Assembly: GCF_023016265.1 (NCBI RefSeq) | Contig: NZ_CP095412.1 | Span: 1,798,001-1,862,000 of the forward strand | Direction: 5' to 3' | From: Blastococcus sp. PRF04-17 | GTDB lineage: Bacteria > Actinomycetota > Actinomycetes > Mycobacteriales > Geodermatophilaceae | DNA length: 64,000 nucleotides | Part shown: in pieces, positions 1-64,000 of the stretch | Position numbering within the stretch: position 1 is the stretch's first letter | How the letters are laid out: the number at the start of each line of letters is the position of its first letter | Made by a program: the position numbers and the translations under genes | Notes under the pieces: model-generated | Seen by the model: only the letters and a program-made list of their open reading frames with translations | Databases searched by the model: none | What the model was told of the DNA's origin: nothing

Positions 1-1
1 C

Positions 2-1393
2 GCGCTGATCGCCTACGCGGCACTGCTGACCCTCGGCGCCACGATCACCCTGCCCGGCCTCGCCGGGTTCGTCCTCGCCGTCGGGATGGCCGTCGACGCG
101 AACGTCCTGGTCTACGAACGCTCCCGCGAGGAGTTCGCCGAGCGCGGGCGCTCGCTGCGCAGCGCGGTCACGACCGGGTTCCGCCGAGCCCTGTCGGCCA
201 TCGCCGACTCCAACGTCACCACCCTCCTGTCCGCCGGACTGCTGTTCTTCCTCGCCTCCGGTCCCGTGCGCGGTTTCGGGGTAACGCTCACCATCGGCGT
301 CCTCGCCTCGATGTTCTCCGCGCTGGTCATCACCCGGTCCCTGGCCGAGCTGGCCGCCACGCGCTCGTGGCTCACCCGCCGCCCCCGCGTCTCCGGCCTG
401 CACACCCTCGGACGGCTGCGTGGCTGGCTGACCGAGCGGCGGTGGCGCCTCTACTCCCGGCCTGGTCGCTGGCTGGCCGTGTCGCTGCTGGTGGTCCTGC
501 TGGCCGTCGCGGGCCTCGCCGCCCGCGGGCTGCAGCTCGGCGTGGAGTTCACCGGCGGGCGCAGCATCCAGTACGCGACGGCCACGCCGCTGGACCCGGA
601 GACCGCCCGGGAGACGGTGAGCGCCGCGGGCTTCCCGACCGCGGTCGTGCAGGAGGCCGACGACGGGGACGTCCGGGTGCGGACCGGGCCGATCGACGAC
701 GCCGAGCAGGAGGCGATCCGCGACGCGCTGGCCGCCGAAGCCGGCGGGGCGGAGGTGGTCAGTGACGAGCTCATCGGCCCCAGCCTCGGCGACGAGCTGC
801 GGCGCAACGCGCTCATCGCGCTCGGCGTCGCGCTGGTCGCCCAGTTGGCCTACCTGGCCATCCGGTTCCGCTGGACCTACAGCGCCGGGGCCGTCGCCGC
901 GCTCGTCGCCAACGTGGCCGTCGTCGTGGGGACCTTCGCCTGGACCGGTCGCACCGCCGACGGGGTGTTCCTGGCCGCCGTCCTGACCGTCATCGGCTAC
1001 TCGGTGAACGACTCCGTCGTGGTCTTCGACCGGGTCCGGGAGGCCCGCGCCGCCCGGCGGGGGCGACCGTTCACCGACGTGGCCGGCGACGCCGTCCTGC
1101 AGACGCTGCCACGCACGGTGAACACCGGCGCCTCGACACTGCTGGTGCTCACGGCACTGCTCGTCCTGGGCGGGGACTCGCTGGCGGACTTCGCGCTCGC
1201 CCTCGTCCTGGGCATCCTCGCCGGCACCGTCTCGACCGTCAGCGTGGCCGTTCCGCTCACCGCCGCGCTGGACCGCCGCTGGCCGCCACCTCCCCCCACT
1301 CCCCCGCGTCGGGTGGAGGGCGGACGGCAACGGCACGGCGCGGCGACGGCGCAGTCGTGTGACGGGAGCCGTGATGAGAATGATTCTCATTAG
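2..1393 (+). CDS. secDF: SecD-SecF fusion protein translocase, 5'-truncated by the window edge
   Basis: This is a membrane component of the Sec translocon that uses the proton gradient to help release exported proteins. The frame is open from base 2, so the gene starts outside the window and only the end of the SecD half is present. The SecD signature GMAVDANVLVYER lies near fragment residues 28-40 and is followed by hydrophobic segments. The SecF half then starts with its typical GVEFTGGRSIQY (about residue 180) and has the SVNDSVVVFDRVRE signature near residue 335. SecD and SecF run in one uninterrupted frame, so this is a SecDF fusion. The last ~35 residues are hydrophilic and end at TAG 1391-1393, directly behind the Zur-type palindrome. 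Confidence 0.93.
   Translation, partial: ALIAYAALLTLGATITLPGLAGFVLAVGMAVDANVLVYERSREEFAERGRSLRSAVTTGFRRALSAIADSNVTTLLSAGLLFFLASGPVRGFGVTLTIGVLASMFSALVITRSLAELAATRSWLTRRPRVSGLHTLGRLRGWLTERRWRLYSRPGRWLAVSLLVVLLAVAGLAARGLQLGVEFTGGRSIQYATATPLDPETARETVSAAGFPTAVVQEADDGDVRVRTGPIDDAEQEAIRDALAAEAGGAEVVSDELIGPSLGDELRRNALIALGVALVAQLAYLAIRFRWTYSAGAVAALVANVAVVVGTFAWTGRTADGVFLAAVLTVIGYSVNDSVVVFDRVREARAARRGRPFTDVAGDAVLQTLPRTVNTGASTLLVLTALLVLGGDSLADFALALVLGILAGTVSTVSVAVPLTAALDRRWPPPPPTPPRRVEGGRQRHGAATAQSCDGSRDENDSH
1374..1390. promoter_or_regulatory. Zur/Fur-type operator palindrome upstream of the zinc genes
   Basis: The 17-base sequence ATGAGAATGATTCTCAT is a perfect palindrome: two 8-bp arms around one central G. 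It matches the general form of actinobacterial Zur boxes (TGAnAAT-n-ATTnTCA). It lies inside the last codons of secDF, and its centre is about 54 bp upstream of the aztD start, where a promoter would be expected. The two genes downstream encode zinc-binding lipoproteins, which supports zinc repression by Zur over iron control by Fur. The site is seen directly; the regulator is inferred. Confidence 0.82.
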
Positions 1394-1435
1394 CGTTAGG
1401 GTGGTGGCGTCCCGGAAGTTCCCCCAGGAGGACTC

Positions 1436-2746
1436 ATGCGCCGCACCCCGCCCCTCATTCCTCGCGTCCTCGCGCTCTCCGCCGCCCTGCCCCTCCTGCT
1501 GGCGGCCGGTTGCGCGGCGAACGGCGGCGGCTCCGCCGCCTCGCCGGCCACCTCCGAGGCCCCCACGACGACCGATCCGACCGAGGTCGGTTCCAGCGCA
1601 CCGCGCCTGGCCCTCACCTACGACGGCGGGATCCAGGTCCTGGACGCGACGACGCTCGAGGTGCTCGCCGACGAGCTCCTCGACGGCTTCAACCGGCTCA
1701 ACCCCGCCGGCGACGGCCGGCACTTCCTCGTCTCGACCTCGGGCGGCTTCCGACTGCTGGACGGCGGAGCCTGGGCCGAGCCGCACGGCGACCACTCGCA
1801 CTACTACACCGCCGACCCGGCACTCACCGACATCGTCTTCGAGGCCGAGAAGCCCGGGCACGTCGTCTCCCACGCGGGCCGGACCGTCCTGTTCGACGAC
1901 GGCACCGGCGAGGTCACCGCGTTCGACAGCGCCGACCTCGCCGACCCGGACCGGGAGATGCTCCGGTTCGCCACGCCCGAGGCGCACCACGGCGTCGCCG
2001 TCGAGCTCGAGAACGGCACCATGCTGGTCTCGGAGGGCACCGAGGAGGAGCGCACTGGCGTCCGCATCCTGGACGCCGACGGCGAGGAGATCGCCGCCAC
2101 CGACGAGTGCCCGGCCGTGCACGGCGAGACCGTCGCCGCCGACGAGGCGATCGTCATCGGCTGCCAGGACGGCGCCGTGCTCTACACCGGCGGCGAGCTG
2201 ACCAAGATCACCAGCCCGGACCCGTACGGCCGCATCGGCAACCAGTTCGGCACCGAGGACTCGCCGATCGTGCTCGGCGACTACGAGCGCAGCGCCGAGG
2301 ACCGGTCCAGCACCGTCGCACTCATCGACACCACGACCGCGCAGCTGCGCCTCGTCGACCTCCCGGCCCCCTACTGGTACCGCTCCTTCGCCCGCGGGGA
2401 GAACGGTGAGGGTCTGGTGCTCACCTACGACGGCGCCCTCCAGGTGATCGACCCCGTCGCCGGCACCGTGATCCGATCCATCCCGGTCACCGGCCCCTGG
2501 AAGGAGTCCGACGACTGGCAGAACCCGCACCCGAACGTCGTCGTGGTCGACGGCATCGCCTACGTGACCGAGCCGGCCACCCGGATGCTGCACGCCGTCG
2601 ACATCTCGGCCGGCGAGATCTGGAAGTCCGTCCAGCTCGACGTCACGCCCAACGAGCTGGCCGGCGTGACCGGTGACGTGGACGAGCACACGGCCCACGA
2701 GCACGAGCACGAGCACGAGGAGGACGAGGAGGGCCACGGCGAGTGA
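1436..2746 (+). CDS. aztD: AztD-type zinc metallochaperone lipoprotein
   Basis: This is a secreted, lipid-anchored zinc-binding protein thought to deliver zinc to the ABC-transporter binding protein. The N-terminus has a basic start, a hydrophobic stretch and a lipobox (LLAAGC) with Cys26 as the anchor. The body looks like a beta-propeller (AztD fold), with repeated LxxYDG and LxxID stretches. The C-terminus (about 415-436) is a His/Glu-rich tail with alternating HEHEHEH, a likely zinc ligand patch. The start is supported by AGGAGG a few bases upstream. The stop overlaps the GTG of the next gene by 4 bp, so the two are translationally coupled. It lies just downstream of the Zur-type palindrome. 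Confidence 0.85.
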   Translation: MRRTPPLIPRVLALSAALPLLLAAGCAANGGGSAASPATSEAPTTTDPTEVGSSAPRLALTYDGGIQVLDATTLEVLADELLDGFNRLNPAGDGRHFLVSTSGGFRLLDGGAWAEPHGDHSHYYTADPALTDIVFEAEKPGHVVSHAGRTVLFDDGTGEVTAFDSADLADPDREMLRFATPEAHHGVAVELENGTMLVSEGTEEERTGVRILDADGEEIAATDECPAVHGETVAADEAIVIGCQDGAVLYTGGELTKITSPDPYGRIGNQFGTEDSPIVLGDYERSAEDRSSTVALIDTTTAQLRLVDLPAPYWYRSFARGENGEGLVLTYDGALQVIDPVAGTVIRSIPVTGPWKESDDWQNPHPNVVVVDGIAYVTEPATRMLHAVDISAGEIWKSVQLDVTPNELAGVTGDVDEHTAHEHEHEHEEDEEGHGE

Positions 2747-3609
2747 GCCGTTTCCCACTGCGGACCGTCGCCCTCGCCGGCGCAGCCGTGTGCGGCCTGA
2801 CCGGCTGCACCGGCGCGGGCGGCGCCGAGGGCGACGGCCTGCGGGTCGCCGTGACCTCCTATCCACTGGAGTACGTCACCGAGCAGGTCGGCGGGGAGCA
2901 CGTGACCATCACCAACCTGACGCCACCAGGAGGCGACAGCCACGGGCTGGAGCCGACCCCGCAGGTGGTGGCGACTCTCCACGAAGCCGATGTCGTCGTG
3001 CACCTGTCGGGCGGGATGCAGCCAGGCGTCGACGACGCCCTCGCCCAGCAGTCCCCGGGGCACGTGGTCGACGCGGCGGGCCTCGCCGACCTCCCAACCG
3101 ATCCGCACTTCTGGCTCGATCCCGTCCGCCTGGCCGCACTCGGCGGAGACGTCGCCAACGGGCTCGCCGACGCCGACCCCGACCACGCCGTCGAGTACGC
3201 CCAGGCAGCCGATCGCCTCGAGGGGTCACTGCTGGCACTCGACCAGGAGTACGCCAGCGCCCTGGCGCCGTGCCGGGGCGCCACGCTGGTCGCGTCCCAC
3301 GAGGCGTTCGGCTACCTCGCCGACCGCTACGGGCTGCGGACGGTCGGCATCACCGGGCTCGACCCGGCGGTCGAGCCGACACCGACACGCCTGCGCCGGG
3401 CGGCCGAGGAGGTGCGGGAGTCCGGAGCGCGGACGGTCTTCTTCGAGGCCGCCGCCGGACCCGACGTGGCGCGCACCCTCGCCGACGAGCTGGGCATCGC
3501 GTCGGCCGTCCTGCACCCCGTCGAGAAGGTGCAGGAGGGGGAGACGTATCCCGGTCTCATGCGCGCCAACCTGGCCGCCCTGGAGCGCGGCCTGGTCTGC
3601 GAGGGGTGA
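2743..3609 (+). CDS. ZnuA/AztC-like zinc ABC transporter substrate-binding lipoprotein
   Basis: This is the extracytoplasmic zinc-binding subunit of a cluster A-I metal ABC transporter. It has a signal peptide with lipobox LTGC (Cys22). Candidate metal ligands are His67 (in DSHGLEP), His122 (in DPHFWLDP), His186 (in ASHEAFGYLADRYG) and Glu235 (in VFFEAAAG), the spacing usual for ZnuA/TroA proteins. It lacks the His-rich loop of classical ZnuA, as in AztC-type partners of AztD. The GTG start overlaps the aztD stop. No ATPase or permease gene follows: the next gene is on the other strand. The transporter partners must therefore be elsewhere in the genome. Confidence 0.88.
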   Translation: MSRFPLRTVALAGAAVCGLTGCTGAGGAEGDGLRVAVTSYPLEYVTEQVGGEHVTITNLTPPGGDSHGLEPTPQVVATLHEADVVVHLSGGMQPGVDDALAQQSPGHVVDAAGLADLPTDPHFWLDPVRLAALGGDVANGLADADPDHAVEYAQAADRLEGSLLALDQEYASALAPCRGATLVASHEAFGYLADRYGLRTVGITGLDPAVEPTPTRLRRAAEEVRESGARTVFFEAAAGPDVARTLADELGIASAVLHPVEKVQEGETYPGLMRANLAALERGLVCEG

Positions 3610-3618
3610 CTCCTCCGA

Positions 3619-3774
3619 TCAGACCCTCGTGTTGCGCTTGACCCAGCCGAAGGCCGCGGTGGCGACGAAGAGAACGGCACCGATGACCAGGAGCCAGAAG
3701 AGCCCCTCCACCACGGCGCCGATCACGACGAACGCCAGCCACACGATGAGCAACAGTGCGATGAGTCCGAGCAC
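3619..3774 (-). CDS. Small hydrophobic two-TM protein (51 aa)
   Basis: This short gene reads as a 51-residue membrane peptide. It starts at GTG 3774 behind a strong ribosome site (GGGGAGGAAT) and stops at 3619. Two hydrophobic segments (about residues 2-20 and 24-43, the second containing GLFWLLVIGAVLFV) are separated by a single Glu, and the tail KRNTRV is basic. Very similar tiny hydrophobic proteins are common in actinobacteria, with no established role. It converges on the zinc-binding gene with only 9 bp between stops. The good Shine-Dalgarno sequence and clean two-helix pattern make it more likely real than chance. Confidence 0.65.
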   Translation of the reverse strand: MLGLIALLLIVWLAFVVIGAVVEGLFWLLVIGAVLFVATAAFGWVKRNTRV

Positions 3775-3915
3775 GATTCCTCCCCTGGACGCGTTGCACA
3801 GGGGCTACCCGCGGGAGCGTCCCGGGGCTACGTGATCGCCACGATCGTCATCCGACCGTCATCATCGGCCCCGTGCGCCGACGGCAGGCGGCGCCGGCCG
3901 GCAGCGAGCGCCCTG

Positions 3916-5643
3916 TCAGGCGGTCCGGTCTGCCGATCGCTCGCGCCGGACCACGGTCAGCGGGAGCAGCCGCAGCGCCCCGGGCGCCGACGGCGGCACG
4001 AGCGGCCGGCGGGGTGGCACCGGCGAGACCGTCCGGTAGGGCTCCCCCGGCGCCGGCCGGACGTCGTCCTCACCCTTGTTGGGCCACAGCGCCATCGCGC
4101 GCTCGGCCTGCGCCGTGATCGTCAGGGACGGGTTCACGCCCAGGTTCGCCGAGACGGCGGACCCGTCCACCACCGAGAGGCCGGGGTAGCCGTGCACGCG
4201 GTGGTAGGCGTCGACGACGCCGGTCTCCGGCGTGGCGCCGATCGCGCAGCCGCCGAGGAAGTGGGCGGTCATCGGGATGTCGACCAGCTCGGTGAACGCG
4301 CCGCCCGGGTCACCGCCGATGATGTCGGCGATGCGGCGGACCGCCTCGTGGCCCTTGGGGATCCACCTCGGCGACGGCTCCCCCGGCCCCCGCCGGCTGG
4401 TCAGCGACCGGCCGCCGAGCCGGCCGCGACGGCCGGACACCACGATGCTGTTGTCGCGGCTCTGCATGACCAGGGCGATGACCGTGCGCTCCGACCAGCG
4501 GTGGACCGAGAAGCTGCGGAGGAACGCCGCCGGGTTGCGGGCGATCACGCCCAGCGCCTTCACCCAGCGCGGGAGGCGCCCCCCGCCGTCCACCAGGACC
4601 GTCTGCAGGAGGCCGATGGCGTTGCTGCCCTTGCCGTAGCGGACCGGCTCGACGTGCGTGTGCTCGTCGATGTGGAAGGACGACGTGATCGCGACGCCGC
4701 GGCTGAAGTCGGTGCCGCTCTTCCGTGCCCGGGCACCCAGGACCGCCTCGGAGTTGGTGCGGGTCTGGTGGCCCAGACGCGGCGAGAGGTGCGGCAGCGT
4801 GCCGTCGTCCTTCATCGCGTGCAGCAGCCGCTGGGTGCCGAACGTGCCCGCGGCCAGGACCACCTGGTCACAGGTCCACCGCCGCACCGTGCGTTTCTCG
4901 AACCACGCCCCGGTGCGGACGGAGGTGACCTCCCAGCCGCCGGTCACCGGGCGGATACGGGTCACCGTCGTGAGCGGGTGCACCACCGCGCCGGCCTTCT
5001 CGGCGAGGTAGAGGTAGTTCTTCATCAGCGTGTTCTTGCCGCCGACCCGGCAGCCGGTCATGCACGACCCGCACTCGGTGCAGCCGGTGCGCTCCGGGCC
5101 GACACCGCCGAAGTACGGGTCGGGCACGGTCACGCCGGGCTCGCCGTAGAAGATGCCGACCGGCGTCGAGGTGAAGGTGTGCCCGACCCCCATCTGCTCG
5201 GCGACCTCGCGCATGACCTCGTCGGCCGGCGTCGTCGTCGGGTTCTGCGTCACGCCGAGCATCCGGCTCGCCTGGTCGTAGTACGGGGCGAGCTCGGTCT
5301 CCCAGTCGGTGATGCCGGCCCACTGCGGGTCGCGGAAGAACGGGCTCGGCGGCTTGTAGAGCGTGTTCGCGTAGTTCAGCGAGCCGCCGCCGACGCCGGC
5401 CCCGGCCATCACGAGGACGTCGGGCAGCAGGTGGATCCGCTGGACGCCGAAGCACTTGAGCTTCGGCGCCCAGAGGTAGCGGCGCAGGTCCCACGAGGTC
5501 GTGGGCAGGTCGTCGTCGCTGAATCGCCGGCCCGCCTCGAGGACGGTGACCCGGTAGCCCTTCTCCGACAGCCGCAGGGCGGCGGTGCTCCCGCCGAACC
5601 CGCTGCCGACGACGACCACGTCGCTGCGCTCAGTGCTGGCCAA
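3916..5643 (-). CDS. GMC-type FAD-dependent oxidoreductase (cholesterol-oxidase-like)
   Basis: This flavoenzyme probably oxidises an alcohol, possibly a sterol or other alicyclic alcohol. The N-terminal Rossmann motif VVVGSGFGGSTAAL (residues 10-23) binds FAD. GAGVGGGSLNYAN (81-93) and the C-terminal block ending VNPSLTITAQAERA are typical of the GMC/cholesterol oxidase family. A cluster of four cysteines (C188, C191, C194, C198 in CTECGSCMTGC) resembles a ferredoxin-like ligand set and is known in this ChoD-like subgroup. The start overlaps the stop of the upstream monooxygenase gene by 14 bp, so the two form an operon. Length (575 aa) fits the family. The substrate is not readable from the sequence. 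Confidence 0.85.
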   Translation of the reverse strand: MASTERSDVVVVGSGFGGSTAALRLSEKGYRVTVLEAGRRFSDDDLPTTSWDLRRYLWAPKLKCFGVQRIHLLPDVLVMAGAGVGGGSLNYANTLYKPPSPFFRDPQWAGITDWETELAPYYDQASRMLGVTQNPTTTPADEVMREVAEQMGVGHTFTSTPVGIFYGEPGVTVPDPYFGGVGPERTGCTECGSCMTGCRVGGKNTLMKNYLYLAEKAGAVVHPLTTVTRIRPVTGGWEVTSVRTGAWFEKRTVRRWTCDQVVLAAGTFGTQRLLHAMKDDGTLPHLSPRLGHQTRTNSEAVLGARARKSGTDFSRGVAITSSFHIDEHTHVEPVRYGKGSNAIGLLQTVLVDGGGRLPRWVKALGVIARNPAAFLRSFSVHRWSERTVIALVMQSRDNSIVVSGRRGRLGGRSLTSRRGPGEPSPRWIPKGHEAVRRIADIIGGDPGGAFTELVDIPMTAHFLGGCAIGATPETGVVDAYHRVHGYPGLSVVDGSAVSANLGVNPSLTITAQAERAMALWPNKGEDDVRPAPGEPYRTVSPVPPRRPLVPPSAPGALRLLPLTVVRRERSADRTA

Positions 5644-7102
5644 CCGATCCTCCCAGGGGGTCGGGCGCGGGCTCGAAGTCCGCGAGGTCGAGGCGCCGCA
5701 GCCGGCGGCGGAACGTCAGCGTCGAGGCCGGCCAGTTCTGCGTGTTGCGTCCGCTCTCGGTGAGGTACCAGCTGCGGCAGCCGCCGGCGAAGACGGTGTG
5801 CCCGAGCCGCTCCTGCACCCAGGCGTCGAACGCCTCCGCGACGTCCCGCCGGACCTCCAGGACCCGCCGGCGCCCGATCGCCCGCACCGCCTGGACGACC
5901 CAGCCGATCTGGGCCTCGAGCATGACGATGATCGAGTTGTGGCCGAGGTTGGTGTTCGGCCCGTAGAGCACGAACAGGTTCGGGAAGTTCGGGACGACGG
6001 TGCCGAGGTACGCGCTCGCGCCACCCTTCCACTGCTCGTGCAGGTCGACGCCGTCCCGGCCGGCGATCCGCATCGGCACCAGGAACTCGGTGGCCGCGAA
6101 GCCGGTGCCGAGCACGATCGCGTCCACCTCGCGCTCCGTGCCGTCGGCGGTGACGATCGAGTGCTCGCGCACCTCGGCGATGCGGTCGGTGACCACCTCG
6201 ACCTGCGGCAGCTGAAGCGCCTGGTACCAGTCGTTGGACATCAGGATCCGCTTGCAGCCCATCGGGTCCGTGGGCGTGAGCTTCTTCCGCAGCTCGGGGT
6301 CGCTGACGACCGACCGCAGGTGCCGGCGGCACCTCGCGCGGTGGGCGAACAGCAGCCGCGGCTCGGTGTTGAACCCGAGCGACCGCAGCTCGTTGGAGAA
6401 GTAGTTGCCCTCGCGGGACAGCCGCAGCAGGCCCGGCACCCGGGCGAACGCCTTCTTCGCCCGCTCGGTGTAGGCGCGGTCGGGCTTGGCCAGCACGTAG
6501 GGCGCCGAGCGCTGGAAGACGCTCAGCGTCGCCGTCCGCGGCGCGATCTCCGGGACGAACTGGATGGCGCTGGCGCCGGTCCCGAGGACGGCGACCCGCT
6601 CGCCGGTCAGGTCGTGGCCGTGGTCCCACTGCGCCGAGTGGAAGATCGCGCCCTCGAACCGGTCGAGCCCGGGGACGTCGGGCCGGCTCGGCCGGCTGAG
6701 CTGGCCGGTGGCGGCGATGAGGACGTCGGCCTCGTGCTCGCGGCCGCCCGAGAGGGTCAGCCGCCAGGTCGCGGTGGTCTCGTCGAACGCGGCGGCGAGC
6801 ACCTCGGTGGAGAACCGGATGTGCCGGAGCACGTCGAAGTCGCGGGCCACGTCGCGCAGGTACTGGTGGATCTCCTCCTGCGGCGCGAACCGGCGCGACC
6901 AGTCGGCCTTGGGCGCGAACGACAGCGAGTACAGGTGGGAGGGGACGTCGCAGGCGGCGCCGGGGTAGGTGTTCTCCCGCCACACGCCGCCGACGTCGTC
7001 GCTCTTCTCGAACAGGACGAGATCGTCGATCCCGGCCTGCTTGAGCCGGACCGCGACGGCGAGCCCGCCGAAACCCGTGCCGATCACCGCGATCCTGGTC
7101 AC
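5630..7102 (-). CDS. Baeyer-Villiger-type flavin monooxygenase
   Basis: This is a class B flavoprotein monooxygenase that uses NADPH and O2 to insert oxygen into ketones or aldehydes. It begins VTRIAVIGTGFGGLAVAVRL, an FAD Rossmann motif, and has a second nucleotide motif (VAVLGTGASAIQFVPE). The Baeyer-Villiger fingerprint FxGxxxHxxxW[PD] is present as FEGAIFHSAQWDH. The GTG start at 7102 is chosen because the Rossmann strand begins there; the frame stays open upstream through unrelated sequence. At 490 aa it is the normal size. It overlaps the GMC oxidoreductase gene, and the pair suggests stepwise alcohol to ketone to ester oxidation. That order is inference. Confidence 0.88.
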   Translation of the reverse strand: MTRIAVIGTGFGGLAVAVRLKQAGIDDLVLFEKSDDVGGVWRENTYPGAACDVPSHLYSLSFAPKADWSRRFAPQEEIHQYLRDVARDFDVLRHIRFSTEVLAAAFDETTATWRLTLSGGREHEADVLIAATGQLSRPSRPDVPGLDRFEGAIFHSAQWDHGHDLTGERVAVLGTGASAIQFVPEIAPRTATLSVFQRSAPYVLAKPDRAYTERAKKAFARVPGLLRLSREGNYFSNELRSLGFNTEPRLLFAHRARCRRHLRSVVSDPELRKKLTPTDPMGCKRILMSNDWYQALQLPQVEVVTDRIAEVREHSIVTADGTEREVDAIVLGTGFAATEFLVPMRIAGRDGVDLHEQWKGGASAYLGTVVPNFPNLFVLYGPNTNLGHNSIIVMLEAQIGWVVQAVRAIGRRRVLEVRRDVAEAFDAWVQERLGHTVFAGGCRSWYLTESGRNTQNWPASTLTFRRRLRRLDLADFEPAPDPLGGSVGQH

Positions 7103-7151
7103 CGCGGGCCCCCTACGGTCATGTGCACGTTCCGTCTGATCGAGGAGAACA

Positions 7152-8291
7152 GTGAGCAGCTGGGACACCGACGAGCGCCGAGCCCTGCGGGCGTCCGCGC
7201 GACGGTTCACCGAGGCGGAGATCGTGCCGAACCTCGCGGCGTGGGAGGACGCCGGCGCGCTCCCCCGCGAGTTGCACCGCAGGGCCGCGGCGGCGGACCT
7301 GCTCGGCGTCTCGTTCCCGCAGGAGGTCGGCGGCAGCGGCGGCTCGCCGGTCGACGCGCTGGTGATCGCCGAGGAGATGATCCTGTCCGGTGGGTCGAGC
7401 GGGCTGATCGCCGGCCTGTTCACCCACGCGATCGGCCTGCCGCACCTGATCGAGGCGGACGACCCCGCGCTGATCGAGAAGGTCGTCCGCCCGGTGCTCG
7501 CCGGCGAGAAGATCGTCTCGCTGGCGGTCACGGAACCCGACGCCGGCTCCGACGTCGCCAACCTGCGCACCCGCGCCGTCCGGGACGGCGGTGACTTCGT
7601 GGTCACCGGCACCAAGCTCTACATCACGTCGGCCACCCGCGCGGACTTCTTCACCGTCGCGGTGCGCACCGGCGGCGACGGCGCCCGTGGCATCTCGCTG
7701 CTGCTGGTCGACCGGGACACGCCCGGCCTGAGCGTCTCGCCGCCGCTGCGCAAGATGGGCTGGCTGTGCTCCGACACCGCCGAGGTGCGCTTCGACGAGG
7801 TGCGGGTGCCCGCCGACCACCTGATCGGCGAGGAGGACAGTGGCTTCTACGCGATCATGAAGCAGTTCGCGCCCGAGCGGCTCAGCCTCGCCGTCCAGGC
7901 CTACGCGACCGCCCAGCGCGCCCTGAACCTGACGCTGGCGTGGGTCCGGCAGCGCGAGACGTTCGGCCGGCCCCTGGCCAGCCGCCAGGTCGTGCGGCAC
8001 CGGCTGGCCGACATGGCGCAGCGCACCGACGTCGCCCGCGTCTACACGCGGGCGGTCGTCGACGCCTGGCAGGACGGCGAGGACGTGCTGGCGCGGGTCG
8101 CCATGGCGAAGAACACCGCGGTCGCGGCCTGCGACTACGTGGTCGACCAGGCCGTCCAGCTGCACGGCGGGCTCGGCTACATGCGCGAGTCCGAGGTGGA
8201 GCGGCACTACCGCGACAGCCGGATCCTCGGCATCGGCGGCGGCACGAACGAGATCATGACCGAGATCGTGGCCAAGCTGCTGATCCCCTGA
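7152..8291 (+). CDS. Acyl-CoA dehydrogenase
   Basis: This FAD enzyme introduces the alpha-beta double bond into an acyl-CoA. It carries the family blocks VTEPDAGSDVANL (about residue 130), TKLYITSATRADFF, the QRETFGRPLASRQ segment and the terminal LHGGLGYMRE...GGGTNEIM. The residue before GGT in the terminal block is Gly where medium/short-chain enzymes have the catalytic Glu (YEGT). This occurs in long-chain/isovaleryl types, whose base lies elsewhere. The GTG start at 7152 has GAGGAGA just upstream. It is divergent from the monooxygenase operon, with 49 bp between starts. The substrate is unknown. Confidence 0.9.
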   Translation: MSSWDTDERRALRASARRFTEAEIVPNLAAWEDAGALPRELHRRAAAADLLGVSFPQEVGGSGGSPVDALVIAEEMILSGGSSGLIAGLFTHAIGLPHLIEADDPALIEKVVRPVLAGEKIVSLAVTEPDAGSDVANLRTRAVRDGGDFVVTGTKLYITSATRADFFTVAVRTGGDGARGISLLLVDRDTPGLSVSPPLRKMGWLCSDTAEVRFDEVRVPADHLIGEEDSGFYAIMKQFAPERLSLAVQAYATAQRALNLTLAWVRQRETFGRPLASRQVVRHRLADMAQRTDVARVYTRAVVDAWQDGEDVLARVAMAKNTAVAACDYVVDQAVQLHGGLGYMRESEVERHYRDSRILGIGGGTNEIMTEIVAKLLIP

Positions 8292-8295
8292 CTCC

Positions 8296-8347
8296 GCTTT
8301 CGGTACAGGAAGCGGCGGGGAACCGCCCCGCTTTCTGTACCGAAAGC
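8296..8347. terminator. Bidirectional hairpin between convergent genes
   Basis: A near-perfect inverted repeat fills the space between the acyl-CoA dehydrogenase stop and the tetR stop. The left arm GCTTTCGGTACAGGAAGCGG pairs with the right arm CCGCTTTCTGTACCGAAAGC over 20 positions. The single mismatch would be a G-U pair in one RNA strand. A short GC loop separates the arms and no T-run follows. It is best read as a U-tract-less bidirectional terminator. Confidence 0.7.
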
Positions 8348-8971
8348 TCATGGGGTCTCCCGCGTGAACGCGTCGACCATCGCCAGCAGGTGCTGCAGGT
8401 AGGGCCCGTCGGGCGGGGCGTCGGGCTGCAGGAACAGGGTCAGCGCCTGGCCCCGCATCGAGGTCAGCAGCACCTGGTAGATGGCCTCGGAAGCGGGGTG
8501 GGCGGCCACCTCCTCGCCGAACACCTCCATCGCCAGCTCCCGCAACTGCGCACCGAGCCGCCGCTCGTGCGGCAGCAGGGCGGCACGCAGTTCGACGTCG
8601 GTGCGGGCCGCCGTCCAGAGCTCCATCGCGGCCACGAACAGCGGCCCGTGGAACCGCTGCCAGACGATCTCGATGCCCAGCGGCACCCGGGTCGCCGGCT
8701 CCAGCGGCAGCTCCGCGGCGGCCTTGCGGACGCTCTCGCTGAACCCGTCGTAGAGGTGGTCGACGGCCGCCAGCATCAGCTCGGCCTTCGAGGTGAAGTG
8801 GTGGGTCAGTGCGCCCCGGGAGACCCCGGCGCGACGCTGCACCTCCTGCGTCGTGGTGTGCGCGTACCCGAGCTCGACCAGGCACTCGACCGTGGCCGAC
8901 ACCAGGGCCGACCGCGTCGCGGCCCGCCGCTCCGCCTGGGTGCGGCGGACCGGCGGGCGCGCGTCGCTCAT
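8348..8971 (-). CDS. TetR/AcrR-family regulator
   Basis: This is a DNA-binding repressor of 207 residues. The N-terminal helix-turn-helix reads [20 protein letters not shown] (about residues 40-60), the canonical TetR recognition region. The C-terminal helical domain would bind the ligand, perhaps an acyl-CoA. The ATG at 8971 is favoured by GGGAG eight bases upstream and by the position of the HTH. It lies 16 bp downstream of fadB and is the last gene of the ACAD-thiolase-FadB unit, so it probably represses its own operon through the palindrome at 13656-13677. The operator assignment is inference. Confidence 0.87.
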
Positions 8972-8987
8972 CTGGCGAACTCCCTGC

Positions 8988-11135
8988 TCAGCTCGCGATC
9001 GCGGCGCGGAGGCTGCCCGCCGGCACCGCGCGCTCGAGCAGGATCGCCGGCGGCCGGAACCGCTCGCCGTAGGCGTCGGCGAGCTCGTCGGCACGGGCGA
9101 CGAACCCGGCCACCCCGCCCGCGTACTGGTCGACGAACTGCAGCACGCCGCCGTAGAGGGGCGGGAAGCCGATGCCCATGATCGAGCCGATGTTGGCGTC
9201 CTCGACGCTGCGCAGGACGTCCTCCTCGACGCACCGTGCCGTCTCCACCGCCATCGCGAACAGCAGCCGCTCCTGGGCGTCGGTGAACGGCGGGGCATCG
9301 GGCCGTGCCGGGTAGAGCTCGGCCAGGCCCGGCCACACGTGCTTCTCCGGCTCCCAGTCGAAGAAGCCCTTGCCGGCGGACTTGCCGGTGCGGCCGCGCT
9401 CGAACAGCGCCCGGACGACGTCCAGACCAGGGTGGTCCTCCGCGGAGCCGGCCTTCTTCGCCTCGTCGCTGATCTTCAGCGGCAGGGTGAGCGTGACCTC
9501 GTCGAGCAGGGTCAGCGGCCCGGCCGGGAAGCCGGCCTGCAGCGCAGCCCGCTCGATGCTGGTCGGGGCGAGGCCCTCGGCGAGCAGCGCCGCGCCCTCC
9601 AGCACCAGCGTGCCGAACACCCGGCTGGTGAAGAAGCCGCGGCTGTCCTGCACGACGATCGGCGTCTTGCCGATCTGGCGGACCACGTCGTACGCGCGGG
9701 CCAGGGCCTCGTCGGAGGTCCGCTCCCCCACGATCAGCTCGACCAGCGGCATCTTGTCCACCGGCGAGAAGAAGTGCATGCCCACGACGTCGGCCGGCCG
9801 CTGGACGCCCTCGGCGAGCCCGGTGATCGGCAGGGTGCTCGTGTTGGACGCGATCAGCGCGTCCGGAGCGGCGTGGACCTCTGCCTCGGCGAGCACCCGG
9901 TGCTTGAGCCCCTGGTCCTCGAACACGGCCTCGACGATGACGTCGACGCCGGCCAGGTCGGCGGCGTCCGCGGTCGGGGTGACGCGGGACAGGAAGGCGT
10001 CCGCGTCGTCCTGCGTCATCCGGCCGCGCTCGACCTGCTTGCCCACCAGCTTCGCGACGTGCGCCTTGCCCTTCTCGGCGGCCTCGAGGGTGACGTCCTT
10101 GAGGACGACGTCGACCCCGGCCTTGGCGAACGCGTGCGCGATGCCGGCGCCCATCATGCCGGCGCCGAGCACGCCGACCTTGCGCGCGGCGTACTGCTCC
10201 GGACCGTCGGGACGCGAGGCGCCGCCGTTGACGCGGTTCAGGTCGAACCACAGCGCCTGGATCATGTTGGTCGAGATCTGGCCGACGACCAGGTCGACGA
10301 AGTAGCGGCCCTCGACGGTGAACGCGGTGTCGACGTCGACCTGCAGGCTCTCCACCGCCGCGGCGAGGATCGCGTACGGCGCCGGGTAGGGCGCGCCCTT
10401 GAGCTGCTTGGTCAGGTTCGCCGGGAACGCCGGCAGGTTCGCGGCCAGCGACGGCGACGACGGCGTGCCGCCGGGCACCTTGTAGCCCGTGACGTCGTAG
10501 GGCTGCTGCGCGGTCTCGTTGGCCAGCACCCACTGCTTCGCCTTGGCGAGCAATTCGTCGGCGCTCGCCAGCTCGTGCACGAGCCCGAGCTTCAGCGCCT
10601 TCTCCGGGCGGATCTGCTGGCCCTGGAGCAGCAGCTCCAGCAGCGCGGGAACGAGGCCGAGCAGGCGCACCGAGCGGACGATCCCGCCGCCGCCGGGCAG
10701 CAGGCCGAGGGTCACCTCGGGGAAGCCGAGCTTGACCTTCGGGTCGTCGAGGACGACGCGGTGGTGCGCGGCGAGGGCGATCTCGAGGCCGCCGCCGAGG
10801 GCGGCGCCGTTGATGGCCGCCGCGACCGGCACGCCCAGGGTCTCCAGGCGGCGCAGCTGCGCCTTCACCTTCGTGACCTCGGCCAGTACCTGCTCGCGGT
10901 TCTCCGGCGTGGCCTCGATGAGCTTGCCGAGGTTGCCGCCGGCGAAGAAGGTCTTCTTCGCGCTGGTGAGGACGACCCCGCGGACCGACTCCTTCTCGCG
11001 CTCGAGCCGGTCGACGGTCTCGCCCATCGACCGCACGTACGCGTCGTTCATGGTGTTCGCCGACGACGAGGGGTCGTCGAGGGTGAGGACGACGACCCCG
11101 TCGGCGTCCTGCTCCCAGCGGATGGTGCTGCTCAT
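8988..11135 (-). CDS. fadB: FadB/FadJ-type trifunctional beta-oxidation protein (enoyl-CoA hydratase / 3-hydroxyacyl-CoA dehydrogenase)
   Basis: This enzyme performs hydration and NAD-dependent oxidation in beta-oxidation. The N-terminal half is a crotonase domain ([10 protein letters not shown], then [17 protein letters not shown], about residues 65-120). The middle is a 3-hydroxyacyl-CoA dehydrogenase Rossmann domain ([18 protein letters not shown], about 335-352) with [15 protein letters not shown] and the C-terminal dimerisation repeats. At 715 aa it is the usual size. The ATG at 11135 has AGGAG ten bases upstream. It follows the thiolase gene by 14 bp, the classic FadA-FadB partnership, and the TetR gene comes next. 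Confidence 0.93.
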
Positions 11136-11149
11136 TTCTCGAAGACTCC

Positions 11150-12364
<1,215 letters not shown>

Positions 12365-12387
12365 GCGGGTCCTTCCGTCGGTACTTC

Positions 12388-12447
12388 GGAGCCGAAACCG
12401 CGGTTCCGGCTCTTGCTGGAAGGAGCCGAAACCGCGGTTTCGGCTCC
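12388..12447. repeat. Tandem pair of 26-bp palindromes
   Basis: Two almost identical 26-base units lie in the 91-bp gap between the acyl-CoA dehydrogenase stop and the thiolase start. The copy at 12422-12447 is a perfect palindrome (core GCCGAAACCGCGGTTTCGGC flanked by GGA and TCC). The copy at 12388-12413 differs at two bases. Each can fold into a 13-bp hairpin, and the two copies can also pair with each other. The pair may terminate or attenuate between co-directional genes, or bind a dimeric protein. I cannot tell which. Confidence 0.75.
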
Positions 12448-12455
12448 GGGGTGGG

Positions 12456-13598
<1,143 letters not shown>

Positions 13599-13655
13599 GT
13601 GGGAACCTCCGCGGCGTGCTCACGTTAGGTGGGAAAAGGCGACGTGGACCACAAG

Positions 13656-13677
13656 ATACAGACCATTCGTTCTGTAT
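13656..13677. promoter_or_regulatory. Candidate TetR operator between divergent ACAD and ligase genes
   Basis: In the 124-bp divergent intergenic region lies a 22-base dyad with arms ATACAGA and TCTGTAT. Eight of eleven symmetric pairs match. It sits where it could block both promoters. The locus encodes its own TetR regulator at the end of the leftward operon, so that protein is the obvious candidate. The symmetry is visible; the regulator assignment is inferred. Confidence 0.6.
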
Positions 13678-13722
13678 GTTCGCGATCCACGTCACACCGC
13701 CCGTGTCGAGACAGGAGCCCCC

Positions 13723-15513
13723 GTGCAGGAGTACTCCAGCCCCGCGACCATCACCATCGCGCCCTCGGCGGCTCTCCCTGATGCGGTCCAGGAGAACGCG
13801 CGCCGGAAGCCGGAGAAGGTGGTCTTCAGCCGGAAGTCGGGCGACACGTGGACGGCGGTCACCGCCCGGGAGTTCGCCGATCAGGTGTCGGCACTCGCTC
13901 GGGGCCTGATCGCCGCGGGCGTCGGGGCAGGTGACCGCGTCGGCATCCTCAGCAAGACCCGGTACGAGTGGACCCTCGCCGACTACGCGATCTGGACCGC
14001 CGGCGCCGTCGGGGTGCCGATCTACGAGACGTCGTCCGCCGAGCAGGCGCAGTGGATCCTGTCGGACTCCGAGGCCGTGGCCGTGGTCGTGGAGACCGAG
14101 GCTCACCGCGCGCTGGTCGAGTCGGTGCGCAAGGACCTGCCCGGGTTGCGCGAGGTCTGGACGATCGAGGCCGGCGACCTGGACACCGTGGCTGCCGGTG
14201 GCGCCGACGTCGCGGAGGACCGGCTGGCCGAGCGACGGGCCGGCCTGACCGCCGACGCCCTGGCGACGATCATCTACACCTCGGGCACGACCGGCCGGCC
14301 GAAGGGCTGCGAGCTCACGCACGGCAACCTGCTCTACGTCGGTGAGCTGGCGGCGACCGTCATCCCGCAGATGCAGGACGACGAGGCGCGCACGCTGCTC
14401 TTCCTCCCGCTGGCGCACGTGTTCGCCCGGATCATCGAGGTGGGGTGCGTGCAGAACGCCGTCCGGCTCGGGCACACCGGGGACGTCGCCCAGCTGCTCG
14501 CCGACCTCGGGACGTTCAAGCCGACGTTCCTGCTGGCGGTGCCCCGCGTCTTCGAGAAGGTCTACAACGGGGCGCGGCAGAAGGCGGCCGCGGCGGGCAA
14601 GGGCGCCATCTTCGACCGGGCCGAGCGGGTAGCTGTCGCGTGGTCGAAGGGACTCGACACGGGCGGGCCGTCACTGGGCGTGAAGCTGCAGCACAAGCTG
14701 TTCGACGTCCTCGTGTACAGCAAGCTGCGCGCGGCCATGGGCGGCGAGGTGCAGGAGGCGATGTCGGGTGGCGCACCGCTGGGTGAGCGGCTGGGGCACT
14801 TCTTCCGCGGCATCGGCGTGACGATCGTCGAGGGTTACGGCCTCACCGAGACCACGGGCCCGGCGACCTGCAGCGCCCCCTCGGAGCTCAAGGTCGGCAC
14901 GGTGGGCCGCCCGGCCGACGGGACGTCGGTGCGGATCGCCGAGTTCGGCGAGATCCAGGTGCGCGGGCCGCAGGTGTTCCGGGGCTACTGGAAGAACCCC
15001 GACGCGACGGCCCAGGTGCTGAAGGACGGCTGGTTCTCCACCGGCGACATCGGTGAGCTCGACGGGGACGGCTACGTCCGGATCACCGGCCGGATCAAGG
15101 AGATCATCGTGACCTCCGGCGGCAAGAACGTCTCCCCCGCCGTCCTCGAGGACAAGATCCGGGCGCACCCGCTGGTCAGCCAGTGCATGGTCGTGGGCGA
15201 CAACCGGCCCTTCATCGGCTGCCTGATCACGCTCGACGCGGAAGCCCTGCCCGGGTGGCTGGAGAGCAAGGGCCGCCCGACCGACGCGTCGGTGGCCTCG
15301 CTGGTCGACGACCCGGAGGTGCGGGCGGAGATCCAGGCGGCGGTCGACGCGGCGAACAAGCAGGTCTCGAAGGCGGAGTCGATCCGGTCCTTCGCGATCC
15401 TGCCCGTGGAGTGGACGGAGCAGGGCGGCCAGCTGACCCCGTCGATGAAGCTGAAGCGGTCGGTCGTCATGAAGGAGTTCGCCGGCGAGGTGGAGAAGAT
15501 CTACGCCGACTGA
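13723..15513 (+). CDS. Long-chain fatty-acid CoA ligase (AMP-forming, FadD15-like)
   Basis: This enzyme activates carboxylic acids with ATP and CoA to acyl-CoA, feeding the beta-oxidation genes beside it. The P-loop signature IYTSGTTGRPKGCELTHGN is at about residues 183-201. The adenylation motif VEGYGLTETTGPAT is near residue 370, and FSTGDIGELDGDGYV with GRIKEIIVTSGGKNVSP marks the hinge. The C-terminal lysine lies in LTPSMKLKRS. The 596-aa length and motifs fit the FadD15-type long-chain ligases of actinobacteria. The GTG start at 13723 is preceded by ACAGGAG. Confidence 0.92.
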   Translation: MQEYSSPATITIAPSAALPDAVQENARRKPEKVVFSRKSGDTWTAVTAREFADQVSALARGLIAAGVGAGDRVGILSKTRYEWTLADYAIWTAGAVGVPIYETSSAEQAQWILSDSEAVAVVVETEAHRALVESVRKDLPGLREVWTIEAGDLDTVAAGGADVAEDRLAERRAGLTADALATIIYTSGTTGRPKGCELTHGNLLYVGELAATVIPQMQDDEARTLLFLPLAHVFARIIEVGCVQNAVRLGHTGDVAQLLADLGTFKPTFLLAVPRVFEKVYNGARQKAAAAGKGAIFDRAERVAVAWSKGLDTGGPSLGVKLQHKLFDVLVYSKLRAAMGGEVQEAMSGGAPLGERLGHFFRGIGVTIVEGYGLTETTGPATCSAPSELKVGTVGRPADGTSVRIAEFGEIQVRGPQVFRGYWKNPDATAQVLKDGWFSTGDIGELDGDGYVRITGRIKEIIVTSGGKNVSPAVLEDKIRAHPLVSQCMVVGDNRPFIGCLITLDAEALPGWLESKGRPTDASVASLVDDPEVRAEIQAAVDAANKQVSKAESIRSFAILPVEWTEQGGQLTPSMKLKRSVVMKEFAGEVEKIYAD

Positions 15514-15614
15514 ACGGGGCACCGCCGGCACGGATGGGGCTGCTGTGACGGGTGCGCAGGACACGTGACCCGAGGTGCTGGCGTGACCGGCGCGGTGCTC
15601 GGACTCTGGGTTGC

Positions 15615-15857
15615 ATGACCAGCGTCTACGCGTACGGGACCGCGCACGCCGTCGTGATGGTCGGTTCCTTCGGCGCCGAGGGACTCAAGCCGCGGCAGAT
15701 CGGCCCGGCGCACGCCACGATCGGCCGCGTCAACGGGCAGAGCCGCAAGGCGCTGTGCGGTGCCTACGTCTCCATCGACGAGCAGCTCCCCTGGCCTCCC
15801 GAGGGGTACGAGGACCAGCAGCTCTGCGCCAGCTGCGCGGAGCTCGCCTCGCTCTAG
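15615..15857 (+). CDS. Conserved small hypothetical protein with C-terminal cysteines (80 aa)
   Basis: I do not recognise a named family. The protein begins MTSVYAYGTAHAVVMVG, has GPAHATIGRVNGQSRKALCG in the middle, and ends with LCASCAEL. Cys at about 53, 72 and 75 suggests a possible zinc or metal site. The ATG at 15615 is chosen because the sequence upstream in frame is Arg-rich shadow coding. Codon usage is normal for the genome. It sits alone between the acyl-CoA ligase and the convergent HNH gene. Confidence 0.6.
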   Translation: MTSVYAYGTAHAVVMVGSFGAEGLKPRQIGPAHATIGRVNGQSRKALCGAYVSIDEQLPWPPEGYEDQQLCASCAELASL

Positions 15858-16063
15858 CTCCCCACCCCGACCCCCAACGATCGCCCTACACGGCCCACTC
15901 AGGGACACCGTCGCAGCGTCCTGGGATTGGTCCGGCTGCCGAACGGTGTGCGGCAAGTACCCGTTTCCGGCCTGAAGACTGGTCCTTAGCGCCCAATGTT
16001 CGGGGAGCAGGTGCGGTCCCTGAAGCCGCCTTCGGGGTGAGGGTTGCCGGGCGCGGCACTAGA

Positions 16064-17290
16064 TCAGAGCGGCTGGCCGATGAGGATCTCGGTGCCGTCG
16101 GGGCGGTGGGTGTGCCATCGGCCGTCGGGTTGTCGTTCGACGCGGAAGCCGTGGTGGGCCTTGGTGTGGTGCCGCTCGCAGAGCAGCGCGCTGTTGTCCA
16201 ACGACGTCTCCCCGCCGTCGGCCCAATGCACGAAGTGGTGGACGTCGCACCAGTGGGTGGGGGCGCCGCAGCCGGCGAAGACGCAGCCACCGTCGCGGTG
16301 TTCCACCGTCCGCCGCAGCGAGGGTGGGACGACGCGGTGGGAGCGGCCCAGATCCAGCGGGTGGCCGTCGGGGCCGAACACGATCCGGCTGATGCTGCCG
16401 TCGCAGGCCAGCATGCGGGCGCGGGCGGCGGAGATCTGCGCCCCGAACCCCATCTCGGCCACTGCGGGGCCTGCGGCGGGGTCGACGAGGTCGTCGAGAT
16501 CGATGCGGACAGCGACGTGCGGCTTGACCGTGCGCAGGATCGGCAGCTGCCCGGCGGCGAGCGCGTTGTCGGCCAGCTGCACCAGCGCGTCGGCCTGCTG
16601 CTGGGCCCGTGAGCGGGTGTCGCCATTGGGCCGGTCGGCCTGCACGATCGACTCCAGCGCGGCCTGCAGCTTCTCCCCGCCGACGGCGTCCAGCTCGCCG
16701 CGGATGGACAGGCTGCCGTCGGCATGCTTGGACAGGGTGAGCGACCGGTCCTCGGTGGGGTCGGGCTCGGGGCCGTCGGGATCGAGCCGGGCCAGGTAGT
16801 GGTGCACCACCTGCGCCAGCTCGGCGTGCGGCCGGGTGGCTGCGACCTCGGCCAGCAGCCGGTCGACCGCGGCCAGGTCGATGCCCTGCCCGACCGCTTC
16901 GGCCTGGTTGCGAACGCCGGCGACCGGGGCGATGAGGGCCACCTGGTCGGCGGTGATCGCCCCGGCGGCGAACCCGGTGGCCACGGCCGGCAGCTGGTCG
17001 ACCGCGCGGCCCACCCGCACGAGCCGACCGATGTCGCCGGCCGAGAGCCGGGCGTGGCTGCGCAGCCAGGACCGCATCGACTTCAGCCCGTCGTGCTCGG
17101 CGGCCTGAGTGGTGTCCGCGCGGCGCACGGTGCGCGCCAGCTCGGCCTCGAGCCTGTTCCGCAGCGTGGTCAAGCGGGCGGTGCGCTCCAGGTGCTGGTG
17201 ATCGCCCAGCCCGTCCAGGCTCTCGCCGGCCAGGGCGTCGACCGCGGCCTCCAGCACCGCCAGCGCCTCACCCGTCCCGGTCGAACACAC
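16064..17290 (-). CDS. DUF222 / 13E12-repeat HNH endonuclease-like protein
   Basis: This belongs to the large actinobacterial family with an N-terminal helical DUF222 domain (about residues 10-290) and a C-terminal HNH nuclease module. The HNH region contains HRDGGCVFAGCGAPTHWCDV, then HHFVHWADGGETSLDNSALL and CERHHTKAHHG. Zinc-type cysteines and the HH...N...H catalytic set are present. Members occur in many scattered copies per genome, and their biological role is unclear. I prefer the GTG start at 17290, because homologous-looking sequence (VLEAAVDALAGESLDGL) begins there; the frame is open to 17407. The region upstream is AT-richer and may hold the promoter. Confidence 0.85.
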   Translation of the reverse strand: MCSTGTGEALAVLEAAVDALAGESLDGLGDHQHLERTARLTTLRNRLEAELARTVRRADTTQAAEHDGLKSMRSWLRSHARLSAGDIGRLVRVGRAVDQLPAVATGFAAGAITADQVALIAPVAGVRNQAEAVGQGIDLAAVDRLLAEVAATRPHAELAQVVHHYLARLDPDGPEPDPTEDRSLTLSKHADGSLSIRGELDAVGGEKLQAALESIVQADRPNGDTRSRAQQQADALVQLADNALAAGQLPILRTVKPHVAVRIDLDDLVDPAAGPAVAEMGFGAQISAARARMLACDGSISRIVFGPDGHPLDLGRSHRVVPPSLRRTVEHRDGGCVFAGCGAPTHWCDVHHFVHWADGGETSLDNSALLCERHHTKAHHGFRVERQPDGRWHTHRPDGTEILIGQPL

Positions 17291-17513
17291 GTACGAATAA
17301 TACTCGACCCGACTCGGGTGCGCATCCGAAATCCCCAGGTCAGCGCCCTGTCCACACCCACGACCAGAGCTTGACGGCGTCCGGATCTCCAGCGTCCGGT
17401 CGCACATGAGCGCCGGTCACGCGCGCACAGCCGCGCCCAGCGGCACCTCGTCACGCAAGGACGCGGCATGCCCCGTCCCGCGGTCGACCACGCAGGTCAG
17501 GCACCGGTCACCC

Positions 17514-17795
17514 TCAGCCGCCGGCGACCGAGGGCAGGATCTGCACCACGGCGCCGTCCTTCACCGGGGTGTCGAGCCCCTTCGAGAACCGCACGTCGTC
17601 GCCGTCGACGTAGACGTTCACGAAGCGCCGGATCGCGCCGGTCTCGTCCCGCAGCCGCCGCGCCAGCAGTGGATGTCCCTCGGCCAGCCGGTCCAGGACG
17701 TCGCCGACCGTCCCCTCGGCGACGTCGACGTCCACGTGCCGGGCGCCGTCCACCAGGTTGGCCAGCGCGCCCGGCACCAGCACCTCGATGCTCAC
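17514..17795 (-). CDS. MoaD/ThiS-like ubiquitin-fold sulfur-carrier protein
   Basis: This is a 93-residue beta-grasp protein ending in Gly-Gly (ILPSVAGG), the hallmark of MoaD/ThiS sulfur carriers, which are adenylated and thiocarboxylated at that terminus. The pattern TVGDVLDRLAEGHPLLARRL and FVNVYVDGDDVRF...VKDGAVVQILP matches MoaD. No other molybdopterin or thiamine gene is nearby. The GTG start overlaps the stop of the upstream BNR-repeat gene by 4 bp, so the two products are made together. Its sulfur acceptor is unknown. It could serve a pathway other than molybdopterin synthesis. Confidence 0.88.
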   Translation of the reverse strand: MSIEVLVPGALANLVDGARHVDVDVAEGTVGDVLDRLAEGHPLLARRLRDETGAIRRFVNVYVDGDDVRFSKGLDTPVKDGAVVQILPSVAGG

Positions 17796-18874
17796 GGGAG
17801 CCGGGCCGCGCGCACGGCCAGGACGTCGGGCAGGTGGTCGGCCACGAGGGTGAACGTGTCCCCCTCGTCGGCGCTGGCGTAGACGCAGCCGTCGCGGGTG
17901 CCGACGTAGAGGCCGGTCACCTCGTGGTCGTCGGCGCAGAACGCGTCGCGCATGACGGCGCTCCAGTTGTCGTCGGGCAGCCCCTGCCCCACCTCGGCCC
18001 AGGTCTCCCCGGCGTCGCGGGTGCGGTGCACGCGGAGCCGGCCGTCCGGAGGGACCCGCTGCATGTCGGCCACCAGCGGGACGACCCAGGCGGTGCCCGG
18101 CGCGTGCGGGGACGCGACGATCGGGAAGCCGAAGTCCACCGGGAGCCCGTCGGCGATCGACACCCACTGCTTGCCGGCGTCGTCGCTGCGGAAGACGCCG
18201 AAGTGGTTCTGCGCATAGAGCCGGTCGCGGTCGCGCGCGTCGACGGCGACCTTGTGCACGCACTGCCCGTACTCCGGCAGCGGGTCGGGCCCGAAGACGA
18301 CGGTGATGCCGCGGTTGCGGGGCTCCCAGGCGTTGCCGCCGTCCTCGCTGACGTAGACGCCCCCGGTGCTCATCGCGACGAGCACCCGGTCGGTCTCCGG
18401 GTCGGGCACGATCGTGTGCACCGCTCCCCCGCCGCCGCCCGGTTCCCAGGTCGGCCGGTGCGGGTGGTCGTAGAGGCCACGGACCAGCTCGAACGAGCAG
18501 CCGCCGTCGGTGCTCCGCCACAGCGAGTGGGGCTCGCAGCCTGCCCACACGACGTCGGGCCGGTCGGCGCTGTCCGGGCGCAACTGCCAGACCCGGGCCA
18601 GGGCGGCGCCGGTGTCCTCCGGGAAGCTGATGGCGCCGTGGTCGGTCTCCTCCCACGTGGTCCCGAGGTCGTCGGACCACATGACCGTCGGCCCCCAGTG
18701 CCCGTACTGGATGCCCGCCAGCAGCCGCGGCGGCGACCGGCGGGCGTCGATCGAGACGGCCGCGACCTCCTGAGCGAGCAGGTGCGGACCGTCGACGGTC
18801 CAGGCGCGTCGGTCGTCGTCGCTACGGGCGAGCCACACCCCTTTGCGCGTACCGATGGCCAGCAGGTCTGTCAT
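17792..18874 (-). CDS. BNR/sialidase-like beta-propeller protein paired with MoaD-like protein
   Basis: This 360-aa protein is built from repeated BNR/Asp-box blocks (SDDLGTTWEE, STDGGCSFEL, SEDGGNAWEP, SDDAGKQWVS, TRDAGETWAE, SADEGDTFTL), giving a beta-propeller of about six to seven blades. No signal peptide is visible, so it is probably cytoplasmic, unlike true sialidases. The ATG at 18874 follows GGAGGGG. Its stop overlaps the start of the MoaD-like gene. I recall this protein type recurring beside MoaD-like genes in other bacteria, but its function is not established. A role as substrate, scaffold or sulfur acceptor is inference. Confidence 0.82.
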   Translation of the reverse strand: MTDLLAIGTRKGVWLARSDDDRRAWTVDGPHLLAQEVAAVSIDARRSPPRLLAGIQYGHWGPTVMWSDDLGTTWEETDHGAISFPEDTGAALARVWQLRPDSADRPDVVWAGCEPHSLWRSTDGGCSFELVRGLYDHPHRPTWEPGGGGGAVHTIVPDPETDRVLVAMSTGGVYVSEDGGNAWEPRNRGITVVFGPDPLPEYGQCVHKVAVDARDRDRLYAQNHFGVFRSDDAGKQWVSIADGLPVDFGFPIVASPHAPGTAWVVPLVADMQRVPPDGRLRVHRTRDAGETWAEVGQGLPDDNWSAVMRDAFCADDHEVTGLYVGTRDGCVYASADEGDTFTLVADHLPDVLAVRAARLP

Positions 18875-18999
18875 GACGCCCCTCCGGGATCGACGGATCG
18901 AGGTGAGGGCGACCGTAGGACCGGTGACCGACAGGATCGATGCCTTCCGGCGCGGTGCGGCCACCCTCTACGACTGAAGACCGTCGGAGGGCGGGAAAG

Positions 19000-19452
19000 T
19001 CAGCGGCGGGTGGCGCCGCCGCCGGGCTGGTCGGGGTCCTGGATGCGCCGGGTGCCGTCGTCGCGCAGACCGTGATGCTCGTCGCGACGCGTCTCGTGGT
19101 GGCCGTCGGACGTGAGGTCCGGCGCGATCTTCTCGGCGCGCGCCCGCAGCTCCTGCGCCTCGGCTGCCTGCTCACCCGCGCGGGCGGCCCGCTCGCGCGC
19201 CTCCTGCTCGGCCAGGGCGGTCCGCTCCTCGGCCTCGGCGCGCTCCCGGCGGGCCCGTGCGGCCTGTTCCTCGGCGAGCGCCTGGTCCTTCTCGGCCCGG
19301 GCCGAGAGCACCTGGGCCTCCTGCAGGTGCTCGCGCGCCTGCTCCCGCTTCTTGAGCTTCGTCACCCGCGAGCGCTTGGACAGCGCCAGTGCCAGCACCA
19401 GGAGCGCGACGACGATGGCGACGACGATCAGGACGATGACCCACGTGTCCAC
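19000..19452 (-). CDS. Single-TM coiled-coil membrane protein
   Basis: This 150-aa protein has one N-terminal membrane helix (VIVLIVVAIVVALLVLALAL, about residues 5-24). It is followed by a long Ala/Glu/Arg-rich coiled coil (about 30-110) and a polar, His/Asp-rich tail. The topology suggests membrane anchoring with a cytoplasmic rod. The GTG start at 19452 has GAAGGGA upstream. It lies 78 bp downstream of the L,D-transpeptidase stop on the same strand and may be cotranscribed. No named family is recognised. Confidence 0.72.
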   Translation of the reverse strand: MDTWVIVLIVVAIVVALLVLALALSKRSRVTKLKKREQAREHLQEAQVLSARAEKDQALAEEQAARARRERAEAEERTALAEQEARERAARAGEQAAEAQELRARAEKIAPDLTSDGHHETRRDEHHGLRDDGTRRIQDPDQPGGGATRR

Positions 19453-19529
19453 GGCAATCCCTTCTCGACCCCGTGGCCCGTCCCTGCCCTTCCCTGTCCG
19501 GACGGAAACGCCCGAACACGGAGGTCAGC

Positions 19530-20705
19530 TCACTTCAGCGCGCTGCCCGCCTGCCACTCCGCCCAGGGGATGGTCCAGTCGTAGATCGGGGAACGGAGGT
19601 CGCCCGCAGCGGAGTTGCGGATCTCCACGACGTCGCCCGGCTGGGAGAAGTTGAAGAACCACGCGGCGTTCTCGGTCGACATGTTGATGCAGCCGTGCGA
19701 GACGTTCTCCCGCCCCTGCTGCGCCACCGACCAGGGCGCCGCGTGCACGAACTCGCCGCTGTCGGAGAGGCGGACGGCGTACTCCACGGGTGTCCGGTAG
19801 CCGTCCGGGCTGTCGACGGGGACGCCGTAGGTGCTGGAGTCCATGATCCGGTTGCGGTTGAGCTCGGTGACCACGTGCGGCCCGTTGTAGCTCGGGTTGT
19901 CGGGGCTGCCCGCGCTGATCGGGAACGTCTTCACCAGCTGGTCGCCGTCGTAGACCTGCATCTGGTACGACGCGGCATCGGCGATGGAGACGTGTCGCTC
20001 GCCGATGCTGAAGCTGACGGTGCGGTCCTTCTCGCCCCAGATGCCGCCGCCGAAGTCCACCCCGTAGAGCTTGGCGTCGAGCGTCACCTCGATGTTCTCC
20101 GGCCAGTACTCCGACGGCCGGAAGTGCACCTCGGAGTCGTTGAACCAGCTCCAGACGCCGTCGGTGGGCGTGGTGCTGGTGACGACCAGGTGGCGCTCGA
20201 CCGCTGCCTTGTCGACGACGGGGTCGTCGAACCACACGCGGATCGGCATCCCGACGCCCACGGTCTGGCCGTCGAGCGGGCCGATGGACGGCGTCGAGAC
20301 GGCGGCCGGCGTCACGGTGGTGAAGGTGGACGTCGCCGTCGTCGGCTCGTCGTCGGCGTTCTCGGCCGTCGCGGTGAGGGTGTAGCTCGTTCCGTACGCC
20401 AGGGGCGCCTCCGGCGTCCATACCGCAGCTCCCGACTCCTCCGCGGGCGGCGTCACCGTGCCCCGAACGGGAGCCCCCGCGCCGTCGACGAGGGTGGCCT
20501 CGGTGAGTTCGCCGTCGGTGACCGCGATCTCCAGGGGCAGCACCGGCGGGACGTCGGCCGAGCCGTCGGCGACGGCGAGCGAGATCTGCGCCGGCTCGGC
20601 CGCCTCGGTCGTCGGCGCGGCATCCGAGCCGCCGGGGTCGTCCCCGCTGCAGCCGGTCAGGAACAGCAGTGCTCCTGTGGCCATGATGGCAGCTGTCCGT
20701 CGCAC
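19530..20705 (-). CDS. L,D-transpeptidase lipoprotein (YkuD domain with Ig-like domains)
   Basis: This cell-wall enzyme forms 3-3 peptidoglycan cross-links outside the membrane. A lipobox signal (LFLTGC, Cys19) is followed by a Thr/Glu-rich linker. Two Ig-like beta domains (about residues 45-245, the second starting PSIGPLDGQTVGVGMPIRVW) precede the YkuD catalytic domain. The active-site signature is complete: His in HAAPWSV, then SHGCINMS with the catalytic Cys near residue 345. This architecture matches mycobacterial LdtMt2/LdtMt5-type enzymes. It is monocistronic or leads the small coiled-coil gene. Confidence 0.93.
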   Translation of the reverse strand: MRRTAAIMATGALLFLTGCSGDDPGGSDAAPTTEAAEPAQISLAVADGSADVPPVLPLEIAVTDGELTEATLVDGAGAPVRGTVTPPAEESGAAVWTPEAPLAYGTSYTLTATAENADDEPTTATSTFTTVTPAAVSTPSIGPLDGQTVGVGMPIRVWFDDPVVDKAAVERHLVVTSTTPTDGVWSWFNDSEVHFRPSEYWPENIEVTLDAKLYGVDFGGGIWGEKDRTVSFSIGERHVSIADAASYQMQVYDGDQLVKTFPISAGSPDNPSYNGPHVVTELNRNRIMDSSTYGVPVDSPDGYRTPVEYAVRLSDSGEFVHAAPWSVAQQGRENVSHGCINMSTENAAWFFNFSQPGDVVEIRNSAAGDLRSPIYDWTIPWAEWQAGSALK

Positions 20706-20887
20706 GTCCCCCGGCTCCTCTCACGTGGCTCTCCCACCGGGGACCGCCCCGGGCGGAGGTGAACCGGAGTCCAGTGTCCACGCCCTGGCCAGGAAAGTAT
20801 GGAGTCGAGCGTCACTGCGGGCGGCCGCTGGGGGCCCCGCGGGCGCTGGTATCGTTCCCTGTCGTTGCCCAGCAGCCTGGGCGACAC

Positions 20888-20960
<73 letters not shown>

Positions 20961-21062
20961 CTCTGCAGGATCCTGACCAGCGGCGATGTCCACGGACGTC
21001 GCCGCTTCGTCGTTTCCCGGCCCCGGTGCATCCGGGACGGCGCCCGGCTGCGAACACAGCAC

Positions 21063-21272
21063 GTGTGGTGGTTCGCTCCCGAGCAGCAGCGCTGGGTCAT
21101 CCAGCCCCTGATCGATGCCGGCATGGCGCAGGACGCGATCTGCGCGCTGCTCTACCGGTTCGCCGTCGACGCCGACGGTCTCGAGGTCGTGCACGACCAG
21201 CCCCCGCCGATCCGCGCTGCCTGGACGCACACCATCGACCGGATGCTCATGCTTCCCGGACCGGTGGACTAA
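21063..21272 (+). CDS. Small hypothetical protein (69 aa)
   Basis: No family is recognised. The predicted peptide begins VWWFAPEQQRWVIQPLIDAG and contains mixed hydrophobic and charged residues without a membrane segment. It looks more like a real protein than the Arg/Pro-rich shadows nearby. The GTG start has no clear ribosome site. The frame is open further upstream, so the true start may lie earlier. The 3' end overlaps the convergent K+-channel gene by 4 bp. Confidence 0.45.
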   Translation: MWWFAPEQQRWVIQPLIDAGMAQDAICALLYRFAVDADGLEVVHDQPPPIRAAWTHTIDRMLMLPGPVD

Positions 21273-23098
21273 CCGCGCGACGTCCCCGCGGGAGCGTCGG
21301 CCGGGGGTCGTGGGCCGCTGAGCCGCCGCCAGAGCCAGCTCGACGCCTGCCGGCGGCCGGTCACCAGGTAGTCCAGAACGCCGTCGACGACCAGGGTCGT
21401 CTGCAGCGCCCGGCGGGCGGCCGGCCAGCCGGCGAAGAGCAGCTCGTCGCCCGGCGCCAGCTCGAACTCCGACTCCGGCGCGAGGGTCGCGTCCTGACCG
21501 CGGAGGACGAGCAGCGGGACGGTGTGAAGCCGCTCCTCCCGGTTCTCGGGATTGCGCAGCAGGTCGCCGAGACGCGCCTCGCCCGAGGCGAGCCAGCCGC
21601 CGACAGCGGGCGCCTCGTGGATGTTGAGACGGACCTTCCAGAGCGCCTGCAGCCGGTCGCCGCAGACGTCGCTGAGCCGGTCGACCAGCGCCTCAGCCCA
21701 TGCGTCGCCCCTCGCCGGCATGTCCTGCAGGAACCGGTAGAGCAGCGGGGTCGAGAGCTGGGCGTAGACGTCGTGCGCGATGACCTCGGTCGGCACGAGC
21801 AGCGCCTCGAGCTCCATGGCGGCGAACAGCGGAGCGCTCGACGGCCGGTTCTGCCGCGCGGCGATGAACAGCCCCGGGTTGGTGCGCCGGGCGGCCGCGA
21901 CGAGGGAGAGATTGGTGACGTCGTTGTCGGTGCCGGCGACGAAGCCGACGGCGTCCTCGAGCCGCACACCCTCGAGCACGCCTGGCTCGAAACCGCCGGC
22001 GACGACGACGTCGTCCACGTCGTCGTGCGGGCTCGGGTCGATGACGGTCACGTCGATGCCCTGCGCCCGCAGGTCGGAGGTCAGCTCGCGCCCGAGCCGG
22101 CCGTAGCCGCACACGACCCAGCGGCCGCTGCGGGGCGGCGACCCCCGCTGGGGCAGCGGTGCGCCGGGACCGCTCTCCAGCCAGGTGAGCAGCTGGTAGG
22201 ACGCCGGGGACTGCAGGGCCAGGCGCACGTGGTCGCCGAAGACGTCGAACGGGTTGACGACTGTGGGTGACCCGAAGGCGCGCATCCGTTCCACCATGGT
22301 GCGCGTCGTGGCGCGGGCGATCACCGGGAGGTCGGGGCGCAGCAGGACCGCGGCCATGACGACCGCGAGGTTGGCCTCGTCGTCGTCGGTCAGCGCGACG
22401 ACCGCCTCGCAGCACGGGTGGTTCAGCCCCGCCACACCGAGGTGACCGGGGTCCCGGGCATCGGCGGCCAGGCCCGGGACGTCGCCGTGGTAGCTCTCGA
22501 GGTCCAGTCCGTCGATCCGGTCGGGGTCGCGGTCGAGGACGACGACGCGCCGGCCGAGCTTGTCCATCGAGTGCCCGAGCAGCTCACCGGCCCGGCCGTA
22601 GCCGGCGATCAGGACGAACGGCTCGGCGAGCCGGCCGACCTTGCGGGAGAAGCGCTGCAGCGCCAGGGCCTGCCGGAACGACCGGTCCTGCAGCAGGGCG
22701 AGCAGGGAGCCGATGGCGTACGCCCACCCGATCACCGTCAGGTAGATCGAGATGGTCACCCACATCCGCTGGTTGTAGGTGAACTCGTACGGGATCTCGC
22801 CGAAGCCGATCGTCGTCGCCGTGTAGCTCATGACGTAGATGGCGTCGAAGAAGCCCATGCGCCAGGGCCGGCCCTCGCCGTCCACGCCGGGGATGAGCGT
22901 CAGGCCGAGCACGCTGATCGAGAAGATCGTGATGAGCACGATCAACGGCGCCCGCATGCGCCGCAGGACCAGGAAGATCGTCTCCGACGCCTTGGACGAC
23001 GACGCCGCGGCGGCCAGCAGCCGGGCCCGCCGGGCGCGGCGCTCCTGCTCCTCGCGCTCGACCCGGCGGCTCCAGAAGGCCAGCAGCGGATTCCCCAC
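21269..23098 (-). CDS. Potassium channel protein with two RCK (TrkA-N/TrkA-C) domains
   Basis: This 609-aa protein combines a two-helix pore with two regulatory modules. TM1 is about residues 52-70 and TM2 about 110-130. The pore filter reads TTIGFGE (95-101), a variant of TVGYGD that still fits K+ selectivity. RCK1 begins FVLIAGYGRAGELLG (about 160) and RCK2 begins RWVVCGYGRLGREL (about 335), with a TrkA-C-like end. It would let K+ through in response to nucleotide or ion binding. The start is GTG 23098, since upstream in-frame sequence is shadow. It follows a small membrane-protein gene by 15 bp, so the two are an operon. Confidence 0.9.
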   Translation of the reverse strand: MGNPLLAFWSRRVEREEQERRARRARLLAAAASSSKASETIFLVLRRMRAPLIVLITIFSISVLGLTLIPGVDGEGRPWRMGFFDAIYVMSYTATTIGFGEIPYEFTYNQRMWVTISIYLTVIGWAYAIGSLLALLQDRSFRQALALQRFSRKVGRLAEPFVLIAGYGRAGELLGHSMDKLGRRVVVLDRDPDRIDGLDLESYHGDVPGLAADARDPGHLGVAGLNHPCCEAVVALTDDDEANLAVVMAAVLLRPDLPVIARATTRTMVERMRAFGSPTVVNPFDVFGDHVRLALQSPASYQLLTWLESGPGAPLPQRGSPPRSGRWVVCGYGRLGRELTSDLRAQGIDVTVIDPSPHDDVDDVVVAGGFEPGVLEGVRLEDAVGFVAGTDNDVTNLSLVAAARRTNPGLFIAARQNRPSSAPLFAAMELEALLVPTEVIAHDVYAQLSTPLLYRFLQDMPARGDAWAEALVDRLSDVCGDRLQALWKVRLNIHEAPAVGGWLASGEARLGDLLRNPENREERLHTVPLLVLRGQDATLAPESEFELAPGDELLFAGWPAARRALQTTLVVDGVLDYLVTGRRQASSWLWRRLSGPRPPADAPAGTSRG

Positions 23099-23112
23099 AG
23101 CGCGCCTCCGGA

Positions 23113-23499
23113 TCAGCCGCGGTGGAACGAGACGGTCTCCACGACCAGGAGGACGACCGAGACGACGTTCGCCAGCAGCGCGCCACCCGACAGCGAGACG
23201 ATCGCGGCCATGAACTGCTCGGTGAGACCCGCGGACGAGACGTAGGTGGCGTAGCCGTACACCAGGGCGGCCGCGATCAGCTGGAGTGCGGCCACGAGGC
23301 TGGTGGCCAGGTGGACGGCGCCGATCTGCGTCCGGTCCCCGAACTTCAGCACCAGGGCGATCAGGTTGACGATCACCGCCGCGAACAGCTCGTACCGGTT
23401 GTGCACCTCGGGATCGCGCATGTCGCCGATGAAGAAGCCGAAGTTGAGCGTCGCGGCGAGCAGCACGAAGAAGCCGAAGACCACCTTCTCCAGGTTCAC
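23113..23499 (-). CDS. Four-TM integral membrane protein upstream of the K+ channel (DUF6394-like)
   Basis: This 128-aa protein has four hydrophobic helices (about residues 5-25, 38-55, 66-86 and 98-122). Conserved-looking polar spots are FFIGDMRDPEVHNRYE and LKFGDRTQIGAVHLATS. I recall small proteins of this kind (DUF6394) beside RCK-type K+ channels, but that family name is from memory and unverified. The start ATG 23499 is preceded by a purine-rich stretch. The 15-bp gap to the channel gene implies a shared transcript and a possible accessory-subunit role, which is inference. Confidence 0.75.
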   Translation of the reverse strand: MNLEKVVFGFFVLLAATLNFGFFIGDMRDPEVHNRYELFAAVIVNLIALVLKFGDRTQIGAVHLATSLVAALQLIAAALVYGYATYVSSAGLTEQFMAAIVSLSGGALLANVVSVVLLVVETVSFHRG

Positions 23500-23667
23500 G
23501 CAGGCCTCCCGCCGCCGTCCGACGCTGCCCCGATCCTGTCGTGCCGCACCCGGTTGCGCGCCCTGGCGCAGGACTTTTCCGCCGAACAGGCGTCACCTCC
23601 GCAGCGGTCGCTCGTTCCCCTGAGCAACCTGGCCCTGCCTGTCGAAGGCCTTCCCGATTGGCTCGAG

Positions 23668-25867
23668 ATGACTCCCACCACCCGACCCGGACGGCGGATC
23701 GCCCGCTCCCTGGGCGTCGCGCTGCCGCTCCTCGTCGCCGTCACCCTCGCCCAGCCGGCCCACGCCGCGCCGCCGGAGGACAAGCCCGGCAAGGGTCATG
23801 GCCGACCGGTCGCCGAGCAGCCGGCCGCCCCTGCCGGTGCCTTCGACTACACGCGGGTGCAGGGCCTGAGCACCGACCGGTACGGCACGGTCAAGGAGAC
23901 CCTGAACCTGCCCATGCGCGACGGCACCGATGTGTACATCGAGGTCACCCGACCGGCCGACGAGGCCGGCCAGCCCCTCGACGGGCAGTGGCCGGTGATC
24001 CTGGAGGCCAGCCCGTACCACGGCACGCTGGCCGACCGGGAGGGCAGGCGGATCCTGCCCGACCCGAAGGACGCCGACGGCGTCTCGCTCGGCCTCACCG
24101 GCTACTTCGTGCCCAAGGGCTACGCGGTCGTGATGATGGACCTGCGTGGCACCGGCAAGAGCGACGGCTGCCTGGACCACCTCGGCCCCAAGGACGCCCA
24201 GGACCTGAAGGACGTCGTCGAGTGGGCCGCCTCCCAGCCGTGGTCCAACGGCCGGGTCGGCATGACCGGGCACTCCTACGTCGGCTCGACCCCGTCGCTG
24301 GCTGCCGCCACGGACCCGGAGGGCCTGGTGACGATCGTGCCCAGCGCCGGCATGGCGACGATGTACGACCACCAGTTCCAGGCCGGCGTCCCGTACTTCC
24401 TGCAGTGGGCGGCCCCATGGAGGCCTACGAGCAGATCGCGCTCGAGCGCGACCTGCCCGGCGGCGAGCACTTCGGTGACAAGCCGGAGGAGACCGGCTGC
24501 GGCCTGCCGCAGAGCTCGCTGACCGCCGGCGAGGCGCAGCTGTCCGGCCAGTACACCTCCTGGCACGGCGAGCGCGACTGGCGGGCGGCCGCCACCGCCG
24601 CCGACATCCCGGTGTTCATGGTCCACGGCGTCAACGACAACGCCGCCCGCGTCGCCGGCATGAAGTGGTTCACCGACCGCGGCGGCCGCGACGGCGACAA
24701 GATCTGGCTGGGCCAGTGGGACCACGGCTCGGGCTGCTGCCCCACCCGCCGCGGCATGCAGTGGACCTACGCGCTGCACGCCTGGTTCGACAGCCACCTC
24801 GCCCAGCGCGCCGTCGACACCGGCCCCGCCGCCGAGCTGTTCCTCTCCGACGGCACCTTCGAGGGCGGCCGCACCGGCGACCGGACGCAGGTCATGAGCG
24901 ACACCCAGTGGCCGCCGTCCGGTGCCTCGATGCTGACGCTGCACCCCTCGGCCGACGGCACGCTCGGCGAGACGGCTCCGCTCACCCCGGGCTCGGCCGG
25001 CTTCACCGGCGACCCGTCCGGATTCGCCGACCCGCAGGGCACCGGAGGCGTCGACTTCCGCACCGAGCCGATGGCCCAGGACACCGTGCTGGCCGGCCAG
25101 CCGCTCATGGACCTGGTCGCGTCGGTGACCGCGCCGCGGGTCCACCTGATCGGCACGCTCTACGACGAGAGCCCGGACGGCGAGCGCCGTCGGATCAGCC
25201 AGTTCGCCATCAACCCGGAGCTGCGGGTGGGTGTCGCCACCCCGAAGCCGGTCGTCCCCGGCCAGCTCATGAAGATGCAGCCCCCGGCTTCGCCATGGCC
25301 CACAACCTGCGCGAGGGCCACCGGCTGACGCTGCGCTTCACCACCTCCGACCCCGACAAGGTGCCGACCTTCGCGGTCGACCCGCGGGTCACCATCGCCA
25401 CCGGCCCCGGTGGCACCGTGCTGCAGGTGCCGGTCGTGGGCGCCCCGGCCCTGGCCGAGGACACGGTGCCCTTCTCCCTGGACGACGGCACGGGCGGCGG
25501 CCCCGCCCAGCCCGAGCAGACGGCTTCGGTGACCCCGGCACTCGGCGGTCCGGCCCGGACGCCGGCAACGGTGGCCTTCCACGAGTTCGACGTGCAGGAG
25601 GGCTTCGACAACGCCGCGCTGCTGGCCAGCGCGGTGCCGAGCCTCGACGCGGACATCGACCTGTACCTGCAGCGGCAGAACGCCGACGGCACGTGGAGCG
25701 CCGACCTCGCCTCGGGCGGCAGCCCCAGCCTCACCGACGAGCAGCTGCGCTTCGCCGATCCGGCACCCGGTCGCTACCGGCTGGAGGTGCACAACTGGGC
25801 CGGCGCGCCAGGCACCCGGGTCGACCTGACGCTGACCTTCCTGAACGCCGCGGGCGAGGCCGGCTGA
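23668..25867 (+). pseudogene. Secreted CocE/NonD (Xaa-Pro dipeptidyl-peptidase-like) hydrolase, two -1 frameshifts
   Basis: This is a secreted alpha/beta hydrolase of about 730 residues if the frame is repaired. It has a signal peptide ending near AHAAPPED. Its catalytic parts are GHSYVGS (nucleophile Ser), DLRGTGKSDG (oxyanion side), VMVHGVNDN-type Asp region and QWDHGSG (His). The jelly-roll C-terminal domain follows. The reading frame shifts twice, at the C-run 24413-24416 and the C-run 25281-25285. Adding one C at each gives uninterrupted WAAPMEAYEQ and MQPPGFAMAHN. Both flanks keep normal coding bias, so a sequencing or assembly error is as likely as true inactivation. The start ATG is at 23668. 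Confidence 0.85.
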
Positions 25868-25904
25868 CCCGGAAGGCCGGCACGGGGTCCAGCGTTGACC
25901 CGGT

Positions 25905-26984
25905 GTGGGCAACGAGGTGGAGGTCGTCGTCATCGGCGCCGGTCAGGCCGGGCTCAGCACCGCCTGGGCGCTGGCCAGGCAGGGCTTCGCGCCGGAGTCG
26001 GAGTTCGTCGTCCTCGATGCCGACGACGCGCCGGGTGGCGCCTGGCAGCACCGCTGGCCGTCCCTGACCGTCGGCACCACCCACCGCGTGCACGACCTGC
26101 CCGGTCTCCCCTTCGAGCCCGACGCCGACGAGCTGCGCGCCGCCGACGCCGTCCCGGCGTACTTCGCCGAGTACGAGCGGCGCTTCGGGCTGCCCGTCCA
26201 CCGGCCGGTCCGTGTCCGGGCCGTCCGCCGCACGGACGACGACCGGTTCCGCGTCGAGACCGACGCCGGCCAGTGGACGACGCGGGCGGTCGTCAACGCC
26301 ACCGGCACGTGGAGCCGCCCGTTCGTGCCCCGCTACCCCGGCCAGGAGAGGTTCCGCGGCCGCCAGTTGCACACCGTCGACTACCGCTCGGCCGACGAGT
26401 TCGCCGGGCAGCACGTCGTGGTGGTCGGCGGCGGCGCGTCGGCGACCCAGCTGCTCGGCGAGATCTCGACGGTCACCGGCACCACCTGGGTCACCCGACG
26501 TCCCCCGGTGTGGCGGGAGGGCCCGTTCGACGAGGACGCCGGCCGGCGGGCCGTGGCCCTGGTCGAGCAGGCCGTGCGCGAGGGACGTCGTCCCGGCAGC
26601 GTCGTGGGCGTCACGGGGCTGCTCACCTCTACCCCGTACGTACGTGAGGCCCTCGACCGCGGCGTCCTCGAGCGGCTGCCGATGTTCGACCGCATCACCG
26701 AGGACGGCGTCGCGTGGGCGGACGGCAGCTTCGTCCCTGCCGACGTGATCCTCTGGGCCACCGGTTTCCGCGCTGCGGTGGCCCACCTCGCGCCGCTGCG
26801 GCTGCGCGGCCCCGGCGGAGGCATCCGGATGGACGGCACGCACGTCGCCGGCGAACCGCGCATCCACCTGGTCGGCTACGGCCCCTCGGCCAGCACGATC
26901 GGCGCCAACCGGGCAGGGCAGTCCGCCGCGCGGCAGCTGCGCCGGCTGCTGCGCGGGCCGCGGGAACTGCCCCGCAGCGCCTGA
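25905..26984 (+). CDS. FAD-dependent monooxygenase/oxidoreductase (FMO-like)
   Basis: This 359-aa flavoprotein has an N-terminal FAD motif VVVIGAGQAGLSTAWAL (about residues 7-23) and a second nucleotide-binding motif VVVVGGGASATQLLGE (about 166-181). ILWATGFRAAV near residue 285 is the ATG motif of FMO-type enzymes. PGGAWQHRW follows the first motif, as in flavin-containing monooxygenases. It may oxidise an amine, sulfide or ketone. The GTG start at 25905 lacks an obvious ribosome site. It follows the CocE hydrolase gene by 37 bp on the same strand. Confidence 0.85.
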   Translation: MGNEVEVVVIGAGQAGLSTAWALARQGFAPESEFVVLDADDAPGGAWQHRWPSLTVGTTHRVHDLPGLPFEPDADELRAADAVPAYFAEYERRFGLPVHRPVRVRAVRRTDDDRFRVETDAGQWTTRAVVNATGTWSRPFVPRYPGQERFRGRQLHTVDYRSADEFAGQHVVVVGGGASATQLLGEISTVTGTTWVTRRPPVWREGPFDEDAGRRAVALVEQAVREGRRPGSVVGVTGLLTSTPYVREALDRGVLERLPMFDRITEDGVAWADGSFVPADVILWATGFRAAVAHLAPLRLRGPGGGIRMDGTHVAGEPRIHLVGYGPSASTIGANRAGQSAARQLRRLLRGPRELPRSA

Positions 26985-26991
26985 CCGGCCG

Positions 26992-27021
26992 GTTCAGGGA
27001 GCGTTCAGGGTCTGTTCAGGG
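26992..27021. promoter_or_regulatory. Three 11-bp-spaced GTTCAGGG direct repeats upstream of the ABC transporter
   Basis: The octamer GTTCAGGG occurs at 26992, 27003 and 27014, exactly 11 bp (one helical turn) apart. It lies 85-115 bp upstream of the ATPase gene. Direct repeats at 11-bp spacing are the usual target layout of OmpR/PhoB-type response regulators and SARP activators. The Streptomyces PHO box has a related GTTCAC core. One more GTTCAGGG (30044-30051) precedes the cupin gene beyond the LuxR regulator. The repeat is seen; the binding protein is unknown. Confidence 0.65.
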
Positions 27022-27067
27022 CTTCCCCCGATGTGTCCGGCGGGGTCGGCCCGACAGGCTCGCCGGC

Positions 27068-27109
27068 ATGACTTCCCATCTGCTCGCCGCCCGCGGGGTG
27101 ATCGCATGA
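27068..27109 (+). CDS. Possible 13-codon leader ORF coupled to the ABC ATPase
   Basis: ATG at 27068 opens a 13-residue ORF (MTSHLLAARGVIA). Its TGA overlaps the ATG of the ATPase gene in an ATGA arrangement, which would couple their translation. There is no strong ribosome site in front of it. It may be a chance ORF, since the ATPase has its own purine stretch (GGGGTGAT). Confidence 0.25.
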   Translation: MTSHLLAARGVIA

Positions 27110-28029
27110 TCGTCGCCCGCGGACTCACCAAGACCTACGGCGCCACGGTCGCCGTCGACGGCGTCGACTTCACCGTCGAGCCCGGCCGGGTGACCGGCTT
27201 CCTCGGGCCGAACGGCGCCGGAAAGTCCACGACGATGCGCATGATCATGGGCCTGGACCGCCCGACCGCCGGCAGCGTCACCGTCAACGGGCGCCGGTAC
27301 CAGGACTCGCCGGCACCGCTGCGGGAGGTCGGCGCGCTCCTGGAGGCGAGAGCCCTGCACCCCGGCCGCTCGGCCCGCGACCACCTGCGCTGGCTGGCCG
27401 TGAGCAACGGCATCCCGGCCGCCCGGGTCGACGAGGTGCTCGGCCTGGTCGGGCTGGCCGACGTGGCCGGCAAGCGCGTCGGCACGTTCTCCCTCGGCAT
27501 GGGTCAGCGGCTGGGCATCGCCGTCGCCCTGCTGGGCAACCCGCCGATCGTCGTCCTCGACGAGCCGGTCAACGGACTGGACCCCGAGGGCATCCGCTGG
27601 GTGCGCACGCTGGCCCGCCGGCTCGCCGCCGAGGGCCGCACGGTGTTCATCTCCAGTCACCTGATGTCGGAGATGGCGCTGATCGCCGACCACCTCGTCG
27701 TCGTCGGTCGCGGCCGGATCCTCGCCGACTGCTCCATGTCCGAGTTCATCGCCGACCACGCCGCCTCGTACGTGCGGGTGCGGAGCCCCCAGCGCGGCGA
27801 GGTGGCCGACCTGCTGCGCGCACAGGGCCTCGACGTCGCCGTCCACGACGAGGAGTTGCGCGTCCAGGGGCTCGACGCCCCGGCGGTCGGCGAACTCGTC
27901 GGCGGGAGCGGACTGCTGCTCCACGAGCTCACCCTCGTCCGGTCCTCGCTCGAGGACGCCTTCATGACTCTGACCGCCGACAGCGTGGAGTACTCCGCCG
28001 CGCCGACTCCCGCAGGGATGACCCGATGA
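27106..28029 (+). CDS. ABC transporter ATP-binding protein (ABC-2 / drug-exporter type)
   Basis: This is the nucleotide-binding subunit of an ABC-2 export system. Walker A GPNGAGKST is at about residues 38-46. The signature is FSLGMGQRLGIAVALLG and Walker B is IVVLDEPVNGLDP (about 150-162), followed by the switch histidine in FISSHLMSE. The C-terminal extension (about 215-307) is typical of the DrrA/BcrA class. The start at 27106 is chosen because MIVARGLTKTYG is the usual N-terminus. The stop overlaps the permease start (ATGA). Regulation probably involves the three direct repeats upstream. Confidence 0.92.
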   Translation: MIVARGLTKTYGATVAVDGVDFTVEPGRVTGFLGPNGAGKSTTMRMIMGLDRPTAGSVTVNGRRYQDSPAPLREVGALLEARALHPGRSARDHLRWLAVSNGIPAARVDEVLGLVGLADVAGKRVGTFSLGMGQRLGIAVALLGNPPIVVLDEPVNGLDPEGIRWVRTLARRLAAEGRTVFISSHLMSEMALIADHLVVVGRGRILADCSMSEFIADHAASYVRVRSPQRGEVADLLRAQGLDVAVHDEELRVQGLDAPAVGELVGGSGLLLHELTLVRSSLEDAFMTLTADSVEYSAAPTPAGMTR

Positions 28030-28859
28030 CCATGACCGACACCTCCGCCACGGTCGTCCTGGACCCGAACCGCAACGTCCCGGGCGTCCGCCGCCAGGGC
28101 ATCGGCGACGCACTACGGGCCGAGTGGATCAAGTTCTGGACCGTGCGCTCCACGTCGTGGTCGATGGTCGCGATGTTCGTGCTCGGCGCCGGGCTCACCG
28201 TGCTGGTCCGCGCGACGAGCGCGGAGTGGCTGGCCGGCGGCGAGGCCGACGAGAACCCCGCGTCGTTCGTGACCTGGGGGATGATGTTCGCCCAGATCAC
28301 CGCGATCGTCCTGGGCACGCTGGCCGTCACCAGCGAGTACGGCACCGGGATGATCCGTGCGACCCTCGCCGCGACGCCGTCCAGGGGCACCGTGCTGGTC
28401 GCGAAGGGCGTCGTCCTCAGCGCGACGCTGTTCGTGGCCGGCACCCTGACCGCGTTCGCCGGGTACGTCGGCGGCAACTGGTTCCTCGACAACGAGGGCG
28501 TCGGGATCGCGCTCTCCGACGAGGGCGTGCTGCGGGCGATGTTCGGCAGCGGCCTCTACATGGCCGGGCTGGGCCTGCTCGCCGCGGCCGTGGGACTGCT
28601 GGTCCGGCACACCGCCGCCGCGCTGTCGATCGTGCTGGCACTGGTGTTCGTCGTCGGCACCATGGTGTTCCTGCTGCCCGGCGCGTGGGGCGAGTGGCTG
28701 GCCAAGCTGATGCCGGGCAACGCGGGCTCCGGCATCACCGCACCGGTGTCGTTCAACCCGAACCTGCTGGACCCGTGGATCGGCTTCGCGGTGTTCAGCG
28801 GCGAGGTGGCCGTCGTCCTGCTGGTCGCCTACCTGGTGTTCCGGCGTCGGGACGCCTGA
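28026..28859 (+). CDS. ABC-2 type transporter permease
   Basis: This is the membrane subunit partner of the preceding ATPase. It has six hydrophobic segments, starting with STSWSMVAMFVLGAGLTVLV (about residues 42-61). The region around GMMFAQITAIVLGTLAVTSEYGTGMIRATLAA (in several parts) is the ABC-2 coupling region, and EYGTGMIR is characteristic. Length 277 aa is normal. It overlaps the ATPase gene by 4 bp. Its substrate is not predictable; relatives export drugs, lipids or peptides. The gene is convergent with a LuxR-type regulator, with a hairpin between. Confidence 0.9.
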   Translation: MTMTDTSATVVLDPNRNVPGVRRQGIGDALRAEWIKFWTVRSTSWSMVAMFVLGAGLTVLVRATSAEWLAGGEADENPASFVTWGMMFAQITAIVLGTLAVTSEYGTGMIRATLAATPSRGTVLVAKGVVLSATLFVAGTLTAFAGYVGGNWFLDNEGVGIALSDEGVLRAMFGSGLYMAGLGLLAAAVGLLVRHTAAALSIVLALVFVVGTMVFLLPGAWGEWLAKLMPGNAGSGITAPVSFNPNLLDPWIGFAVFSGEVAVVLLVAYLVFRRRDA

Positions 28860-28869
28860 CCGGTGAGCG

Positions 28870-30002
28870 TCATCCGGGGCCGGCCGCCCGGCCGGCCCCG
28901 GGAGGTACCAGCCGTCGCCGCCGACCGGCACCTGCGACAGCTGCCGTGGCAGGTACTGGTCGAAGAACATCCGGGCGGTCAGCTCGTGCCGGCTCCCGAC
29001 ACCGAGCTTGGCGTACACCTTCTTCAGGTGGTCCTGCACCGTGGTCAGCGAGATCGACAGGGTGGCGGCCACCTCGGGGTTGCTGTGGCCCGAGACGACC
29101 AGCCGGGCCACCTCGCGCTCCCGCGACGTCAGTCCGTACGCCTCGGCGATCACCTCCGCGAGCTCGTACGGCCCGACCGGCTCGATGACCAGTGCCAGCC
29201 GGTCGGGGCCGGTCTCGGCCGCTTCCAGGACGTCGACCTGCACGCTCATCCATCGACCGGTCCGCAGCCGCACGCGCGCCGACTGCCGACGGCCCCCCGC
29301 TGCGATCAGCCGGGAGACCAGCATGACGACGCCGACCGGCAGGCCCTCGACCCGGCTGTCGGGCATCTGGTCGAGCAGCACCCGCGCCGCCGCGCTGGCC
29401 ATCTCGACCTCGACCTGGAGGCCGTCGACCCGCAGCACCGCCAGGCCCGGCCCGTCCTCGGCGTCGCGGTGCGCGATCTCGCTGACCAGCAGCGTGCGGC
29501 GGACGGCGGCGGCGATGTCCGGTGCGAGCGCCGCGACCAGCTCGATCTCGGCCGCGCTGAAGTCGGTGGCCCCGGCCTCGCGGAAGAAGGCGAAGGCTCC
29601 CCACGCCTTCCCCCGGTCCCGCAGGACCGCCCGCAGCTCCGGACCCATGCCGGCGGGGACGTTCACATCGCGGTACCGGGCACTGGTCTCCGGCCGCCCG
29701 CCGGTACGGCGGTGCAGCGTGGCGACACCCGTCCGGTCGCGGGCCAGTGCGGGGAGCAGGTTGACGTCCTGGCCGCCGACCTCGAGCTCGAGCAGCCGCG
29801 GCAGGAGCTCCAGGGGCAACCCCTCGTCGTGGAAGCCCCCGGTGTTCATCAGGGTCGCTGGGTCCAGCAGGAGTCCGCACCACAGGTCCGAGGGGACGGC
29901 GCGGTCGAGCACGGGGACCACCTCGCGGAACAGCGCGAGCGGATCGGTCGCCTTCCGGCAGAGCCGCTCCACCCGATCGCGAACCGTGGCCGCCGGGGGC
30001 AT
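28870..30002 (-). pseudogene. LuxR-family transcriptional regulator; stop lost by a likely -1 frameshift
   Basis: This regulator has an N-terminal sensory region (GAF-like, about residues 20-190, unassigned ligand) and a C-terminal LuxR/FixJ HTH. The HTH reads LTSREREVARLVVSGHSNPE, then VAATLSISLTTVQDHLKKVY. As assembled, the frame has no stop after GGDGWYLPG and stays open antisense through the whole permease gene to 28113. The tail there is not protein-like. Adding one base in the GC hairpin at 28874-28901 brings TGA 28870-28872 into frame, giving an ordinary ~378-aa protein. I take that as the true end. Start ATG is 30002. It may control the adjacent transporter or cupin. Confidence 0.8.
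28874..28901. terminator. Perfect GC hairpin between convergent permease and LuxR genes
   Basis: CCGGGGCCGGCCG (28874-28886) pairs perfectly with CGGCCGGCCCCGG (28889-28901), a 13-bp stem. It could terminate both converging transcripts. It has no T-tract. Such a hairpin is hard to sequence, and the reading frame of the LuxR gene breaks inside it. Confidence 0.7.
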
Positions 30003-30088
30003 GGGGCGACGGTAGGACGGTGCGCGGGTCGCAGGAACCCCCGGTTCAGGGATGTCGCGAGGCGGACGGTCGGCCGCACCCTTCGACC

Positions 30089-30580
30089 ATGACGACCACC
30101 GAGCAGAGCGCGCCCTTCGTCACCGGCCCCGAGGAGGGCCGCGCGGTCTGGCACATCGACAACCTCATGACGTTCAAGGCGCTGGCCGAGCACACCGGCG
30201 GGCGGCTCGCCGCGTGGGAGCAGCTGCTCCCCCACCACTCCTCGCCGCCGCTGCACGTGCACCACGACGCCGACGAGGCCTGGTTCGTCCTCGACGGCTC
30301 GATCACCTTCCGGGTGGACGGCGACGAGGTGACCGCGGGCGCCGGCAGCTTCGTGTGGGCGCCACGCGGTCTGCCGCACACCTTCCGGGTGGACTCCCCG
30401 ACCGCACGGGTGCTGGGGCTGGCCCTCCCCGGCGGGTTCGACCGGTTCGTCGTGGCCACGGGCCGCCCGGCGGAGGCCCTGACCCTGCCTCCGCCGCCGG
30501 ACGGGCCACCGGACATGGGCGCCCTCGTGGCGGCTGCCCGCCAGCACGGCATGGAGGTGCTCGGCCCGCCGCTCACCTGA
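30089..30580 (+). CDS. Cupin-domain protein
   Basis: This 163-aa protein has one cupin barrel. Motif 1 is PPLHVHHDADEAWFVLDG (about residues 52-69), with two to three His and a Glu as metal ligands. Motif 2 is WAPRGLPHTFRV (about 90-101), with the fourth His. Such proteins are metal-dependent dioxygenases (quercetinase-like) or metabolite sensors; the reaction cannot be assigned. The ATG at 30089 was chosen over upstream in-frame starts because MTTTEQSAPFVTGPEEGRAV is protein-like while upstream is shadow. It is divergent from the LuxR gene, which may regulate it. Confidence 0.85.
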   Translation: MTTTEQSAPFVTGPEEGRAVWHIDNLMTFKALAEHTGGRLAAWEQLLPHHSSPPLHVHHDADEAWFVLDGSITFRVDGDEVTAGAGSFVWAPRGLPHTFRVDSPTARVLGLALPGGFDRFVVATGRPAEALTLPPPPDGPPDMGALVAAARQHGMEVLGPPLT

Positions 30581-30606
30581 ACCCGGGCGGCAGGCAGAGT
30601 GGAGAC

Positions 30607-31032
30607 GTGACGTCCTCCGACCCGGCCGCTGAAGGCCGCCGCCGCGCCGACGAGTTCCTGGCCCTGCTCACCGCGGACGACCCCGCCGCCGACGCGGTGC
30701 TGAGCGACCTGGCCGAGGTCCGGGACCTGGTGTTCCTGGGCGCCGGCCTGACCGCGGTCGCCCGGGCCGAGGCGCGTGCGCTGCCCCCGGCCCAGCGCGC
30801 CCAGGCCAACACCCGTCAACTAAGGCTCGGCCTGCTGCGCGACGCCAACCGCGCCGACCCGGAGGGGCTGCGGACGTGGCTGCGCCGCTCCGGCGAGGAG
30901 ATCCTGCTCCTCCGCTCCCAGCGGGACATCGCCGACCGGGTGGCGGCCTACGAGCGGGATGCGCTCGGGACCCGTGCGGCCGCGGAGGCCAACGGGAGCG
31001 CCGCGGCCAGCACCGCGCCGACCACCACGTAG
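30607..31032 (+). CDS. Hypothetical helical protein (141 aa)
   Basis: No family is recognised. The sequence is Ala/Arg/Leu-rich and predicted mostly helical (RRRADEFLALLTADDPAADA, later LRLGLLRDANRADPEGL). The last ~25 residues become low-complexity Ala/Thr, in the region that overlaps the convergent MFS gene by 85 bp. The GTG start has GGAG only two bases away. A somewhat earlier or later start is possible. Confidence 0.55.
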   Translation: MTSSDPAAEGRRRADEFLALLTADDPAADAVLSDLAEVRDLVFLGAGLTAVARAEARALPPAQRAQANTRQLRLGLLRDANRADPEGLRTWLRRSGEEILLLRSQRDIADRVAAYERDALGTRAAAEANGSAAASTAPTTT

Positions 31033-32101
31033 GTCCAGTCCAGCCCGATCCCCGCGGCGAGGAATCCGAGGGCCAGCGCGCCGGTCGCCGTCCCGGCGTC
31101 GAAGCTGATGTTCCACATCGCGCTGGCGGTGGTGGTGCCGCGCGCGCCGGCCCGGGCGAACGCCGTGACCAGGGTCAGGTTCTGCGTCGCGCCGAAGCCC
31201 GCGCCGAACACGGCCGCGCCCAGCAGCACCCACGCGTCACCGGCCCACAGCCCCGCGGCGGTGAGCACCATGCCGGTCGCGGCCAGACCGAGCGACATCG
31301 GCAGCAGCAGGCGGGCGCCGAGCCGGTCGGCGAGCAGGCCGGCGCGCCAGCGGGTGAGCGCGCCGGCTCCGCCGAAGAGCAGCAGCGCGGCCGTCGCGAG
31401 CACGCCGTCCGGACGCTCGATCGGCAGGAAGGTGACCAGGCCGCCACCCGCCAGGGTCACGACGAAGAGCACGAGCGAGGGCACGAGCGCGGCGCCCGCC
31501 GCCGCCCGGCCCGCGCCGGCCGGGCCGGCTGCGGGCTGCGGGCCGACCGACCGCACCAGCAGCGGCACGAGCGGGATGCCCAGCACCGGCGAGGCCGCCA
31601 GCCAGGACAGCCAGCCCACGTGACCGTCGAGGACCAGCGCGACCCCGGCCGGGACGGCGACCAGATTGGGGACGGCGATGGCGAGCCCGTACAGCCCGAT
31701 CGACTCGCCGCGGCGCTCGGCGGGGGCGACCTGCGCGGCCAGCGTCGCACCGAGCACCGTGAGGACGGCGAATCCGGCACCGCGGACCGCCGACAGGGCG
31801 CTGATCCAACCCAGCCCGTCGCCCAGCACGTAGAACGGCGAGGGCAGGCCCATGGCCGCCAGCCCCCCGACGAGCACGGGCGCCACGCCGTACCGGGCGG
31901 TGAGCGCGGGAACGGTCAGCTGGACGGCGATGGTCGAGACCAGGAACACCGCGGTGACGACCCCCGCCGTGCTCGCGGTGGCTCCCCGCGCACGGCGTAG
32001 ACCGGCAGGGACGCCAGCGTCAGGCAGTAGCTCGCGAAGCCGAGGACGGTGACCCCGATGAGGGCCTGCATGCCGCGCGCCCGCCACAGCGACGCGCTCA
32101 T
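30948..32101 (-). pseudogene. MFS transporter, frameshifted near its N-terminus
   Basis: This is a 12-helix major facilitator superfamily protein of about 384 aa after repair. The N-terminal part (MSASLWRARGMQALIGVTVL, first helix to LPVYAVR) is in one frame from 32101. The rest, from ATASTAGVVTAVFLVSTIAV onward, is in another. The shift is at the C-run 31984-31987 (G-run on the coding strand), where one added base joins VRGGATAST. Helix-rich sequence with loop motifs such as RWRAGLLADRLGARLLLP supports an efflux-type MFS. Its 3' end overlaps the hypothetical gene at 30607. An artefactual frameshift is likely. Confidence 0.8.
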
Positions 32102-32143
32102 CTCGACCGTTCCTCGACTCACCCCCGAGGGTAGGCAGGACGC

Positions 32144-32668
32144 ATGCAGCTGCTCACGGTGGGCCACGGCCCGCAGAACCGGGACGCGCTCGGCGCGCGC
32201 CTGACCGACGCCGGCGTGGACCACCTGGTCGACGTCCGCCGGTTCCCGGGCAGCCGGAACAACCCGGACGTCTCGCGGGAGGCCCTGGAGTCGTGGGTGC
32301 CGGCGCTGGGCATCGGCTACCGCTGGGAGGAGCGGCTCGGCGGCCGCCGGAGCGTGCCGAAGGGCGCGCCGGTCGAGGACGGCTGGTGGACCGTCACCCA
32401 GTTCGCCGCCTACGCCGCGCACACCCGGACCGAGGAGTTCGCCGCCGCCCTCGACGAGGTGCTCGCGGAGGCAGGCACGGTCGCCGTCATGTGCAGCGAG
32501 AGCGTGTGGTGGCGCTGTCACCGGCGGCTGATCGCGGACGTCGCCGTCCTGGCGCGAGGCGTGCCGGTGGAGCACCTCATGCCCGACGGCCGGCTGACGC
32601 CCCACCGCCCCTCGGAGGGTGCGGTGGTCGACGCCGCCGGTCAGCTGCGCTGGCCTGGCCCGCGATGA
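32144..32668 (+). CDS. DUF488 family protein
   Basis: This 174-aa protein shows the DUF488 hallmarks: LLTVGHG at the start, LVDVRRFPGSR (about residues 30-40) and VAVMCSESVWWRCHRRLIAD (about 110-129) with the conserved cysteines. The family is widespread and uncharacterised; a link to nucleotide or nucleic-acid biochemistry has been suggested but not shown. The TGA stop lies inside a large hairpin. The gene is divergent from the MFS gene, with 42 bp between starts. Confidence 0.9.
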   Translation: MQLLTVGHGPQNRDALGARLTDAGVDHLVDVRRFPGSRNNPDVSREALESWVPALGIGYRWEERLGGRRSVPKGAPVEDGWWTVTQFAAYAAHTRTEEFAAALDEVLAEAGTVAVMCSESVWWRCHRRLIADVAVLARGVPVEHLMPDGRLTPHRPSEGAVVDAAGQLRWPGPR

Positions 32669-32747
32669 TCAGGTTCCCTGATCGCACGGCGTCCTCCCTC
32701 ACCGTCCACAGTGAGGGAGGACGCTCGTTGATCAGGGAACCTGATCA
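32666..32747. terminator. Large two-stage stem-loop between convergent DUF488 and pruA genes
   Basis: An outer stem (TGATCAGGTTCCCTGATC at 32666-32683, paired with its exact complement at 32730-32747) encloses a 5-nt internal loop. Inside that is a perfect 14-bp inner stem (GCGTCCTCCCTCAC, 32689-32702, with 32711-32724) around an 8-nt loop. The outer arms are each partly self-palindromic. The structure starts at the DUF488 stop codon and fills nearly the whole gap to the pruA stop. It is a bidirectional terminator or a processed RNA stem. Confidence 0.75.
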
Positions 32748-32762
32748 ACGCGTGGCACGCGG

Positions 32763-34388
<1,626 letters not shown>

Positions 34389-34412
34389 CGGGACCTCTCT
34401 CAGGACAGCGAT

Positions 34413-35345
34413 TCAGGAACGAGTGATCAGCGAGCGGAGGAAGAAGGCGACGTTGGCGGGGCGCTCGGCCAGCCGGCGCATGAAGTACCCGTACCAGTCG
34501 GAGCCGTACGGGATGTAGGCGCGGACGGTCGTGCCGCCGTCGGCCAGCCGGTGCTGCTCGTCGGGGCGCATGCCGTAGAGCATCTGGACCTCCCACGAGT
34601 CCGCGGCGCGGGAGTGCTGGGCGGCCAGCTCGTGGGCGCGGGCGATCACCGCCGGGTCGTGCGAGCCGACCATCGGGTAGCCGGGCCCGGCCATGAGGAT
34701 CTCGAGGCAGCGGGCGTAGGCGGCGTCGACGTCCTTCTTCTTCTGGTGGGCGACGGTCGCCGGCTCGTTGTAGGCGCCCTTGACCAGCCGTACGCGGGAG
34801 CCGCTGACCGCCAGCGCCTTGGCGTCGTCCTCGGTGCGGAAGAGCATCGCCTGCAGGACGGCGCCGGTGCCCGGGTGCTCCTTGCGCAGGTCGCCCACCG
34901 CGGCCAGCGTCGAGTCGACGGTGCGCGAGTCCTCCATGTCGAGGGTCACGGTGGTGCCCATGGCCGAGGCCGCGTCGACCACCGGCCGGACCGTCTCGAC
35001 CGCGAAGTCGTGCCCGCCCACGGGCAGGCCCTGGCCGCAGGCCGACAGCTTCATCGACACCTCGGCGACCGCGCCGAGCTGCAGCGGCTCCAGCGCCTCG
35101 AGCAGCCGGAGGTAGGCGTCGCGGGTCCGGAGCGCCTCGGCGCGATCGGTGACGTCCTCGCCGAGGAAGTCCAGGGTCACTCCGATGCCCGACGACGTCA
35201 GCCGGCGGACGGCGGCCAGCGCGTCGTCCAGGGTCTCGCCGGCGACGAACCGGTCGACCACCTTGCGGGTGGCCGGGTTGCCGACCACGGCGCGGCGCAG
35301 GCCGGGACGGCGCGATGCCGCGAGCAGGGCCTTCGACAGGACCAC
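34413..35345 (-). CDS. Proline dehydrogenase
   Basis: This FAD enzyme oxidises proline to pyrroline-5-carboxylate at the membrane surface. The TIM-barrel motifs of the family are present: VTLDFLGEDV, EVSMKLSACGQGL, VTLDMEDSRTVDSTL, VRLVKGAYNEPATVAHQKK and AYIPYGSDWYGYFMRRLAERP at the C-terminus (quoted in pieces from residues ~55, ~95, ~130, ~195 and ~275). Length 310 aa is the monofunctional size. The GTG start at 35345 has GGAGG five bases upstream. It is the first gene of the operon with pruA and is divergent from a PucR-type regulator. Confidence 0.94.
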   Translation of the reverse strand: MVLSKALLAASRRPGLRRAVVGNPATRKVVDRFVAGETLDDALAAVRRLTSSGIGVTLDFLGEDVTDRAEALRTRDAYLRLLEALEPLQLGAVAEVSMKLSACGQGLPVGGHDFAVETVRPVVDAASAMGTTVTLDMEDSRTVDSTLAAVGDLRKEHPGTGAVLQAMLFRTEDDAKALAVSGSRVRLVKGAYNEPATVAHQKKKDVDAAYARCLEILMAGPGYPMVGSHDPAVIARAHELAAQHSRAADSWEVQMLYGMRPDEQHRLADGGTTVRAYIPYGSDWYGYFMRRLAERPANVAFFLRSLITRS

Positions 35346-35385
35346 GGGACCTCCACGAGCGACGACGGTTCCGCCTCGACGGTAG

Positions 35386-35437
35386 GCACGCCCACTCCTT
35401 CGGGCCAGGGACAGATGTCCAGAAGGAGTGCCCGTGC
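35386..35437. promoter_or_regulatory. Inverted repeat in the divergent proline promoter region
   Basis: The 121-bp region between the proline dehydrogenase start and the regulator start contains 16-base arms: GCACGCCCACTCCTTC (35386-35401) and GAAGGAGTGCCCGTGC (35422-35437). They match at 14 of 16 positions and are separated by 20 bases. The arrangement suggests an operator for the adjacent PucR-type regulator acting on both genes. The symmetry is seen; the function is inferred. Confidence 0.55.
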
Positions 35438-35466
35438 TCTCATACATGTGTACAGGAGGAGGTGGC

Positions 35467-36594
35467 ATGCGGGACGACCTGCAGGAGCTGGTCGACGAGG
35501 TGTCGCGCGTGCTCGCGGCGCCCGCGACTCTCGAGGACGCCGACTTCACGCTGCTCGCCTTCTGCGCGCACGACGACCGGGCGGCCGGCGCGATGGACGC
35601 CGTCCGCACCCGGTCGATCCTGACCCGCGGCTCCCCGCCGGAGACCCGGCGCTGGTTCGAGGAGTTCGGCATCGCCTCGGCCGAGGGCCCGCTGCGCACC
35701 CCGGCCGACGACGCGGCCGGCATCCTGACCCGGCTGATGCTCCCGGTCCGGCACGGCGGCCGCACCCGTGGCTACCTGTGGCTGCTGGACGGCGGGCGGA
35801 TCGACCCGGGCGCCGTCGACGACCCGGCGCTGGCGACCGCGCTCGACCTGGCGGCCGCCGCCGGGCGGCTGCTCGCCGAACGCGCGGACGACGACGACCT
35901 CGGGCGGCCGCTGGCCGAGGCGCTCACCGGCCGGACCTCAGCGCGGGCCGCGGCGGCGCGCACCCTCGCCCACGCCCTCGGAGACGACACCGCGCAGGTC
36001 CTGGTCGCGTTGACGCCCGGACCCGGCGGCCTCCCCGACGGCTGGCGCCTGCCCGCTGCCGGCGCGGTCGCCACCGCGCTCGACGCCGGACCGGTGGCCG
36101 TGCTGCTCCCGCTGCCGACGCCGGCCGACCTGCGCCCGGCCGGTGCGCTGACCGCGTCGTCGCTGGCCCGGCTGCCGGCCGGGAGCACCGCCGGCGTCTC
36201 CCAGGTCCGCCGCGGCACGAGCGACCTGCCGACGCAGTGGCGCGAGGCGTGCGCCGCCGCGCGCGTGGCCGCCGCCGTGACGGCGTTCTCCCCGGTGGCG
36301 CACTGGGCGGAGCTGGGCGCCTGGCGGCTGGTGACCGAGCTGTCCGGTCCCGATCCGACAGTCGTGCCGCTGCTCGCCGACCCGGTGCTCACCGGGACCG
36401 CCGAGGTGTTCCTCGACTGCGGGGGCAGTGCGTCGAAGGCGGCCGAGGCGCTGCGGGTGCACCGCCAGACGCTGTACTACCGGCTCTCGCGGATCGCGGC
36501 GGTCACCGGACTGGACCTCGCCGACGGCGAGGCCCGCCTCCTGCTGCACGCCTCGCTCCGAGCCGCCCGTCTCGCCCGACCCGGGCGGCCCTAG
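35467..36594 (+). CDS. PucR-type helix-turn-helix regulator of proline utilisation
   Basis: This 375-aa regulator ends with the PucR C-terminal HTH (FLDCGGSASKAAEALRVHRQ, then TLYYRLSRIAAVTGLDL, about residues 313-350). The N-terminal two thirds form an Ala/Leu-rich sensor region without a named domain. Its place, divergent from the proline dehydrogenase-pruA operon, matches PutR/PruR proline-responsive activators of actinobacteria. The ATG at 35467 is chosen because of AGGAGGAGG directly upstream; an in-frame start exists at 35428. It would respond to proline; this is inference from context. Confidence 0.88.
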   Translation: MRDDLQELVDEVSRVLAAPATLEDADFTLLAFCAHDDRAAGAMDAVRTRSILTRGSPPETRRWFEEFGIASAEGPLRTPADDAAGILTRLMLPVRHGGRTRGYLWLLDGGRIDPGAVDDPALATALDLAAAAGRLLAERADDDDLGRPLAEALTGRTSARAAAARTLAHALGDDTAQVLVALTPGPGGLPDGWRLPAAGAVATALDAGPVAVLLPLPTPADLRPAGALTASSLARLPAGSTAGVSQVRRGTSDLPTQWREACAAARVAAAVTAFSPVAHWAELGAWRLVTELSGPDPTVVPLLADPVLTGTAEVFLDCGGSASKAAEALRVHRQTLYYRLSRIAAVTGLDLADGEARLLLHASLRAARLARPGRP

Positions 36595-36605
36595 GCTCGG
36601 GTGCG

Positions 36606-37235
36606 ATGAGCGCGGATCGGTCGGATGTGCTGCGGCAGCTGCGCACCGGCACCGCGCGCCAGCACGAGACGCTGGAACGCTCGCTCGACCTGCTGGACCC
36701 CGGCCTGACCCGGGCGCGGTTGGTCGAGGTGCTGGCCCGCATGCACGGTTTCTGGCTCGCCGCCGAAGCCGGCCTGGAGGAGTGGGCAGCGCGGCATCCG
36801 GCGGACGCCGCCGGCGCCCGCTGGCCGGCACGCCGCCGCGCCGGCCTGTTCGCCCACGACCTGCTCGGCCTGCGGGCGCAGCCGGCCCACTCCGGCCCGG
36901 ACCTCGCTCCGGTCGCCGGCACCGACGAGGCGCTGGGACGCATGTACGTGCTCGAGGGCTCCACCCTCGGCGGGACGGTCATCGACCGGCACCTGCGTGC
37001 GCTGCCGCAGTTCGCCGGCGTCCGGCTCCGGTGCTTCTCCCCCTACGGCGCCGACACCGGCGCGATGTGGCACGCCTTCCGGCGCACCGCCCGCGGCCGG
37101 GTGGCGGCCGGTGGGAACGCCGAGGCGATGGTGGCCGGGGCGCGCGACACCTTCGACGCCCTGGCCGCCTGGTGCCGCCCGGGTCCCGTGGACCCGCCGC
37201 CGCTCACGCCCGCAGCAGGCCGATCCCCAGGATGA
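36606..37235 (+). CDS. Biliverdin-producing heme oxygenase
   Basis: This 209-aa protein has the heme oxygenase fold. The proximal His is in TARQHETLERSLDLL (about residue 20), and YVLEGSTLGGTVIDRHL (about 118-134) corresponds to the conserved distal-helix glycines. It opens heme to biliverdin, CO and iron. Bacterial members serve either phytochrome chromophore supply or iron scavenging. No phytochrome gene is in this window, so iron or heme recycling is the default guess. It starts 12 bp after the PucR-type gene, and its 3' end overlaps the convergent membrane-protein gene by 32 bp. Confidence 0.85.
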   Translation: MSADRSDVLRQLRTGTARQHETLERSLDLLDPGLTRARLVEVLARMHGFWLAAEAGLEEWAARHPADAAGARWPARRRAGLFAHDLLGLRAQPAHSGPDLAPVAGTDEALGRMYVLEGSTLGGTVIDRHLRALPQFAGVRLRCFSPYGADTGAMWHAFRRTARGRVAAGGNAEAMVAGARDTFDALAAWCRPGPVDPPPLTPAAGRSPG

Positions 37236-37613
37236 CCGTCGCCACCGCGAGGGAGAGCCCCCGAGCAGGGTCAGCGACAACATGCCGTTGGGCTTCTCGC
37301 TGTCCGGCCGCACGATCGACAGGAAGAAGCCGAGCGGCATCAGGATCGGCGCGAGCGCGAAGCCGATCCGCACCACGGTCCTCAGCCCGTCCGACAGGGC
37401 GGCCTGATCGACGTAGAGCAGGCCGACGAGGGCGAAGACGATCCAGACCCCGGCATGCGCGTGACCGGCCCGGAACAGGTGCCGTCGCACCGGGTTGTCG
37501 AGGTATCCGGGAAGCCTGCGGGTGATCATGGCCAGGAGGGCGAGCCCGCCGACCTCGACCGTCGGGACGGCGATGAGCAGGATGGCGGCCACCCGGATCG
37601 ATGACTCCGACAT
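37204..37613 (-). pseudogene. Four-TM membrane protein, frameshifted near its C-terminus
   Basis: The product is a ~136-aa integral membrane protein with four helices: residues ~6-28 (VAAILLIAVPTVEVGGLALL), ~50-68, ~82-102 and a last one after the shift. As assembled, the frame changes at the C-run 37258-37262. One added base gives LTLLGGLSLAVATVILGIGL and a stop at 37204. Without it, the frame runs on as Arg/Gly-rich shadow into the heme oxygenase gene. No named family is recognised. An assembly artefact is likely. Confidence 0.7.
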
Positions 37614-37658
37614 GTCGTCCCCCTTCGCGGGCGCGGTCGCTGGTGCTGCGGCTCGGCC

Positions 37659-37934
37659 TCAGCCGGTCTCGGGCGCCCGGAAGCTCGGGGTCAGCCCGTC
37701 GTCCGGCGGCCCGCCGACGTCCGGCAGCGGCCCCTCGTCCTCGGCGGCGCGCACGGCCGCGATGGTCTCCGCGGGGGTGCTGATCGGCACGCTGCCGGCG
37801 TCGCGCTCGAGAGCGGCGAGCAGTCGCTCCTCGTCCGGGGCGAGGTCGCCCGGGCCCAGGTGGCCCCCCGGCCCGCCGGCGTCGGAGCCGGAGGCCATGG
37901 CGGTGTCCGGGGTGGGGTCGGTCGGGTCGGTCAC
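37659..37934 (-). CDS. Small acidic hypothetical protein (91 aa)
   Basis: The predicted protein is short, acidic and Pro/Gly-rich, with one likely helix (PDEERLLAALERDAGSVP, about residues 32-49) followed by TPAETIAAVRAAEDEG. It is probably mostly unstructured. The GTG start at 37934 has AGAGGGAG seven bases upstream; an ATG at 37955 is the alternative. It lies 26 bp downstream of the SDR gene on the same strand. No family is recognised. Confidence 0.6.
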   Translation of the reverse strand: MTDPTDPTPDTAMASGSDAGGPGGHLGPGDLAPDEERLLAALERDAGSVPISTPAETIAAVRAAEDEGPLPDVGGPPDDGLTPSFRAPETG

Positions 37935-37960
37935 ACCGATGCTCCCTCTCTTCATGGCGG

Positions 37961-38740
37961 TCAGCGGGGGAAATTCGGCTCGAGCCGGGGGACGATCTGC
38001 ATCTCGGGCACGAAGGCCGAGGGGTGCAGGAGCAGGAGGGTGCGCACCATCTCGGCCACGGCCGCCGGCGGCATCATCAGGTGGGCGGGGATCCCCCACT
38101 GCTCCATCATCGGGGTGTCCATCGCCGCCGGGATGACCGCCTGCACGCGGCAGGGGAACGGCCGCTCGGTGCCGTCCGCCTGCCGCACCGCCTTCTCCCG
38201 CAGTTCCCGCTGGATGCACCGGGTGGCGTTGAGGAAGCCGGCCTTGGAGCCGTTGTAGGCGATCGCGCCGCTGCCGGAGGTGATCGCGGACAGCGAGACG
38301 ACGTGCACGACGTCGGCCGTGCGCTCCTCGGGCAGGTGCTGCACCCGCTTCATGAACTCGCTGGTGAGGAAGATCGGCCCCTCGCAGTTGACCGCCTGCA
38401 CGCGGCGGTAGTCCTCGAGGTCGATGTCGGTGATGTAGCCGGGCCGGTCGATGCCCGCCACGTTGACCAGCACGTCGAAGGCGTTCCCGTGCCGGTCGAA
38501 CAGGTCCGCGACGACCTGGCGCCGGCTCCCGTCGTCGGCGACGTCCAGCGGTACGACGTCCGCGGACCCACCCGCCTCCTCGATCTGCTCACGGGTCCGT
38601 TCGCTGCCGTCGGCATCGATGTCGGCGACCACCACGTGCGCCCCCGCCTCGGCCAGGGCGATCGCGGTGGCCCGCCCGAGCCCGCTCGCGGCGCCGGTCA
38701 CCAGCGCCACCCGGCCCTTCAGTGCCGCGGCAGCATCCAT
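37961..38740 (-). CDS. Short-chain dehydrogenase/reductase
   Basis: This is a classical SDR of 259 aa. The cofactor motif is TGAASGLG (about residues 14-21), and VVADIDADGS suggests NAD preference because of the Asp after the second strand. The active site includes Ser in VVSLSAITSG and YNGSK (about 155-159). The substrate is unknown. The internal ATG at 38740 has GGAGG eight bases upstream and precedes the fold directly, so it is preferred over the GTG at 38773. A small acidic ORF follows 26 bp downstream. Confidence 0.9.
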   Translation of the reverse strand: MDAAAALKGRVALVTGAASGLGRATAIALAEAGAHVVVADIDADGSERTREQIEEAGGSADVVPLDVADDGSRRQVVADLFDRHGNAFDVLVNVAGIDRPGYITDIDLEDYRRVQAVNCEGPIFLTSEFMKRVQHLPEERTADVVHVVSLSAITSGSGAIAYNGSKAGFLNATRCIQRELREKAVRQADGTERPFPCRVQAVIPAAMDTPMMEQWGIPAHLMMPPAAVAEMVRTLLLLHPSAFVPEMQIVPRLEPNFPR

Positions 38741-38831
38741 CCCGTCGTCCTCCGATCCGGCGAGCTGTTCCACGAGCGACTTCCCTCGCGGGACACCCTT
38801 CCGGAAGACGGCGGCAGCCGCAGGTCGGCGG

Positions 38832-39665
38832 TCAGCTCCGGACGACGACGCGACCGCCGGCCTTCGCGCCGCGGACCAGCTGGCCGGGCGTGGCCCACAC
38901 GTCGGCCAGGGTGACGGTGCGCAGGCCGCGCTCCTCGATCAGCTCCAGCAACTCGTCGTAGACGGTGGTCACCGTCGGCTGGTTGGCGTGCCCGACGATG
39001 ATCGCCTGCGGGTGGAACCACTTCCGCGCCGCGATCATCAGCTCCTCGCCGGTGATGATCCGGGCGTCGTCGAGGGTGCCGTTCCACATCACGACCGTCG
39101 GATGGCCCAGGTCGGCGGAGATGCGGTCGATCCGCTCGTCCCGCGCACCGAAGGGCGGCCGGAAGAACGGGCTGTCGCGGACGCCGAAGGTCACCCGCAG
39201 GAAATCGCGGTTGCGGCGGATCTCCTCGGCCACCTCGGCGTCCGACAGCGTCGTGAGATCGGGGTGCGACCAGGTGTGGTTGCCCAGAGCCACCTGCCCG
39301 GAGTCGACGAGGGGCTGGAGCGCGGCCTTGTTGTCCTCCCAGGAGCGGTAGCAGCCGTTCGGGAAGAAGGTCAGCCGGATCCCGGTGTCCGCCGCCAGCT
39401 GGACGAACGAGCCGACGACCTCGGAGTCGGTGCCGTCGTCGATCGAGAGCGCGAGCGCCGTGCCGTTCCCGGGCAGGACGTCGACCACCCCCACGGGCGG
39501 CAGGACCGCGCTCGGCGCCGGAACGCGCGTGGACGTGACCGCGGCGGCCGGCGCAGGCGCCCGGCTCGGCGTCGGCCGGGTGTCCGCGAGATCGGCCGTC
39601 CCGTGCCCGACGGCGGCTCCGGCCAGGCCGGCGGCGAGGGCGAGCAGGAAGCCACGGCGGTCCAT
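38832..39665 (-). CDS. Secreted polysaccharide deacetylase (NodB domain), probable Tat substrate
   Basis: This carbohydrate esterase family 4 protein likely removes acetyl groups from peptidoglycan or another glycan outside the cell. The signal begins MDRRGFLLALAAGLAGAAVG, with a twin-Arg motif suggesting Tat export, followed by a Pro/Ala linker. The NodB motifs are ALSIDDGTD (about residue 75, metal/catalytic Asp pair), HTWSHPDL (His ligands), RPPFGARDERI and the late IIVGHANQ. IDDGTD replaces the common TFDDG. Length 277 aa. It is divergent from the subtilase gene. Confidence 0.88.
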   Translation of the reverse strand: MDRRGFLLALAAGLAGAAVGHGTADLADTRPTPSRAPAPAAAVTSTRVPAPSAVLPPVGVVDVLPGNGTALALSIDDGTDSEVVGSFVQLAADTGIRLTFFPNGCYRSWEDNKAALQPLVDSGQVALGNHTWSHPDLTTLSDAEVAEEIRRNRDFLRVTFGVRDSPFFRPPFGARDERIDRISADLGHPTVVMWNGTLDDARIITGEELMIAARKWFHPQAIIVGHANQPTVTTVYDELLELIEERGLRTVTLADVWATPGQLVRGAKAGGRVVVRS

Positions 39666-39934
39666 GGCGCGGAACGTAACGACCGCCCCACCAGCACCTT
39701 TGGACCCACGAGGCGACGCGCCGGACCCGTTCGGAGCGTGTCCGGGCAACGTCGGACAGTGATGAAGTCGATTACAGAGCGCTATATCACGGTCACAACC
39801 GTCTGTGATCGGCCCCTCACCCGGAGGAGGGGAAGTCGGTCGGGGCCATGTACTCGAACCGTCAAGCACCTGACACTGCGTACCGAACCCATTACGCACA
39901 CGGAAGTCCAACTCTCCACACGGAGGTGCACTGC

Positions 39935-41704
39935 ATGATCAGCAACCCGCGGGGCACGACCCAGGAGGCGCCGGCCTACGGCGTCACCTGGGGCGGCGTC
40001 CCCATGTTCGCGCGGCGGGCGATGACCGTCGGCGTGGCGACCCTCGTGGCCGCCGGCGTCGCCGGGCCCGCCAGCGCCGCCACCACCGCCTCGGCGGCCG
40101 AGAGCGTCTCGGTCATCGTGCGGGAGGCGGCCGGCGCCGGTGACGCGGCCGAGCACGCCGTCGCCCGCTTCGGCGGCACGGTCGGCAAGCAGCTGGAGAT
40201 CCTGGGCGGATTCACCGCCGAGGTGCCCTCCGACCGGCTCGGCGCGCTGCGCGCCGTCGCCGGCGTGGAGTCGGTGACCGAGGACGCCGGCCTGAAGCTC
40301 TCCACCACGAGCATCAAGGACTTCGCCGACCAGAACGGCTCGCTCTACACCATCGCCAACAAGGTGACCGGCGCGTCCGCGATGTGGGACGCCGGATACA
40401 CCGGCAAGGGCGTCGACGTGGCCGTCATCGACTCGGGTGTCGTCCCGGTCGAGGGGTTCAAGACGCCGGGCAAGGTCGTGTACGGCCCGGACCTCACCCT
40501 CGAGGCCGCCACCCCGGCGAGGAACCTGGACACGTACGGTCACGGCACGCACATGTCCAGCATCATCGCCGGCCGCGACTCCGCGGTGGCCGGGACCGGC
40601 AGCGGTGACGACGCGAACTTCGTCGGCATGGCGCCGGACGCCCGGATCGTCAGCATCAAGGTCGCTGACGCCAAGGGGCAGACCGACGTCTCGCAGGCCA
40701 TCGCGGCCATCGACTGGGTCGTGCAGAACCGCAACAAGAACGGCATGAACATCCGTGTTCTCAACCTGTCGTTCGGCACCGACGGTGTCCAGGACTACGT
40801 GCTCGACCCGCTCTCCTACGCGGCCGAGCAGGCCTGGCACAAGGGCATCGTCGTCGTCGTCGCGGTGGGCAACGAGGGCTTCGGCACCCAGAAGGTCAAC
40901 AACCCGGCCTACAACCCGTTCCTCATCGCCGTCGGCAGCAACAACGCCAACGGCACGGCCGACACCGCGGACGACGTCGTCTCGGCGTTCTCCAACGACG
41001 GTGACGGCACCCGCAACCCCGACCTGGTCGCCCCCGGCGAGAAGGTCCTGGGCCTGCGGAGCGGAGGGTCCTACCTGGACACCACCTACCCGGCCGCCCG
41101 CATCGGGGACCGGCTCTTCCGCGGCAGCGGCACCTCGCAGGCCGCCGCCGTCGTCTCCGGTGCCGCGGCGCTGCTGATCCAGCAGCGTCCGGACATCAAG
41201 CCCGACCAGGTGAAGGCGCTGCTCACCGGCACCGCCAACCACATCCCGGCGGCCACCGCTGCACAGCAGGGCGCCGGCCTGGTCGACCTGGTCGAGGCCA
41301 AGGATGCGCCGACCCCGGACACCGTGCAGTCGTTCAAGGTGTCCACGGGTCTGGGCTCCCTCGAGGCCGCGCGTGGTTCGGTCCACGTGTCGGTCAACGG
41401 GAAGCTCGTGAAGGGCGAGATCGACGTCCGCGGCAAGGCGATCGACGTCCGGAAGCTGGCCGAGGGCATCAAGGGCGGCCTGAACTGGAACGGCATGACG
41501 TGGTCGGGCATGACCTGGTCCGGCATGACCTGGTCCGGCATGACCTGGTCCGGCATGACCTGGTCCGGCATGACCTGGTCGGGCATGACGTGGTCCGGCA
41601 TGACCTGGTCCGGCATGACCTGGTCCGGCATGACGTGGTCGGGCATGACCTGGTCCGGCATGACGTGGTCGGGCATGACCTGGTCCGGAAACGAGTGGGC
41701 CTAG
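39935..41704 (+). CDS. Secreted S8 subtilase with inhibitor propeptide and 13 C-terminal GMTWS repeats
   Basis: This 589-aa protein is a secreted serine protease. A long N-region with a hydrophobic stretch (about 28-48) ends near GPASAA. An I9-like propeptide (about 57-118) follows. The catalytic triad is Asp166 (VIDSG), His203 (YGHGTH) and Ser401 (GSGTSQAAA), with oxyanion Asn313 (VGNEG). A linker domain (about 440-515) precedes residues 520-584, which are thirteen perfect GMTWS pentapeptides. The protein ends GNEWA. The ATG at 39935 has GGAGGT eight bases upstream. The 269-bp upstream region is AT-richer and carries TCACA-n6-TGTGA at 39793-39808, of unknown meaning. Two hairpins follow the stop. 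Confidence 0.92.
   Translation: MISNPRGTTQEAPAYGVTWGGVPMFARRAMTVGVATLVAAGVAGPASAATTASAAESVSVIVREAAGAGDAAEHAVARFGGTVGKQLEILGGFTAEVPSDRLGALRAVAGVESVTEDAGLKLSTTSIKDFADQNGSLYTIANKVTGASAMWDAGYTGKGVDVAVIDSGVVPVEGFKTPGKVVYGPDLTLEAATPARNLDTYGHGTHMSSIIAGRDSAVAGTGSGDDANFVGMAPDARIVSIKVADAKGQTDVSQAIAAIDWVVQNRNKNGMNIRVLNLSFGTDGVQDYVLDPLSYAAEQAWHKGIVVVVAVGNEGFGTQKVNNPAYNPFLIAVGSNNANGTADTADDVVSAFSNDGDGTRNPDLVAPGEKVLGLRSGGSYLDTTYPAARIGDRLFRGSGTSQAAAVVSGAAALLIQQRPDIKPDQVKALLTGTANHIPAATAAQQGAGLVDLVEAKDAPTPDTVQSFKVSTGLGSLEAARGSVHVSVNGKLVKGEIDVRGKAIDVRKLAEGIKGGLNWNGMTWSGMTWSGMTWSGMTWSGMTWSGMTWSGMTWSGMTWSGMTWSGMTWSGMTWSGMTWSGMTWSGNEWA
41492..41686 (+). repeat. Thirteen tandem 15-bp units encoding GMTWS
   Basis: The unit GGCATGACSTGGTCS is repeated 13 times without interruption or frame loss. 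Units differ only at the third bases of the Thr codon (ACC/ACG) and Ser codon (TCC/TCG). All differences are silent, so the protein repeat is perfect while the DNA has drifted. This points to selection on the peptide rather than very recent duplication alone. Confidence 0.97.
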
Positions 41705-41711
41705 TCCCCTG

Positions 41712-41757
41712 ACGGTGGCGGACGGCGGCGGTTCCCGCCGGCGCCGTCCGCCACCGT
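41712..41757. terminator. First hairpin after the subtilase gene
   Basis: ACGGTGGCGGACGGCG (41712-41727) pairs perfectly with CGCCGTCCGCCACCGT (41742-41757) around a 14-nt loop that is itself GC-rich. It starts 8 bp after the subtilase stop. No T-run follows. It is probably an intrinsic U-less terminator. Confidence 0.75.
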
Positions 41758-41773
41758 CGTCCTCTCGCAGTCC

Positions 41774-41810
41774 GGAAGGCACACGACGGTTCGCCCGTCG
41801 TGTGCCTTCC
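41774..41810. terminator. Second hairpin after the subtilase gene, TTCG-type loop
   Basis: GGAAGGCACACGACGG (41774-41789) pairs with CCGTCGTGTGCCTTCC (41795-41810), a perfect 16-bp stem with a 5-nt loop containing TTCG. With the hairpin just upstream it makes a tandem terminator, insulating the GGDEF-EAL gene from subtilase transcription. Confidence 0.8.
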
Positions 41811-41985
41811 AGGTGAGCGAGAGCCTGTGTCGTTCCGCCCGCCGTCCAGCCTCCTGGGCACTCCTCACCCCGAGGGGGGACGGCGACCCGCAGAAGTGCT
41901 GCAGAAGTCAAGAACCAGCTGGTCAGCGTCGATGAGAACCCGACAGGTCCGGGCAGCCCGCGACGAACCGAGGGAGGTGCATGGC

Positions 41986-42090
41986 ATGACCCGCGACGAT
42001 GGCGGAGCCGGGAGCAGTCACGCCCTGCAACTCCTTCCGGCGTCGACCGCAGGCATGCCGGACCTGCACGGATCGGGCCTCCCGCGATGA
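41986..42090 (+). CDS. Small ORF (34 aa) translationally coupled to the GGDEF-EAL gene
   Basis: An ATG at 41986, with AGGGAGGTG about eight bases upstream, opens a 34-codon ORF (MTRDDGGAGSSHALQLLPAS... ending GLPR). Its TGA overlaps the ATG of the GGDEF-EAL gene as ATGA. The large gene has no ribosome site of its own, since the bases before it are GGCCTCCCGCG, so this small ORF probably loads its ribosomes. The peptide itself has no recognised function. The rest of 41811-41985 shows no gene that I can support. Confidence 0.5.
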   Translation: MTRDDGGAGSSHALQLLPASTAGMPDLHGSGLPR

Positions 42091-44732
42091 CCGCGGTGGC
42101 CGACACCGGCCTCCCCGCCGGCGCACGCACGTTCCGGGTGGGTCCGGCCCAGCGGATCATGCTGCTCACGGCGACGGTGGCAGCTGCCGCGGTCGCCCTG
42201 TTCGTCCTCGTCGTCCGCCCCCTGCCCGAGGCCGCCACGGCCGTGGCCCTGCCGTGGTTCCTCTGGGCTGCCGCCTTCGCCCTCTGCGAGGCGCTGGTCG
42301 TCCACGTCCAGTGGCAGCGCGAGGCGCACAGCTTCTCCGTGGGTGACCTCGTCCTCGGCGCCGGCCTGATCCTGGCCGCGCCCCAGGACCTGGTGATCGC
42401 CCAGGTCGTCGGAGCCGGCGCCACGCTGCTGCTGCACCGGCGCCAGCGCGGCATCAAGCTCGCCTTCAACGTCGCGCTGTACGGCGTCGGTGGCAGCCTC
42501 GCCACCGGCGTCTTCGCCCTGCTCTCCGGCCCGGCCTTCGGCACCTGGGACTGGCTGGCCGCGCTCCTCGCCATCCTGGTCAGCACGGTCGTGGCCGACC
42601 TGTGCATCTTCGCCGTCATCAGCCTGTCCGAGGGGCGCCCCACCCTGGCCCCCCTGCTGGAGATGCTGGCGCTGTCGCTGCCGTTCACCCTGGGCTCGGC
42701 CGCCGTCGGCCTGGTCCTGGCCCGTTCGGCGGCCACCGACCCGGCGGCCCTGGCCCTGCTGGCGCTGCCGAGCGTGCTCATCGTCGCCGCCTACCGGGCC
42801 TACACCGGTGCCCGCGAGCAGCAGGAGAACCTGCGCCTGCTGCACGAGGTCACCTCGCTGCTGCACTCCAGCGGCGACAGCCAGGAGGCGCTCGGCGACT
42901 TCCTCCACTCGGTGCGCTCGGCCTTCCGCGCCGAACTGGCCGAACTCGTGCTGCTCGGCCCGGCCGGCCGTGACGGAGCGACCGTCAGCCGCAGCCGCGA
43001 GGGCGAGGAGGCGGTCGTCATGGCTCCGCTCGAGGACGCGCAGGACCAGCACCGGCTGCTCCGCCTGGCCAGCGCGTCGGGCACCCTCGCCACGCGGACC
43101 GGCACCGGTCGGGGCCAGCCCCTCGGCGAGTACGCGGCCGGCCGGGGCCTCAAGGACGCGATGGCCGCCGCACTGCGCACGGACGACCGCGTCCACGGGC
43201 TGCTGCTCGTGGGTGGCCGCCTCGGTGACGTCACGACCTTCAGCTCGAGCGACCTCGCGCTGCTCGACACCTTCGCCCGGCACGTGGCGACGTCCCTGGA
43301 GCGCGGTCGCCTGGAGGAGAACCTCCGCCAGGTCACCGATCTCAAGGAGCAGCTCCGGCACCAGGCCCTGCACGACCCCCTGACCGGGCTGCCGAACCGC
43401 ACCCTGTTCCTGGACCGCGTGCGGCACGCCGTCGACACCGCCGGTCGCACCCGCGTCTGGCCGGCGGTCCTGTACCTGGACCTCGACGGCTTCAAGCCGG
43501 TCAACGACACCTTCGGCCACGAGGCCGGTGACGTGCTGCTGCGCACCGTGGCCGACCGGCTGCGGGGCTGCCTGCGGCCGGCCGACACCGCCGCTCGTCT
43601 CGGCGGTGACGAGTTCGTCGTGCTGCTCAACGGGCCGATCGACCGCTTCGGCGTCGCCCGTGTCGTCGATCGCATCCGCGCCCAGCTCGACGTGCCGATC
43701 CTCCTCGGCGACGGCGTCGTCACCACGGTCGGTGCCAGCATCGGCGTCGGCATCGGTGACGCCGGCGTCCCCGATGCCGACACCCTCGTCCGGCACGCGG
43801 ACATCGCGATGTACGCCGCCAAGCGCTCGCTCGGCCAGGACTTCCTGATCTACGAGCCGGGCCTGGGCACCACGACCTCCTCCAACCGCAAGGACTCCGC
43901 CGCCGAGCTCGCCGCCGCCATCGAGAACGGTGAGCTCCGGACGGTCTACCAGCCGCTGATCGACATGCGGACCGGCCGGCCGATCGGCGCCGAGGCGCTG
44001 GTCCGCTGGCAGCACCCCACGGAGGGGATGCGGTCGCCGGACCAGTTCATCAGCCTGGCCGAAGAGAGCGGCCTGATCACGCAGATCGGCGAGCTCGTGC
44101 TGGGCGACGCCTGCCACCAGGCGGCGCGGTGGGTGGAGGCCTCGCCCGACCAGGAGGACCTCCTGGTGACGGTGAACCTCTCCGCCCGCCAGGTGGGTGA
44201 CGAGCAGATCGTCGAGCAGGTGCGCGACGCGCTGGCCCAGTCCGGCCTGGAGCCCCGCCGGCTGGTCCTGGAGATCACCGAGACGGTCCTCATGCACGAC
44301 CGCGACGCGGCGGCGGCGACCCTGTGGCTGCTCAAGGGCCTGGGCGTGCGCATCGCGATCGACGACTTCGGCACCGGTTACTCGTCGCTGGCCTACCTGC
44401 GCCGCTTCCCCATCGACATGCTCAAGGTGGCCCGCGAGTTCGTCGACGGCCTCGGCCGGGACGCCCACGACGACGTCATCACCCGCGCGATCGTGGAGCT
44501 GGCCGGCACCCTCGGCCTGCTCACCGTGGCCGAGGGCATCGAGACCACGCAGCAGTCCGAGACCGTCGCCGCCCTCGGCTGCGACATCGCGCAGGGCTAC
44601 CTGTTCTCGCGGCCGATCGAGGCCGATGCCGCCAGCGAGGTCATGTCGGCGTCCGTCGTCTCCCCGATCATCCGGCCGCGCCCCCAGCTGCGGTCCGACC
44701 AGGACGGCACGCCGGAGCTGGCCTCGGCCTAG
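42087..44732 (+). CDS. Membrane GAF-GGDEF-EAL protein (c-di-GMP synthesis and breakdown)
   Basis: This 881-aa protein probably both makes and degrades cyclic di-GMP. The N-terminal part (about residues 20-235) has six to seven membrane helices of unknown sensor type. A GAF-like region follows (about 250-425). The GGDEF domain (about 430-600) keeps RLGGDEFVVLL near residue 505, so cyclase activity is plausible. The EAL domain (about 615-865) has GAEALVRW, VNLSARQ, EITETVL, DDFGTGYSSLAYL and VAEGIET, all expected for an active phosphodiesterase. The gene follows the subtilase after two terminators and a coupled small ORF. An IS element sits 13 bp after its stop. Confidence 0.93.
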   Translation: MTAVADTGLPAGARTFRVGPAQRIMLLTATVAAAAVALFVLVVRPLPEAATAVALPWFLWAAAFALCEALVVHVQWQREAHSFSVGDLVLGAGLILAAPQDLVIAQVVGAGATLLLHRRQRGIKLAFNVALYGVGGSLATGVFALLSGPAFGTWDWLAALLAILVSTVVADLCIFAVISLSEGRPTLAPLLEMLALSLPFTLGSAAVGLVLARSAATDPAALALLALPSVLIVAAYRAYTGAREQQENLRLLHEVTSLLHSSGDSQEALGDFLHSVRSAFRAELAELVLLGPAGRDGATVSRSREGEEAVVMAPLEDAQDQHRLLRLASASGTLATRTGTGRGQPLGEYAAGRGLKDAMAAALRTDDRVHGLLLVGGRLGDVTTFSSSDLALLDTFARHVATSLERGRLEENLRQVTDLKEQLRHQALHDPLTGLPNRTLFLDRVRHAVDTAGRTRVWPAVLYLDLDGFKPVNDTFGHEAGDVLLRTVADRLRGCLRPADTAARLGGDEFVVLLNGPIDRFGVARVVDRIRAQLDVPILLGDGVVTTVGASIGVGIGDAGVPDADTLVRHADIAMYAAKRSLGQDFLIYEPGLGTTTSSNRKDSAAELAAAIENGELRTVYQPLIDMRTGRPIGAEALVRWQHPTEGMRSPDQFISLAEESGLITQIGELVLGDACHQAARWVEASPDQEDLLVTVNLSARQVGDEQIVEQVRDALAQSGLEPRRLVLEITETVLMHDRDAAAATLWLLKGLGVRIAIDDFGTGYSSLAYLRRFPIDMLKVAREFVDGLGRDAHDDVITRAIVELAGTLGLLTVAEGIETTQQSETVAALGCDIAQGYLFSRPIEADAASEVMSASVVSPIIRPRPQLRSDQDGTPELASA

Positions 44733-44735
44733 CCG

Positions 44736-44745
44736 GGCCTAGTCC
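44736..44745. repeat. Target-site duplication, left copy
   Basis: GGCCTAGTCC directly precedes the left end of the IS4-family element, and an identical 10-mer follows its right end at 46288. The match is exact, as expected after a single recent transposition. Confidence 0.9.
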
Positions 44746-44778
44746 CAATGCCGTTCACTTAGGCCGCGGGTCGGCTGG

Positions 44779-46152
44779 TCAAGGGTCGGGGTCGGCGAGG
44801 ACGTCGATGCTGATGGTGATCCGGTGGCTGGGTCCGCGGAGTCGCCCGCTGGCGGTGTGCGGGGCGTAGGTGGAGATGGCTCGCTTGACCACCCGAGGGG
44901 TGTTTCGGCGGCGTCGGGCGGGCAGGAGGCTGGCCAGGACCTGGTCGCCGATGACGCCGACGAGGTCGACGCTGGTGTCGGCGATGACTCCGGCGGCCTT
45001 GACCAGCTGGTCGCGGGCGGCGCGGAGGGCGACGGTGAAACTGGCCCGGTCGGGATCGATGTCGCCGGCGGTGAGCGTTGCGTCGGTGATCGCGATCCGG
45101 AGTGCCTGGTAGGCGATCAGCCGTGCGTAGATTTCCTGCTCGAGACCGGCCGGGGTCCGCGCGCGCAGCACCCGCCCGCCGCCGATGCTCTGCTTGAGCT
45201 CGCAGTACGCGGTCTCGATCTCCCACCGCTGGTGATAGAGGCCGACGATCTCGACGGCCGGGCAGTCGGCGTCGGTCACCGTGGTGACCAGTTGGTAGGC
45301 CTCGCTGCGCCGCCGCTGGCCGGTGTCGATAGTGATCTGGGCCCGGATGACCCGAACCTCGACCTGTCCGATCCGCGATAGCCACGAGCCATCGGCGCAG
45401 CGGCGGCAGACCGGCAGCCGGCGTCCACTTTTGACCCTGATCAGCAGGTCCGCGCCGCGGTCGGCGATCTTGTCGATCAGATCCGCGGCGGCGAAGTTGC
45501 GGTCGGCCAGCACGATCATCGGCGCGCGCATGGCCGGCACCAGGTCGGCGGCGTAGCCGGTCTCCCCGCGGCCGATCGACCCGAAGACCGCGTCGATGAT
45601 CGTCCGGGTGCCGCAGGCGACCAGCGCCAGCAGCCGGACCATCGGATAGCCGGTGCCGCCGTGATGGCTGCCGCCCTTGCGGTGGACGGTCAGGTTGGCC
45701 GGGGTGTCCGGGCAGCACATCGTGGTGCCGTCGATCGCGGTGACCAGCCGGCCGCGCCACCACACGCCCTTGGTGGCCGGGCCGGCGGCCGGCCCGCGGA
45801 GCAGCTCGAACAGCTTGCCCAGCGGCGCCGGCCCGATCCGGCGCCGGGCGGCGGCCAGGCCCGCCGCACTCGGCTCGGCGACCGGCAGTCCGTCCAGCCC
45901 GGCCACCAGCCGCGCCCACACCTGCCGGTAGCCGCACTCGACGAACAGCGCTCCGGCCAGCAGCAGGTACACCACAACCCGGGAGGGCAGATCGCGCACC
46001 CGCTGCTGCACGGTGTCGGTCTCGTCCAGGGCGGCGTCGACCATCTCGAACGGCACGATTTGGGTCAGCTCACCCAGATGACCCGGCGCGAACCGGTCCT
46101 CGGCGACGGTGACCTCACGAACGACCCGACTGGTGCCAGACTGAACAGGCAA
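44779..46152 (-). CDS. IS4-family transposase
   Basis: This 457-aa DDE transposase has the IS4 signature Y-(2)-R-(3)-E-(6)-K in YHQRWEIETAYCELK (about residue 320). The first Asp is in TAIDGTTMCCPD (about 122) and the second in VLADRNFAAADLI (about 215). The N-terminal region resembles the IS4 transposase N domain (VYLLLAGALFVECGYRQVW). It reads from TTG at 46152, with GGGAG five bases upstream; the next in-frame start would cut into conserved sequence. The frame is intact, so it may still be active. A 15-bp inverted repeat surrounds the start region. Confidence 0.92.
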   Translation of the reverse strand: MPVQSGTSRVVREVTVAEDRFAPGHLGELTQIVPFEMVDAALDETDTVQQRVRDLPSRVVVYLLLAGALFVECGYRQVWARLVAGLDGLPVAEPSAAGLAAARRRIGPAPLGKLFELLRGPAAGPATKGVWWRGRLVTAIDGTTMCCPDTPANLTVHRKGGSHHGGTGYPMVRLLALVACGTRTIIDAVFGSIGRGETGYAADLVPAMRAPMIVLADRNFAAADLIDKIADRGADLLIRVKSGRRLPVCRRCADGSWLSRIGQVEVRVIRAQITIDTGQRRRSEAYQLVTTVTDADCPAVEIVGLYHQRWEIETAYCELKQSIGGGRVLRARTPAGLEQEIYARLIAYQALRIAITDATLTAGDIDPDRASFTVALRAARDQLVKAAGVIADTSVDLVGVIGDQVLASLLPARRRRNTPRVVKRAISTYAPHTASGRLRGPSHRITISIDVLADPDP

Positions 46153-46215
46153 CGGAGCTCCCGGGGAAGAGAAGCGTCTTGGCGGATGCCCCCTCTTACC
46201 GGAGCTCCGTTGCCT
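46147..46215. repeat. Internal inverted repeat around the transposase start
   Basis: AGGCAACGGAGCTCC (46147-46161) has its exact complement at 46201-46215. On the transposase mRNA the 3' arm covers the ribosome site and TTG start. Read-through transcripts from outside would fold and hide the start, a control known in IS10 and IS50. The structure is seen; the function is inferred. Confidence 0.6.
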
Positions 46216-46287
46216 CTTCCTCCGCCGACACGCCGCGACAGCCGGCGTTGTTGACAGCCCGCCGCCCCGGCTAACTGAACGGCATTG

Positions 46288-46297
46288 GGCCTAGTCC
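46288..46297. repeat. Target-site duplication, right copy
   Basis: GGCCTAGTCC repeats the left copy exactly. It contains the complement of the idi stop codon (TAG, 46291-46293), so the duplication itself preserved the end of idi. Confidence 0.9.
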
Positions 46298-46833
46298 GGC
46301 CTGGTCGGGGACGACGGCACCAGACCGGCCTCCTCGATCAACCGGGCCTGCTCCCGGCACCACGGGGACCAGGCGTCGCCCTCGGACTCCTGCCGTCGCC
46401 GGAAGGCCCCCCAGTCCAAGAGCTCCCACTCCCCCACCTCGGCGGGGTCCGGCATGGGCGTACCGGTGAAACGGCCCAGGTAGACCGGGCAGATCTCGTT
46501 CTCCACCACGCCGCGGAACTCGGCGCGGTAGCGGTAGCCCGGGACGGCCGGACGCAGGTCACCGACGTCCAGGCCCAGCTCGGACCTGGCCCGGCGGGCG
46601 ATCGCCGCGTCGTCGCCCTCCCCCGGTCCCGGATGCCCGCACACGGTGTTGGTCCACATGCCCGGGAACGTCGCCTTGTCCTCGGCCCGACGCGTGACCA
46701 GCAGCCGGCCGTCGTCGTCGAACAAATAGGCGGAGAAGGCGCGGTGCAGCGGCGTCTCGCCGTGGTGCACCAGCGGCTTGGGCATCTCTCCGATGGCCCG
46801 CCCCTCGTCGTCCACGAGCACGATCATCTCCAT
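46291..46833 (-). CDS. idi: Isopentenyl-diphosphate delta-isomerase, type I
   Basis: This Nudix-fold enzyme interconverts IPP and DMAPP for isoprenoid synthesis, including the carotenoids and menaquinone of such bacteria. The catalytic Cys is in TNTVCGHP (about residue 67) and the catalytic Glu in VVENEICPVY (about 115). Early metal ligands are in PLVHHGETPLHRAFS. Length 180 aa is typical. The ATG at 46833 (MEMIVLVDDEG) is the natural start. An IS element lies right at its stop but leaves it whole. Confidence 0.94.
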   Translation of the reverse strand: MEMIVLVDDEGRAIGEMPKPLVHHGETPLHRAFSAYLFDDDGRLLVTRRAEDKATFPGMWTNTVCGHPGPGEGDDAAIARRARSELGLDVGDLRPAVPGYRYRAEFRGVVENEICPVYLGRFTGTPMPDPAEVGEWELLDWGAFRRRQESEGDAWSPWCREQARLIEEAGLVPSSPTRPD

Positions 46834-46978
46834 GCGATGACATTGTCGTCGTCCCGACGACACCGCGGCCACGTGCCCTCCCGCGCCCGCGCCGAGCCCG
46901 CCCCGACCCTCGTCGCGGACGCCTCCGGCGCCCCCTCCTCGGGCCACCTCGCAGGGCGGCTCATGGCACAGTCCCTCC

Positions 46979-47812
46979 GTGGACAGCTTCCAGCGCAACG
47001 GGTTGACCTTCGACGTCGCGGACGGCGGACCGGCGGACGGCGAACCGGTGGTCCTGCTGCACGGGTTCCCGCAGGACTGCACCGCGTGGCGGCACGTCAG
47101 CCCCGCGCTGCACCAGGCCGGGCTGCGCACCCTCGCCCCCGACCAGCGCGGCTACTCCCCCATGGCCCGGCCGCGCACCCGGGCCCAGTACAAGCTGCGC
47201 GAGGCGACCTCCGACGTCCTCGCCCTGCTCGACGCCGCCGGGCTCGAGCGGGCGCACGTCGTCGGGCACGACTGGGGCGGCGTCGTCGGCTGGGCGCTGG
47301 GCGCCTGGCACCCCGACCGCGTGCGCACCCTCACCGCGCTGTCGGTGCCCCACCCCGCCGCGATGGCGAAGGCCATGGTCACCAGTGACCAGGCGCTGCG
47401 CTCCTTCTACATGGCGGTGTTCCAGCTCCCGCTGCTGCCCGAGCGGCTGCTGCTGAGCGGGGGCGGCGCCGCCCTGCGCCGGATGCTGCGCTCGGGCGGC
47501 CTGCCCGAGGAGACGGTGCACCACTACGTCTCCCGCATGCACGAGCCCGGGGCGCTCTCGGCCGCACTGGGCTGGTACCGCGCGCTCCCCTTCGGCGCCC
47601 GCGACCCCATCGGCAAGGTCCGGGTGCCGACGCTGCACGTCTGGAGCAGCGGCGACGCCTTCCTGGGCCGCGCCGCGACGGAGGCGACCGAGCGGTACGT
47701 CGACGCGCCCTACCGGCTGGAGGTGCTCGACGACCTGCCGCACTGGATCCCCGAGCTGGCGCCGGAGCGGGTGGCCGAACTGGTCACTGCGCACGTCCGC
47801 ACCGCGGCCTGA
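46979..47812 (+). CDS. Alpha/beta hydrolase (epoxide-hydrolase/haloalkane-dehalogenase-like)
   Basis: This 277-aa enzyme has an Asp nucleophile in VVGHDWGGVVGW (about residue 98), which marks the epoxide hydrolase or haloalkane dehalogenase side of the superfamily rather than Ser esterases. VLLHGFPQDCTAWR is the HG-x-P oxyanion loop. The acid is in WSSGDAFLG and the base His in DLPHWIPE. The substrate is unknown. It reads from GTG 46979, divergent from idi. Confidence 0.88.
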   Translation: MDSFQRNGLTFDVADGGPADGEPVVLLHGFPQDCTAWRHVSPALHQAGLRTLAPDQRGYSPMARPRTRAQYKLREATSDVLALLDAAGLERAHVVGHDWGGVVGWALGAWHPDRVRTLTALSVPHPAAMAKAMVTSDQALRSFYMAVFQLPLLPERLLLSGGGAALRRMLRSGGLPEETVHHYVSRMHEPGALSAALGWYRALPFGARDPIGKVRVPTLHVWSSGDAFLGRAATEATERYVDAPYRLEVLDDLPHWIPELAPERVAELVTAHVRTAA

Positions 47813-47863
47813 CCGCCCGACCTCTGAGGCGCGCTCACCGACGACCCCCGTCAGACTTCTGCC

Positions 47864-49315
47864 ATGACCGCCACGGCACCCTCGCTCACCCGGGCCGAGC
47901 GGCTCGACCGGCTGCCCCTCAACCGCGAGCACGGCCGGCTGGTGGCCGGCTCGGGCGTGGGCTGGGCGCTGGACGCGATGGACGTCGGCCTCATCTCCTT
48001 CGTCATGGCGGCGCTGGCCGTCCAGTGGGACCTGTCGCGGACCGAGCTGTCGTGGATCGGCTCCATCGGGTTCATCGGCATGGCGCTGGGTGCCACCCTC
48101 GGCGGGCTGCTCGCCGACCGCATCGGCCGGCGCCAGGTCTTCGCCCTGACGCTGCTGGTCTTCGGCCTCGCCACCGGCGCCGCCGCGCTGGCCTGGTCGG
48201 TCGGGGCGCTGCTGGTCTTCCGCTTCCTCATCGGGCTCGGCCTCGGTGCCGAACTGCCCGTCGCGTCGACGCTGGTCAGCGAGTTCTCGCCGGCGCGGGT
48301 GCGCGGTCGACTGGTCGTCCTGCTCGAGGCGTTCTGGGCGGTCGGCTGGACGCTGGCGGCCCTCATCGGCTTCTTCGTCGTCCCCCGGAGCGATGACGGC
48401 TGGCGGTGGGCGCTGGCGATCGGCGCGCTGCCCGCCCTGTACGCCGTCGTCGTCCGCCGGGGTCTGCCCGAATCGGTGCGGTTCCTGGAGACGCGCGGCC
48501 GGGTGGCCGAGGCCGAGTCGGCGGTCCGCCGGTTCGAGGGGGCCGCCGGCGTCGAGCCGGTGGAGTCGCCACCTCCGCGGCCGCTGCCGTCCCCGGGACC
48601 CCGCGCACTGTGGACGAGCGGTGCGCGAGTGCGCACGGCGTCGCTGTGGCTGGTGTGGTTCAGCATCAACTTCTCGTACTACGGCGCCTTCATCTGGCTC
48701 CCGACGCTGCTGTTCGAGTCGGGGTTCTCCCTGGTGAAGTCGTTCGAGTTCACGCTCTGGATCACCCTCGCGCAGCTGCCCGGGTACGCGGTCGCCGCCT
48801 TCCTGATCGAGAAGTGGGGGCGCCGCCCCACCCTGGCGGTGTTCCTGCTCGGCTCGGCAGCGGGAGCGGCGATGTTCGCGACCGCGGAGGGCGAGACCGC
48901 CGTCCTCGTGACCGGCATGGTCCTGTCGTTCTTCAACCTGGGCGCGTGGGGCGCCCTCTACGCCGTGACCCCGGAGGTCTACCCGACCGTCCTGCGGGCG
49001 ACCGGCGCGGGCGCGGCCGCCGGATTCGGGCGCATCGCCTCGATCCTCGCGCCGCTCAGCGTGCCCTGGCTGCTGGGCCTGGGCGGCACGGGCATGGTCT
49101 TCGGCACCTTCGCGGCCTTCTTCGTGCTCGGCGCGCTGGGCACCTGGGGCCTGCCCGAGCGCCGCGGCCAGGCGCTGGACGACGCACCCGCCTCCCCGCA
49201 GGAGCGACCTCGGCGAGCCGGACCGGCTGAGCGGCCGCCGGCGGATCGGTCGTCGTCGCGCGTGGCCGAAAGGCTGTTCAGCGCCGCTGAACGCGGGCAC
49301 AGTCGGGCGCCATGA
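47864..49315 (+). CDS. MFS transporter (sugar/aromatic-acid porter type)
   Basis: This 12-TM symporter of 483 aa has the MFS signature GGLLADRIGRRQVF (about residue 80) and the matching second-half motif IEKWGRRPTL (about 305-315). Early GWALDAMDVGLISFVM is typical of AAHS/NiaP-like porters for aromatic acids, niacin or sialate. PEVYPTVLRATGAG resembles the sugar porter PESPR/PETK region. The tail (about 440-483) is polar. Its stop overlaps the next gene by 4 bp. A real substrate cannot be assigned. Confidence 0.88.
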   Translation: MTATAPSLTRAERLDRLPLNREHGRLVAGSGVGWALDAMDVGLISFVMAALAVQWDLSRTELSWIGSIGFIGMALGATLGGLLADRIGRRQVFALTLLVFGLATGAAALAWSVGALLVFRFLIGLGLGAELPVASTLVSEFSPARVRGRLVVLLEAFWAVGWTLAALIGFFVVPRSDDGWRWALAIGALPALYAVVVRRGLPESVRFLETRGRVAEAESAVRRFEGAAGVEPVESPPPRPLPSPGPRALWTSGARVRTASLWLVWFSINFSYYGAFIWLPTLLFESGFSLVKSFEFTLWITLAQLPGYAVAAFLIEKWGRRPTLAVFLLGSAAGAAMFATAEGETAVLVTGMVLSFFNLGAWGALYAVTPEVYPTVLRATGAGAAAGFGRIASILAPLSVPWLLGLGGTGMVFGTFAAFFVLGALGTWGLPERRGQALDDAPASPQERPRRAGPAERPPADRSSSRVAERLFSAAERGHSRAP

Positions 49316-49653
49316 GCCTGGACCCCGTGGAGACCAACCCCCGGCACTACACGGTGGTCTTCGAGAACGAGCGGGTGCGCGTCCTGGAGTACACCGACGC
49401 TCCCGGCGACCGGACGACGCCGCACGAGCATCCCGACTCGGTGATGCACACGCTCAGCTCGTTCCGCCGGCGACTGCACTCCGGTGGCCAGCACCGGGAC
49501 GTCGACCTGCCGGCCGGCATGACCGGATGGCTGCCCGCCCAGGAGCACGCCGGCGAGAACATCGGCGACACCCCCACGCACGTCCTCTTCGTGGAGCTCA
49601 AGGACGGCGCCCCCGGTGCCCGGGCGGGAGCAGTCCTGGGACCGCAGACGTGA
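49312..49653 (+). CDS. Small cupin-like protein
   Basis: This 113-aa protein is a short cupin: VRVLEYTDAPGDRTTPHEHPDSV gives motif 1 with two His and a further acidic residue (quoted residues ~20-43), and THVLFVELKDG closes the barrel. FRRRLHSGGQHRDV and PAGMTGWLPAQEHAGEN provide further His. It may be a metal enzyme or a ligand-binding protein. It is linked by 4-bp overlaps to the MFS gene before it and the HhH gene after it. Confidence 0.8.
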   Translation: MSLDPVETNPRHYTVVFENERVRVLEYTDAPGDRTTPHEHPDSVMHTLSSFRRRLHSGGQHRDVDLPAGMTGWLPAQEHAGENIGDTPTHVLFVELKDGAPGARAGAVLGPQT

Positions 49654-49847
49654 CCGCTCCGCTCGACGGCCTCCCCCGCGGCATCGGCCGGCCCGCGACG
49701 GCCGCGCTCGCCGAGGCCGGCTACACCCGGCTCGACCAGCTCGCCGGCGTACCCCGGCGGGACGTGGCGGAGCTGCACGGCGTCGGTCCCACGGCGCTGC
49801 GCGTGCTGGGCGCGGCGCTCGCGGCGCACGGCCTGTCCTTCGGCTGA
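49650..49847 (+). CDS. Small helix-hairpin-helix protein (65 aa)
   Basis: The protein is little more than two helix-hairpin-helix units: GLPRGIGRPATAALAEAGYT, then RLDQLAGVPRRDVAELHGVG followed by PTALRVLGAALAAHGL. This pattern occurs in non-specific DNA-binding modules. The GTG start overlaps the cupin stop by 4 bp. It could bind DNA or act as a protein module; no specific role is known. Confidence 0.75.
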   Translation: MTAPLDGLPRGIGRPATAALAEAGYTRLDQLAGVPRRDVAELHGVGPTALRVLGAALAAHGLSFG

Positions 49848-49870
49848 CGACCGGGCCACACTGGCTCGGC

Positions 49871-50314
49871 GTGGACCCCGCCGATCTGGCGCTGCGCAAT
49901 GAGACCTACCGCCGGTTCGTCGCGGCCGGTCGCGCGCCGTCGGCGGCCGAGGTCGGCGCAGCCCTCGGCCGCAGCGTCGCGGACGTGCTCGACGGCTGGC
50001 GCCGGCTGCACGACGCGCATGCCCTGGTGCTGGACGCGGCCCGGGCCTCGATCCGCATGGCGAATCCGTTCTCGGCGGTGCCGACGGCCTACCGGGTCGA
50101 GGCGGCGGGACGGTGGTGGTACGCCAACTGCGCCTGGGACGCGTTCGGCATCTGTGCCGCACTGCACGTCGACGGCCGAATCGAGACCTCGTGCGCCGAC
50201 TGCGGGGAGCCGCTGTCGGTGGCGGTGCGCGACCAACGGCCTGACGACGCCGACCTGCTGTTCCACTGCCTGGTACCGGCGCGGTACTGGTGGGACGACA
50301 TCGTCTTCACCTAG
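49871..50314 (+). CDS. Alkylmercury-lyase (MerB)-like protein, N-terminal part cut by an amber codon
   Basis: The 147-residue ORF has an N-terminal winged-helix-like part (YRRFVAAGRAPSAAEVGAAL, about residues 11-30). A MerB-like part follows, with WWYANCAWDAFGICAAL (about 84-100), where MerB carries its first catalytic Cys and an Asp. It stops at TAG 50312-50314 after WWDDIVFT. The same frame continues after the stop with sequence (NLFRSEEHVRRWL) that normally follows in this family. The gene is thus most likely one MerB-like protein broken by a nonsense codon. From memory, relatives have Cys at the stop position, so the lost residue may be catalytic. Confidence 0.75.
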   Translation: MDPADLALRNETYRRFVAAGRAPSAAEVGAALGRSVADVLDGWRRLHDAHALVLDAARASIRMANPFSAVPTAYRVEAAGRWWYANCAWDAFGICAALHVDGRIETSCADCGEPLSVAVRDQRPDDADLLFHCLVPARYWWDDIVFT

Positions 50315-50320
50315 GGGACG

Positions 50321-50530
50321 ATGAATCTCTTCCGGTCGGAGGAGCACGTGCGGCGCTGGCTCGGCGACCGGCCGGCCGGCGCGACGCTCCCGGTGACGAC
50401 GCTCAGTGCCCTGGCCCACGCCTGGTGGGGCGACCGCCTCGCCTCCGACTGGGTGCCGCACGCCCGGGACTCCAACCAGGCGATCCTGGACCGCCTGGGG
50501 CTCGTCGGGGAGTTCTGGCAGCTGCCGTGA
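50321..50530 (+). CDS. MerB-like protein, C-terminal part after the amber codon
   Basis: This ORF is in the same frame as 49871-50314 and starts two codons after its TAG. It encodes MNLFRSEEHVRRWLGDR, then TTLSALAHAWWGDRLASDW and ILDRLGLVGEFWQLP, the usual C-terminal region of MerB-family proteins. The ATG could allow re-initiation, giving two polypeptides, but no ribosome site is obvious. It is best read as the second half of the interrupted gene. Confidence 0.65.
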   Translation: MNLFRSEEHVRRWLGDRPAGATLPVTTLSALAHAWWGDRLASDWVPHARDSNQAILDRLGLVGEFWQLP

Positions 50531-50611
50531 CCGCTGCCCGCTCAGCGCAACCTCCGTCGCCCACCGGCCCGCGGACAGGTTGACCGGGGGCGGCCCGGGT
50601 AGCGGCAGTCC

Positions 50612-51729
50612 ATGGCCGACCTCACCTCCGGACATCTGCGCGGCCTGCGGGTCGCCGTGACCGGTGCCAGTGGCAACGTGGGCACGGCGCTGCTGCGCCG
50701 GCTGACCGCGCCGGAGGCCGGCGTCGCGGAGGTGCGTGGGCTGGCCCGGCGTCGCCCGCCGGAGATCGCTCCCTACTCGGGGCTCCAGTGGCACCTCGCG
50801 GACCTCGGGGAGCCGGCGAGCGAGGCCGAGATCGCCGCGTTCGTCTCCGGCGCCGACGCCGTCGTGCACCTGGCCTGGGCGCTGCAGCCGGGACGTCGTC
50901 CCGACCTCCTGCACGAGGTGAACGTGGAGGGCACCCGACGGGTCGTGCAGGCCGCGGCCGCCGCGGGCGTCTCACACGTCGTGCACATGTCGTCGATCGG
51001 CGCCTACGCCCCGGGGGCGGTGGGCCAGAAGGTGACCGAGGACTGGCCGACGACCGGCATCCAGACCGCCCAGTACAGCCGCGACAAGTCCGCCGCCGAA
51101 CGGGTGGTGCGCGAGACGCTCCTCCGGCACCCCGACATCACGCACACCGTCGTCCGTCCGGGACTGGTGCTGCAGCCGTCGGCCAGCAGCGAGATCGGCC
51201 GCTACTTCCTCGGGCCGTGGGTGCTCGGCGCCGCCCGCGCCCTGCCGGGAGCGGTGGCCCGGCTGCTGCCACTCCCCTGCCACCGCTCGCGCTGTCGTTC
51301 GTGCACGCCGACGACGTCGCCGATGCGATCGAGCGGATGCTGGACCGCCGGGCTCCCGGCCCGTTCAACCTCGCCGCCGAGCCGATCCTGGACGCCGACG
51401 GGCTCGCCCGGGCCCTGGGCGCCGTGCGGATCCCGGTGCCGGCGTTCGCCGTGCGGGCGGCGCTGCACGCGGCGTTCGCCGCGCACGTCGTACCCACCGA
51501 GCCGGGCTGGGTGGACATCGGGACCAGGACGCCGGCGCTGGACACCACGCGGGCACGCAGGCTGCTGGACTGGGTTCCGCTCCACCGCAGCGACGAGGTG
51601 CTCGGGCAGTTCGTCGCCGCCCTGGGCCGCGGGGAAGGCGCCCCCGGCCCGCTGCTGCAGCCGGCCGGCGGTCCGGTGCTGGACCCCGCAGGTGACCAGG
51701 CCAACGCTCCCGGTCCGCGGGCGGACTGA
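50612..51729 (+). pseudogene. NAD-dependent epimerase/dehydratase, one -1 frameshift
   Basis: This extended SDR protein would be ~372 aa. The Rossmann motif is VAVTGASGNVGTALLRRL (about residues 14-31). Catalytic residues are in VHMSSIGAYAPG and the YSRDK motif (about 150). The frame shifts at the C-run 51274-51277. One added C gives LLPLPLPPLALSFVHADDVA, and the rest (FNLAAEPILDADGLARAL onward to PGPRAD) follows in frame to the stop at 51729. Both halves have strong coding character, so a base-calling error is likely. It is convergent with the AAA ATPase gene, with 2 bp between stops. Confidence 0.82.
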
Positions 51730-51731
51730 CC

Positions 51732-53219
51732 TCAGGCCGGCACGCTGCCCAGCAGTGTGCGCGTCATGGCGTTGCGGGTGTCCAGCAGTTCGTCGAGCGC
51801 GGCCCGGAGGTCCTCGGCCGACACGGCCAGCTCCTCGTCGGCGGGCGTGCGGGTGGCCGCGAGAAGGGCGGCCCGGCGGAGCAGCTCCTTGAGGAACGAG
51901 GCCGTCACGCCGTCGGTCCGCGCGAGGACGTCGTCCAGCCCGCTGGTGTCGACGGCCATGCTGCCGCGGTAGAGCTCGAACAACGCCCGTCGCGCCTCGG
52001 CGTCGGGGAGCTCGAGCGCGACCGCCTGGTCGACCCGTCCCGGACGCGCGGCCAGCGCCGGTTCGAGCAGGTCGGCGCGGTTGGTGGTCAGCACGAAGAC
52101 GACGTCGGCGTCCTCGGCGAGGCCGTCCATCTCGTTGAGCAGCTGGAACAGCAGCGGGTGCTGACCGGGGTGCGTCCCACGGTCCTCGGCGATCAGGTCG
52201 ACGTCCTCGACGATCAGCATGGAGGGCTGCAGTGCCCGGGCGACGGAACACGCCTCCGCGATCAGGTGCAGCGCGTTGCCGGTCAGCTGGAGGACCGTCG
52301 TCTCGGTCAGCCTGCTGGTGAGGTACCGAACGGTGTGCGTCTTGCCCACCCCGGGCGGGCCGTACAGCAGCAGGCCGCGCTTGAGGTGCTGGCCCGCGGC
52401 GAGCAACCGGTGCTTGTGTCGAGCGACCTCCACCACCTGCCGCTCGATCTCGGCGAGGGTCTCGCGGCGCAGGATCAGCTGGTCGGCGGTCATGGTCGGC
52501 CGGCGGTGGAACTGCAGCAGCGTCTGCCCGTGCCCGAAGACCTCCTGGTCGAAGGAGAGCACCTGACCGCGGAACACGTTGTGCTCCAGCGTGGCCTGCC
52601 GGATCTCGGCGGCCGCCCGCGCTCCCGCCGCCGGGTCGGTGCTGACCAGCGCGAGGGTGACCTGGTTGGTCCCGAACTCCGGCGTGGCGCCACGGAGGAG
52701 CAGGGCAGTGCGGACCTCCCCCTCGCGCACGAGATAGATGCCGCAGCGCTGGCAGGGCCGGACGGCGCCGTCCGGTCCGCTGGCCAGGTTCACCGTCGCG
52801 GGGTTGCCGGGGCGCAGGCCCATGGGTCCGGCCGGTCCTCCGGCGTCCGAGAGGAGGTCTCCGAGACCGAACATCGCGTGCTGGAAGTTGGCGATGCCCA
52901 CCAGCTCCCACGTGCGGCCCGGCCGGTCGAGCCAGGCGTCGAGGCCTGCCTGGACGTTCACGTGGTCGTAGCCCGGCCACGTCTCCTCGACGACGTCGAG
53001 CGCGGTGGCGCCGGACCCCAGGTGGTCGCCCAGGATGCGCGGGAGACGCGGCCGCTCCCCCGCCCGCGCGGCACCGACGACCGCGCGCAGACCGCGGCGG
53101 GCCAGCCGCCCCACGTCGGCCAGCTCGGGGCGCAGCTCGGCGTCCGGCCCGCTGCCGCCGACGGCGCCGCCGGACGGCTGCGGTCCGTAGGACGTCCATC
53201 CGAAGTCTCCGGCCACCAC
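51732..53219 (-). CDS. AAA-family ATPase with unassigned N-terminal domain
   Basis: This 495-aa protein has one AAA module (about residues 260-440): Walker A LYGPPGVGKTHTV (about 283), Walker B MLIVEDVDLI, sensor 1 VLTTNRADLLEPAL and the Arg-finger region RPGRVDQAV. The N-terminal 250 residues match no domain I recognise. They include a single zinc-like pair (PCQRCG, about 150). The AAA core is of the classical FtsH/proteasome-ATPase/Cdc48 type, so it may unfold or remodel a protein partner, but no protease gene is adjacent. The GTG start at 53219 has GGAGAG upstream. Confidence 0.87.
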   Translation of the reverse strand: MVAGDFGWTSYGPQPSGGAVGGSGPDAELRPELADVGRLARRGLRAVVGAARAGERPRLPRILGDHLGSGATALDVVEETWPGYDHVNVQAGLDAWLDRPGRTWELVGIANFQHAMFGLGDLLSDAGGPAGPMGLRPGNPATVNLASGPDGAVRPCQRCGIYLVREGEVRTALLLRGATPEFGTNQVTLALVSTDPAAGARAAAEIRQATLEHNVFRGQVLSFDQEVFGHGQTLLQFHRRPTMTADQLILRRETLAEIERQVVEVARHKHRLLAAGQHLKRGLLLYGPPGVGKTHTVRYLTSRLTETTVLQLTGNALHLIAEACSVARALQPSMLIVEDVDLIAEDRGTHPGQHPLLFQLLNEMDGLAEDADVVFVLTTNRADLLEPALAARPGRVDQAVALELPDAEARRALFELYRGSMAVDTSGLDDVLARTDGVTASFLKELLRRAALLAATRTPADEELAVSAEDLRAALDELLDTRNAMTRTLLGSVPA

Positions 53220-53322
53220 GCACTCTCCACAGGTCAGGGGAGGCGGACGGTAGCGGAACCCCCCGGGACCGCCCAGTCAGTTCTCGGGCCGGGCCCTCGC
53301 TCTCCGGTGGCTGGCTCGCGCG

Positions 53323-54477
53323 TCACTCACGGGGCATGCCCGCCTCGCGCAGCAGGGCGCCGCCGATGATCACGCGCTGCACCTCGCTCGTGCCCTCGTA
53401 GAGCCGGAAGAGCCGGGCGTCGCGGTAGAAGCGCTCGACGGGCGTCGTCCGCAGGTAGCCGAGCCCGCCGTGCACCTGCACGGCGCGGTCGACGGCCCGG
53501 CCGACCATCTCGGTGCAGAACAGCTTCGCCGCCGACGGCCCGACCGAGGTGTCCTCGCCGCTGTCGTACCGGGCGGCCACGTCGAGGACCATGCTGCGGC
53601 CGGCGAGCAGCTCGGCGTGCATGTCGGCCAGCATCGCCTGCACCAGCTGGAACCGGCCGATCGGCGCACCGCCCTGCTTGGCGGTGGCGGCGTAGGCCAC
53701 CGACTCGTCGAGCACGCGCTCGGCCATGCCGACGCACAGCGCGGCGATGTGCAGCCGGCCGCGGGAGAGGACGGTGAGCGCCTTCGAGTAGCCGCGGCCC
53801 TCCTCGCCGATCACGGCGTCGCCGCGCACCCGGACGTCGTCGAAGAAGACCTCCGCCGTCCACGCGCCGCGCTGGCCCATCTTCTCGTCCTTGGGCCCGA
53901 CGGTGACCCCGGGCGTGGCCTTCTCGACCACGAAGCTGGAGATGCCCCGGCCGCCCCGCTCGGCCGGGTCCGTGCGGGCGAAGACGACGAAGAGGTCGGC
54001 CAGCGGCGCGTTGGTGATGTACCGCTTGCTGCCGTTGATCATCCAGCCGTCGCCGTCCCGGCGGGCGCTGGTGCGCAGCCCCGCCGGGTCGGAGCCCGCC
54101 TCGGCCTCGGTGAGCGCGAACGATCCGATCAGCCGGCCGGTGGCCAGGCCGGGCAGGTACGTCGCCTTCTGCTGGTCGCTGCCGAACCGGGCGATCACCT
54201 GCCCGCAGATGCCGTTGTTGGTGCCGAAGAGCGACCGGAAGGCCGGGGTCGTGTAGCCGAACTCGAACGCGAGCCGCACGTCCTCGCTCATGGTGACGCC
54301 GAGCCCGCCGTACTCCTCGGGCAGCGCGTAGCCGAACAGACCCATGCCGGCAGCCTGCGCGCGCAGGTCGTCGGGGATCCGGTCGTCGTCCTCGATCTGC
54401 TCCTCGCGGGGCACGACCGACTCGCGAACGAGCGAGCGGACCGCGTCGCGGATCTGGCGGAAGTCCTCGGCGTCCAC
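53323..54477 (-). CDS. Acyl-CoA dehydrogenase
   Basis: This third acyl-CoA dehydrogenase has TEAEAGSDPAGL (about residue 118), KRYITNAPLADLF, VQVHGGLGYLRTTPVERF and terminal LYEGTSEVQRVII. Unlike the other two in the window, it keeps the catalytic Glu of YEGT, as short/medium-chain enzymes do. The GTG at 54477 (VDAEDFRQIRDAV) is chosen; the frame is open to 54534 through Arg/Pro-rich sequence. It stands alone, not in a beta-oxidation cluster. Length 384 aa is normal. Confidence 0.9.
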   Translation of the reverse strand: MDAEDFRQIRDAVRSLVRESVVPREEQIEDDDRIPDDLRAQAAGMGLFGYALPEEYGGLGVTMSEDVRLAFEFGYTTPAFRSLFGTNNGICGQVIARFGSDQQKATYLPGLATGRLIGSFALTEAEAGSDPAGLRTSARRDGDGWMINGSKRYITNAPLADLFVVFARTDPAERGGRGISSFVVEKATPGVTVGPKDEKMGQRGAWTAEVFFDDVRVRGDAVIGEEGRGYSKALTVLSRGRLHIAALCVGMAERVLDESVAYAATAKQGGAPIGRFQLVQAMLADMHAELLAGRSMVLDVAARYDSGEDTSVGPSAAKLFCTEMVGRAVDRAVQVHGGLGYLRTTPVERFYRDARLFRLYEGTSEVQRVIIGGALLREAGMPRE

Positions 54478-54662
54478 GGCGCCATCGTGGCCCCGGGCGA
54501 CGGCGGCGGCGCGGCGGGGCCATGGGCTCGGCACCTTTACCCAAACTTTACGGAGTCAATTGGTTGCTCTCCGTTGTGATCACCGTCTCCTTTTCCTACG
54601 CTGGCCTCAGCAGCAGCTCGAACCCCCGGGCCCCGCGGCTCGAACGCTCCGCCGGAGGCATA

Positions 54663-55103
54663 GTGCCCCTGCTCACCGCCGCTCTCGTTCCCTCCCCGTA
54701 CCAGGTCGTGGTCCGGCTGACCGGAGACGCAGACCTCTCGACGACCCCCGTGGTGACCGACGCACTGGCGCGGGCCGCGGGGCTGGGCACGCCGCACGTG
54801 GTCGTCGACGTGGCCGGCGCTCGGTTCTGGGACGTCTCGGTGCTGCACGCGCTCGTGTCCTTCACCGCCGAGCTGGGCACCGCCGGGCGAGGCTGCCGGA
54901 TCGTCGGTGCGCTCCGCGCCACCCGTCGGCTGATCAGCGCGGCCCAGCTGACCGACCGGCTGCACCTCGACGGGCCGTCGCCGGCCCGGGCCCTCCCCCG
55001 GGCGGACGACGGCCTGCCCGCTCGACGTCCGGTGAGCGAGCACCCCGTCCCCGTGCGCGGCCTGCTCGCCGCCCGCGCGGCCGCGTCGCTGCGCCCCGCC
55101 TGA
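54663..55103 (+). CDS. STAS-domain protein (anti-sigma-factor-antagonist-like)
   Basis: This 146-aa protein carries a STAS fold: VVVRLTGDADLSTTPVVTDA (about residues 14-33), HVVVDVAGARFWDVSVLHAL (about 45-64) and GCRIVGALRATRRLI. The loop that normally holds the phosphorylated Ser reads FWDVSVLHAL, so Ser63 is the candidate. Such proteins take part in partner-switching control of sigma factors; no kinase or sigma gene is adjacent. The GTG start has GGAGG six bases upstream. The ~120 bp in front are AT-richer and likely hold the promoter. Confidence 0.82.
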   Translation: MPLLTAALVPSPYQVVVRLTGDADLSTTPVVTDALARAAGLGTPHVVVDVAGARFWDVSVLHALVSFTAELGTAGRGCRIVGALRATRRLISAAQLTDRLHLDGPSPARALPRADDGLPARRPVSEHPVPVRGLLAARAAASLRPA

Positions 55104-55109
55104 GCCGGC

Positions 55110-55964
55110 TCAGGCCAGCGCGTCCAGGCGCGCCATCTCCCCGTCCGACAGCACGAGCCGGGCCGCGCCGAGGTTCTCGACCAGATGCTCCACGGACCTG
55201 GTGCCGGGGATGGGCAGCACGACCGGCGACTTGTGCAGCAGCCAGGCCAGGGCCACCTGGGCCGGCGTCGCGTCGAGCTCCCTGGCGATGTCGGCGACCG
55301 GGCTGTCGGGAGCGGCGAGGTCGCCGGTGGCGATCGGGAACCAGGGGATGAACGCGATGCCTTCGGCGGTCGCGTAGTCGAGCACGTCCTGGCTCTGCCG
55401 GCTGGTCAGGTTGTAGAGGTTCTGGACGCTGACGACGTCGACGATCTCGCGGGCGGCCTTCAGCTCCTCGACCGACACCTCGGAGACACCGATGTGGCGC
55501 ACCTTGCCTTGCTCCTGCAGTGCCCTGAACGCGCCGAGCTGGTCGGCGAGCGGCACCTGCGGGTCGATCCGGTGCAGCTGGATGAGGTCGATCCGGTCGA
55601 CCCGCAGGTTGCGCAGGGAGAGCTCGACCTGCTGGGTGAGGTACTCCGGGCGCCCGCACACGGGCCAGACGCCGGGACCCGTGCGGGTCAGGCCGGCCTT
55701 CGTCGCGATCACCAGCCCGTCCGGGTACGGGAACGCCGCCTCGGCGATGATCTGCTCGCTGACCTGCGGGCCGTAGGAGTCCGCCGTGTCGATGAAGTCG
55801 ACACCCTGCTCGACGGCAGCCCGGACCACTGCGACTGCGCCCGCCCGGTCGGCCGGTTCGCCCCAGACGCCCGGACCGGTGAGCTGCATGGCGCCGTAGC
55901 CGAGGCGGTGGACGGGCAGGTCGCCCCCGATGGAGAAGGTGTCGCTGAGCTGGGCTGTGGTCAT
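55110..55964 (-). CDS. Aldo/keto reductase
   Basis: This NADPH-dependent oxidoreductase of 284 aa has the family residues Asp and Tyr in [10 protein letters not shown] (about 53-62), Lys in VIATKAGL and His in LIQLHRIDP. The C-terminal block [18 protein letters not shown] binds the cofactor. It reduces aldehydes or ketones; the physiological substrate is unknown. The ATG at 55964 ([18 protein letters not shown]) is the natural start. It is divergent from the histidine phosphatase gene and converges on the STAS gene with 6 bp between stops. Confidence 0.92.
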
Positions 55965-56022
55965 GCCACTGGCCAGCACCTCGCGACGGGCGGGTGTTCC
56001 CGCGAGCGTGTTCGATGGCGAC

Positions 56023-56604
56023 GTGGGAGAGATCGTCGTGGTCCGGCACGGGCAGACGGAGTGGAGCCGCAGCGGGCAGCACACCGGCGTGACCGACCTG
56101 CCGCTGCTGCCCGAGGGCGAGGAGCAGGCGCGGCGGCTCGGCGGGGCGCTGGCCGGCCGGACCTTCGGCCAGGTGTGGGCGAGCCCGAGGCAGCGGGCAG
56201 GACGGACTGCGGAACTCGCCGGCCTCACTCCGACCGCGGTCGACGAGGACCTGGTCGAGGTGGACTACGGCGGGTACGAGGGCCGCACGACCGCGGAGAT
56301 CAGCGAGGAGCTGGGCCGCCAGTGGTCGGTCTGGCGCGACGGCACCGTGCCCGGCGACACTCCGGGCGAGACACTGGCCGCCGTGGGTGCGCGCGTCGAC
56401 CGGGTGCTCGACCGGGCTCGCCGGCACCTCTCGGACGGCGATGTGGCCCTCGTGGCCCACGGGCACGTGCTCCGTGTGCTCACCGCCCGCTGGCTCGGCC
56501 TGGCCCCGGAGGACGGCCGGCTCTTCGCGCTGCCCGCCGGCAGCTACGGCGTGCTCGGACACGAGCACGGGCGGCCCGTGCTCAACTCCTGGGGCCTGAC
56601 CTGA
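56023..56604 (+). CDS. Histidine phosphatase (phosphoglycerate-mutase-like)
   Basis: This protein has the RHG catalytic motif in [11 protein letters not shown] near its start and the second His in [11 protein letters not shown] (about residue 145). [13 protein letters not shown] and the acidic [15 protein letters not shown] are family features. It hydrolyses a phosphate ester such as a sugar phosphate. The GTG at 56023 is chosen because the first strand begins there; GTG 56008 is an alternative, and neither has a strong ribosome site. The 3' end overlaps the convergent EAL gene by 23 bp. Confidence 0.88.
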
Positions 56605-57721
56605 CCGGCTGCCGTCCGGTTCGGTGCACCGGCTGCCAGCGGCCCTCGGGCTCCTCCACGGTCGGCTCCGGCCGGACGGGGCGGCCGAACAGCCAGCCCT
56701 GACCCAGGTCGGCGCCCAGGGCGGTGACCTCCTCGGCGAGCCGCTCGGTCTCGACGCCCTCGGCGACGACCACCGCGCCCAGCTGGTGCGCCAGGTCGGT
56801 CACGGCCGTGAGCACGGTGCGGGCGCCGTCGTCGGGCAGTTCCTGCACCAGGGCCTTGTCGAGCTTGACGACCTCGGGCCGGACGGCGGCCAGCAGCGAG
56901 AGGCTCGACCACCCGGCGCCGACGTCGTCGAGGGCGACCCGCCAGCCGAGCGAGCGGTAGTGGTCGAGGATCGACACCAGGTGCCCGCGGTCGGCGATGG
57001 CGTGCGACTCGACGACCTCGAAAACCAGCTGGGTGGGCTCGATGCCGCTCTCGTGCACGACGCGCTCGGTGGTGGACAGGCACACCTGGGGACGGAAGAC
57101 CGACGTCGGGTTGAAGTTGACGAACAGGTCGTCGTCCCCGAGCCAGGCGGCGGCGCCGCTGATGGCCGACTCGCGCCCGATGCGGTCGAGCCGGTGCAGC
57201 CAGCCGGCCTGCTCCGCCACGAAGAAGAGGTCCCCGCCGCCGACCTCGCGACCGTCGACGACCCCGCGCAGCAGTGCCTCGTGCGCGACGACCGAGCGGT
57301 CGGCGAGGGAGACGATCGGCTGGTAGACCGACCGGAACTCGGCCTCGGCGAGGACGCCGACCTCGACGGTGACGCCCCGGCGGGCGAGTTCCACCGCGAG
57401 GGTCGGCGCGGTCAGGAGCCGGGCGGTCAGGGCCGCCCCTTCGCCGGGCGGGTCGGTGACCACCCGCACCGCCTCGGTCTCGGCCTGCGTGAGCTCACGC
57501 GCCAACCGCTGGAAGAGCACCTCGAGGGCCCGGCCGCCACGGTCGTCGACGATGTCGACGAGCTGGGGCGAGTGGTGGACGGCCAGCCCGAGCGCCTTGG
57601 CGAGCCGGGACACCGTCGGCAGGACGTGTCCGATCGAAGTGGCCATCAACGCCCGGTCGGCACGATCAGGCACTTCCCAGTTCTGGCGGCAGCCACAGAC
57701 CCCGCCACAGATCGTTCCCAC
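56582..57721 (-). CDS. EAL-domain protein (c-di-GMP phosphodiesterase-like) with N-terminal Cys motif
   Basis: This 379-aa cytoplasmic protein has an EAL domain from about residue 130. It contains VVAHEALLRG, FVNFNPTSVF, FEVVESHAI, DDVGAGWSSLSLL, VKLDKALV and VAEGVETERL. The key acidic residues are present, so phosphodiesterase activity is plausible. The N-terminus reads MGTICGGVCGCRQNWEVPD, a compact three-Cys motif that may bind a metal, followed by a ~100-residue sensor region without a clear family. It has no membrane segment. It is convergent with the phosphatase gene and divergent from a TetR gene. Confidence 0.87.
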   Translation of the reverse strand: MGTICGGVCGCRQNWEVPDRADRALMATSIGHVLPTVSRLAKALGLAVHHSPQLVDIVDDRGGRALEVLFQRLARELTQAETEAVRVVTDPPGEGAALTARLLTAPTLAVELARRGVTVEVGVLAEAEFRSVYQPIVSLADRSVVAHEALLRGVVDGREVGGGDLFFVAEQAGWLHRLDRIGRESAISGAAAWLGDDDLFVNFNPTSVFRPQVCLSTTERVVHESGIEPTQLVFEVVESHAIADRGHLVSILDHYRSLGWRVALDDVGAGWSSLSLLAAVRPEVVKLDKALVQELPDDGARTVLTAVTDLAHQLGAVVVAEGVETERLAEEVTALGADLGQGWLFGRPVRPEPTVEEPEGRWQPVHRTGRQPVRSGPRS

Positions 57722-57856
57722 CGTCGGAGGATGAACGACCCCGTCGCGGAGGCGGGACAGGCGCGCGGCGTGCCGCCGGCGCAGTTCCGGGGAACGGCGA
57801 CGAACGGCGCGGAGGTTATGGAACGTTCACAGGTTTATTGTCTAAGGTCTTGCGAC

Positions 57857-58474
57857 ATGAGCGCCGTGCTGCACGCCGACCCTGTTCGACCCAGCCGCGG
57901 TGGACGTCCTCGGGACCCCAGCCGGGACGGCGTCATCCGGGCGGCGATCCTGCGGCTGCTCGCCGAGGTGGGCTACGGCGCCCTGACCATGGACGCCGTG
58001 GCCTCGGAGGCGGGCGTGGGCAAGGCGACCATCTACCGGCGGTGGCGCACCAAGCAGGACCTCGTCGTCGACACCATCTCGGAGCTGAACCGGGCCGAGG
58101 CGTCGGCACCGGACACGGGGTCGATCGAGGGTGACCTGCGGGCGATGATGCACCAGATGGTCGGCACGATCACCGGGCCGACCGGTGCCGCGACCCTCTC
58201 GCTGCTGTCGACCATCCCGCACCATCCGGCGCTCGCCGACGCGTTCCGCAACGGCCCGCTGGCGGTGTGGCGGCAGGCCTTCGCCGAGATGTGGGCGCGG
58301 GCCGAGGCGCGCGGTGAGGTCCGCCCCGGCCTGGCGGGTTCGATCGTCGCCGAGAGCACGAGCGCGCTGATGGTGCAGCGGTGGTTGCTGACCGGCGAGC
58401 CGGTGGACGAGGCGTACGCCGACGAGGTACTCGCGACCGTCGTCATGCCGTTGGTCCGCGCCCACAGCGCCTGA
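57857..58474 (+). CDS. TetR-family transcriptional regulator
   Basis: This 205-aa repressor has an N-terminal HTH, LTMDAVASEAGVGKATIYRR (about residues 43-62). The C-terminal region (SLLSTIPHHPALADAFRNGP onward) resembles the TetR_C domain of AcrR-like proteins. The ATG at 57857 has no Shine-Dalgarno sequence. The ~45 bp upstream are unusually AT-rich and include the small palindrome GAACGTTC (57826-57833), which may belong to its own operator. Targets are unknown; the flanking EAL and DUF427 genes are candidates. Confidence 0.88.
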   Translation: MSAVLHADPVRPSRGGRPRDPSRDGVIRAAILRLLAEVGYGALTMDAVASEAGVGKATIYRRWRTKQDLVVDTISELNRAEASAPDTGSIEGDLRAMMHQMVGTITGPTGAATLSLLSTIPHHPALADAFRNGPLAVWRQAFAEMWARAEARGEVRPGLAGSIVAESTSALMVQRWLLTGEPVDEAYADEVLATVVMPLVRAHSA

Positions 58475-58487
58475 ACCACCGGCCGGC

Positions 58488-58985
58488 TCACCAGCCGAGC
58501 GTGCCGGGTTCGCCCTTGAACGGGCCGACGACGTCGTCGGTGATCCAGCCGCCGTAGAAGCCGCCGGGCTGCGCTCGCACCTGCTCCCCGTCGACGAGGG
58601 CGCGGTCCACCCGGTCGGGATAGAACGCGACCGCGCCACGCAGGTGCTCGTAGCCCTGGGTCGGGTGCTCGTAGGACCAGCCGACCGCGGCCACGCGCCG
58701 GCCGTAGAGGACGGCGTCCCAGTAGGTGGCCGCTCCCTTCCACTCGCACCACGAGCCGCCCGCGGCCAGCACGAACACGCCCTCGGCGACGTCCGCGCGC
58801 GGTACGTAGAAGACGGGGGGATGACTGGTCTCGCAGACGCGGACCGCTCGCCTGGTGTCGGCGACCACCCGGCCGCCGAGCTCGACCACGACGTGGCGCG
58901 GGGTGACCTCGGCCGAGGGCGGGCGGGGGTAGTCCCACACGGACTCCTGCCCCGGCCCGACGGGATCGGGGCGCGGCCGGCGCAC
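58488..58985 (-). CDS. DUF427 domain protein
   Basis: The 165-aa protein shows the DUF427 pattern: VWDYPRPPSAEVTPRHVVVE, SHPPVFYVPRADV (about residues 54-66), SWCEWKGAATYWD (about 78-90) and VAFYPDRVDRALVDGEQV (about 118-135). The family is common and uncharacterised, with a small beta fold. The GTG start at 58985 lies 2 bp after the DUF3618 stop, so the two are probably cotranscribed. Confidence 0.9.
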   Translation of the reverse strand: MRRPRPDPVGPGQESVWDYPRPPSAEVTPRHVVVELGGRVVADTRRAVRVCETSHPPVFYVPRADVAEGVFVLAAGGSWCEWKGAATYWDAVLYGRRVAAVGWSYEHPTQGYEHLRGAVAFYPDRVDRALVDGEQVRAQPGGFYGGWITDDVVGPFKGEPGTLGW

Positions 58986-58986
58986 G

Positions 58987-59217
58987 TCAGTCGTTGCGGT
59001 GCCGGATCTTGTTGACGACGACGAGCGTGATCAGCAGCCCGGCCCCGGCGACGGTGGCCTTGCCGGCGGGCGTGCGCAGGAAACGCTGCACGGCCTCCCT
59101 GCCCTTGGCCTTGAGGCGCGTGGGGCTGGTCCGGAAGGCGAGCTCGTCCAGCGTCGCGGCCAGCGACTCGCGGGCGGCGTCGATCTCCAGCTGGATCTGT
59201 CGTGGGTCGCGAGGCAC
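58987..59217 (-). CDS. DUF3618 membrane-associated protein
   Basis: This 76-aa protein matches DUF3618: RDPRQIQLEIDAARESLAAT (about residues 3-22), LDELAFRTSPTRLKAKGREA, then one membrane helix (VAGAGLLITLVVVN, about 57-70) and a basic tail. Its role is unknown. It leads a two-gene unit with the DUF427 gene. Confidence 0.88.
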   Translation of the reverse strand: MPRDPRQIQLEIDAARESLAATLDELAFRTSPTRLKAKGREAVQRFLRTPAGKATVAGAGLLITLVVVNKIRHRND

Positions 59218-59306
59218 GGCGAACAGCCTGCCAGACGATCAGTGCGGCGGCGCAGTGACTAGCGGAGCGGGCACCCGCCTGGGGTACTCCTAGACTGCTC
59301 CTCCAC

Positions 59307-59387
59307 GCGGGAGTGGTGTAACGGCAGCCACGCCAGACTTAGGATCTGGTGCCTTCGGGCGTGCGGGTTCGACTCCCGCCTCCCGCA
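59307..59387 (+). tRNA. tRNA-Leu(TAG)
   Basis: Acceptor GCGGGAG pairs with CTCCCGC, with discriminator A at 59387. The anticodon stem CCAGA/TCTGG holds loop CTTAGGA, anticodon TAG. A long variable arm (TGCCTTCGGGCGT) marks a class II tRNA. The T-arm is GCGGGTTCGACTCCCGC. CCA is not encoded. Confidence 0.96.
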
Positions 59388-59804
59388 CGAGAAGGCTTCT
59401 CTGGGCGAGGGTCAGCTCGCGCCCTGGGACTAGCTCCGAAGCGGAATCAGTGTCGGGTTGATCAGCGGGGGAGGAGTGCGCCCGGCCCGCCACGGGCCCT
59501 ACGCGGCCTTACTTCACGCCTCATTGGCGTCCTCGAGCCGGACACATCTTGCGGCCAACGCAGATGCCCCCGCAGCCCGTCGAGCAGGCCGTCCTCTAGC
59601 AGCCACAAAGCGCTCCGACGACTGCCACTTGGCCATACCGGAAGATGAACCAAGTCGATCTGTCGCCTGACTGAATACCGTCAGCGACATTCGGACTACC
59701 GGGCGCCATGTTTCGGCACGGGTCGGCGCGGCACTCTGAGAGTCGTTGACGACGCGTTTCCGCTCGCGTAGGAAGCTCCCCACTACCTAGACGGGGGATG
59801 AGCG
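59388..59804. other. 417-bp region without a supported gene, start of the lower-GC patch
   Basis: Short ORFs exist on both strands here, but none has a ribosome site together with protein-like sequence. Base composition becomes less GC-rich toward the phospholipase gene. It may be the remnant of an integration event at the tRNA-Leu. I found no second copy of the tRNA 3' end to mark an attachment site. Confidence 0.5.
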
Positions 59805-61001
59805 ATGCTGCGGAGCCTTCTCACCAGAGCCGTACCTCGCACTCTGATCGCAGTCCTCCTCGCTACAGGAGCGCTAGCAATCCCCACCGCCGCGTCAGCC
59901 GACACAGCATCCGACAGGTATGAACAGTATCGCTACGCCCTCGAAACGATCGACTTGTCGTATTCGCAGTACATAGATCGCCAGAACGACTTCCGGAACG
60001 CTGGCTGCAAGAACGGATGGCCAAATACGGCCGTCGATTGCCTCAAGCCTTCCCCTTATAACAAGTTTGACTGGACGGACGACGGCTGCAGCGGACGAAG
60101 CGTCGTGGGCCCCATCTCCAACGTGTACCGGAATCTGTTCAACGGGCCATGCAGGCTGCATGACTTTGGTTATCGCAATTTCGGGAACGGCCTACAGCTC
60201 TACCGGCACGAGTCCATGCGGTCATATATTGACCGAAGATTCCTTGCCGAGATGAACCGCCTTTGCGATGCGACGTACAGCGGCTGGAACCGCTTCCTTT
60301 GCCGCGAGACCGCCTGGAACATGTACAACACAGTCAGCACGGTGAACTACTGGGGTTGGTCGGGGAGGCGACCAACACCTCCGCCACCGCCGCCTCCCCC
60401 GCCGCCGGCCACTGTGCGAGTCGCTCCCCCAGCGACGAGCCCAGTAGGGACGTTTCTCACAGTTGAACCCAACCGACCATGCCCGACAGGTTCGATTTTT
60501 GTCGGCGCCTACCAGGCAGGTAAGTCGATTAGTACTGCCGGCGTCAATTCGGCGAACGGCATGTGGGTCATGGATATTCAAACCCACGACCTCTCTGCCG
60601 GAAATCAACGGTTCGAGTTCCGATGCGACGCAAATAATGGCCAGCCTCCGACACTAATTTATACACCACTCAGCTACTCCCTGTCCGGTGCCCTGATCGC
60701 AGACTTTGCGCTCGGTCACCGAGATTCCGTGTCATACGCAGCCACGATCACTCCTCGCTCCCCGTGCCCGCATTCCGCCGACAACGTCTACGCCGCCCTG
60801 CTAGGGGACCAACCCGCGGGGATGCCCGACTGGCACGGTGGCGGTACCGCCGCAGTGAACGATTCCCGCAACTGGGGACCGATCGTCGTCGATGTGCCGA
60901 TGCTTGCGCCTGGTACCACCTTTAGCGTCCAGGCAATTTGCAGACTGGGCGAGCAATCTCGCTACCTGTACCGCTCACAAACTCTCGTCCCCGTGGGTTG
61001 A
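59805..61001 (+). CDS. Secreted phospholipase A2 with poly-Pro linker and C-terminal beta domain
   Basis: This 398-aa protein hydrolyses the sn-2 ester of phospholipids outside the cell. The signal peptide ends near ASADTAS (about residue 33). The prokaryotic/fungal PLA2 domain (about 40-175) contains DDGCSG, NGPCRLHDFGYRNFG with the His-Asp pair, and several Cys for disulfides. A run of ten prolines (about 194-203) leads to a Cys-containing beta-rich C-terminal domain (about 205-398) that I cannot assign. Codon usage is less GC-biased than in its neighbours (ATA, AAT and TAT codons occur), suggesting transfer from elsewhere. It lies beside tRNA-Leu. Confidence 0.87.
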   Translation: MLRSLLTRAVPRTLIAVLLATGALAIPTAASADTASDRYEQYRYALETIDLSYSQYIDRQNDFRNAGCKNGWPNTAVDCLKPSPYNKFDWTDDGCSGRSVVGPISNVYRNLFNGPCRLHDFGYRNFGNGLQLYRHESMRSYIDRRFLAEMNRLCDATYSGWNRFLCRETAWNMYNTVSTVNYWGWSGRRPTPPPPPPPPPPATVRVAPPATSPVGTFLTVEPNRPCPTGSIFVGAYQAGKSISTAGVNSANGMWVMDIQTHDLSAGNQRFEFRCDANNGQPPTLIYTPLSYSLSGALIADFALGHRDSVSYAATITPRSPCPHSADNVYAALLGDQPAGMPDWHGGGTAAVNDSRNWGPIVVDVPMLAPGTTFSVQAICRLGEQSRYLYRSQTLVPVG

Positions 61002-61285
61002 TCGACAGGACCAGGAGAGCGTTTTTCAGTTGCGGACCGCGATGGAACTTGCCAGCAATGAGAGGCCCATCCCGGTTTGAGGCCCACTGGCCGGTATAAG
61101 CTGAGTTCGACCGGACGCCGAAACGAGCGAAAGGGTTGCATCTCGAGGCCCACTTGCATTCGCAGCGGCGGGACTTGGCTAATTTTTTCCAGTGCCTCAT
61201 GGCGCCTGCGCCATCGCGTGACATTCGCGAGTCGCGCGGGCGAGGGGAGCCGTATCCGCGCCGGAGCCCCAGCTCTCCACAGGCC

Positions 61286-61606
61286 ATGGTGTTCCTGATC
61301 GTCACCGTGGTGGCCGACGTGGCAGGCGTCGTGCTCCTGGGACAGGCGCACGGCTTCGAGCGGCCCGGGCTGCTGGTCGGCGGCATCTCGGCACTCCTGC
61401 TCGGCCTCGTCACGTTCTCCTACGCCACCCGGACGATCCCGGCCGGTGTGGCCAATGCGGTGTGGGCCGGGGCGAGCCTGGTCCTCGTCGTCCTGCTGAG
61501 CCGGGTCTTCCTGGGCCAGACCCTGACGTCGGCGCAGTACGCGTGCCTGGGCCTGATCGTGGCCGGGACGGTGGGCCTCTCCCTGCTGGACACGGCGGGC
61601 GTGTGA
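61286..61606 (+). CDS. Small multidrug resistance (SMR) family transporter
   Basis: This 106-aa protein has four membrane helices in the SMR arrangement (VFLIVTVVADVAGVVLLG; LLVGGISALLLGLVTFS; ANAVWAGASLVLVVLLSRVF; ACLGLIVAGTVGLSLLD). The key helix-1 acid, Glu14 in EmrE, appears to be Asp here (VVADVAGV). The ATG at 61286 is the only protein-like start; upstream in-frame sequence is not hydrophobic. Its stop overlaps the start of the decarboxylase gene (TGATG). Linked to a diamine-producing enzyme, it could export polyamines as MdtJI does. That is inference. Confidence 0.85.
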   Translation: MVFLIVTVVADVAGVVLLGQAHGFERPGLLVGGISALLLGLVTFSYATRTIPAGVANAVWAGASLVLVVLLSRVFLGQTLTSAQYACLGLIVAGTVGLSLLDTAGV

Positions 61607-62778
61607 TGACCAGCGTCGCGGAACGGACGTGGGCGGTCCCGACGCCGGCCCAGGTGCGCGAGGACCTGTCCGCCATCGACCTGCCGGACCTGGTCGCGCG
61701 CCACGGCACCCCGCTGCTGGTGCTGGAGCCGGCACGCGTCCTGCGGCAGTACCAGCTGCTGCGCGAGGCGCTGCCGGACGTGCGGCCGTACTACGCGGTC
61801 AAGGCGCAGTCGCACCCGGCGGCGCTGGCCGCCGTGCGCGACGCCGGCGGCTGGTTCGACGTGGCCTCACGCCAGGAGGTCGCGCTGGTGGCGGAGCTCG
61901 GCGTGGCGCCGGACCGCTGCATCTACACCCACCCCGTCAAGAAGCCGGCCGACGTCGCGGCGGCGGTGCGGGCCGGCATCCGCACCTTCGTCTTCGACAC
62001 CGAGAGCGAGCTGGACAAGTTCACCGGCCTCGAGGACAGGGTGGAGCTGCTGCTGCGGCTCGGCTACCGCAGTGCGGCGGCGCTCATCGACCTGTCCTAC
62101 AAGTTCGGCGCCGAGCCCGACGAGGCCATCGATCTCGTCCGTGCCGCGCACCGCAGGGGCCTGTCGGTCAGGGGCCTGTCGTTCCACCCGGGCAGCCAGC
62201 TCCGCAGCGTGGCGCCGGTGGTCGAGGACATCCGGCACGCGGCGATGCTGCTGGACTGCCTGGCCGCCGTGGGCTTCCACCTCGAGGTCCTGGACATCGG
62301 CGGCGGCCTGCCGGTGCCCTACGACGGCGACGTGCCGCACGTCGAGCGCTTCGTCGCCGCGATCGCGGAGGAGATCCGGCCGCTGACGGCGCGCGGGATC
62401 CGGGTCATCTCCGAGCCGGGAAGGTTCGTCGCCGCGCCGTCGATGCTCGCGGTGGCCAGCGTCGTCGGGGTGAACCGGCGCGGCGGCGTGCCCTGGTACT
62501 ACCTGGACGACGGCCTGTACGGGAGCTTCTCCAACGTCCTGAGCGACCACGTCCACCCGACCGTCTACGCCTACCGGACCCTCGGGGAGGCGGTCGACGG
62601 CGTCCCGAGCGTGCTGGCCGGGCCGACCTGCGACAGCACGGACGTGATCACCACCGCAGCGTTGCTCCCGCCCCTGGAGCCGGGTGACCTCGTGGTGGCG
62701 CCCTGCATGGGGGCCTACACCAGCGTGACGGCGTGCGAGTTCAACGGGCTCCCGAAGGCGACGGTCGTCGTGGTGTGA
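61606..62778 (+). CDS. Fold-III PLP-dependent decarboxylase (ornithine/lysine type)
   Basis: This 390-aa enzyme belongs to the Orn/DAP/Arg decarboxylase 2 family. The PLP lysine is in YYAVKAQSHPA (about residue 67). HPGSQ, DIGGGLP (glycine-rich phosphate loop) and EPGRF follow. The active-site Cys/Asp are in GPTCDSTDV (about 345). This last motif favours ornithine or lysine decarboxylase over diaminopimelate decarboxylase. The product would be putrescine or cadaverine. It is coupled to the SMR transporter by a 1-base overlap. Confidence 0.9.
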   Translation: MTSVAERTWAVPTPAQVREDLSAIDLPDLVARHGTPLLVLEPARVLRQYQLLREALPDVRPYYAVKAQSHPAALAAVRDAGGWFDVASRQEVALVAELGVAPDRCIYTHPVKKPADVAAAVRAGIRTFVFDTESELDKFTGLEDRVELLLRLGYRSAAALIDLSYKFGAEPDEAIDLVRAAHRRGLSVRGLSFHPGSQLRSVAPVVEDIRHAAMLLDCLAAVGFHLEVLDIGGGLPVPYDGDVPHVERFVAAIAEEIRPLTARGIRVISEPGRFVAAPSMLAVASVVGVNRRGGVPWYYLDDGLYGSFSNVLSDHVHPTVYAYRTLGEAVDGVPSVLAGPTCDSTDVITTAALLPPLEPGDLVVAPCMGAYTSVTACEFNGLPKATVVVV

Positions 62779-62788
62779 GCCCGCCCCG

Positions 62789-63706
62789 TCAGAGGAGGGC
62801 GCGGAGGTCGAGCTCTGCCGACGACTCGTCCGGGTCGTCGTCGTCGACCACGGCCAGCAGGTGCACCTCGCCGTCCCCGACGTCGCGCAGCGCCAGGCCC
62901 TCGACCTTGCGCACCGCGGCGTCCACCTCCGGGATAGGCGCGACGGCGAGCACGTCGGCGTCGTCGAGCAGCGCCAGTGCGGTGGCCACGACGGGACCGT
63001 CGTCCACGGCGTTCGGGGTGTCCTCGGCCGCGGCACTGAGCAGCACGCGGCCGTCGGGCAGCGCGATCGCGTCCGTCACCGCCAGGCCGACGCCGGCCAC
63101 CTCGCCGAGGTCGTAGCTCAGCGGCCGCCCGACCGGGATCTCCTTCGTCCGCCCGCGCCCCAGCACCGCGGCGACGAGCCCGTCCAGCGGGACGTCGACG
63201 CTGGCCGAGCGGACGCCGGCGGCCAGGTTGCCGCGGTTGAACCACCGCACCGTGTCGCCGTGCCGGCTCGCGCCCTCGAGGTTCAGCTGGTCCATCGGCA
63301 GGCCGAGCGTTCGGGCGACCGCGTCGTAGAGCGCCCCGAGCTCGCCGGCGCGCGCCACGGGCCTGCCGTCCTCCAGGGTCACGAGCACCCCGCGCATCCG
63401 TCGCGGTGAAGAACCGGAGCCCAGCAGCAGAACGGCCGGAGCGCCGTCGACCTCGGCCGGGCAGGCCACCTCGAGGTCGGGCTTGAGGCGCTTGGTGCCC
63501 GCAGCCTCGGAGAACCGGTCCAGCCCGTCCACCGGCGGGAGCACCCGGACGGCGGTCACCGAGTCGGCGCGACGATAGGCGGCGGACGTGGCGTCGTCCT
63601 GGGCGATCAGCCACCCGTCCCCGAGCGGAGCGATGCCCGAGGCCGCGGTGACCGGCGTCCCGTCGTCGAACCGCAGTGCCCGGACGCCGTCCACGAAGAC
63701 CTGCAC
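62789..63706 (-). CDS. Conserved hypothetical protein, beta-propeller-like
   Basis: I do not recognise a named family with certainty. The 305-aa sequence has repeated short beta strands with turns such as ALRFDDGTPV, ASGIAPLGDGWLIAQDD, GVLVTLEDGRPVAR, LEGASRHGDTVRWFNRGN and VLLSAAAEDTPN. These fit a small propeller resembling phytase-like or esterase-like proteins. There is no signal peptide. The GTG at 63706 is selected because GGGGGAG lies just upstream and the fold starts there. It is convergent with the decarboxylase gene, with 10 bp between stops. Confidence 0.72.
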   Translation of the reverse strand: MQVFVDGVRALRFDDGTPVTAASGIAPLGDGWLIAQDDATSAAYRRADSVTAVRVLPPVDGLDRFSEAAGTKRLKPDLEVACPAEVDGAPAVLLLGSGSSPRRMRGVLVTLEDGRPVARAGELGALYDAVARTLGLPMDQLNLEGASRHGDTVRWFNRGNLAAGVRSASVDVPLDGLVAAVLGRGRTKEIPVGRPLSYDLGEVAGVGLAVTDAIALPDGRVLLSAAAEDTPNAVDDGPVVATALALLDDADVLAVAPIPEVDAAVRKVEGLALRDVGDGEVHLLAVVDDDDPDESSAELDLRALL

Positions 63707-63769
63707 CGGCTCCCCCTTCCGGGTCAGACCGGTTGCGCCGCGCTGTCGCGGATGCGTCCACCGGCCGAC

Positions 63770-63985
63770 ATGGAGGACATGATCGTCCCCAGCGCCGATG
63801 TGCGTCCTGCCGGCCCGCGCCACCTCGCCGCCGACGACGGGAGCGTCTCCATCGCCACGCCGGAGGACCTCGCCCGCACCGGGCGGCACGCGGAGCCCGA
63901 GTGGACCCGCGAGCTGCACGACCCGAGGCGCGACGAGGTCGACCCGTTCGCCTGGCTGGGCTTCACCGACCCCGTCGGCGCCTGA
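63770..63985 (+). CDS. Small hypothetical protein (71 aa)
   Basis: The peptide is polar and acidic (PSADVRPAGPRHLAADDGSV, later HDPRRDEVDPFAWLGFTDP), with no membrane segment and no known family. In-frame starts exist at 63752, 63770 and 63779. GGAGG lies just before the last of these, so the exact start is uncertain. It is divergent from the propeller-like gene. Confidence 0.45.
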   Translation: MEDMIVPSADVRPAGPRHLAADDGSVSIATPEDLARTGRHAEPEWTRELHDPRRDEVDPFAWLGFTDPVGA

Positions 63986-64000
63986 CCGCCCTCAGCGCGC

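Follow-up and report, generated by a model that had tools for sequence, protein, structure and literature searches.

Background

In the LapD/LapG system, a membrane protein with GGDEF and EAL domains is linked to an exported protease. A period of five residues is known from the pentapeptide repeat proteins, whose units follow the pattern A(D/N)LXX, and tryptophan often takes part in the binding of glycans. A spacing of one tryptophan per five residues has been described in the tryptophan repeat of Nanog, which, in the available part of the source, lies within the dimerisation domain (PMC5446312). In Caulobacter, HmrC appears, in the available part of its report, as an S-component-like membrane protein standing atop a pathway that changes c-di-GMP (PMC11481889). 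Among S8 subtilisins, none with a tail of Trp pentads or a linked sensor was found in the open literature, and no description of the Trp tail, the protease-sensor pair or the sensor domain considered here was found in open-access publications.

The current work concerns a subtilase gene and its neighbour in a stretch of Blastococcus sp. PRF04-17 DNA of 64,000 nucleotides, referred to below in its entirety as the window. An original prediction, made from the sequence of the window, had drawn attention to a tryptophan-rich repeat at the end of the subtilase.

Architecture of the subtilase and its Trp tail

The protease gene (39935..41704, + strand) encodes an S8 subtilase of 589 amino acids, in which an apparent signal peptide, a propeptide, a catalytic domain, a linker and a Trp tail follow each other. 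The signal peptide was recognized by eye as a hydrophobic stretch ending in PASA at residues 45-48. The Peptidase_S8 catalytic domain (PF00082, 6.1e-41) occupies residues 157-448 (40403..41278, +) and scores 141 bits over profile positions 1-288 against a cut-off of 21.8; with Asp166, His203, Ser401 and the oxyanion Asn in a full-length domain, the protein belongs to peptidase family S8. D166, H203, N313 and S401 (D110, H147, N257 and S345 in alignment A4) are invariant in 54 of 54 aligned members. Alignment A4 contained the window and 53 of 67 references, all 67 picked for having W-x4-W, after removal of overlong linkers, truncations and frame breaks. Both Pfam and structure describe the window enzyme as a normal and complete subtilase, as had been predicted. 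Two other alignments, A2 and A5, held 12 of 13 references (L006 was left out, and L002 was added by hand and later removed) and the window with 51 of 52 references, respectively.

A linker with the signature TGxGSLExARGS...GExDxxG (41345..41434, +) precedes the Trp arrays in the relatives. It was read from the invariant columns of alignment A1, which included 15 of 18 linker-tail sequences; the Blastococcus relatives L008, L009 and L013 were dropped for their long linkers, and in these three, linker and Trp array are separated by a long insert with a high content of Glu, Ala and Gln. Beyond the linker, the tail NWN-(GMTWS)13-GNEWA (41483..41701, +) contains 15 Trp residues at a strict spacing of five. 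The 13 identical GMTWS units correspond to residues 520-584 and lie at 41492..41686 (+), exactly where the original prediction had placed them, and the translation ends GLNWN-(GMTWS)x13-GNEWA. Tandem Repeats Finder (TRF) reports the array as a 15-bp repeat with a score of 342, the runner-up among the seven rows for the window scoring 84. A plain search for the spacing of TGG was unspecific in this G+C-rich genome, giving 25 and 16 matches versus 24 and 17 in the reversed control.

Four distinct DNA units were found among the 13, and they differ only at the third position of the codons for Thr and Ser, so the differences are silent, as had been stated. From this silence, purifying selection on the peptide had been concluded. 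Codon mixing in the window array, however, is 0.31, against 0.51 expected at random and a 2.5% limit of 0.35, implying that the array has been partly homogenized at the DNA level. Its silent differences are thus weak evidence of selection, and the evidence must come from relatives; comparison among genes and species, given below, upholds the selection for the spacing of the Trp residues.

Nearly all of the window Trp tail has a pLDDT below 50 in the AlphaFold model, a result that is not decisive for a low-complexity repeat. A beta-solenoid, one of the structures originally proposed, or a pentapeptide-repeat fold finds no support in this low pLDDT or in the few weak matches to PF00805: the window protein had no match at 0.01, and 3 of 54 members matched weakly, with 0.0013 as the best value.

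Upstream of the protease gene, the divergent neighbour (38832-39911, -) is a polysaccharide deacetylase. Downstream, 382 bp separate the protease from the next gene, and two back-to-back, near-perfect strong hairpins without a T run are located in this gap (41710..41823, +; -97.8 kcal/mol, z -10.86 for 41700-41830). No terminator-like site was detected in 39700-42150, and only one partial match to the hairpin pair, 46 bp at 83%, was found elsewhere in the same genome.

Conservation of the tail in related proteases

Related proteases were sought in named genomes with catalytic-domain patterns. At least 489 relatives were found and the best 80 were kept. All of these 80 carry a W-x4-W array: 77 were detected by a script as runs of at least six and one (L137) by eye, while in L150 and L157, counted here as well, the array runs to the contig end after 3-4 Trp. 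The 80 relatives are labelled as Geodermatophilaceae, Actinoplanes with its relatives, Frankiales and Acidimicrobiia, and also as Gaiella-type, Euzebya/Egibacter-type, Chloroflexi and Dormibacterota genomes. In two of the 80, L124 and L127, inspection by eye suggested that the reading frame is probably broken close to the array end or at it. In L124, tail and sensor share one open frame, which could be taken for a gene fusion; the post-tail sequence looks frame-shifted, and this candidate was rejected.

Usable tails delimited by the linker numbered 81, with none from L087, L094, L108, L124 or L157. Among their 1280 steps from one Trp to the next, 1168 are exactly 5 residues long, 68 are 10 and 44 have other lengths. 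A separate count of 1232 W, 8 F and 6 Y was taken from runs that were themselves delimited by one of these three residues at five-residue intervals, and by itself is no measure of Trp retention. Over 83 arrays, namely the 81 in the loci of relatives and two of the own genome, the consensus unit is G-x-[ST]-W-[ST], with x as the freest position (3.52 bits). Of the 83 arrays, 34 have a negative net charge, 20 have none and 29 have a positive one; this lack of conservation led us to reject charge-driven membrane binding.

Within the genus, the units change with species: GMSWS, GVTWS, GVSWS, GLSWS, GLSWN, GLTWN, SAKTW and GRTWS were all observed with a constant Trp, and GIRWS shows Tyr or Phe at some of the Trp places. 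One unit makes up at least 80% of the array in 21 of 81 tails, and in 24 of 81 no unit reaches half. Codon mixing was evaluated in the 60 arrays with at least 7 copies of one unit. In 28 of them (e.g. L120, L123, L126 and L135), mixing is not below random and the peptide unit is constant; in the other 32, including that of the window, it is below random, and L095 shows none at all. The maintenance of steps of five while the units change, together with the 28 unhomogenized arrays, indicates, on the comparison of sequences, that the Trp spacing is under selection, with homogenization by duplication on top of it in about half of the arrays.

Repeats of this kind may also occur apart from a protease. 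Two possible W-repeat proteins without a protease domain, at L238 3-335 (-) and L233 2805-3134 (+), are both cut by contig ends; the former begins with a signal-like sequence, and the latter is divergent from a sensor gene. Five other candidates (L031, L032, L235, L236 and L237) were weak and rejected, as they look like G+C-rich repeat frames or unrelated proteins.

The partner gene and its membrane domain

The conserved neighbour of the protease gene (42087..44732, +) encodes a protein of 881 amino acids composed of a membrane sensor domain, GAF, GGDEF and EAL. The motif GGDEF is intact at residue 506 of the GGDEF domain (43365..43829, +), and the EAL domain (43905..44615, +) has the motifs EALVR and DDFGTGYSSL. 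The first ~245 residues have no Pfam match. They include an undescribed multi-helix membrane domain of ~225 amino acids (42147..42821, +), which was modelled by AF2 with a pLDDT of 93.4, and a fold search with this model places it in the S-component fold of ECF transporters. No S-component family was matched in Pfam by the window protein or by the 52 sensors scanned, and none in the PDB by sequence.

The outputs of these 52 sensors (window + 51, a few of them cut by contig ends) are GGDEF in 46, EAL in 42 and HisKA with HATPase in 5. Such exchange of outputs implies that the membrane domain, rather than any one output, is the conserved part. Alignment A3 was made from 39 of the 54 adjacent sensors plus the window. 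According to the count of charges, the outer loops are only short and a conserved hairpin would be on the cytoplasmic side; in that orientation, no conserved pocket for binding is apparent on the outside. The sensor gene is immediately followed by an ORF (44779-46152, -) that is presumably transposase-like.

Linkage of the Trp-tailed protease and the sensor

In the loci of the best 80 relatives, tblastn and profile searches found the sensor in 54, directly downstream on the same strand in 53 and upstream on the opposite strand in one. When only the 72 informative loci are counted, which either show a sensor or extend for no less than 900 bp beyond the protease, 18 are without this neighbour. 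A third conserved neighbour was not detected among the commonest unlabelled neighbour families, which consisted of additional sensors and of protease frames read in antisense. No common neighbour was evident in the 17 examined of the 18 sensor-less loci.

At the level of the phylum, 396 genomes were sampled. The linker-tail profile matched 33 and the sensor profile 75, and 33 of the 33 genomes with a Trp-tailed protease also encode the sensor (Fisher 1.3e-27); this sensor profile derives from sensors adjacent to such protease genes, and the samples of this section partly overlap the profile genomes (e.g. L287/L121) and so are not fully independent. The remaining 42 of the 75 sensor genomes have the sensor alone, without a tail match at the cut-off. 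By gene, 39 of 46 tailed proteases are located within 4 kb of a sensor domain; the sensor is downstream on the same strand in 37 of these, in 35 at a distance of at most 449 bp. Of the 7 unlinked genes, 3 adjoin a weak sensor match (L244, L247 and L246, the last being the weakest). From the 86 sensor loci not adjacent to a tail match, 40 were fetched: 32 have no Trp-tailed gene nearby, and 8 hold one that the profile had missed, with the sensor first in L204 and L206. Seven of these 8 genes were checked by Pfam and all are S8; the eighth (L223) has a masked stretch. No tail-less subtilase was seen by a motif script beside 60 further sensor loci.

In the genus, the Trp-tailed protease is matched in 13 of 16 genomes. 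A sensor is near 19 of 20 Trp-tailed S8 matches and near 0 of 69 other S8 matches (1.8e-18), the latter being defined as S8 without a match to the window protein, with tails not individually read. The single exception runs into a contig end; a second contig of the same draft genome begins with a tail-like match and a sensor side by side, so that this gene may be split. The 3 genomes without the protease lack a close sensor, and each has one distant copy (E 5.6e-13 to 2.6e-16). The own genome encodes a second Trp-tailed subtilase with a degenerate tail (1589823-1592209, -, on contig C1), and a sensor is located just downstream. Tandem pairs of such subtilases were observed in L112, L118, L137, L153 and L158, followed by a sensor gene in L112, L118 and L137.

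Among 96 genomes of the family, 34 have both genes, 3 the tail only, 7 a close sensor only and 52 neither, at cut-offs of about E 1e-10 for the tail and 1e-30 for the sensor. Two of the tail-only genomes, G023 and G043, have a sensor under the cut-off directly beside the tail. Sensor copies of some kind, mostly distant, are present in 94 of the 96. The genomes of unlinked tail genes were searched for 15 of the 18 sensor-less loci, representing 14 genomes, with three controls; 13 of 14 encode a close sensor somewhere (E <= 2.3e-46), and one has only a distant copy.

On the Chloroflexi side, 15 of 201 genomes matched. In 12 of these 15 genomes, 14 loci with a Trp-tailed gene were fetched, and 10 of them adjoin a sensor; three of the sensor matches (L294, L295 and L297) are weak, 3e-7 to 8e-6. 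The units in these three loci are very different, e.g. NITWD and AVSWD. Distances between proteases and between sensors are correlated (Mantel r 0.71, n=30, 0 of 2000 permutations), which shared ancestry alone can yield. By position and by co-occurrence in genomes, the clade of Trp-tailed subtilases is strongly and tightly tied to one membrane domain.

A putative two-gene signalling module

The linkage suggests that the Trp-tailed protease and the membrane sensor form a new kind of cell-surface signalling pair. Our main reading, to which we give a probability of about one half, is that the protease and the next gene constitute a two-gene signalling module in which the Trp tail serves as the coupling between a secreted subtilase and the sensor. 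The tail is taken as the coupling element because it separates the sensor-linked subtilases from other S8 proteases in the genus. We infer export, membrane contact, direct binding of tail and sensor, and the direction of the signal. The subtilase would be exported, and its flexible tail would retain it on the external side of the cytoplasmic membrane, in contact with the S-component-like sensor. The state of the protease, whether present, displaced or self-cleaved, may then pass via the sensor to a c-di-GMP or phosphorylation output. The many equivalent Trp units would provide avidity and could gather several sensors, an arrangement suited to outputs that work as dimers.

A more specific proposal, which we offer only tentatively, is that the multivalent Trp ladder of the secreted subtilase may be the ligand of a receptor with the S-component fold and may set its c-di-GMP or kinase output, making this a new bacterial signalling system, found in the phylum of the window and on the Chloroflexi side. 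If true, a fold of vitamin uptake has taken on the role of receptor for another protein, and many soil bacteria would have their c-di-GMP enzymes and histidine kinases controlled by a tryptophan ladder borne on a protein. A repeat and a membrane sensor domain, both without a name, are joined here with a clade of proteases in one testable module across several bacterial lineages, and an explanation is offered for a repeat that, seen in one genome only, could pass for junk.

Alternative explanations

The tail may be a mere anchor to membrane or wall, with the protease cutting surface proteins, be it the sensor or others, and the cut being read by the sensor; the pair would then be enzyme and substrate, not tail and receptor. 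We hold this to be unlikely, if well worth keeping in view: the linkage is with the whole protease, the catalytic residues do not vary among the 54 aligned members and the tail is flexible in the AlphaFold model, but the 0 of 69 other S8 matches near a sensor in the genus and the lack of tail-less subtilases beside the 60 sensor loci covered by the motif script point to the tail, and outer loops as short as the charge count suggests would offer few cleavage sites. A role for proteolysis is also part of the rather doubtful idea that the tail is a multi-copy peptide precursor, from which self-cut repeats release short Trp peptides to the sensor in the manner of a pheromone. The receptor-like gene next door and the near-perfect, species-specific arrays (one unit at 80% or more in 21 of 81) would agree with it. 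A fixed peptide ligand, however, would need more to be kept than Trp and its small neighbours, and the heterogeneity of units, with none reaching half in 24 of 81 arrays, disfavours such a product. The signal could also run from the inside out, as in LapD/LapG, so that c-di-GMP in the cytoplasm is sensed by the GGDEF-EAL protein, which in turn acts on the secreted protease by way of the tail. That a protease and a GGDEF-EAL membrane protein share one locus speaks for this scheme, which we nevertheless consider improbable in view of the intact GGDEF and EAL motifs of the window protein, the kinase in place of GGDEF-EAL in 5 of 52 sensors and the score of 110.8 bits with the LapD model against a cut-off of 1020.

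The remaining explanations separate the tail from the sensor altogether. Binding of wall glycan or self-association through Trp, with the two genes merely in a stable neighbourhood, would account for the 18 of 72 loci without a sensor neighbour and has parallels in the frequent use of Trp in glycan binding and in the dimerisation domain of Nanog, as far as the available part of that source goes. Its probability is small, as a close sensor is encoded in 13 of 14 genomes with an unlinked tail locus and the pairing spans both the phylum of the window and the Chloroflexi side. Neutral repeat slippage is very improbable. The 32 homogenized arrays of 60, with L095 lacking any mixing, do imply that arrays are often re-made by duplication, but slippage as the whole story was rejected: 1168 of 1280 steps are exactly five while the neighbours of Trp change between species, 28 of 60 arrays mix codons no less than at random yet keep their peptide unit, and the tail is present in 80 of the best 80 relatives. 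As signs of slippage, the original prediction had named free variation of repeat number and sequence between close strains with frameshifts, or tail loss in most orthologues; none of the best 80 relatives has lost the tail, and two show likely frame breaks.

Comparison with known systems

Secreted S8 subtilisins of the propeptide type (e.g. Tk-SP, 3afg) share the fold and the catalytic residues with the window protease. The mycosin of type VII secretion (TIGR03921) is the best-scoring named subfamily at 154.3 bits, yet this is far under its cut-off of 278.75, and the protease does not belong to it. The Trp tail has the five-residue period and similar small neighbours in common with the pentapeptide repeat proteins of PF00805, but W replaces L or F, position -2 is often a large or charged residue (R, M, N, K or H), and there is no confident fold. 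Nanog is an animal transcription factor, and, from the available part of its description, the likeness of its repeat to the Trp tail is an analogy only.

The sensor domain shares its fold, without a sequence match, with the S-components of ECF transporters (RibU, ThiT, BioY and others; the entry 4m58 is presumably NikM). It differs from them in the extra helices at both ends and the fused signalling output, and also in its orientation, which the charge count suggests to be inverted. HmrC, in comparison, is a separate protein with five predicted helices, and no protease partner is mentioned in the available part of its report (PMC11481889). In pairing a membrane protein of c-di-GMP signalling with a protease, the locus resembles LapD/LapG. 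The window protein nevertheless falls outside the LapD family of NCBIfam, its GGDEF and EAL motifs being intact and not degenerate. Thus, the present pair is distinguished from LapD/LapG by a different protease family, by intact enzyme motifs and by variants in which a kinase forms the output.
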